From an uncultured SAR86 cluster bacterium (GTDB lineage Bacteria; Pseudomonadota; Gammaproteobacteria; Magnimaribacterales; D2472), in assembly GCA_902610905.1 (NCBI GenBank), contig CACLXS010000002.1, forward strand, positions 103,808 through 141,025: DNA of 37,218 nucleotides. Direction: 5' to 3'. Under the pieces are notes generated by a model. The model was not told the origin of the DNA. It did not search any database and was given only the letters and a program-made list of their open reading frames with translations. Position 1 is the stretch's first letter. Every line of letters starts with the position of its first letter. Both the position numbers and the translations under genes were made by a program. Positions 1 through 37,218 of this stretch are shown in pieces.

Positions 1-34
1 TTACAAACTAATTCTAATCTATAGATAGACTTAC

Positions 35-322
35 TTAAAGCTTCTTATACCATTTTGGTATAACGTCAATGCCCAACTCTTGTGCTTTCTTAATCACATA
101 AGGGATAGTAATAGGACTGAAAGGCAAAATTGTTAATACGCCCAGTCCTAAACTTTTGAATATTTCATTTAATTGATTATTTGCATAGTCAATTTCATCC
201 TCAGATGCAGTGCCTTCAATTTGTTTAACAAAAATGTCGAGCATTTTTTTATTTTCTTCAGACTCCTCTAAGAAACTATCTTTTATCTTAAGAATAAATT
301 TTTGTATTTTTTTGGTATTCAT
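35..322 (-). CDS. Small LETM1-like protein (hypothetical)
   Basis: A 95-residue protein with no characterised counterpart that I can name. The N-terminal half is charged and probably helical, with many Lys and Glu. The C-terminal part (about residues 55-95) reads as a hydrophobic stretch with PFSPITIPYVIKKAQELGI followed by a final IPKWYKK. This pattern, a proline-rich hydrophobic turn, a helix ending in LGI, then a terminal Pro-aromatic, resembles the ribosome-binding end of LETM1 proteins and short bacterial relatives. The similarity is from memory of the motif, not a search. It starts with ATG and lies divergent from nth, 26 bases away. No good Shine-Dalgarno is visible. Function unknown. 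Confidence 0.6.
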   Translation of the reverse strand: MNTKKIQKFILKIKDSFLEESEENKKMLDIFVKQIEGTASEDEIDYANNQLNEIFKSLGLGVLTILPFSPITIPYVIKKAQELGIDVIPKWYKKL

Positions 323-348
323 TTTTAAGATAATATTATGCTACATTT

Positions 349-1008
349 ATGGGCATGACAAAATCTGAAAGAGCGCAGATAGTTTTAAAAATTCTTAATA
401 AAACTTACCCAAAGACTCCAATACCTCTTGATCATAAAGATAACTTCACATTGCTTGTAGCTGTCCTTCTTTCTGCTCAATGCACTGATGAGAGAGTGAA
501 TCAAGTCACCCCCAAATTATTTAAAATTGCTTCGAATCCTCAAAAAATGTCAAAATTATCCCAAAATCAAATATATACAATTATTAAGCCGTGTGGCTTA
601 GGACCGAAAAAATCAAAGGCCATTAAAGAGCTTTCATCAATTTTATTAAAAAAATTTAATGGGGAGGTGCCAAATAATTTTAAAGATCTTGAAGCATTAC
701 CAGGAGTTGGTCATAAAACAGCATCTGTTGTAATGAGCCAAGGTTTTGGTTTGCCTGCTTTTGCAGTTGATACCCATATACACAGATTAGCTCAAAGATG
801 GGGTTTGACTAATGGTAAGAATGTAAAAAAAACTGAAGCGGATCTTAAAAAGCTTTTTGATAAATCGTTATGGAATAAGCTACATCTTCAAATTATTTTC
901 TGGGGTCGTGAATTTTGTCAGGCCAAAACTTGTTATGGTTTGAAATGTGATGTCTGCAAAGCATGTTACCCAAAAAGAATTAAACCATTTTCACACAAAA
1001 AGCCCTAG
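349..1008 (+). CDS. nth: Endonuclease III (DNA glycosylase/AP lyase)
   Basis: Base-excision repair enzyme that removes oxidised pyrimidines and cleaves the abasic site. The 219-residue length fits the family. The helix-hairpin-helix LPGVGHKTA lies at 117-125 with the catalytic Lys at 123, and the catalytic Asp is D141 in the VDTHIHR motif. The C-terminal iron-sulphur loop is unusual. Cysteines fall at 190, 195, 200, 203 and 206, not in the classic C-X6-C-X2-C-X5-C spacing, so cluster binding is likely but of variant geometry. Two in-frame ATGs (349 and 355) are equally possible starts. It usually neighbours rsxE in gammaproteobacteria; that is not seen here. Confidence 0.93.
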   Translation: MGMTKSERAQIVLKILNKTYPKTPIPLDHKDNFTLLVAVLLSAQCTDERVNQVTPKLFKIASNPQKMSKLSQNQIYTIIKPCGLGPKKSKAIKELSSILLKKFNGEVPNNFKDLEALPGVGHKTASVVMSQGFGLPAFAVDTHIHRLAQRWGLTNGKNVKKTEADLKKLFDKSLWNKLHLQIIFWGREFCQAKTCYGLKCDVCKACYPKRIKPFSHKKP

Positions 1009-1058
1009 ATGAATTAAAATATCGGTTCTTTTACTTTTACAACACTTAGGATTAATTA

Positions 1059-2360
1059 ATGGGTTCAAATATTAAAGATATAAATCTTTCTCAAAGCGAT
1101 GCAATTTTCAGTAATTCAGAATCTATAAAAGAATACGATCAAGAATTGTGGACCTCTTTTGAAAAAGAAGCTGTTAGACAAGAAGATCATATAGAGTTAA
1201 TAGCTTCAGAAAATTATGCAAGTCAAAGAATACTTGAAGCTCAAGGTTCACTACTTACCAATAAATATGCTGAAGGATATCCGTCAAAAAGATATTATGG
1301 TGGTTGCGAATATGTAGATATTGCTGAAGAAATTGCTATATCCAGAGCTAAAGAACTTTTTAAGGCTGATTATGCAAACGTACAACCACATTCGGGCTCT
1401 TCAGCAAATGCGGCTGCATTTTTAGCTCTACTAGAACCAAATGATACGATTCTTGGAATGAGCTTGGATCATGGCGGACACCTTACACACGGTGCAAAAG
1501 TCAATTTCTCAGGAAAAAACTATAAAAGTATTCAATATGGGCTTCATCCAACTACTAACGAAATTGATTACGATCAAGTTAGAACTCTAGCAATCGAACA
1601 TAAGCCAAAATTAATAATCGCTGGTTTCTCTGCATATTCAGGCATTATTGATTGGAAAAAATTTAGAGACATAGCTGATGAAATAGGCGCATATTTTTTA
1701 GTAGATATGGCACATATATCGGGATTGGTTGCATCTGGTCATTACCCATCACCGGTACCCTTTGCAGACGTGGTTACATCAACTACTCACAAAACTCTCA
1801 GAGGACCAAGATCTGGAATTATTTTGGCTAAAAGCAATGAGTTATTAGAAAAAAAACTTAACTCTGCTGTATTCCCTGGATCACAAGGTGGTCCATTAAT
1901 GCATGTCATAGCAGCTAAAGCTGTTTGCTTTAAAGAAGCTTTAGAGCCAGCTTTTAAAGATTACATTCAAGATGTAGTTGATAATGCAAAAACAATGTGT
2001 GAAGTTATCATGTCACGTGGTGTTGATGTTGTTACTGGTGGTACTGAAAATCATATCGTACTGGTTGATTTAATAAATAAAGATATAACAGGTAAAGATT
2101 TAGAAAAAGCATTAGGTGATGTAAATATAACTGTTAATAAAAATGCCGTTCCAAATGACCCAAGATCACCATTCGTTACTTCCGGTGTAAGACTTGGAAC
2201 TCCAGCTGTAACAACTAGGGGTTTTAAAACTGAAGAAATTAAATTATTAAGCAATTGGATATGTGATGTTATCGAAAATATTAATGACGATAATGTTATG
2301 ACAGAAATAAAAAATAAAGTAATTAAGCTAACAAGTGAATATCCAGTCTATAATTTATAG
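1059..2360 (+). CDS. glyA: Serine hydroxymethyltransferase
   Basis: PLP enzyme converting serine and tetrahydrofolate to glycine and 5,10-methylene-tetrahydrofolate, the main source of one-carbon units. The 433 residues include the family hallmarks: [10 protein letters not shown] near 44-53, the substrate loop with RYYGG at 78-82, and [11 protein letters not shown] near 241-251 with the PLP Lys at 245. The N terminus is about 16 residues longer than the usual 417-residue enzyme and no later ATG offers a shorter form. It leads a plus-strand operon: its TAG is followed at once by the nrdR ATG. The glyA-nrdR-rib order is the common gammaproteobacterial one. Confidence 0.97.
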
Positions 2361-2849
2361 ATGCATTGTCCGTTTTGTCAGGCTGAAGACACAAAAGTTA
2401 TTGATTCAAGACTAGTTGCAGATGGTTCGCAAACTAGAAGGAGAAGGTCTTGTGAAGTATGTCATGCTAGATTTACTACATTTGAAACAGTAGATTTAGC
2501 TTTGCCTAGAGTGGTCAAAAGTGACGGTCAAAGACAGCCATTTGATGGTTCAAAATTAAAAAAAGGCATGCTTAGAGCGCTTGAGAAAAGACCCCTATCA
2601 TCAGAAAATATTGATACAGTTTTTGGGAAAATCTTAAATGAGATTAGAACTAGTGGTTTAAGAGAAATACCATCTATAAAAATTGGTGAAATAATGATGA
2701 ATGCTTTAAAAGAAGTAGATACTGTTGCATATGTAAGATTTGCTTCTGTTTATAGAGATTTTCAAGACATAAAAGATTTTTCAGAAGAGATTAATTCACT
2801 CCGCAAAGAAAAACCAAAAAGAAATTCAAAAAATAAATCAAAAAAATGA
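2361..2849 (+). CDS. nrdR: Transcriptional repressor NrdR
   Basis: ATP/dATP-sensing repressor of ribonucleotide reductase genes. The 162 residues contain an N-terminal zinc ribbon (CPFC at 3-6 and CEVC near 31-34, preceded by TRRRR) and an ATP-cone domain from about 49 to 139 beginning VVKSDGQRQPF. The C terminus is a Lys-rich tail. The start codon follows the glyA stop with no gap, and the stop overlaps the ribD start as ATGA, so translation is likely coupled along the operon. I saw no clear NrdR box in this window and no nrdAB genes, so its targets are elsewhere. Confidence 0.95.
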   Translation: MHCPFCQAEDTKVIDSRLVADGSQTRRRRSCEVCHARFTTFETVDLALPRVVKSDGQRQPFDGSKLKKGMLRALEKRPLSSENIDTVFGKILNEIRTSGLREIPSIKIGEIMMNALKEVDTVAYVRFASVYRDFQDIKDFSEEINSLRKEKPKRNSKNKSKK

Positions 2850-3856
2850 ATTATGAGGAATTCATGAAGAGAGCGATTTCTCTTGCAAATCAATATAAAT
2901 ATACTGCTAAGCCTAATCCAGTTGTTGGATGTATTCTCATAAAAGATAACGAAATAATATCAGAAGGAGCGCATGAAAAATTTGGCTGCAATCATGCAGA
3001 AATCAATGCTATAAATTCTGCAAAATTATCTCTTGGTAAAAGTTTCAAATCCTTTAAAGAGCTTACTTTAATATGTACATTAGAACCCTGTAATCATACT
3101 GGCAAGACAGGGCCATGCACTGAAGCAATAATTAGCTCAGGCATTAAAAATGTTGTAATCGGTGCCTTGGATCCCAACCCACTTGTTTCTGGGAAAGGCA
3201 TTAAAAAACTAAAAAAAAATGGTATTAATGTAATAAGTGGTATATGTGCTGAATTGGTAGAAGAGCAAAATAAATTTTTCTTTTTTAAAAATAAATTTAA
3301 AAGGCCCTTTATAACAGCAAAAATTGCCTCATCCTTAGATGGAAAATCTCATTTACTTAATGATCAACAAACATGGATCACTTGTAAGAAGTCTAGAGAA
3401 GATGTTCAAAAACTAAGAGCTTCTGTGGACGTAATTCTAACCGGAGGCAATACAGTTAAAAATGACAATCCAGTTATGAATGCTAGAGTTGATTTTCCAA
3501 TTAACCAGCCCAAAAAAATCTTATTAAGTAGCAAAACTAATTTTAACTTTGATGCACCGTTTTTTAAGAATGCGGATTTTGAAATTATTAAAGAGCGTGA
3601 CATTAAAAATGTTGTTAATAAATTTAAGAGTACAGATATTACTTCAATCCTGGTTGAGGCTGGGCCAAAATTAATTAACTCTTTTTTAAATGAAGGTTTG
3701 GTCGATAAATTAATTATTTATGAATCAACTTCGCAGCTTGGGCCAAATGGAGTAAATTGGTTCAAACAAGATAATACTGTCGAAAAACTGGGTTTTAAAC
3801 TAGAATCGTCCTATAAAATTGAATCAGATACAAAAAAAATATACATAAAGTGTTAA
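2846..3856 (+). CDS. ribD: Bifunctional riboflavin deaminase/reductase RibD
   Basis: Catalyses the second and third steps of riboflavin synthesis: deamination of the diaminopyrimidine, then NADPH reduction of the ribosyl side chain. The deaminase domain (about 1-145) has the zinc and proton-shuttle motif HAE at 50-52 and PCNHTGKTGPC at 81-91, giving ligands H50, C82 and C91. The reductase domain (about 148-336) starts RPFITAKIASSLDGK. At 336 residues it is somewhat shorter than the E. coli enzyme (367). It overlaps nrdR by 4 nt (ATGA). No ribE (riboflavin synthase) follows, unlike in many relatives. Confidence 0.95.
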   Translation: MNYEEFMKRAISLANQYKYTAKPNPVVGCILIKDNEIISEGAHEKFGCNHAEINAINSAKLSLGKSFKSFKELTLICTLEPCNHTGKTGPCTEAIISSGIKNVVIGALDPNPLVSGKGIKKLKKNGINVISGICAELVEEQNKFFFFKNKFKRPFITAKIASSLDGKSHLLNDQQTWITCKKSREDVQKLRASVDVILTGGNTVKNDNPVMNARVDFPINQPKKILLSSKTNFNFDAPFFKNADFEIIKERDIKNVVNKFKSTDITSILVEAGPKLINSFLNEGLVDKLIIYESTSQLGPNGVNWFKQDNTVEKLGFKLESSYKIESDTKKIYIKC

Positions 3857-4929
3857 AAGATAATATAAAAGACATCATTCAAGATATTCAAGCAGGGAAA
3901 ATGGTTATTATTCTTGATGATGAATCTCGGGAAAATGAAGGAGATTTAGTCTGCGCTGCTGATAAAGTCACACCAGAAATTATTAATTTTATGGCTTCTA
4001 AGGGAAAAGGTTTAATTTGTCTCCCACTTAGCAAAGATTTAATAAATAAATTTGATCTTAAAATGATGACTAATAAGAATAAGGCCGCTAACAGAACAGC
4101 TTTCACTGTTTCCATTGAGGCTGCTGAGGGAATTACAACTGGAATTTCTGCAGCTGATAGAGCTCATACTATTAAGACTGTTGTAGATAAAAATTCTAAG
4201 GCTTCTGATATTGTTCAGCCAGGTCATATTTTCCCTTTAAAGGCTATGGAGGGTGGAGTTCTAAGTAGAGCCGGACATACTGAAGCGGCATGCGATCTTG
4301 CTAAGCTTGCTGGTTTTCAGTCTGCTGGTGTAATTTGTGAAATTATGAATGATGATGGCACTATGGCACGAAGAGATGATCTAATTCAATTTGGTGAAAA
4401 GCATAATATAAAAGTTGGGACGATAGCTGATCTAATTGATTTAAGACTTTCATCAGATTCAACTATTGAGGCCATTAATAAAAAAATTATCAAAAATGAG
4501 TTTGGAGAATTCAAACTTATTGTTTGGAAGGATAATGTTAATGATGAATATCATTTTTCATTGACTAAAGGTGACTTATCAAAAGTAGAATCTCCTTTAG
4601 TGCGTGTTCAAACTCAAAGCATTCTCCAGGATACTTTAGGAATTGAAGAAATGGGTAAAAACTGGTCTATAAGAAAATCTATTGAGAGAATCTCTAGAGA
4701 GGAAGCAGGATTATTTGTATTAATTAATCACAGAGATGCAAAAAGTTATTGGCTCAACAAGCTTGAAGACAAACAAATTGAGCCAAAAAGAAATAGAAGG
4801 GTTATTGGTGTTGGCTCTCAAATATGCAGAGCATTAAATCTAAAAAAAATCACAGTGCTTGGAACGCCTACTAAATATAATGCTGTATCAGGTTTTAATA
4901 TTGAAATAACAGGTTTTGTAAATGAATAA
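3850..4929 (+). CDS. ribBA: DHBP synthase with degenerate GTP cyclohydrolase II domain (RibBX type)
   Basis: The N-terminal half (about 1-200) makes 3,4-dihydroxy-2-butanone 4-phosphate from ribulose 5-phosphate. It keeps DDESRENEGDL (R27, E28, D32), RAGHTEA (H143) and the CEI glutamate E164. The C-terminal half aligns in outline with GTP cyclohydrolase II, but where the family has the zinc cysteines of GEVCTGD...LRCDCG this protein reads VRVQTQSILQDTLGIEEM. No zinc cysteine survives, so this half is very probably inactive. The start is GTG at 3850, overlapping the ribD stop by 7 nt; ribH overlaps its end by 8 nt. Similar RibB-RibA-like fusions with dead RibA halves are known in proteobacteria, so a separate ribA is expected elsewhere. 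Confidence 0.9.
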   Translation: MLKDNIKDIIQDIQAGKMVIILDDESRENEGDLVCAADKVTPEIINFMASKGKGLICLPLSKDLINKFDLKMMTNKNKAANRTAFTVSIEAAEGITTGISAADRAHTIKTVVDKNSKASDIVQPGHIFPLKAMEGGVLSRAGHTEAACDLAKLAGFQSAGVICEIMNDDGTMARRDDLIQFGEKHNIKVGTIADLIDLRLSSDSTIEAINKKIIKNEFGEFKLIVWKDNVNDEYHFSLTKGDLSKVESPLVRVQTQSILQDTLGIEEMGKNWSIRKSIERISREEAGLFVLINHRDAKSYWLNKLEDKQIEPKRNRRVIGVGSQICRALNLKKITVLGTPTKYNAVSGFNIEITGFVNE

Positions 4930-5338
4930 GATTTTAATTGTGCATACCTCTTGGTATAGCGAATACATTGATGAAATGATACAGATTGCAACTAATGTTA
5001 TTTCAGAAAGTAAGTATGAATATGAAACTACCTGTGCTCCGGGTGCAATAGAACTTGCTGCATTGGGTAAATATTACTTAATTAAAAATGAATCATCATT
5101 CTATTCTGGCATTCTATTCTTAGGAATTGTTATCAGAGGAGAAACAACTCACTATGATTTAGTTACTAACGAGGCCTTCAGATCCATCGGAGACTTAGCT
5201 CTAACTTATCCAAACATTTCAGTAATTAATAATGTATTGTGTGTTGAGAACTCCGACCAATTGATTAAAAGATTAAAAATCAACACAAAAAATAATACTC
5301 TAGCCTTAATTGAACTTATCAATGAAAAATCTAGCTAA
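4922..5338 (+). CDS. ribH: 6,7-dimethyl-8-ribityllumazine synthase
   Basis: Condenses the RibD and RibB products into the lumazine precursor of riboflavin. The 138 residues carry the family signatures: an N-terminal aromatic loop (HTSWYSEYI), the CAPGAIELA version of the PGAxE motif near residue 40, and GIVIRGETTHYD with the catalytic His in the mid region. Next comes VLCVEN in place of the usual VLTxEN. The C terminus is short for the family (about 155) and lacks the usual KGxEAA helix. It overlaps ribBA by 8 nt and nusB begins inside its last 17 nt. Confidence 0.92.
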   Translation: MNKILIVHTSWYSEYIDEMIQIATNVISESKYEYETTCAPGAIELAALGKYYLIKNESSFYSGILFLGIVIRGETTHYDLVTNEAFRSIGDLALTYPNISVINNVLCVENSDQLIKRLKINTKNNTLALIELINEKSS

Positions 5339-5732
5339 TTTTAAGATTCAAATCCGAACCAGAGAGTATCTAGTTCAAGCTATATATCAATATTTCTTTA
5401 ATAACCAAGAAATATCTGACATTGTCGATCAATTTAAAGATGAGCATAAAAATAAAAAGGTTGATTTTGATACATTTTCTTCATCGTTAGAATCAATTAA
5501 AAATAATAAAAATGAATTCAAAGAAATTTTAGACTCCATGAATGTTAAAGATTCAAATATGGATCTGATAGATAAATCAATTTTATACTTTGCTTTAAAT
5601 GAAATGATATATGGTGAGTTAGATAAGCCTGTGATTATTGACGAATCGTTGAGGCTTTCAAAAAAATTTTCTAGTCCTGAGTCTTATAAATTTATAAATG
5701 CTAATTTAGATAAATTTCTCAAATTAAATTAA
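5322..5732 (+). CDS. nusB: Transcription antitermination protein NusB
   Basis: RNA-binding partner of NusE in rRNA antitermination. Recognised from an N-terminal TREYLVQAIYQY (equivalent to the RRARExAVQALY motif) and the C-terminal helix pair with ALNEMIYGELDKP, IDESLRLSKKFSSPES and KFINANLDK. The gene position after ribH is standard. I chose the ATG at 5322 (136 residues). The frame extends four codons upstream to a TTG at 5310, but that would only lengthen the overlap with ribH and has no better ribosome site. It ends one base before the convergent purA stop. The middle (residues 30-75) is poorly conserved and Asn/Lys rich. Confidence 0.92.
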   Translation: MKNLANFKIQIRTREYLVQAIYQYFFNNQEISDIVDQFKDEHKNKKVDFDTFSSSLESIKNNKNEFKEILDSMNVKDSNMDLIDKSILYFALNEMIYGELDKPVIIDESLRLSKKFSSPESYKFINANLDKFLKLN

Positions 5733-5733
5733 T

Positions 5734-7824
<2,091 letters not shown>

Positions 7825-7832
<8 letters not shown>

Positions 7833-8895
7833 CTGAATCTCCTTGTCTTAGTCTAAGTGAATTAAGATCTATTCTATTACCTTGATCCATCATCTTATCT
7901 AATGGAAGTAACATTAAGTTATTGCCACTATCTATATCAATCATTACCTTAGTGGTGCTTGATAATACTTTTTGAATTGCATCGATATACATTCTATCTC
8001 TAGTAACCTCAGGTTCTTTTTGATATTCCTCTAGTAGCTTAAGAAATCTTCCTACTTCACCTTCTGCATTTGCAACCACTTCTAATTTATAACCTTCCGC
8101 CTCTCTAATTCTAGCTTGTGCCTGACCTCTTGCTTCCGGTACAATAGTCAGTGCGTATCTTTCAGCTTCATTTTGAAGTCTTTCTTTGTCTTCTCTAGCA
8201 GCAACCACATCATCAAATGCATCTTTAACAGCAGCAGGTGGATCAGTTTTCTCTATATTAACTTGCTGAACTATTAAGCCAGTACCATAATTATCTAATA
8301 TTTGTTGAAGTCTTCCTTGGACTTCGAATGCAATATTTTCTCTTCCCACTGTAAGAGTTTGTTCAAGAGTATTATCGCCAACAACATGTCTTAAAGCACT
8401 CTCAATTCCCTGCCTTAAGCTAGTCTCTGGATCTTTCACATTAAGTACAAAATCTTTTAAATTAGCTATCCTATATTGGGCTGATACGGTAACATCAACA
8501 ATATTTTCATCTTTAGTTAGCATGCTATTGGTTTGTGTATACCTTCTTGTAAGGGTTACATTTTCTATATACCTTTCATCTATGCCAGCAAGCCTAAAAT
8601 TTAATCCTTCTCCTTGTTCTTCATAAAATTTACCAAACCTTAAGATAACTGCTCTTTCAGACGCATCTAACTGATATATAGACTGAGATGCATATACTAT
8701 TAAGAATGCAAATAAACCGTATAGAAATAGTCTAGTTGTAGGAATTTTAAACCCACCCCCAGAATCACCACCTGATCCATTGGAAGATGACTTTTTTCCT
8801 CCTAATATTGAAGAAAATTTCTTAACTAAATCATCAAAATCTGGAGCATCATTTTTACCGCCCCATGGATCTTTGTTTTGGTTATCCCAATTCAC
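7825..8895 (-). CDS. hflK: FtsH regulator HflK (SPFH protein)
   Basis: Partner of HflC in the membrane complex around FtsH. The N terminus is the typical soluble Gly/Asn/Asp-rich tail starting NWDNQNKDPWGG, with a glycine-serine run near 34-48. One membrane segment follows at about 55-73, then the SPFH domain from LDASERAVILRFGKF. The coiled-coil end contains RLQNEAERYALTIVPEARGQAQ, a standard HflK motif. The start is GTG at 8893-8895, supported by a Shine-Dalgarno-like CGAGGTAA at 8901-8908. In E. coli hfq and hflX sit between miaA and this gene; here only 58 bases do. Confidence 0.95.
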
Positions 8896-8953
8896 AATAA
8901 TTACCTCGTTTTTTCTTATATTATAAACTGTATCTATGGGCTTATGATTATAT

Positions 8954-9898
8954 TTAAAGAGAAGTTACCAATCTTTTAACAGTTTCTTTAATTTTATGGA
9001 CTGATTTATTTTCAAAAATTTCAAGATTCTCCCACGACCTCATCCATGTAATTTGTCTTTTAGCTAATTGTCTTGTTGCAAACAATGCTGTGTTAAAAAA
9101 TTCATCCTCGTCAATTTCTTTTTTAATGAATGAAATTGCTTGTTTATAGTTTACCGATTTTCTAATAGGGTGATTATCAGCAATTGTATATTTATCTAAA
9201 AGATTTTTTACTTCCTCTAACAATCCATCATTAATAATTGTATCAAGCCTCTTTTCTATTCTTTTATGAAGTATTGACCTATCCTCATCTAGGATACCTA
9301 ATTGTTTTACATTATATTTTTCTAAAAGAAAATTTTTATCTACACGACCTAACAAAGATGTCATACTCTCTCCAGTAAGTTTATAAACCTCTAGGGCTCT
9401 TATAATTCTTTTATAATCAGATTTATTTAAAGTTGCAGCATAATCTGAATCAATAGATACCAGCATTTCATAGAGATATTCATCACTATTTTGTTTTTTT
9501 ACTTCTTCAAGCTCTAATCTGTAATCATCATTTCTAGCAGGCAATGAATCAAGACCATTTATTAATGTCCGAAAATACATCATCGTTCCACCAACAAATA
9601 TAGGTAGGTTATCTCTAGAATGTATTTCATCTATTAATTGCAATGAACTTTTGTAGAAGTCTGATACAGAAAAAATTGAACTAGGCTTAATACAGTCGAC
9701 TAAATGATGTGGATATTTTTCTAAAATATTTTTTGAAGGTTTTGCTGAGCCAATATTACAGTCTTCATAAACCATAACAGAGTCAACACTAACAATTTCA
9801 GCAGGCACTGAATCGCATATCTCGATTGCTAAGTCTGTCTTTCCTGAGGCAGTTGGTCCAAGAATAAAAGCGATAGGCTTTTTTAAAATATTATCCAA
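8954..9898 (-). CDS. miaA: tRNA dimethylallyltransferase
   Basis: Adds the dimethylallyl group to A37 of tRNAs that read codons starting with U. The 314 residues show the P-loop GPTASGKTDLA near 14-24, the DSVMVYEDCNIGSAKP substrate motif near 39-54, and FVGGTMMYFRTLINGLDSLP near 101-120. QLAKRQITWMR lies toward the C terminus. The only in-frame start is TTG at 9896-9898, two bases after the glnB stop. No clear Shine-Dalgarno is seen, so translation probably depends on coupling with glnB. The miaA to hflKC to purA order is gammaproteobacterial, but hfq and hflX are absent. Confidence 0.95.
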   Translation of the reverse strand: MDNILKKPIAFILGPTASGKTDLAIEICDSVPAEIVSVDSVMVYEDCNIGSAKPSKNILEKYPHHLVDCIKPSSIFSVSDFYKSSLQLIDEIHSRDNLPIFVGGTMMYFRTLINGLDSLPARNDDYRLELEEVKKQNSDEYLYEMLVSIDSDYAATLNKSDYKRIIRALEVYKLTGESMTSLLGRVDKNFLLEKYNVKQLGILDEDRSILHKRIEKRLDTIINDGLLEEVKNLLDKYTIADNHPIRKSVNYKQAISFIKKEIDEDEFFNTALFATRQLAKRQITWMRSWENLEIFENKSVHKIKETVKRLVTSL

Positions 9899-9900
9899 AT

Positions 9901-10239
9901 TTAAAGAGCTTCTTCGTTAGTCTCTCCAGTTCTAATTCTGACAACTTCCTCAATAGGTGAGATAAATATTTTTCCATCACCAATTTTTCCTGATCCAGCT
10001 GCTTCTATGATGGCATTTTTAACTTGATCAACCATATCATCTGAGATCGCTATTTCTATTTTTATTTTTGGTAAAAAATCTATGGTGTACTCAGCTCCTC
10101 TATATAACTCAGTATGTCCCTTTTGCCTTCCAAAACCTTTTACCTCAGTCATTGTCATTCCTGACACACCAATTTTATCTAATGATGACCTGACTTCCTC
10201 AACCTTAAATGGCTTAATGATTGCTGTTACTAATTTCAA
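9901..10239 (-). CDS. glnB: Nitrogen regulatory protein PII
   Basis: Small trimeric sensor of 2-oxoglutarate and ATP/ADP that reports nitrogen status. The 112 residues match the family length. The T-loop GRQKGHTELYRGAEYTIDF includes Tyr51, the uridylylation site, and Asp54, which favours GlnB over GlnK in E. coli terms. The C-terminal signature GSGKIGDGKIFISPIEEVVRIRTGE is intact. The start is TTG, fixed by a strong Shine-Dalgarno (AGAGGAGA, 10245-10252) five bases upstream and by the conserved first residues KLVTAIIKPF. The gene starts inside the end of waaA (26-nt overlap). No amtB or glnD is in the window. Confidence 0.97.
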   Translation of the reverse strand: MKLVTAIIKPFKVEEVRSSLDKIGVSGMTMTEVKGFGRQKGHTELYRGAEYTIDFLPKIKIEIAISDDMVDQVKNAIIEAAGSGKIGDGKIFISPIEEVVRIRTGETNEEAL

Positions 10240-11485
10240 TTTTATCTCCTCTAATAATTTTTAAAATAGTATTGCATTGTTTTTGAAAAGAGCCTTGACC
10301 CTTTAAACAAACTTCTGCAGCTCTCTTAGACATATCATCTCTTAATTCATCATCATTTAGCAAGCTACTAGATGAATTAAGGAGCTCTTTTTCATCATGT
10401 ATTTGAAAACATGCATCATAATGCTTGAATTCATTTATAATATCCAAGAAATTTTTCATAAATGGGCCAACAATAAATGGGCATTTTTCGGATGCTGACT
10501 CAATAATATTATGCCCCCCATATTCCTTGAATAAACTACCTCCAACAAATGCTACTGTTGCCATTGAGTATAGATCTCTTAGTAAACCAGTAGCTTTTAT
10601 TACATGAACATTATGTTTAATAAAATCTTTTGGTATTTCTTTGCTTAATGATGAGTCTAAATTAAAATTAGTAAGCAACCTTTGAATTGACTCTGCTCTT
10701 TCTGGATGTCTTGGAGCAATTATCAATTTTAAATCTTCATAATCCTCCAAAAGCTTCAAGTACAAATTTATTATAATTTCATCCTCCTTTTTATGAGTGC
10801 TAGCTGCTAAAAAGATTTTTTCTTCAAAGTTATTTCGAAGAGGATTATTGTTAATTTCAACATCAAATTTGACTGAACCAACGCTACTAATTCTTTTTTC
10901 GTTAATTCCTAAAAGGTTAAATCTTTCTTTGTGAGCCTCACTTTGAACAAAAGCATGAGTAATTTTTGCGAAAACTTCTTTTGATAAAAGATTCAATTTT
11001 GTATAACGATTAAAAGATGACTCTGACATTCTTCCGTTTGACAGAATAACTGGGATTTTATTATTAAATGCCTGAGATATCATATTGGGCCATATTTCTG
11101 TTTCAAACAAAATTAGTGACTTTGGTTTATAAGTTTTGAAAAAATTTAAAATAAACCATTTGAAATCCCAAGGAGCATATACAACATCAATATCTAAACC
11201 AAAAATTTTTTTTGCTTCTCTAAGTCCTGTTGGAGTGGTTACAGTTAAAACAACATTTTCATGTGCAGCTATTTTTTTAACTATGTTTTGAGATGAAATA
11301 ACCTCGCCCAAACTTACAGCGTGAAACCAAACAATATCTTTTAATTGAGTTGTATTTTGATAAATTCCAAACCTGTTTAAAAAATGCTTTTTATAATCAG
11401 CGTCTTTTAAGCTCTTAAATAATATTCTTATAGCCATAAATGGCAAAGATAAAAATATTACAAAGTTATACAAAAATAGAATCAT
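10214..11485 (-). CDS. waaA: Kdo transferase (lipid IVA 3-deoxy-D-manno-octulosonate transferase)
   Basis: Attaches Kdo to lipid IVA at the inner membrane, starting the LPS core. The N terminus has a membrane anchor at about residues 2-20. The GT30 N-terminal domain shows WFHAVSLGEV, ETEIWPNMI and NGRMSESSFNRY. The GT-B C-terminal half shows AASTHKKEDE, APRHPERAE and FVGGSLFKEYGGHNIIESA. The 423 residues match the family. It starts with ATG, divergent from the LpxL-like gene 47 bases away, and its last 26 bases overlap glnB and hold the glnB ribosome site. Finding waaA directly ahead of glnB is unusual, but lipid A genes on both sides of the divergent gap make sense together. Confidence 0.95.
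   Translation of the reverse strand: MILFLYNFVIFLSLPFMAIRILFKSLKDADYKKHFLNRFGIYQNTTQLKDIVWFHAVSLGEVISSQNIVKKIAAHENVVLTVTTPTGLREAKKIFGLDIDVVYAPWDFKWFILNFFKTYKPKSLILFETEIWPNMISQAFNNKIPVILSNGRMSESSFNRYTKLNLLSKEVFAKITHAFVQSEAHKERFNLLGINEKRISSVGSVKFDVEINNNPLRNNFEEKIFLAASTHKKEDEIIINLYLKLLEDYEDLKLIIAPRHPERAESIQRLLTNFNLDSSLSKEIPKDFIKHNVHVIKATGLLRDLYSMATVAFVGGSLFKEYGGHNIIESASEKCPFIVGPFMKNFLDIINEFKHYDACFQIHDEKELLNSSSSLLNDDELRDDMSKRAAEVCLKGQGSFQKQCNTILKIIRGDKIEISNSNH
10245..10252 (-). promoter_or_regulatory. Ribosome binding site of glnB
   Basis: On the minus strand this reads AGAGGAGA, five bases before the TTG start of glnB and inside the last codons of waaA. It is one of the strongest Shine-Dalgarno sequences in a window where most genes have weak ones. 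It decides the non-ATG start. Confidence 0.75.
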
Positions 11486-11532
11486 TATTCATTCATTTAG
11501 AATATTAGTGTAATAATACAGCCTTATAATAT

Positions 11533-12405
11533 ATGAATAGAGCTTTATTAACACTTCTTGTGGGTTTTTGGAAACTTATATTGTTTCTTCCAAGACCTTT
11601 GCATAAGGTCTTTATATTAATTTTAGGTAATCTGCTTTATATCATCCCTCTTAAAAGAAATAAGATAAGTAGAAAAAATATTGATCTTTGTTTTCCGGAT
11701 ATGTCAAAAAGGAAAAGAAAAAATCTTCATAAAGCTAATGTAATTGCTTCTGCTCAAATAATTTTTGATTCAGGTATTGCCTGGTTCTGGTCTGATGAAA
11801 AAATTAAAAAAAATATTAATTACGAAATAAAAGGTATCGAATCTCTTGTTAATGAACAAAAAAATAATAATGGTGTCCTTTTATTTTTTAAACATTCGCT
11901 CCATCTTGAACTTGATGCAAGGTTGCTGGGTATGAATAGTGAGGTTTATGGTGTAGAGAGAGTTCATAATTCAGACTTGTTTAATGCCATCCAAACAAAA
12001 GGAAGATTAAAAAGTGTAAAAGATACTTGTGATAAAAATAATCCTATTAAATTTATAAGATGGCTTAAAAAAGGCAAAACCGTTCTTTATGCGACAGATC
12101 AAGATTATGGATTAAATCAGTCAGATGTTATTAATTTTTTTGGTCAGCCAGCTGCAACAATATCAGCTCCTTCTAAAATCATTAATACAACTAGTTGTAA
12201 AACATATTTTGTGAACACTTACATAGATTCAGGTAAATATATTATTGATATAGAAGAGTTGAACCTAAATCACCTGAATGGATCAAATTTTTCTCAAAGC
12301 TTAAATGACTTTATGGAGAAAAAAATTAGAAACAATCCTGATGAATATTTATGGCAACACCGAAGATTCAAATCAACGCTTGGTAAAAAAGACTTTTATG
12401 CATGA
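11533..12405 (+). CDS. LpxL/HtrB-type lipid A acyltransferase
   Basis: Member of the LpxL/LpxM/MsbB acyltransferase family, which transfers a secondary acyl chain to Kdo-lipid IVA. The N terminus has a membrane-associated segment (about 5-40) ending at Lys/Arg-rich KRNKISRKNIDLCFP, a family hallmark. The catalytic HX4E motif is HSLHLE (H121, E126). Later come TDQDYG and a FFGQPA motif, matching the DQDYG/FFG signature. At 290 residues it is close to the usual 300-310. Whether it acts as LpxL, LpxM or LpxP cannot be decided. It is divergent from waaA and overlaps the next gene by 8 nt. Confidence 0.9.
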   Translation: MNRALLTLLVGFWKLILFLPRPLHKVFILILGNLLYIIPLKRNKISRKNIDLCFPDMSKRKRKNLHKANVIASAQIIFDSGIAWFWSDEKIKKNINYEIKGIESLVNEQKNNNGVLLFFKHSLHLELDARLLGMNSEVYGVERVHNSDLFNAIQTKGRLKSVKDTCDKNNPIKFIRWLKKGKTVLYATDQDYGLNQSDVINFFGQPAATISAPSKIINTTSCKTYFVNTYIDSGKYIIDIEELNLNHLNGSNFSQSLNDFMEKKIRNNPDEYLWQHRRFKSTLGKKDFYA

Positions 12406-13012
12406 AAATTTGACTGATTTCGATTCTATAAAAGGTTTTTTAGATCACGAAGAAGGCATCCTTTTATATAAAATGGCTAAAAAATATTGTATTAAAACTT
12501 TTGCAGTTGAGATTGGGTCTTATTGCGGAAAATCAGCATGCTATATCGGTATGGGATGCAAAGAAAATAGAACTCATCTTTTAACAATTGACCATCACAG
12601 GGGGTCCGAAGAACAACAGTATGGAGAAGAATATTTTGATCCAGAAGAATATGATTATGAAAAAGAAAGGGTTGATACTTTACCAAGCTTATTAAAAAAT
12701 ATATCTAGGTTTCAATTAGATGAATATATTAAAGTCATGGTTGGAACATCTAAATCTGCATCAGAAAAAATAAAGAATGAAATAGATTTTTTATTCATTG
12801 ATGGTAGCCATACTTTTGAATCAGCAAGAGCTGATTACGAATCATGGAAAGAAAAAATTAGGGTTGGAGGCATTCTTACAATTCATGACATCTATGACTC
12901 TGAACTTGAAGGTGGGCAGGCTCCTAGAGAAATATTTAAAAAAGCTCTAGAAGAAAATTTTAAATTTGTAGATAGAGTTAAAAGTTTAGTTGCTCTTGAA
13001 AAAATTTCCTAA
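12398..13012 (+). CDS. Class I SAM-dependent methyltransferase (Methyltransf_24-like)
   Basis: A 204-residue protein with a Rossmann-type SAM fold. Motif I is VEIGSYCGKSACYIG, an acidic residue follows in LLTIDHHRG, and the later IDFLFIDGSHTFESARADYESW is typical of the Methyltransf_24 family. RVGGILTIHDI is the final strand region. The substrate is unknown; relatives often occur in glycan and natural-product clusters. I chose the ATG at 12398, which overlaps the LpxL-like stop by 8 nt (ATGCATGA). An in-frame ATG at 12305 would add 31 residues but overlap the upstream gene by 101 nt. Its 3' end overlaps the convergent toroid gene by 27 nt. Confidence 0.8.
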   Translation: MHENLTDFDSIKGFLDHEEGILLYKMAKKYCIKTFAVEIGSYCGKSACYIGMGCKENRTHLLTIDHHRGSEEQQYGEEYFDPEEYDYEKERVDTLPSLLKNISRFQLDEYIKVMVGTSKSASEKIKNEIDFLFIDGSHTFESARADYESWKEKIRVGGILTIHDIYDSELEGGQAPREIFKKALEENFKFVDRVKSLVALEKIS

Positions 13013-13978
13013 TTCTAGAAAGACATTAACAGAGGATTCATTAGGGCCTAAATCATAGAAAGATAAGGCATGAGCTGCAATAATTACAGCGGCATTTGTC
13101 CAAGTTGAATTCTCCTCTGGCCAAAAGATTTCCATATCATATTGATATCCTGTTGGAAAAATTCCATCTTTATCTTGAAATTGCTGAATATCATTAAATA
13201 TCTCTTTTGCAATGTTTTCATTGCCATGTATTAATGCAGATATTACACATTCAGAACTCTCGGCGATTGTTACCCATGGCTCTTCAGCAACACACTTTAC
13301 TCCAAGTCCCTTGATATAGTATTTATCTAACGATTCTAAAAATTCATTCTTGTTATTTTTTATGCCAGCTAAAAAAGGATAATAAAAATCCATCGAGAAT
13401 CTAGATCTATCAATACCATCCCTATTAAATTTTTCTTGCCACATGTTGATTTTAAATTCAGGAAAACTTTTATTTTTTGCAACCAAAGATAGGAAGATAG
13501 ACATAGAAGCAGTAATTAATGAATTATCCGAATATCCATTACAATCTTTTGCCCAATAAAAATAACCATCTTGATCTTTAAAGTCATTGAGAGTTTCAAA
13601 AATATTTTCAAGCTTTATAAGTTGTTCATTAGTAAGAATTTTATTGTAATCTTGATCTTGATCAATCAAGTTCGCTTGGATAAGGGGTATGATAATGTAT
13701 GGAGCATGATGACTTTCATAGTGAAGTTTTGTTGGTTTTTCGTTGATAAATTCAGCATAAATTAACCCATCTTCATTAAGGTTTGTAAAAAACCAATTTA
13801 CGCCTCTCCAAAAAGAATCCCATTCTTCATATATAGCCAATGCTATTAAACATTCACAATGATCCCAAGGATCACATTTACCCTGTTCATCCCATAAAAT
13901 TGCACCACTTGATGATTGGTTTGTAATAATCCAATTTTTAGATGGCTCAAATTTTTTCTTATAATCCAACCAATTCAT
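12986..13978 (-). CDS. Alpha/alpha-toroid protein (prenyltransferase/squalene-oxidase-repeat-like)
   Basis: A soluble 330-residue protein with no signal peptide. Its pattern suggests an alpha/alpha toroid: recurring turns with DG (LNEDGLIYAEF near 67-77, DQDGYFYW near 135-142, DKDGIFPTGYQYD near 269-281) between helices. Polar conserved-looking clusters are DPWDHCE at 36-42, AEEPWVTIAESSE at 231-243 and WTNAA at 293-297. From memory, similar proteins labelled prenyltransferase occur in actinobacteria beside a GT4 glycosyltransferase and a class I methyltransferase, the same company as here. True prenyltransferase activity is not shown; a glycan- or lipid-modifying role is inference. It overlaps the upstream methyltransferase by 4 nt (ATGA). 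Confidence 0.7.
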   Translation of the reverse strand: MNWLDYKKKFEPSKNWIITNQSSSGAILWDEQGKCDPWDHCECLIALAIYEEWDSFWRGVNWFFTNLNEDGLIYAEFINEKPTKLHYESHHAPYIIIPLIQANLIDQDQDYNKILTNEQLIKLENIFETLNDFKDQDGYFYWAKDCNGYSDNSLITASMSIFLSLVAKNKSFPEFKINMWQEKFNRDGIDRSRFSMDFYYPFLAGIKNNKNEFLESLDKYYIKGLGVKCVAEEPWVTIAESSECVISALIHGNENIAKEIFNDIQQFQDKDGIFPTGYQYDMEIFWPEENSTWTNAAVIIAAHALSFYDLGPNESSVNVFLELGNFFKSN

Positions 13979-14679
13979 TTTTTTGTAAAATAAAAAGAAA
14001 TGCTTTTACCTAGGATTGGATTCAGTAATTTATCAATAAAATCTATCCATTTTGGTTTTTTAAGAATATGTAATTCAAGAAATTTTTTATACCAACTTAC
14101 TAAAAAATTTGAATCTTGGCTTTTCCAGAACAAACATCTCAACCACCAGTATGCAGAGTGAATAGAATGAAATCTTTCTGATGCATCAAAAATAAAACCT
14201 TTTTTTGTAATATCTTTAACTAGTGATTTTTTTTTGAAGATTCTTAAATGTCCTCCAGGTTGATTCTGATATTCTTTAGACAACATCCAACAAATTTTTT
14301 CTGGGAATTCTGCTGGAACACTTGCAAGAAACTTTCCTCCAGGTTTTAAAACTCGAAAAATTTCATCTATGGCATGTCTATATTCATGAAGATGTTCTAA
14401 TACTTCAGAACATATTATTAAATCAAACGTATTATTTTTAAATGGTAACTTATAGGCTGAACCGCTCAAAAAAGATGTTTGGTTATTAGAGATTGATTCA
14501 AAATATTCTAATCCTTCTAATGATTTATCCAAAGATTCCAAATGAGGATCAAGACCTACACATTGAATATTTGGAAATGACTCCATGACCGCAAAAACAT
14601 GCCTACCCTCACCGCAGCCTAAATCAAGCATTATGCCATGGTCAGGTAATTGTATTTTTGATAAATCAAAGGTTAGCAT
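13975..14679 (-). CDS. Class I SAM-dependent methyltransferase
   Basis: A 234-residue methyltransferase of the Methyltransf_11 type. Motif I is LDLGCGEGRH at 18-27, the acidic SAM ribose ligand is probably D44 in VGLDPH, and motif post-II reads FDLIICSEVLEHL at 85-97. FRVLKPGGKFLASVP follows. The C-terminal region (about 170-234) is aromatic and basic, perhaps membrane-associated. It is the middle gene of a tight trio: its ATG overlaps the GT4 stop by 7 nt (ATGCTAA) and its stop overlaps the toroid start by 4 nt. Substrate unknown; a sugar or lipid-linked sugar product of the GT4 enzyme is a reasonable inference. Confidence 0.85.
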   Translation of the reverse strand: MLTFDLSKIQLPDHGIMLDLGCGEGRHVFAVMESFPNIQCVGLDPHLESLDKSLEGLEYFESISNNQTSFLSGSAYKLPFKNNTFDLIICSEVLEHLHEYRHAIDEIFRVLKPGGKFLASVPAEFPEKICWMLSKEYQNQPGGHLRIFKKKSLVKDITKKGFIFDASERFHSIHSAYWWLRCLFWKSQDSNFLVSWYKKFLELHILKKPKWIDFIDKLLNPILGKSISFYFTKK

Positions 14680-15920
14680 TTATGAAAATCATTAATGGTT
14701 TTACTAATTATATCCTCATATTCTTCAGTAATTTTTAACCAATTAAAATTATCAATAATATGCTGCCTTCCCTTTACTGCAATTTTTTTATAGTGTGAAT
14801 AATCATTCAAAATACTTCTGATTGAGTTGGATAGTTCATTCGTATTTTTTGGTGGAATTAACCTTGCATAATCACCAACCAATTCTGGAATCGAAGAAGC
14901 GTTAGTAGCAATTAAAGGAATTTCACAACTCATTGCTTCAATAACGGGATATCCAAAGCCCTCATATAGTGAGCTCACAATTGCTATTGAGCTGGATGCA
15001 TACTCTTTTGCTATTTCTTCTTTTGTTAAATCAGTCTTAAAAAAAACTTTATCTTTTATGCCTAATTCATCAATTAGTCTTGATGTATGACCACCCTTTT
15101 TTAATTTTCCAATGACCGTGAGTGAAATTTCTGGAAAATCATCAGTTAAGCTTTCGAGCGATTTTAATGAATAGTCCAAGCCTTTAAGAGCTACATCAGC
15201 ACTTGCAGTTGTGATAAGTTTTGTTGGATTTCTTTTAATTTCGTTGTATGGAATAAAGATATCAATATCTAGACCATTATTGATAACATTTATATTTTCT
15301 TTGTTTACACTAAAGTCACTTGCAATATCTTTACGAGAGTTAAATGATGGTGTAACTATTTTTTTTAATTGTGGTGCTACCTTTTTTTGCATTTTCAAGA
15401 ATGAATACCATCTATGCCTTGAAAGTCTGTACATAAGACTTCTATTTGACTGCAGCTCAAATTTATAATCTTTTGTTATTGGATGATGAATTATTTCGAG
15501 TAAAGGAAATTTTTTTTGGATTTCAAGCAATCCATAACTTATCGATTGATTATCAATAACAATATCAAACTGATTATTGATATCTAAAAACTTTTTAGCT
15601 CTTTCACCAAAAGTTCTCATTTCTGGGAATCCTCCAAAAAAAGTCGAAAAAAATTCATAGAAATCTATAGCTCTTTTATTTTTTTTATTTATAAAAATTT
15701 TTAACCGATCTTTAAAAGAAAAGGTTTGAAATAAGTCCAGCCCTGGCAATTTTATTAAATTTACTTTTTCATCTAGATTTGGATATGGCGGACCCGATAT
15801 CACATCAACTTGATGCCCCTTATATGAAAGTGCTTTTGATATATCATGGATATAGATACCCTGACCCCCACCAAAAGGTGCACTTCTGTAACTTAGTATT
15901 GCTATGTTAAGTTTTTGCAA
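14673..15920 (-). CDS. GT4-family glycosyltransferase
   Basis: A 415-residue GT-B fold glycosyltransferase. The acceptor-side N terminus reads AILSYRSAPFGGGQGIYIHDI, with the glycine-rich loop at 17-23. The donor-side half has TTASADVALKGLDY near 238-250 and the EX7E motif YEGFGYPVIEAM with E320 and E328. No signal peptide or membrane span is seen, so it works on the cytoplasmic side. The start is TTG at 15918-15920, five bases after the ilvE stop; no ATG alternative exists near the conserved N terminus. It is the first gene of the glycosyltransferase-methyltransferase-toroid trio. Donor and acceptor are unknown. Confidence 0.9.
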   Translation of the reverse strand: MQKLNIAILSYRSAPFGGGQGIYIHDISKALSYKGHQVDVISGPPYPNLDEKVNLIKLPGLDLFQTFSFKDRLKIFINKKNKRAIDFYEFFSTFFGGFPEMRTFGERAKKFLDINNQFDIVIDNQSISYGLLEIQKKFPLLEIIHHPITKDYKFELQSNRSLMYRLSRHRWYSFLKMQKKVAPQLKKIVTPSFNSRKDIASDFSVNKENINVINNGLDIDIFIPYNEIKRNPTKLITTASADVALKGLDYSLKSLESLTDDFPEISLTVIGKLKKGGHTSRLIDELGIKDKVFFKTDLTKEEIAKEYASSSIAIVSSLYEGFGYPVIEAMSCEIPLIATNASSIPELVGDYARLIPPKNTNELSNSIRSILNDYSHYKKIAVKGRQHIIDNFNWLKITEEYEDIISKTINDFHKC

Positions 15921-15925
15921 AATAA

Positions 15926-16849
15926 TTAACTAAAGACTTTGCTTAACCAGTCTTTATAATTATTATTTCTACCACTTACAATATCGACATAAGCAGTTTG
16001 GAGCTTCTCTGTTATTGGGCCAATTGACCCTGATCCAATTAAAATTTCATCAACTTTAGAAATCGGAGTGATTTCAACAGCAGTACCAGTAAAGAATACT
16101 TCATCACTGCTAACTAGTTCTTCAAAAGTTATATCTTTTTCAGTAACTTCAAAACCAAAATCTTCTGCAATCTTTATAACTGATTGTCTAGTAATTCCAT
16201 TTAAACAGTGATCTGTTTTAGGGGTGCTAATCTTATTAGCTTTAACAATAAAAATATTTTCCCCACTTCCCTCAGAAATATAACCATTTTTATCTAAAAG
16301 CAAAGCTTCATCAGCGCCTTTAGAAAGTGCCTCATGAAGTGCCATAGTTGAATTTATATAAGTTCCTATAATCTTATATCCTGAATGAATAGGATTGCTG
16401 TATTGTTCAAATGAAGATTTAATAATAGATATTCCATTTTTTTTAGCCTCTGGACTCATATATGAAGGCCACTCCCATGCAGCTATAGCAACATTTACGG
16501 ATAATTCTGTTGCTCTTATGCCCAAAGACTCGCTTCCTAAGAAAACGATTGGCCTTAGATAGCCTTCATCGAGTTCATTCTTTATAAAAATATCTTTCTG
16601 TACTTTATTCAGTTCTTCAACTGAATAAGGTACATTTATTCCAATTTTATCAGCTGCTGAAAAAAGTCTTTCAGTATGATCGTTCAACCTAAAAATTGCT
16701 GGCCCTTTATCTGTTTTATATGCTCTTACACCCTCAAAAACACCAGTACCGTAATGGACTGTGTGAGAAAGTATATGCACAGAACTTTCATCCCATTTTT
16801 CATAGGTACCATTTTTCCATATATATTTTAAATCTGTATTTACAAACAT
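15926..16849 (-). CDS. ilvE: Branched-chain amino acid aminotransferase
   Basis: PLP enzyme of fold type IV that transaminates the keto acids of Val, Leu and Ile. The 307 residues match E. coli IlvE. Visible features are HYGTGVFEGVRAY near 32-44, the PLP Lys at 159 in SGYKIIGTYINS, and the NGYISEGSGENIF signature (about 188-200). DEVFFTGTAVEITPI lies toward the C terminus. It starts with ATG and faces the sugar mutase gene across 66 bases that contain an imperfect dyad. It may be transcribed together with the GT4 trio, since the next gene begins five bases after its stop. Confidence 0.95.
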   Translation of the reverse strand: MFVNTDLKYIWKNGTYEKWDESSVHILSHTVHYGTGVFEGVRAYKTDKGPAIFRLNDHTERLFSAADKIGINVPYSVEELNKVQKDIFIKNELDEGYLRPIVFLGSESLGIRATELSVNVAIAAWEWPSYMSPEAKKNGISIIKSSFEQYSNPIHSGYKIIGTYINSTMALHEALSKGADEALLLDKNGYISEGSGENIFIVKANKISTPKTDHCLNGITRQSVIKIAEDFGFEVTEKDITFEELVSSDEVFFTGTAVEITPISKVDEILIGSGSIGPITEKLQTAYVDIVSGRNNNYKDWLSKVFS

Positions 16850-16860
16850 ATTTACAAGAT

Positions 16861-16881
16861 ATAATAACGACTCGCTATTAT
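16861..16881. promoter_or_regulatory. Imperfect dyad between ilvE and the sugar mutase gene
   Basis: Arms ATAATAACG and CGCTATTAT flank a 3-base centre (8 of 9 positions pair). Each arm carries TATTAT reading toward one of the divergent genes, so both -10 elements may sit within one symmetric site. This is inference from sequence only. Confidence 0.35.
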
Positions 16882-16915
16882 GACAAACTAAACAACATAA
16901 CTAAAGGAAAGAATC

Positions 16916-18283
16916 ATGATCTTAGAGTCTATATTTCGTGAAAATGATATTAGAGGAACTTACCCAGAAGAATTAAATGAATCAGTTATTAAAGAAGTTG
17001 CAAAAGGAATTGCAAAAAAATGCTTTCAAGAAGATATTACCTCTATTGTTGTTGCTAGGGATGGAAGATTGTCAGGAGAGTCTTTGTTAACAACTTTTTG
17101 TGAAGCTATTTCACAATATGGTATAGATGTTAAAAACATTGGCCTAGCCACTAGTCCAATGCTTTATTTTGCAGCAAAAAAAGAAAATTCAAAAAGTGGA
17201 ATCATGATAACAGGTAGTCATAACCCTAAAAACTACAATGGAATCAAAATGGTTATTAATGATAATTCCGTTTCTGGCAGTGAAATCCTAAATCTCATCA
17301 AAAATGATGAGATTTTAAACGATTCATTAACAGGGAATATTATTTATAGTGACATAAAAGAAATGTATATCTCTGAAATCCTTGAGAATATCAAAACAGA
17401 ATTAAGTGAACTCAAAGTGGTAATTGATAGCGGTAATGGTGCTGCTGGTTTTGTCGCACCTGAGCTATTTAAAAGATTGGGTTGTAATGTGATTGAGCTT
17501 TATAGTGAAGTGGATGGAAATTTTCCTAATCATCACCCAGACCCTGGCAAATTAGATAATCTAGAAGATATTATCTATGAAGTTAAAGACAAAAACGCTG
17601 ATATTGGTTTTGCATTTGATGGAGATGGCGACCGAGTTGGTCTTATTACAAATTTAGGTGACATAATATTTCCTGATAAACAAATGATGTTATTTTCAGA
17701 AGATATTTTAAATAGTAAGAAAGGGTCTATTGTTTTTGATGTCAAATGCTCTAATCATTTAAGCAATTTAATTTTAAAAAATGGCGGAACTCCAATAATG
17801 GCACCTACTGGTCATTTTCATATTAAAAAAGCAATTAAAAAAAATAACGCTTTATTAGGTGGTGAAATGAGTGGTCATATCTTCTTTAACGATAAATGGT
17901 ATGGATTTGATGATGGTCCATATGCTGCTGTAAGAGCTGCAGAAATTCTTGCAAAATCAAATAAATCAATCTCAGATATTTTTAGAGAATTTCCAGAATC
18001 TTTCTCAACACCTGAGCTAAATATAACGGTTACTGATGAAAATAAATTTGAAATTATTGATAGATTTTTGACTAATTCTAATATTGATGGAGATAAAATC
18101 TTAATTGATGGATTAAGAGTAAATTTTAATGATGGATGGGGTCTTTTAAGGGCATCTAATACCTCTCCAAAGCTTGTAATGAGATTTGAAGGTGATACAA
18201 AAGAATCAATGAATAGAATACAAAATGAATTTATTTCAGAACTATCTCGCATTTGTCCTGAGATTGATATAAATTTAGATTAA
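16916..18283 (+). CDS. algC: Phosphomannomutase/phosphoglucomutase (AlgC/ManB type)
   Basis: Interconverts hexose 6-phosphates and 1-phosphates, feeding nucleotide sugars for LPS and surface glycans. The 455 residues show the whole family set: the FRENDIRG N terminus, the phosphoserine loop TGSHNPKNYNG with Ser101, and the magnesium loop DGDGDR with D235, D237 and D239. The sugar loop is GGEMSGH, and NTSPKLVMRFEG near the end is the phosphate-binding loop. A Shine-Dalgarno AAGGAAA lies about five bases before the ATG. It precedes a SlmA-type gene by 3 bases; in pseudomonads algC and slmA homologues also sit close together. Mannose versus glucose preference cannot be read from sequence. Confidence 0.93.
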   Translation: MILESIFRENDIRGTYPEELNESVIKEVAKGIAKKCFQEDITSIVVARDGRLSGESLLTTFCEAISQYGIDVKNIGLATSPMLYFAAKKENSKSGIMITGSHNPKNYNGIKMVINDNSVSGSEILNLIKNDEILNDSLTGNIIYSDIKEMYISEILENIKTELSELKVVIDSGNGAAGFVAPELFKRLGCNVIELYSEVDGNFPNHHPDPGKLDNLEDIIYEVKDKNADIGFAFDGDGDRVGLITNLGDIIFPDKQMMLFSEDILNSKKGSIVFDVKCSNHLSNLILKNGGTPIMAPTGHFHIKKAIKKNNALLGGEMSGHIFFNDKWYGFDDGPYAAVRAAEILAKSNKSISDIFREFPESFSTPELNITVTDENKFEIIDRFLTNSNIDGDKILIDGLRVNFNDGWGLLRASNTSPKLVMRFEGDTKESMNRIQNEFISELSRICPEIDINLD

Positions 18284-18286
18284 CTA

Positions 18287-18856
18287 ATGAAAAATGATAG
18301 AAAAAATATTATTTTGCAATCTTTAGCGAGCCTTCTTGAAGAAAGAAACCTGTCTAAAATTACTACTGCCCTTCTTGCAGAAAAATCTGAAATTACTGAA
18401 GCGGCACTTTATAGACATTTCCCCAGTAAAAGAACTATCTATGCCGAGCTTTTTTCCTTTTGTGATAATGCTATCTTTAATAAATGTGCTGAATTGAAAA
18501 AATCAGATTTAAGTTCAAAAGATAAAGTTAAAAACACTTTTCTTTTTTTTATGATATTTATTGAAAAAAATAAAGGGTTTGCAAGACTTGTTTCGAGAGA
18601 AGCTCTGTCAACTGATGAACAAAATGTCTCAGATGCAGTGAATCAATTCTTTGAAAGATTAGAGCTATCTATAAAACAAATGTTAGCTGAGGACTCCGAT
18701 AATTTAATTGCGCAACCTGGTATATCTGCACAACTTATAGTTACCTGCCTTGAAGGCAATGTTGGGAGATATATTAGATCTAAATTTAAAGACTCACCAA
18801 GCAACTATATTGAAAATGTTTGGGAACTTCTTTCTGTAAATATATTTAAGAAATAA
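18287..18856 (+). CDS. slmA: TetR-family protein, SlmA-like nucleoid occlusion factor
   Basis: The 189 residues begin with a TetR helix-turn-helix that closely follows SlmA: ILQSLASLLEERN, KITTALLAEKSEITEAALYRHFPSK (residues about 9-48). The C-terminal half keeps QFFERLELSIKQML and CLEGNVGRYIRSKFKDSP, equivalent to the SlmA CEGMLSRFVRSEFKYRPT region. SlmA binds DNA away from the terminus and blocks FtsZ rings over the nucleoid. It follows algC by 3 bases and ends directly against the convergent PBP1A stop, with no intergenic base. A generic TetR repressor is the alternative, but N- and C-terminal similarity both favour SlmA. Confidence 0.85.
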   Translation: MKNDRKNIILQSLASLLEERNLSKITTALLAEKSEITEAALYRHFPSKRTIYAELFSFCDNAIFNKCAELKKSDLSSKDKVKNTFLFFMIFIEKNKGFARLVSREALSTDEQNVSDAVNQFFERLELSIKQMLAEDSDNLIAQPGISAQLIVTCLEGNVGRYIRSKFKDSPSNYIENVWELLSVNIFKK

Positions 18857-21298
18857 TTAATCCTCTAAATTCTCGTCCAAAATTAACTCAAAATAAGTTT
18901 GTGCATCTAAAGAAATATCAATTTCTCCTGTTTTTTTGTTTACCTTTACAAAAGATACGCCCTCAGGAATATTCCTTTCTTTAACCTCTAAGTTTTCTAA
19001 TGCATCTCGCATATAATTTATCCATATAGGTAAAGCAATAGTAGATCCATATTCATTTTCGCCTAATGAGCTAAAGTCATCGGTGCCAACCCATACAGTA
19101 GTAGCTAAATCTTCATGAAATCCAGAGAACCAGGTGCTAACTGCATCATTTGTTGTACCAGTTTTTCCTCCAATATCTTTTCTATTTAAGATTGCAGCTT
19201 TTCTTCCAGCTGTACCTTTTGTCATAAATTCTTTAAGAACATCATTGGTAAGAAATGCTATTCTTTCATCAATAACTTTATCTTCTTTAAATAGAGGTTC
19301 AATTAAAAAATAAGGTCTTTTAATATTCATTTCTAGCGTATCAAGCCATGGAAACGCTGTAATTTCTTTAATATCAACTAAGTTTAAAAAATCTCCATGA
19401 GAGTAAATAATGTTGCCATTCCTGTCCTCAATTTTTGAGATATAGTATGGATCAGTTAAATATCCTCCATTTGCTATAACACTAAAAGCCCGCACCATCT
19501 CTATTGGTGAAAAATTTCCTGATCCAAGAGCTAAAGATAAATCTGCAGGAAGTCTTGATTTCTTGTAACCAAAATTTTGAATATAGTTTTGAGCTTTATC
19601 TATACCAACTTCTCTTAAAAGTTTAATTGAGACAATATTTAGAGACTTTATTAAAGCATCTCTGACTGATGTTGGGCCGTAAAATTTACCAGTATAATTT
19701 TCTGGCCGCCAAACACTCTCTAGATTTTTGTCTTCAAAAGCTATTGGTGCATCATTGACTAATGAAAAAAGATTGTATTCATTTGCAAGAGCAGCTGCAT
19801 AAATAAATGGTTTGAAGCTAGAACCAGATTGAGGATATGAAAGCGCTACTCTATCAAAGTTACTTTTACTAAAGTTAGCGCCTCCCACATAAGCTTTTAC
19901 TGCACCACTCATTGGATGTATGGAAATTAATGAAGTTTCTGCTGTTGGTATTTGATCTAATGTAAAAAATTCATCTTCTTTCCTTAGATAAATAAAATCA
20001 CCAAAATTAAGAAAATCACTAAAAAATTGTGGTTTTGGTCCTATTTGGTTATTTGAAGTCTTTTTTCTTGCCCATCTATATTCATCAGACCAAATAATTG
20101 AATGTATTTCTAAATTTTCATCAATGAAATGTAATTTCTCATCTTTGAAACTTATTACTAATCCTTTTGTATGAGTTTTATAGTATGGATAGTTTTCAAA
20201 AATAATACTAATTTGATTAGATAGGCTTTTATTATCATCATAGAAGTCACTTACATATATATCTTCTTCTAAAAAATTGATATCTAAATCAGTTAAAAAT
20301 AAAATTTCGTCATCATTGAAAAGGTATGCAAAGTTCTCTGCCTCATCCCAGCCATGCCTCTTGTCGTAGACTAACAACTCATCGAATGAGTTTTTGTTAG
20401 CGCTAGCTTGAAGCTTTGAATCAAGCGTTGTATATACAGACCAACCATTTTTATATGCTTCTAATCCATATCTAGAAATAATATCTTGTCTTGCTTTTTC
20501 GGCTAAATATCTTCCATCAACTTGATATAGATCAATATTTTTAACTACTGCAAGTGGAGTTTTAAAAGCGTTATCGTAATCATTTTTAGAAATCATTCTA
20601 AGTTTTAACATTCTAGATAAAATCCAGTTTCTTCTTTGCTCAGTCCTCTTAGGAGCTTTTATTGCATTTATTCTTGAAGGTGATTGAGCCATAGCAGCAA
20701 TAGTTGCCGCTTCACTAAGCGATAATTCAAATGTGCTTTTATTAAAATATGTATTTGAAGCAGCCTCAATTCCATAAGATCTATTACCAAAGAAGTTTCT
20801 ATTAATGTATAACTCAAAAATTTCCTCTTTGCTGATTTCTCCTTCTAGCTGAAGAGCCAAAAAAATTTCTTTAACTTTTCTTGAAATAGTGACTTCTCTT
20901 GTTAATAGATAGCCCCTAACAACCTGCATTGAAATTGTTCCGCCTCCTCCGTAGCAACCATTTGGGCTAAGGCATCTTATAACGGACCTTAATAATCCTT
21001 TATAGCTAATTCCTTGATGATTAAAAAATTGATCATCTTCTGCTGCTAAAAAAGCATTTTTTATATTTGGTGGTATATCTGCAAAATCGAGAGATCTTCT
21101 TTTAATTTCTCCGAACTCGCCAATTAATACACCGTCCTCAGTCAAAATTTTAAGCGGCATCTGCAATTGCGCCTCATCAACTAGACTTATTTCAGGCAAT
21201 GATGGCCTAAGAGTAAAATATGCGCCAAGTACAAGAAATATAGCTAGCAAACAGCAGCTTATACTTGACCAAAATAGAAATTTAATTAGTTTTAACAT
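18857..21298 (-). CDS. mrcA: Penicillin-binding protein 1A (bifunctional peptidoglycan synthase)
   Basis: Polymerises lipid II and crosslinks peptidoglycan. One membrane anchor spans about residues 8-30. The GT51 domain (about 50-230) has EDDQFFNHQG with catalytic Glu87, GGGGTISMQ near 117-124, and KEIFLALQLE. An inserted region (about 300-440) fits the outer-membrane docking (ODP/OB) domain of PBP1A. The transpeptidase has SSFK at 493-496, SLN at 552-554 and KTGT at 712-715. Length (813) is typical. In pseudomonads the orthologue faces pilMNOPQ-aroK-aroB; here it faces aroK directly, 102 bases away. Confidence 0.95.
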   Translation of the reverse strand: MLKLIKFLFWSSISCCLLAIFLVLGAYFTLRPSLPEISLVDEAQLQMPLKILTEDGVLIGEFGEIKRRSLDFADIPPNIKNAFLAAEDDQFFNHQGISYKGLLRSVIRCLSPNGCYGGGGTISMQVVRGYLLTREVTISRKVKEIFLALQLEGEISKEEIFELYINRNFFGNRSYGIEAASNTYFNKSTFELSLSEAATIAAMAQSPSRINAIKAPKRTEQRRNWILSRMLKLRMISKNDYDNAFKTPLAVVKNIDLYQVDGRYLAEKARQDIISRYGLEAYKNGWSVYTTLDSKLQASANKNSFDELLVYDKRHGWDEAENFAYLFNDDEILFLTDLDINFLEEDIYVSDFYDDNKSLSNQISIIFENYPYYKTHTKGLVISFKDEKLHFIDENLEIHSIIWSDEYRWARKKTSNNQIGPKPQFFSDFLNFGDFIYLRKEDEFFTLDQIPTAETSLISIHPMSGAVKAYVGGANFSKSNFDRVALSYPQSGSSFKPFIYAAALANEYNLFSLVNDAPIAFEDKNLESVWRPENYTGKFYGPTSVRDALIKSLNIVSIKLLREVGIDKAQNYIQNFGYKKSRLPADLSLALGSGNFSPIEMVRAFSVIANGGYLTDPYYISKIEDRNGNIIYSHGDFLNLVDIKEITAFPWLDTLEMNIKRPYFLIEPLFKEDKVIDERIAFLTNDVLKEFMTKGTAGRKAAILNRKDIGGKTGTTNDAVSTWFSGFHEDLATTVWVGTDDFSSLGENEYGSTIALPIWINYMRDALENLEVKERNIPEGVSFVKVNKKTGEIDISLDAQTYFELILDENLED

Positions 21299-21400
21299 AA
21301 AGTTTTAACAATTTTATCACTTAAAAATACATCTTTTACTCTCATTGAAACTATTTTATTGAGTAAGATGTTAAAATCTCGACGATAAAACTAATTTTAT

Positions 21401-21910
21401 ATGAATATATTTATAGTTGGTCCCATGGGATCAGGAAAATCTACAGTCGGAAAAATAATTTCTAGCGAATTATTTTTAAATTTCTTTGATACTGATGAGG
21501 AAATTGAAACAAGAACTGGAGCATCAATTGACTGGATTTTTGATCTTGAAGGAGAAGATGGATTTAGAAAAAGAGAGAGTAAAATCCTTCACGAAATGGT
21601 TCAACAAAATTCTATTGTCTTATCTACTGGTGGTGGAATAATCTTATCTGAATCCAATAGAGAACTTCTTTCCTCAAGAGGAACTGTGTTTTATCTAGCA
21701 ACTCCTATTGCAGTTCAACTTGAAAGGACATCCAAAGACAAAGATAGACCTTTGCTTAAAAACGGCGATCCAGGAAAGATACTTAAGGAACTTCATGTGG
21801 CTAGAGAAAGTCTTTATGAAGAAGTTGCAGATTACATAGTAAATACAGAAGGTAAATCAAGTCAAGAGGTTTCAGAAGAAATCATTAAATTGGTAAAAAG
21901 CTATGGCTAA
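21401..21910 (+). CDS. aroK: Shikimate kinase
   Basis: Phosphorylates shikimate in the chorismate pathway. The 169 residues match the family: Walker A GPMGSGKST at 7-15, the substrate-binding DTD at 30-32, FRKRES at 55-60, STGGGI at 75-80, and the lid RPLL. The ATG overlaps no other gene. Its stop overlaps the aroB start by 8 nt (ATGGCTAA), the usual aroK-aroB coupling. In many gammaproteobacteria the pilMNOPQ secretin operon precedes this gene; it is not present here. Confidence 0.96.
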   Translation: MNIFIVGPMGSGKSTVGKIISSELFLNFFDTDEEIETRTGASIDWIFDLEGEDGFRKRESKILHEMVQQNSIVLSTGGGIILSESNRELLSSRGTVFYLATPIAVQLERTSKDKDRPLLKNGDPGKILKELHVARESLYEEVADYIVNTEGKSSQEVSEEIIKLVKSYG

Positions 21911-22973
21911 AATAATTTCAGTTGGAAAAGGCTTATCAAAATATAACGTAGTAATTTCTAGGAATGCCTTAACACATAAAAATGTTATGGTCGGGCTTAA
22001 AGATAAAAATAAAATTTTAGTTGTAACTGATTCAGGCATACCTAAATCATTTATTACTGATCTTAAAAAGATTCTTAAGAATAAGAAGAAAATATACGTA
22101 TATGAAATAAATAAAGGAGAAAAGTCTAAGTCTTTTTCAACTTATACTAAAATTTTATCTAAACTAGCTGATCTCCAGTTTGATAGATCTGATGCTTTAG
22201 TTGCATTTGGTGGCGGTGTTGTTGGTGATATTACAGGTTTTTGTGCAGCAACATATCTAAGAGGTATAGATTTTATTCAGATACCTACAACTCTTTTATC
22301 ACAGGTTGATTCATCTGTAGGAGGTAAGACAGGAATAAATATTGCGCAAGGAAAAAATCTTGTTGGTGCATTTTACAATCCTCGTCTTGTACTAATTAGT
22401 ACAAAATATCTTGAAACATTATCTGATGATGAATATAAATCTGGTCTTGGAGAAGTTGCAAAATATGCATTTATTGGTAATAAGAAACTTTATAAGTACA
22501 TGCAAGAAAATTCCTATTTAATCAAATTAAGAAAGCCCCAAGCACTTGAAACTATCATCGAAGAGTCAATTAAATCAAAAGCAAAAATTGTTACTGCTGA
22601 TGAAAAGGAAAAAGGATTAAGAGCTATTCTTAATTTTGGACATACATTTGGTCATGCCATAGAAGCTTTTAAAAAATATAAAGGAATTACTCATGGTGCT
22701 GCTGTAACACTAGGTATGGTAATTGCTGCCAAAATATCATTGTATGAAGGACATATTAAGACACATCAACTTGATGACTTAGTTAATCTTTTAGAATCTT
22801 TGGAATTAAAAACAGATTACTCAAAATATTCATACAAAAACTTAAAAAAATATATTCTTAATGATAAAAAAGTTTCTAAAGGTAAATTGAACCTTATTTT
22901 GATTAATCAAAAAGGAGTAGCATTTAAAACTGACAAATATAATTTAAATAATTTAAAAAAAGCTCTTAATTAA
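21903..22973 (+). CDS. aroB: 3-dehydroquinate synthase
   Basis: NAD- and metal-dependent cyclisation of DAHP to 3-dehydroquinate, the second step of the shikimate pathway. The 356 residues show FGGGVVGDITGFCAATYLRG (102-121), the IPTTLLSQVDSSVGGKTGIN block (127-146), KSGLGEVAKYA with a metal-binding Glu, NFGHTFGHAIE, and the later THGAAV metal His. The stop overlaps the convergent gltB stop by 4 nt (TTAA). In pseudomonads a SPOR-domain gene and then gltB follow in the same direction; here gltB is reversed and the SPOR gene is absent. Confidence 0.96.
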   Translation: MAKIISVGKGLSKYNVVISRNALTHKNVMVGLKDKNKILVVTDSGIPKSFITDLKKILKNKKKIYVYEINKGEKSKSFSTYTKILSKLADLQFDRSDALVAFGGGVVGDITGFCAATYLRGIDFIQIPTTLLSQVDSSVGGKTGINIAQGKNLVGAFYNPRLVLISTKYLETLSDDEYKSGLGEVAKYAFIGNKKLYKYMQENSYLIKLRKPQALETIIEESIKSKAKIVTADEKEKGLRAILNFGHTFGHAIEAFKKYKGITHGAAVTLGMVIAAKISLYEGHIKTHQLDDLVNLLESLELKTDYSKYSYKNLKKYILNDKKVSKGKLNLILINQKGVAFKTDKYNLNNLKKALN

Positions 22974-25900
22974 GCAGCATTAGCCGTTGTTGCCTTTAAC
23001 AAATCATGAATGTTAGAAGCTGCGGGAAGTACCAGCCAAAAATAAGGTTCAAATCTATCAAAATCGTCAACTAATTCTTTTGCTTTCTGGCTATTAGTAT
23101 ATTTGTAGTGTCTTAAGATTATCTCTTTCAAATTTTTTCTATGAGACTGCATATCCTCAGTTGTAACTCTTTCCAAGTTAACAAGCCCTCTATTACAATT
23201 ATCAAAGAATGTTCTATCCTCATCTAAAACATATGCAAAACCACCGGTCATTCCAGCTCCAAAATTTGCACCAACTGAACCAAGAACAGTTACATGTCCT
23301 CCCGTCATATATTCACAACAGTGATCGCCAGCACCTTCAATAACTGCTTTAGCACCTGAGTTTCTTACAGCAAATCTTTCACCAGCTCTGCCAGAAACAT
23401 ATAGTTCCCCACCAGTTGCACCATATAGACAGGTGTTACCTACAAGTGATGGATTATTTTTAGAGGTAGCATATAGATTATTATTTTTTACAACAATTCT
23501 TCCGCCATTCATCCCTTTCCCAACATAATCGTTAGCGTCACCATTAATATTTAAGACTAATCCATTTGCATTCCAGCAGCCAAAACTTTGACCGGCAGAT
23601 CCTTCAAGATTAATAGTAACTGGTTTACTTAAACCTGTTTCTCCATAATTATCAGCAATGTATCCTGATATTAAAGCACCAAAAGATCTATCTGTATTTG
23701 ATATTTTTGTATCTAATGTGATTGATATGTTTTCATCTATTGCTTTTTTTGATTGCTTTAAAATTTTTCTTGCTAAGCTTCCTTTATCCCATGGCTGATT
23801 CTTTTTTTCAGTACAGAAAAATGGTTCAGAAATGGATTCATCTTTATATAAAAGATCACTTAAGTCTATTGATTTATATTGTTTATCTAGATCCTTAATC
23901 ATTTCAAGATATTGGGTTTGCCCAATAATATCTTCTAATTTAGTGACGCCCATATTGCTTAAATGATGTCTTACATCTTCAGCAATATACTGGAAATAAT
24001 TCATTACGCGTTCTTTTTCACCAACAAAATGATGATTAATTAAGTCATCTCTTTGTGTAGCAACTCCTGTAGCACAATTATTTAGATGACAAATTCTTAA
24101 ATATTTACATCCCATAGCAATCATTGGACCTGTTCCAAAACCAAAAGATTCGGCTCCAAGAATAGCTGCTTTAATAACATCAAGGCCTGTTTTCATTCCA
24201 CCGTCCGCTTGAAGACGAACTTTGTGTCTTAACCCACTATCCCTCAGACTTTGATGAGCTTCAGCTAGACCAAGCTCCCATGGAGACCCAGCATATCTTA
24301 TTGATGTTAATGGACTGGCGCCAGTTCCACCGTCATGCCCAGATATGGTTATTAAATCTGCATAAGCCTTAGCAACTCCAGAAGCAATGGTTCCAACTCC
24401 CGGTTCAGAAACTAACTTAACAGACACTAATGCCTTCGGATTAACTTCTTTAAGGTCATAAATTAACTGAGCTAAGTCTTCAATAGAATATATATCATGA
24501 TGGGGAGGTGGTGAAATAAGAGTTACGCCTGGAGTGGAGTATCTTAGTTTTGCAATCAGCTTATTTACTTTACCTCCTGGTAGTTGACCGCCCTCACCTG
24601 GTTTGGCCCCTTGCGCAATTTTAATTTGAAGAACTTCTGCATTTACCAAGTAATGAGGAGTAACACCAAACCTTCCTGAGGCAATTTGTTTGATTTTTGA
24701 CATCTTTGATGTTCCATATCTCTCGACAGCTTCACCTCCTTCGCCCGAATTTGAACGACCACCAAGAGAGTTCATTGCTTCAGCTAGTGTTTCGTGGGCT
24801 TTAGGCGATAATGCACCTAAACTCATACCAGCAGAGTCAAATCTATTTAAGATTTTCTTTTGAGATTCAACTTTCTTTATATCAATTTTTGATTTATGGG
24901 TATTGATTTCTAAAAGATCTCTTAACATTGCGGGAGGTCTTTTATCAACTAAATTTGCATAGTCTTGATATACATCATATGAACTAGATGCAACAGCTTC
25001 TTGAAGTTTTTTAACTATTTCAGGATTATAGGTATGGTATTCTCCACCATGAATATATTTTAAAAGCCCGCCAACACTTATATCAGCTAAGTTAGATCTT
25101 GCATATTCATTTAGCGATCTTAGTTCGTTATCTAAGTTTTGTAACGTCTTACCTTTTACCCTACTTTCTGTATTGGTGAAACATAAATTAACAACATCTT
25201 CATCCAAACCAACTATTTCAAAGAGTTGCGATCCTCTATAGCTGGATATGGTTGATATACCCATTTTTGAAATAATTTTTAATAGTCCTTTATTAACTCC
25301 CTTGCGATATCGAGAGCAATTTTCATGAGCGTCACCTTTTAGTTCGTTTCTATGAGTAAGATCAAGTATTGTTTGATATGCTAAAGTTGGATAAACAGCT
25401 GTTGCTCCAAAACCAATTAAACATGCTATTTGGTGAGTGTCTCTAGCAGAAGAAGTTGTAACTATAATATTTGCATCTGATCTTAAGCCAAGTTTAACTA
25501 AGTGTTGATGAACTGCACCAACAGCCAATAAGGCATTTATTGGTAAAAAACCTTTATCTGGCAAATCTTCAATTAAATGAATTATTGAAGATCCAGATTT
25601 AACAGCTCTTTCAACATCCTTTTGTAATTTTTTAACTGCAGATTTAAGGCTTGTGCTTTCAGCAAAAACTAAATTGACTTCAGCTGAATTGAAATAAGGA
25701 TTAGTTATAATTGAATTAAGTTTTCTATAAGACAATACTGGCGATGTTGTCACAAGTCTTTTTGCATGCTCTGGTGTCTCTTCATAAATATTTAATTCAG
25801 GCCCATAACATGTTTCCAAGGTCATGACAGCTGCTTCTCTTAAAGAATCAATTGGAGGATTTGTAACTTGAGCAAATTGCTGTCTAAAAAAATCATACAG

Positions 25901-27403
25901 TTGTCTATGCATTTTGCTCATTACTGCAAGAGCAGTATCATCACCCATAGAACCAGTACCTTCTTGAGAATCAACAGCTAGTGGTTTTATAACCGATGTT
26001 CGTTCTTCTTTAAATAATAAAAATAATTTTGTAGATTGAAGAAATTTAGATGATTCAAATTTTTTCAAGCCAGGACCTTCATAAGAATCCAATCTAGATT
26101 CAATGTAAATGGCATTATCTTTTAACCATTTTCTATAAGGGTATTTTTGTTTTAACTCATTATCAATAGAGCACTCATCAAATATTTTCCCTTTAGAGGT
26201 ATCTATTGCAAGCATACCGCCTGGTGCAACTCTTCCTTTTTGAACAATATTAGATTCATCAACAGGATTTACACCAGTTTCAGATGCAATTGTAATTATG
26301 TTATTTTTATCTAGCTGAAACCTTGCTGGTCTGAGTCCATTTCTGTCAAGAACACACAATGCCCATTTTCCATCAGCCATGACAATTCCTGCTGGTCCGT
26401 CCCATGGCTCCATATGCATAGAGTTATATTCATGGAATCCTCTAACATCAGGATCCAAAGTTTGGATATTTTGCCATGCAGGAGGAAGAACCATTCTTAT
26501 TGCTCTAAAAATGTCTACTCCGCCTTTTACTAAAAGCTCAATCATATTATCTAGCGATGAGGAATCAGAACCAGTTTCGTTTACAAGCTGCTTGAATTTT
26601 TGAATTTTTGGTATTAAAGGTGTTTTGAATTTTGAGGATCTAGCTTTTACCCAATTTCTATTTCCTCTAATAGCATTTATTTCACCATTATGTGCTAATA
26701 ATCTAAACGGTTGAGCTAAATGCCATCTTGGACTTGTATTAGTTGAAAATCTTTGATGAAAAACACAGGTTGAAGCCCGAAAGCTTTCTTGATTAAGATC
26801 AACATAAAATTCTTTAATAGCATTTGGCAACATTAAACCTTTATAAACTATTGTTTTTGATGACATGCTGCATATGTATAATTTTTCATCATCCATATAT
26901 ATTTCTTCAAGATATTTTCTAGCTTGGATTAAACCTGTCTCAAAGACATCTTGATTAAAGTCCTTTTCATTCGGTTTAATAAACAATTGAAAAATATTTG
27001 GCATGCAGCTGTAAGCAATTTCACCTAGGATTTTCTCATTTACTGGTACTTTACGATAAGCTGCAAGAACTAAGTTTTCTGACTTAAGAATTTTTTTAAT
27101 CTTAGGCAAAAGATATGAAATATCTTGATTATAAAAAATTTGGCTGATTGCAAAATGCTCACCAATATCAATATTTTTTTCTTTTAAAAGGCTATCAGAA
27201 AAGAATTGATGATCAATGTCAAAAAGAAGTCCACATCCATCACCAGTTTTACCATCAGAGCCCACTCCGCCCCTGTGGGTCATGCTAACTAAAGCATTGA
27301 TGGAATTAGTAATAACTTTATGAGATTTTACCCCATTAATATTTGCAATTAAGCCAAATCCGCAGTTATCTTTAAATTCTTCTTTTTTTATTAATCCGGG
27401 CAT
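22970..27403 (-). CDS. gltB: Glutamate synthase large subunit
   Basis: Makes glutamate from glutamine and 2-oxoglutarate with electrons passed from GltD. The 1477-residue chain contains a class II amidotransferase domain with the N-terminal catalytic Cys14 in NCGFG (exposed after removal of a short propeptide) and a central domain. The FMN synthase domain has PGEGGQLPGGKVNK and SGHDGGTGASPL. The 3Fe-4S motif is C-X5-C-X4-C in GCKYLRICHLNNC. A GXGXG beta-helix domain ends the chain (GYIADNYGETG onward, with VGKGMNGG and GAGMTGG repeats). It is divergent from gltD, not in a gltBD operon, and its last bases overlap aroB. Confidence 0.97.
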   Translation of the reverse strand: MPGLIKKEEFKDNCGFGLIANINGVKSHKVITNSINALVSMTHRGGVGSDGKTGDGCGLLFDIDHQFFSDSLLKEKNIDIGEHFAISQIFYNQDISYLLPKIKKILKSENLVLAAYRKVPVNEKILGEIAYSCMPNIFQLFIKPNEKDFNQDVFETGLIQARKYLEEIYMDDEKLYICSMSSKTIVYKGLMLPNAIKEFYVDLNQESFRASTCVFHQRFSTNTSPRWHLAQPFRLLAHNGEINAIRGNRNWVKARSSKFKTPLIPKIQKFKQLVNETGSDSSSLDNMIELLVKGGVDIFRAIRMVLPPAWQNIQTLDPDVRGFHEYNSMHMEPWDGPAGIVMADGKWALCVLDRNGLRPARFQLDKNNIITIASETGVNPVDESNIVQKGRVAPGGMLAIDTSKGKIFDECSIDNELKQKYPYRKWLKDNAIYIESRLDSYEGPGLKKFESSKFLQSTKLFLLFKEERTSVIKPLAVDSQEGTGSMGDDTALAVMSKMHRQLYDFFRQQFAQVTNPPIDSLREAAVMTLETCYGPELNIYEETPEHAKRLVTTSPVLSYRKLNSIITNPYFNSAEVNLVFAESTSLKSAVKKLQKDVERAVKSGSSIIHLIEDLPDKGFLPINALLAVGAVHQHLVKLGLRSDANIIVTTSSARDTHQIACLIGFGATAVYPTLAYQTILDLTHRNELKGDAHENCSRYRKGVNKGLLKIISKMGISTISSYRGSQLFEIVGLDEDVVNLCFTNTESRVKGKTLQNLDNELRSLNEYARSNLADISVGGLLKYIHGGEYHTYNPEIVKKLQEAVASSSYDVYQDYANLVDKRPPAMLRDLLEINTHKSKIDIKKVESQKKILNRFDSAGMSLGALSPKAHETLAEAMNSLGGRSNSGEGGEAVERYGTSKMSKIKQIASGRFGVTPHYLVNAEVLQIKIAQGAKPGEGGQLPGGKVNKLIAKLRYSTPGVTLISPPPHHDIYSIEDLAQLIYDLKEVNPKALVSVKLVSEPGVGTIASGVAKAYADLITISGHDGGTGASPLTSIRYAGSPWELGLAEAHQSLRDSGLRHKVRLQADGGMKTGLDVIKAAILGAESFGFGTGPMIAMGCKYLRICHLNNCATGVATQRDDLINHHFVGEKERVMNYFQYIAEDVRHHLSNMGVTKLEDIIGQTQYLEMIKDLDKQYKSIDLSDLLYKDESISEPFFCTEKKNQPWDKGSLARKILKQSKKAIDENISITLDTKISNTDRSFGALISGYIADNYGETGLSKPVTINLEGSAGQSFGCWNANGLVLNINGDANDYVGKGMNGGRIVVKNNNLYATSKNNPSLVGNTCLYGATGGELYVSGRAGERFAVRNSGAKAVIEGAGDHCCEYMTGGHVTVLGSVGANFGAGMTGGFAYVLDEDRTFFDNCNRGLVNLERVTTEDMQSHRKNLKEIILRHYKYTNSQKAKELVDDFDRFEPYFWLVLPAASNIHDLLKATTANAA

Positions 27404-27423
27404 ATTTTTGAGTGTGTTCTGTA

Positions 27424-27432
27424 ATTATATCA
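27424..27432 (-). promoter_or_regulatory. Extended -10 promoter for gltB
   Basis: The minus strand reads TGATATAAT, a perfect extended -10 element, about 20 bases before the gltB ATG. No convincing -35 hexamer lies at the right distance, which extended -10 promoters do not always need. Confidence 0.45.
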
Positions 27433-27456
27433 CAAAATCATTTCATTTAATTATAA

Positions 27457-30197
<2,741 letters not shown>

Positions 30198-30201
30198 AAA
30201 T

Positions 30202-31086
30202 TTACTTTTTTTCAGGCCAAAGTCTAATCAAACCCTCTTGAGCACAAGAAGCAACTAGCTTACCTGACTTAGAAAATATAGAACCTCTTGAAAAGCCTCT
30301 AGCATTTCTAGTAATAGGACTATCTATTGAATACAAAAACCAATCATTTAAATCAAGTTTTTTATGGAACCATATTGCATGATCCAAACTAGCATTTTGA
30401 AGATTTTTGGTTAAAAAATTCACGCCAACAGAATTATTGGCTGCTGCTATTAAGCCCATGTCTGATATATATAAAAGAAATGCTTGTTGGATAACCTGAT
30501 CATTTGGAATTATGCCTTTTGGTTTAATCCAAGTATTTTTATATGGCGGCATTCTCTTTGGTTCAAAGTAATCTTGAATTTCAACCGGCCTCATTTCAAT
30601 TTCTCTTTGCTTCAAAAACATAGGCATATCTTTGCTATCAATATTAAGCTTTTTAAGTATTATTTCTCTAATTTCTATTTCATCTTTTAGCTCTTCTGGA
30701 GAAGGAACATCTGGAATTGAAATTTCATGCACTAAACCGTCCTCGTCTTTTTGGAACGAGATAGAGCAGCTGAATATAGCTTCTCCATCTTGCAAGGCTT
30801 TTACATTTCTTGTAGTAAAACTCTTGCCGTTCCTTATTCTGTCAACGGTAAATATGATTGGTTTATCCATATTACCAGGTCTTAGAAAATAAGAATGAAA
30901 GGAGTGAGCATAATGTTCTTCATCAATTGTTTTGTATGCAGCAATCAACGTTTGAGCCATTACCTGTCCACCAAATACTCTTCCCCACCCAACATTCTTG
31001 CCAGTCCAGCTATAAATATCTCTATCTACTTTATTTAATCTAAAGAGGCTTAAAGATTTTTCTATGGTGTTTTTTTCTTCGGTCAT
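30202..31086 (-). CDS. tesB: Acyl-CoA thioesterase II
   Basis: Double hot-dog thioesterase that hydrolyses medium and long-chain acyl-CoA. The 294 residues show GRVFGGQVMAQ near 35-45, HSFHSYFLRPG near 61-71, and the second hot-dog with ASLDHAIWFHK and ARGFSRG. The catalytic set of E. coli TesB (Asp-Thr-Gln) appears as D209, S233 and Q283, with Ser in place of Thr, a common variant. It starts with ATG. The 135-base gap to cobS holds a likely minus-strand -10 and two dyads. Confidence 0.93.
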   Translation of the reverse strand: MTEEKNTIEKSLSLFRLNKVDRDIYSWTGKNVGWGRVFGGQVMAQTLIAAYKTIDEEHYAHSFHSYFLRPGNMDKPIIFTVDRIRNGKSFTTRNVKALQDGEAIFSCSISFQKDEDGLVHEISIPDVPSPEELKDEIEIREIILKKLNIDSKDMPMFLKQREIEMRPVEIQDYFEPKRMPPYKNTWIKPKGIIPNDQVIQQAFLLYISDMGLIAAANNSVGVNFLTKNLQNASLDHAIWFHKKLDLNDWFLYSIDSPITRNARGFSRGSIFSKSGKLVASCAQEGLIRLWPEKK

Positions 31087-31126
31087 TATATGTTTTTAGC
31101 AATAAATTATTTTAAGCTGAGCTCTA

Positions 31127-31132
31127 ATTATA
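31127..31132 (-). promoter_or_regulatory. Candidate -10 of the tesB promoter
   Basis: The minus strand reads TATAAT here, about 40 bases before the tesB ATG. The dyad at 31143-31157 covers the region expected for the spacer and -35, so a bound protein could repress this promoter. Confidence 0.35.
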
Positions 31133-31142
31133 GTGGTTTATC

Positions 31143-31157
31143 TTACATGGTATGTAA
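31143..31157. promoter_or_regulatory. Dyad TTACAT-GGT-ATGTAA
   Basis: A perfect 6-base inverted repeat with a 3-base centre in the tesB-cobS gap. It lies just upstream of the tesB -10 candidate. It is a possible operator; the binding protein is unknown. Confidence 0.4.
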
Positions 31158-31185
31158 AAAAACTAGAACTTTCATATTTCAAAAA

Positions 31186-31199
31186 GTATGATGTCATAC
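31186..31199. promoter_or_regulatory. Dyad GTATGA-TG-TCATAC before cobS
   Basis: A perfect 6-base inverted repeat with a 2-base centre, ending 22 bases before the cobS ATG. Its right arm with one flanking base is GTCATAC, the heptamer repeated before gltD. This position could block transcription or translation start of cobS. Confidence 0.4.
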
Positions 31200-31221
31200 C
31201 TAACTCAATTAATATTAAATA

Positions 31222-32193
31222 ATGACTGTTAATAAAAGCATTGAATTGGCTCTAAAACCAAACGAAAAAATAGAGGTATCTGACATTTTCAAAATTGATA
31301 CAAAGATTTCAGTTAAGCGATTTAAAGAAAAAACAGAATGGGTTCCAGAAATTGATGAAGGTTACATTTTTGACAAAGAAACAACATTATCAATTTTAGC
31401 AGGCTTTAGTCATAACAGAAGAGTAATGATTCAAGGCTTTCATGGAACAGGTAAATCTACTCATATAGAACAAATTGCTGCACGCTTGAACTGGCCTTGT
31501 GTAAGAATTAATTTAGATAGTCATATAAGCAGAATAGATTTGCTTGGTAAGGATGCAATAAAACTTAAGGACGGAAAACAAATAACTGAATTTCAAGAGG
31601 GCTTGCTCCCATGGTCTATACAAAATCCAGTTGCGCTTGTTTTTGATGAATATGATGCAGGAAGACCAGATGTAATGTTTGTAATACAAAGAATCCTTGA
31701 GGTAGAAGGTAAGTTAACGCTACTTGATCAAAATAAAGTAATTGAGCCTCACCCCTCTTTTAGATTATTTGCTACTACTAATACTGTAGGTCTTGGAGAT
31801 GTGACTGGCTTGTACCACGGAACACAACAAATTAATCAGGGTCAAATGGATAGATGGCATATCTTATCTACCTTAAATTATCTTGATGTTGATCAAGAAC
31901 TTAAAGTAATTTTATCTAAAGTTGGAGATATGAAAACAATTAAACATCAGGAGGTCATTAAAAATATGATTAAACTTGCAAATCTAACAAGAAATGGTTT
32001 TGCTAATGGAGATATATCAACACTAATGTCACCTAGAACAGTCATATCGTGGGCTGAGAACTATAAAATTTTTAAGGATATAAGAGACTCCTTTAAATTG
32101 ACGTTCTTAAATAAATGCGATGATTTAGAAAAACCAATTGTTAATGAGTATTTCCAAAGATGTTTTGATATTGATATTAACGAAAGCTCTTAA
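31222..32193 (+). CDS. cobS: CobS-type AAA+ ATPase (MoxR-like)
   Basis: AAA+ motor of the aerobic cobaltochelatase family, 323 residues. Walker A is GFHGTGKST (72-80), Walker B is VFDEYDAG with D142 and E143, sensor 1 is ATTN (N187), and the arginine-finger region is GQMDRW (R211). Long stretches such as GFSHNRRVMIQGFHGTGKST and IQRILEVEGKLTLLDQN match alphaproteobacterial CobS closely. CobS works with CobT and the large subunit CobN, which is not in this window. It is followed after 6 bases by cobT. Either CobN lies elsewhere, or the pair serves another metal-insertion or chaperone role. Confidence 0.88.
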   Translation: MTVNKSIELALKPNEKIEVSDIFKIDTKISVKRFKEKTEWVPEIDEGYIFDKETTLSILAGFSHNRRVMIQGFHGTGKSTHIEQIAARLNWPCVRINLDSHISRIDLLGKDAIKLKDGKQITEFQEGLLPWSIQNPVALVFDEYDAGRPDVMFVIQRILEVEGKLTLLDQNKVIEPHPSFRLFATTNTVGLGDVTGLYHGTQQINQGQMDRWHILSTLNYLDVDQELKVILSKVGDMKTIKHQEVIKNMIKLANLTRNGFANGDISTLMSPRTVISWAENYKIFKDIRDSFKLTFLNKCDDLEKPIVNEYFQRCFDIDINESS

Positions 32194-32199
32194 AATTCT

Positions 32200-33957
32200 A
32201 TGAGTTGGGTAAAGCATAGGGATAAATTACATGAAGCAGCGCTTTCATCCATAAAGTCAATTTCAAAAATTAAGACTATTACCTCTAAAAATGGTATTCC
32301 ACAAAGACCTCCTTCCTTTAATCAAGCAATATTAACTTCAACACCACGCTCTACAAAAGATTTACCATCATGGAGAGGAGAAGCTGATTTTCAAGCTTTT
32401 TGGTATTTATTTCATAAAACTAAGCCTGATGTTGATCTTAGTATGCCTGCACGAATTGTTTTTAATGAGCTTGAGATGTCACGTGTTGAAATTTTGGGAT
32501 CTAGCTATTACAAAGGTTCTCAAACTAATATCACTGAATATCTTAAAACAATAAATATTGATGATAAAAAATCGCCACATTATTTAGCTTTATGCTCAAA
32601 TCTTTGGCTTAAGGATGCTTGTGGCATACATTTATCTACATCATTGAAGAAGCTTTTAAAAGAATTTAATGAAGAATATGCTGTAAACAATGCGTTAGAT
32701 AATGTTAAAAATTACTTAATTTCTTCATTAAATGATCAAGATAAATTTCAAAAAGCTTCCTTGGATTTTTTGAGAAAAATAAAACTTCTTAAATCGATTA
32801 AAGATAACAATATTGAGGAGGAGGAAGCAATAGAATCACCAGGAAGTACAGATGATATTGAAGATGAAACTGAGAGCTCTAATAACAATGAATTGGGAGA
32901 TGGTGAAGCATCCCTAGATGATTTAAACATGGATTACGAAAATATCGAGCAGACCTCAGAAATGACAGATGGTACTGCTGTTGATGAAGAAATTGATATG
33001 CTGGCTTACCCAAATAATGACTATGTACTTTCAAATAAAAATTATTCTATATTCACCAAAGAATATGATGAAATAATTGAAGCAAGAGACCTTACAACTC
33101 CTGATGAGGCTATTAGACTTAGAACACAATTAGATAATCTAATAAAACCATATCAAGCTACTATAGGAAGGCTAGCAAATAAACTACAAAGATTATTGTT
33201 AGCTCAACAAAATACGAGCTGGAATTATAATCTTGAGGAAGGAATGCTCGATACTGCAAGGCTTCATAGAGTAATAGCAAAGCCAGGATATCCGTTAAGT
33301 TTTAAACAAGAAACTGAAAATAATTTTAAAGATACTATTGTTAGTCTGCTAATAGATAATTCAGGCTCAATGAGAGGTAGGTCAATAAGTCTAGCAGCAA
33401 TTTGTACAGACATAATTGGTAGTACTTTAGAGCGATGTCAAATTAAAACAGAAGTTTTAGGCTTTACTACAAAAAACTGGAAAGGTGGAGATTCAAAACA
33501 AAAATGGATAAAGCAAGGTAGTCAAATGAATCCTGGTCGACTGAATGACATTCGACATATTATCTATAAAAGCGCGGATAATAGCTGGAGAAGATCAAGA
33601 AAACACTTTGGCGCTATGCTCAGGGAGGGTCTTTTAAAAGAAAATATAGATGGTGAAGCATTGATTTGGTCTCACGAAAGACTAATTACTAGAAATGAGG
33701 ACAGAAGGATCCTTATTGTTATATCAGATGGAGCTCCAGTTGATGATAGTACCCTATCTGCAAATAATGAAGAATATTTAGATAATCACCTTAAAAAAGT
33801 TATTTATGAAATCGAGAATGATAGTCCAATTGAATTACAAGCAATTGGAATTGGGCATGATGTGACTAAGTATTATGAGAATGCTATTACTATAAATAGA
33901 GCTGAAGAGCTTGGTGAGGTTCTTCTTGATCAGTTAACAAAACTTTTCAAAAATTAA
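32200..33957 (+). CDS. cobT: CobT-type VWA protein (cobaltochelatase subunit)
   Basis: The 585-residue partner of CobS. An N-terminal helical region is followed by an acidic low-complexity stretch (about 205-265, rich in Glu, Asp and Ser). The C-terminal von Willebrand A domain has the MIDAS motif DNSGS at 386-390 and [13 protein letters not shown] further on. [15 protein letters not shown] and [12 protein letters not shown] follow alphaproteobacterial CobT almost word for word. CobS-CobT form stacked rings that drive cobalt insertion by CobN in Pseudomonas denitrificans-type cobalamin synthesis. No other cobalamin gene is present here. The downstream 55 bases carry a promoter candidate and palindrome for the next gene. 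Confidence 0.88.
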
Positions 33958-33972
33958 TTTCTATATTAAAAT
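33944..33972 (+). promoter_or_regulatory. Candidate promoter of the di-iron gene
   Basis: TTTTCA (33944-33949) and TAAAAT (33967-33972) are 17 bases apart, a weak sigma-70 pair. The expected start of transcription falls at the left edge of the 19-bp palindrome, as in a repressor-controlled promoter. Confidence 0.35.
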
Positions 33973-33978
33973 ACTCAA

Positions 33979-33997
33979 ATGTTTACAGTGTAAACAT
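33979..33997. promoter_or_regulatory. Perfect 19-bp palindrome (probable operator)
   Basis: The sequence is ATGTTTACA-G-TGTAAACAT, 9-base arms pairing without mismatch around one central base. It ends 15 bases before the di-iron gene. Such short-centred palindromes are typical of TetR or GntR-type operators. No obvious partner regulator is next to it; the SlmA-like protein is 15 kb away and SlmA sites are different. Confidence 0.7.
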
Positions 33998-34012
33998 TAA
34001 GTTGGAGTTTGA

Positions 34013-35119
34013 ATGAAAATTAAAAAGCAAGACGGACCACCAAAGGATTTATTATATTTTGATGACGAGGTAAATTTAACGCCATTACAAGTAGAAGACG
34101 TAGTTGAAATATTTAACACTCCTCTAACTGGTTCATATAATTGGGACTATACAGTAGCTGATAATAGGATTAAAAAGCTATATGAGCTTGGAAAAGAGTT
34201 AAATTGGAATGGATCAATAGATCTTAAGTGGGATTATACCCACCCTGCTGACCAAAAAATTATTGAGCCTGATGAGCAGCTTCCACACGAAACTCTTGAG
34301 GCATATGAAAATCTTACTGAGGAAGAAAAAATCTTATTCGATCGTCACTCAACTGCAGAATTAATGAGTCAATTTTTGCATGGTGAACAAGGGGCGCTTT
34401 TAGTTGCTTCACAATTAGCATCCTGTGCTCCTACCTATAATGCAAAACTATACGCTGCATCACAAACATTTGATGAAGCTAGGCATGTTGAAGTTTTCAA
34501 TAGATATCTTCAAGAAAAAATAGGTATTCATTATCCAATAAACCCTGCTCTAAAAACTTTACTCGATAAAATTCTTACAGATGAGCGCTGGGACTTAAAA
34601 TTTATTGGTATGCAAATAATCATTGAAGGCTTAGCTCTAGCTGCCTTCCAAATGTTAAAGACTATAACTAAAGATCCTCTATTAAAACAATTGCTGCATT
34701 ATGTAGTTAGAGATGAAGCTAGACATGTTACTTTTGGAATTAATTATCTTGAGGACTATATTAAAACTCTTTCTCAAGAGGAAATTGAAGACAGAGCTGA
34801 GTTTGCATATGAGGCTTGTGTTATTTCCAGAGAGAGGTTAATAAATACCAAATCAGAACAAAGATTTTTAGGGATGTCCCCTGATGAAGCAAGAGAATTT
34901 CAATTAAATACTGCAACTTTTGATATGTTCAGAAATTTCTTATTCTCAAGAGTGATACCTAATCTCTCAAGAATAGGACTTTTAACTGAAAAAGTTCGTC
35001 CAAAATTTGAAGCTCTTGGGCTGCTTGAATATGAGCATGCTCCTGATGATTTTGAATGCGATTGGACTGAACTAAAAAAACCGCTAGAAGCTTTTGATAA
35101 AATTCCTGAAGCAATCTAA
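34013..35119 (+). CDS. Ferritin-like di-iron protein (putative oxygenase/oxidoreductase)
   Basis: A 368-residue protein with a four-helix di-iron signature. The probable ligands are E125 (HGEQGALL), E155 and H158 (DEARH), E205 (IIEGLALA), and E235 and H238 (a second DEARH). This is the carboxylate pattern of ferritin-like oxygenases, ribonucleotide reductase R2-like and AurF-like proteins. No signal peptide is seen. The N-terminal 100 residues are acidic and not recognised. The substrate is unknown. A Shine-Dalgarno TTGGAG sits about five bases before the ATG, and the promoter area holds a perfect 19-bp palindrome, so expression is probably switched by a repressor. Confidence 0.8.
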   Translation: MKIKKQDGPPKDLLYFDDEVNLTPLQVEDVVEIFNTPLTGSYNWDYTVADNRIKKLYELGKELNWNGSIDLKWDYTHPADQKIIEPDEQLPHETLEAYENLTEEEKILFDRHSTAELMSQFLHGEQGALLVASQLASCAPTYNAKLYAASQTFDEARHVEVFNRYLQEKIGIHYPINPALKTLLDKILTDERWDLKFIGMQIIIEGLALAAFQMLKTITKDPLLKQLLHYVVRDEARHVTFGINYLEDYIKTLSQEEIEDRAEFAYEACVISRERLINTKSEQRFLGMSPDEAREFQLNTATFDMFRNFLFSRVIPNLSRIGLLTEKVRPKFEALGLLEYEHAPDDFECDWTELKKPLEAFDKIPEAI

Positions 35120-35222
35120 CTTAGTTGTGCTCTTTCTAAACTAAAAGCCAATAACTGGGTTTAAATTTGTATTAGCGGCCATACCTATTTAATATATCTT
35201 TAAAAAATTAAGGAGAAAAAAT
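35120..35222. other. Intergenic region before the Bax-inhibitor-like gene
   Basis: A 103-base gap with no gene. It contains the good ribosome site AAGGAG at 35210-35215 for the downstream gene. I see no convincing terminator hairpin after the di-iron gene and no clear promoter pair. Confidence 0.5.
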
Positions 35223-35972
35223 ATGTCCAGACACTCAGCTATTAATAGATTTGGAAGGTCTACCAATCCAGCATTTAGTAGAGGCTTTGATTCAGCATCA
35301 TACAGCACTACTCTTGATGAAAAAATGACTCTTGATGGTGCTGTTAATAAAACAGGTATTCTGCTTGCTTTATGTTTTTCTGGTGCTTTTATAGGGTGGA
35401 ATATTCCTACTTTAATCTGGCCTGCTGCGATTGTTGGTTTCATTTTAGCATTAGTGACTATTTTTAGAAATCCATCAAAGGCAAGATCGACTGCACCTTT
35501 ATATGCTTTGGCTCAAGGCATTTTCCTTGGCGGGATTACATTAATGTATGAAAGTATGTTTGATGGTATAGCAATTCAAGCAATTGGCTTAACTTTTGGA
35601 ATACTGGCTTCATTGTTAATGTGCTATAAGAGTGGGTTAATAAAACCAACTGAAAATTTTAAGTTAATGGTGGTTGCAGGCATTGGTGGTATTTTCTTGC
35701 TTTATCTGGTTAGTTTTATAATGGGGTTTTTTGGCTCTGGTATAAGTCTACTATCTCCAACAAACGGATCTTTAATGAGTATTGGGCTTTCTATAGGTAT
35801 CGTTTGTTTTGCATCCTTATCTCTTGTTCTAGACTTTGACTTTATTGAAGAAGGTGCTGAAAAAGGTATGCCAAAGTATATGGAATGGTATGGTGCTTTC
35901 TCTCTAATGGTTACTCTTATTTGGCTTTATCTAGAGATACTAAGATTGATAGCTAAAATGAGAAGCAGATAG
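35223..35972 (+). CDS. Bax inhibitor-1/YccA-like membrane protein (actinobacterial-type)
   Basis: A 249-residue integral membrane protein with about seven hydrophobic segments between residues 43 and 245. The soluble N terminus (about 40 residues) contains RSTNPAFSR, resembling the SSNPxF motif of the Bax1-I family found mainly in actinobacteria. FDFIEEGAEKGMPKYMEWYGAFSLMVTLIWLYLEILRL near the end fits the conserved last helices. BI-1 relatives are calcium/proton-leak or FtsH-modulating proteins; E. coli YccA is cleaved by FtsH in a pathway involving HflKC, which are also in this window but far away. The exact role here is unknown. It is followed three bases later by a small membrane protein. 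Confidence 0.8.
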   Translation: MSRHSAINRFGRSTNPAFSRGFDSASYSTTLDEKMTLDGAVNKTGILLALCFSGAFIGWNIPTLIWPAAIVGFILALVTIFRNPSKARSTAPLYALAQGIFLGGITLMYESMFDGIAIQAIGLTFGILASLLMCYKSGLIKPTENFKLMVVAGIGGIFLLYLVSFIMGFFGSGISLLSPTNGSLMSIGLSIGIVCFASLSLVLDFDFIEEGAEKGMPKYMEWYGAFSLMVTLIWLYLEILRLIAKMRSR

Positions 35973-35975
35973 TTT

Positions 35976-36161
35976 GTGAATACAATTATATTTGGTGCCC
36001 TAGCCATAATGTCCTTATTTATTTTTTTTAACCTAGGAAAAGTAAAAGCCTCAAGGAAACAATTAGATAGGACTAACAGAATTAATAGATTTGGTAACAA
36101 AGAATCCAATAATATTATTGAAGGTGAGTCTATTGAGATTAAGAATGAAGATAAGAAGTAA
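35976..36161 (+). CDS. Small single-pass membrane protein (hypothetical)
   Basis: A 61-residue protein with one membrane helix (about residues 3-21, IIFGALAIMSLFIFFNLG) and a charged cytoplasmic-type tail rich in Lys, Arg, Asn and Glu. The start is GTG, three bases after the Bax-inhibitor-like stop. Its end overlaps the next gene by 17 nt. The tight spacing on both sides supports a real gene. I do not recognise a family. Confidence 0.6.
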   Translation: MNTIIFGALAIMSLFIFFNLGKVKASRKQLDRTNRINRFGNKESNNIIEGESIEIKNEDKK

Positions 36162-37218
36162 TTATACAATTATATTTCTATTAACATTTGTATTTCAATT
36201 ATCGGCAAATACTGCGCCTATTATTCAACCAGGAGCCCCAGGGGAAAAATCAAAAATACTTGATGCTGAATTAGCTTCTAATATTGCAGGCACATCATAT
36301 ACTTTAGCTGATATTAAATTCTTACAAGGAATGATTATTCATCATAAGCAAGCTATATTAATGTCGAAACTTGCTACTAAAAGAACTAATAACAAAATAA
36401 TTCTTGATTTAGCTAATCGCATTAATATTTCCCAAGTAGACGAAATAGATTTTATGGAATCTTGGCTAAAATCAAAAGGTGAAATGCATCATAAATCGAA
36501 ACATAACCATGATATGCATATCAAAATGTCTGGAATGGCAAGTGATGCTCAGCTTAAAAAGCTAAAAAATTCAAATGCTACTGACTTTGATAGATTATTT
36601 CTTCAGCTTATGATTGCACATCATGACGGTGCATTAGAAATGGTTGATGAATTAAAGAAATACCCCGGATCAGCATATGAACCTCTTCTAAATGAATTCG
36701 TATCCGATCTTGTAAATGATCAAGGTGTAGAAATTGAAAGAATGAATTCTATTGCTGTAAATCTATCAGATGATCCAAGGGCTGGACTCTCTCCAGGTTT
36801 ATATATTGCTGATGAGGCTATCTTAAATCTTGAATTAATTGTTTCATTAAAGAAACCTACTGGTTTTTATGATTCAGAGGACCTTGCTCAAAAAGGAGTT
36901 GAGGATCCTACTATAGATCTTGACGAAGAAAAGGAGTTAACAACTATAGAAAAATCAAGAGCATTAAAATCTCCTATCTTGGATTTTGCGAATACCGATA
37001 TGGCTTTTAGAGATAACTTATTGGTGGCCGGAAATTATCATGGTTTTAATATGTACAAGATAAATAAAAATGGAGTACCAAGCTTAATATCATCAATAGT
37101 TTGTCCTGGAGGACAGGGTGATGTATCAATAGTCGGGAATATATTAATAATGTCAGTTGAGCAAACAAGAAGCAGGCTTGATTGTGGTTTACAAGGTGTT
37201 TCGAGAGATGCTAGTCCG
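36145..37218 (+). CDS. Secreted DUF305-LVIVD fusion protein (partial, cut by window end)
   Basis: An open frame that runs off the window after 358 residues. The N terminus is a signal peptide (KIRSNY, then hydrophobic TIIFLLTFVFQL, cleavage probable after SA at 20-21). Residues about 50-190 form a DUF305 domain with its two His pairs, FLQGMIIHHKQAILM (H66-H67) and LFLQLMIAHHDGALEM (H159-H160), and a His/Met-rich insert at 114-131 (HHKSKHNHDMH, then MSGM). From about 275 the chain reads like LVIVD beta-propeller repeats: DFANTDMAFRDNLLVAGNYHGFNMYKI and CPGGQGDVSIVGN. The His/Met pattern suggests copper or other metal binding in the periplasm, which is inference. It begins 17 nt before the preceding stop. 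Confidence 0.8.
   Translation, partial: MKIRSNYTIIFLLTFVFQLSANTAPIIQPGAPGEKSKILDAELASNIAGTSYTLADIKFLQGMIIHHKQAILMSKLATKRTNNKIILDLANRINISQVDEIDFMESWLKSKGEMHHKSKHNHDMHIKMSGMASDAQLKKLKNSNATDFDRLFLQLMIAHHDGALEMVDELKKYPGSAYEPLLNEFVSDLVNDQGVEIERMNSIAVNLSDDPRAGLSPGLYIADEAILNLELIVSLKKPTGFYDSEDLAQKGVEDPTIDLDEEKELTTIEKSRALKSPILDFANTDMAFRDNLLVAGNYHGFNMYKINKNGVPSLISSIVCPGGQGDVSIVGNILIMSVEQTRSRLDCGLQGVSRDASP

Follow-up and report, generated by a model that had tools for sequence, protein, structure and literature searches.

Bacteria of the SAR86 group are abundant in the ocean. In the 1.02 Mb genome of one of them, three overlapping minus-strand genes for a GT4 glycosyltransferase, a methyltransferase and a toroid protein are met by a second methyltransferase gene converging from the plus strand. 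What does such a set make? A preliminary description of the window (the whole stretch of 37,218 nt that was analysed) proposed an undescribed pathway for a methylated glycan or glycolipid. The genes are listed below with the names reached here; MMP stands for methylmannose polysaccharide.

12398-13012, plus strand: MeT1, Methyltransf_24 family, putative MMP 1-O-methyltransferase (ATG start, 204 aa)
12986-13978, minus strand: MmpH, MMP endo-α-(1→4)-mannosidase by homology, (α/α)6 toroid (330 aa)
13975-14679, minus strand: pMeT3, class I SAM methyltransferase (Methyltransf_11), putative 3-O-methyltransferase
14673-15920, minus strand: ManT, GT4 glycosyltransferase (TTG start, 415 aa)
15926-16849, minus strand: IlvE, branched-chain aminotransferase (NCBIfam PRK06606, 3e-116)
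16916-18283, plus strand: phosphoglucomutase/phosphomannomutase, PgmG-like (NCBIfam NF046027, 430 bits, below the cut-off of 600)

The overlaps of 7 nt between manT and meT3 (14673-14679) and of 4 nt between meT3 and mmpH (13975-13978) were exactly as first described, and the view that the three genes form one translational unit is supported. The ilvE gene, which had been overlooked, ends 5 nt upstream of the manT start on the same strand, so that the co-directional unit is ilvE-manT-meT3-mmpH; ilvE is probably co-transcribed with manT without encoding an MMP enzyme. The two genes adjoin in SAR86 families f1 and f4 and are separated in f2 and in part of f3. The 3' ends of the convergent meT1 and of mmpH share 27 nt (12986-13012), and the ATG of meT1 (12398) falls within an 8 nt overlap with the end of lpxL (12405). 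On tabulation of the gene neighbourhoods, the trio was found together, in the order manT-meT3-mmpH, in all 40 SAR86 loci with sufficient flank, and the quartet with convergent meT1 in 40 of the 41 SAR86 loci examined, an arrangement far beyond chance. The phosphoglucomutase/phosphomannomutase gene is syntenic across the SAR86 order; its product could, we infer, possibly supply the hexose 1-phosphate for an NDP-sugar donor.

Mycobacterial MMP consists of 11-14 α-1,4-linked 3-O-methylmannoses; it is hydrolysed by MmpH to short oligomannosides, oligomannosides are elongated by ManT from GDP-mannose, free reducing ends are capped by MeT1, and pMeT3 is the putative 3-O-methyltransferase (PMC9883506). 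The polymer is cytosolic and has been proposed to shelter fatty acyl-CoA, and loss of MmpH slows growth at 15 °C (PMC9883506). The M. hassiacum cluster meT1-mmpH-pmeT3-manT (PMC9883506; PDB entries 6G7D, 7QSJ and 7QSG) shares its enzymes, gene order, catalytic residues and fold with the SAR86 locus, and for three of the four SAR86 proteins the closest solved structure is, by far, that of an MMP enzyme.

Profile searches of Pfam and NCBIfam gave no family for the toroid. Against all solved structures phmmer returned a sole credible match, M. hassiacum MmpH (7QSJ, 1.1e-28). The AF2 model (pLDDT 85, pTM 0.88) was likewise matched first by 7QSJ in Foldseek (E 9e-21, TM 0.85, r.m.s.d. 2.5), with all other toroids far lower. 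The protein that had appeared to lack an obvious catalytic family is by these matches the MMP endo-mannosidase MmpH, with endo-cleavage as its predicted activity. The polar clusters DPWDHCE and EPWVTIAESSE, singled out earlier as conserved-looking, are indeed conserved across phyla and align with the MmpH active site: the first contains Asp36, Trp38 and Asp39 and the second Glu240 and Glu243, which with Trp293 correspond to M. hassiacum Asp47, Trp49, Asp50, Glu262, Glu265 and Trp315. Tyr219 and Met215 of M. hassiacum are also kept (Tyr200 and Met196). The positions of Asp47, Glu262 and Glu265 are invariant in 122 of 122 MmpH homologues; in M. hassiacum the D47A and D50A mutants retain little activity and the E262A mutant none, Glu262 being the putative catalytic base (PMC9883506). 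The glycerol-contacting/lining pair Asn101/Phe102 is replaced by His90/His91 in the window's MmpH clade and retained as Asn/Phe in SAR86 families f2 and f3; it is a feature of a subsite and not a catalytic one. As a separate observation, the His/His pair is found in the sequences that also group together in the MmpH tree described below (genera g1, g3 and g8 with family f4). The (α/α)6 hydrolases of GH15 and GH125 have the toroid fold and the catalytic-base glutamate in common with MmpH (PMC9883506), but GH125 members are exo-acting.

The GT4 matched 7QSG at 6.7e-82 over residues 4-409 (runner-up PDB match 2e-16) and is 38.6% identical to M. hassiacum ManT. Its His145, Lys246, Glu320 and Glu328 correspond to His142, Lys240, Glu313 and Glu321 of that enzyme and are conserved in 112 of 112 homologues; the guanine-contacting Asp293 is Lys300 here, at a position that is variable when all the non-actinobacterial sequences are taken together. 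Judged from sequence, the GT4 is the orthologue of the MMP α-(1→4)-mannosyltransferase ManT.

For the converging methyltransferase 6G7D was the sole PDB match (3.4e-40, 38.5% identity); the protein belongs to PF13578 (5.6e-25), and the motifs DHHxGSEExQ, FIDGxHT and IHD, the D/H motifs of 6G7D, are conserved across 105 homologues. These features identify it as a predicted MeT1, the fourth gene of the cluster, and not the bystander for which it had been taken. In Nonomuraea (locus L036; manT, meT3 and mmpH on the plus strand, meT1 on the minus strand), with which convergence was compared, both the order and the convergent position of meT1 are identical to those in SAR86. Profiles place the middle methyltransferase among generic class I enzymes (PF08241, 3e-21). 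It shares 34% identity with its counterpart in the corresponding Nonomuraea slot and adjoins mmpH in 40 of 40 SAR86 loci and in 60 of 60 other, mostly gammaproteobacterial, loci; it was named putative MeT3 by its slot in the cluster. The earlier statement that the trio occurs in actinobacteria was borne out by Nonomuraea, although its product, held to be unclear, is methylmannose polysaccharide (PMC9883506).

Compared with the mycobacterial cluster, the SAR86 host is a streamlined Gram-negative, the identities are only 28-39%, the flanking genes are ilvE, pgm, lpxL and waaA, ManC is usually missing, and ManT Asp293 and, in the window's clade, MmpH Asn101/Phe102 are replaced. The acetylated MMP of Streptomyces griseus is a 3-O-methylmannose polymer of the same class (PMC9883506); unlike that system, the SAR86 cluster has no corresponding acyltransferase beside it, and a hexapeptide acyltransferase adjoins the cluster in 19 other loci. 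The MGLP (methylglucose lipopolysaccharide) pathway likewise combines a GT4, Rv3032, with methyltransferases and yields a cytosolic polymethylated α-(1→4) glycan, but Rv3032 belongs to a different GT4 lineage (28-33% identity to ManT). To our knowledge, the MGLP pathway has no MmpH or MeT1 homologue.

It is highly likely that the locus is a complete four-gene cluster for the synthesis and recycling of an MMP-type intracellular polymethylated oligosaccharide. With activities and cellular role assigned by homology, MmpH would cleave a mature chain, some twelve units of α-(1→4)-linked 3-O-methyl-hexose long, to short, defined oligosaccharides, ManT would lengthen these with an NDP-hexose as donor (the mycobacterial one being GDP-mannose), MeT3 would methylate O3 of each added unit and MeT1 would methylate the free reducing-end O1 produced by MmpH. 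Because MeT1 would cap the reducing end, the chain would be attached to nothing; it would be retained in the cytoplasm. Fatty acyl chains are the proposed ligands of such glycans, and a contribution to growth in the cold has been proposed for them in M. smegmatis. Of the pathway first proposed, the methylated glycan stands; it is not undescribed, MMP being known, and the surface glycolipid is taken up below.

MmpH was present in 95 of 107 genomes of the window's family and, as a marker, in 172 of 199 genomes of the SAR86 order, including 39 of the 40 near-complete ones; among 365 other Gammaproteobacteria drawn at ≥85% completeness it occurred in four (Fisher 1e-48 against the near-complete SAR86-order genomes), and in the phylum sample in about 1%. 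Weak matches to the MmpH profile in other Pseudomonadota (E 1e-5 to 1e-3), which were short and mostly lay within longer ORFs, were not counted. A named MmpH scan gave at least 586 confirmed relatives, 80 of which were listed. The listed carriers comprised, within the Gammaproteobacteria, Halieaceae, Cellvibrionaceae, Microbulbifer, Spongiibacter, Endozoicomonas and SAR86 and, elsewhere, Parvibaculum and other Alphaproteobacteria, Syntrophaceae/Desulfatitalea (Desulfobacterota) and the haloarchaeon Natrinema gari. Of 145 genomes sampled from the class to which N. gari belongs, 11 had MmpH, some of them on megabase contigs, and the haloarchaeal loci carried the trio without meT1 (five of five). 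The window's genome is assigned to the SAR86 order through genome G128 of the same order, whose MmpH is identical to that of SAR86 AG-343-L05. Nonomuraea was the sole match in a plasmid collection, and a scan of IMG/VR with the MmpH alignment gave no relative and no sign of phage carriage. In the literature examined MMP is described only from actinobacteria, and the genome search of that work covered actinobacterial genomes only (PMC9883506); the 2019 MeT1 paper may have mentioned Gram-negative homologues earlier. Relative to the literature examined, the near-universal MMP-type gene set in SAR86 is a new and very broad occurrence of a known pathway.

In the ManT tree the SAR86 sequences form a single clade (support 100), and in the MeT3 tree so does the window's family (support 99). 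The MmpH of genera g1, g3 and g8 (the window's) falls instead with that of family f4, on a long branch, and monophyly of MmpH in the window's family was rejected (AU p 7.5e-14) for a grouping picked after the identities had been seen. MeT1 shows a similar pattern, without rejection of monophyly (p 0.16). The trees point to a probable exchange of mmpH, and perhaps also of meT1, between lineages of the order.

Several features count against the MMP reading: the loss of ManC, Lys300 in ManT, the His/His subsite in MmpH, the putative nature of the MeT3 activity and the haloarchaeal trio. Full-length ManC (GDP-mannose pyrophosphorylase) was found in six of 41 SAR86-order genomes, 40 of them ≥90% complete, and was absent from 35, in a search with TIGR01479, a model that would not pick up a guanylyltransferase of archaeal type; outside the order, 24 of 26 cluster-bearing genomes had ManC or its guanylyltransferase domain (Fisher 1.5e-10). 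ManC was not found in four near-complete single-contig genomes (G049, G108, G112 and G115), and the partial match in the window's genome is accounted for by a 255-aa cytidylyltransferase-PMI cupin fusion (L187:8448-9215). Full-length GalU was present in about 33 of the 41 genomes; several near-complete ones (G096, G098 and G012) had neither enzyme. A PF00483 scan of 11 genomes gave mainly GalU, MurU, GlmU and RmlA types, assigned by length and score with one MurU checked individually, and a few further ORFs of 350-370 aa. One MurU-type nucleotidyltransferase (L176:1498-2169) was rejected as a source of GDP-mannose: it matched MurU at 1.7e-42 and mannose-1-phosphate guanylyltransferase at 8.6e-19, and since it is closest to MurU and lies downstream of an APH-family (AmgK-like) kinase, a role in peptidoglycan recycling is likelier.

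GDP-mannose is thus one candidate donor, and mannose the corresponding candidate sugar. The same machinery might work on a hexose other than mannose, ManT having moved after the loss of ManC to another NDP-hexose, for which UDP-glucose, the commonest available, is a candidate, and building a methylglucan or a mixed chain. The ManC and GalU counts, the four single-contig genomes, the loss of Asp293 and the subsite substitutions in the window's clade all suit this reading. It is nevertheless doubtful, as the ManT of M. hassiacum takes no acceptors other than mannosyl ones (PMC9883506), the mannosyl-binding residues of ManT are retained, several near-complete genomes lack both ManC and GalU, the same cluster also occurs in SAR86 lineages with ManC, and GDP-mannose could come from an unrecognized guanylyltransferase. 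The hexose of the SAR86 chain is, on balance, rather likely to be mannose. We tentatively allow that the MMP machinery has been kept order-wide while GDP-mannose synthesis was mostly lost, the product possibly being another polymethylated hexose chain (or drawing on an unrecognized GDP-mannose source) with a non-mycobacterial role.

If the enzymes keep their mycobacterial activities, a surface glycolipid is an improbable product. Across the four proteins no hydrophobic segment of membrane-span-like length or strength was seen, neither the four genes nor those close by in the window include an exporter, flippase, ligase or polymerase, and MeT1 would block the reducing end needed for linkage to a lipid. 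The neighbourhood of waaA and an LpxL-type acyltransferase, pointed out earlier, is real but limited to Gammaproteobacteria, and the trio is carried by haloarchaea, which have no lipopolysaccharide. That the trio makes a methylated LPS core or O-chain, a 3-O-methylmannan on lipid A, in line with the preliminary description, is for these reasons very unlikely, even though the cluster adjoins waaA and lpxL in SAR86, waaA also occurs close to it in 20 other gammaproteobacterial loci, family f2 has LPS-core-like genes within the neighbourhood and 3-O-methylmannose O-chains are known from Oligotropha (cited in PMC9883506). Neither endo-hydrolysis in the cytosol nor O-methylation of the reducing end suits a lipid-anchored chain, and no waaA was found near the cluster in the alphaproteobacterial, desulfobacterotal or actinobacterial loci. 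SAR86 does take up polysaccharides and MmpH is a hydrolase, but a salvage set processing imported methylated algal mannan is extremely improbable, the cluster having no TonB-dependent receptor, secretion signal or exo-glycosidase and the co-conserved pair of methyltransferases with a retaining GT4 being biosynthetic.

In the literature examined MMP is tied to actinobacterial fatty-acid metabolism. Haloarchaeal lipids are not fatty-acyl based; since haloarchaea carry the trio, a role as acyl-CoA carrier is unlikely to be the general function of the cluster, and the haloarchaeal trio might uncouple this glycan class from fatty-acid synthesis. The culturable carriers Spongiibacter, Microbulbifer, Pseudohalioglobus and Natrinema allow deletion tests of the role. 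If the MMP-type reading is true, MMP would be a much wider polymer class, found in nearly every SAR86 bacterium, in other marine Gammaproteobacteria and, as the trio, in haloarchaea.

The methylmannose polysaccharide (MMP)-type cluster of the window's genus is a mosaic. When MmpH of the window (12986-13978) was compared with that of loci L055, L064, L065, L066 and L076, the protein of the window's genus clustered with family f4 and not with the family to which the genus belongs (AU p = 7.5e-14, for a grouping that was picked after the identities had been seen); ManT and MeT3 of the genus, unlike MmpH, track their own family. At the family f2 loci L059 (genome G122), L060 (G128) and L145 the interval between ilvE and manT holds a second, weaker ManT-like glycosyltransferase stretch, and LPS-core-like genes were identified by eye in f2 neighbourhoods.

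In Desulfobacterota-type loci (L153 and six other Desulfobacterota/delta loci) mmpH and meT1 are separated by a B12-binding radical SAM protein. A hexapeptide-repeat acyltransferase of about 240 residues with the N-terminus MRxDHRPYxxKR adjoins the cluster in 19 loci from Gamma-, Alpha-, Desulfobacterota and SAR324 genomes. By analogy with the acetylated MMP of Streptomyces, this enzyme may acylate the polymer.

L153:9066-9788, + strand, hexapeptide-repeat acyltransferase adjoining the cluster
L153:9793-11373, + strand, B12-binding radical SAM protein between mmpH and meT1
L078:6804-7526, + strand, hexapeptide-repeat acyltransferase adjoining the cluster

Elsewhere in the window, CobS-like and CobT-like genes are adjacent, and an AurF-like protein is encoded in what is a streamlined host genome.

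31222-32193, + strand, CobS-like AAA ATPase
32200-33957, + strand, CobT-like VWA protein
34013-35119, + strand, AurF-like di-iron oxygenase-family protein (PF11583)

A further gene lies on contig 2 of the window's genome.

L187:8448-9215, - strand, 255-residue fusion of a cytidylyltransferase-like domain (PF01467) and a mannose-phosphate-isomerase cupin (PF01050)

Most SAR86 genomes that lack ManC contain ORFs close to this fusion in size and matching the same cupin. The fusion is, as a lead, a candidate for the missing NDP-sugar step.
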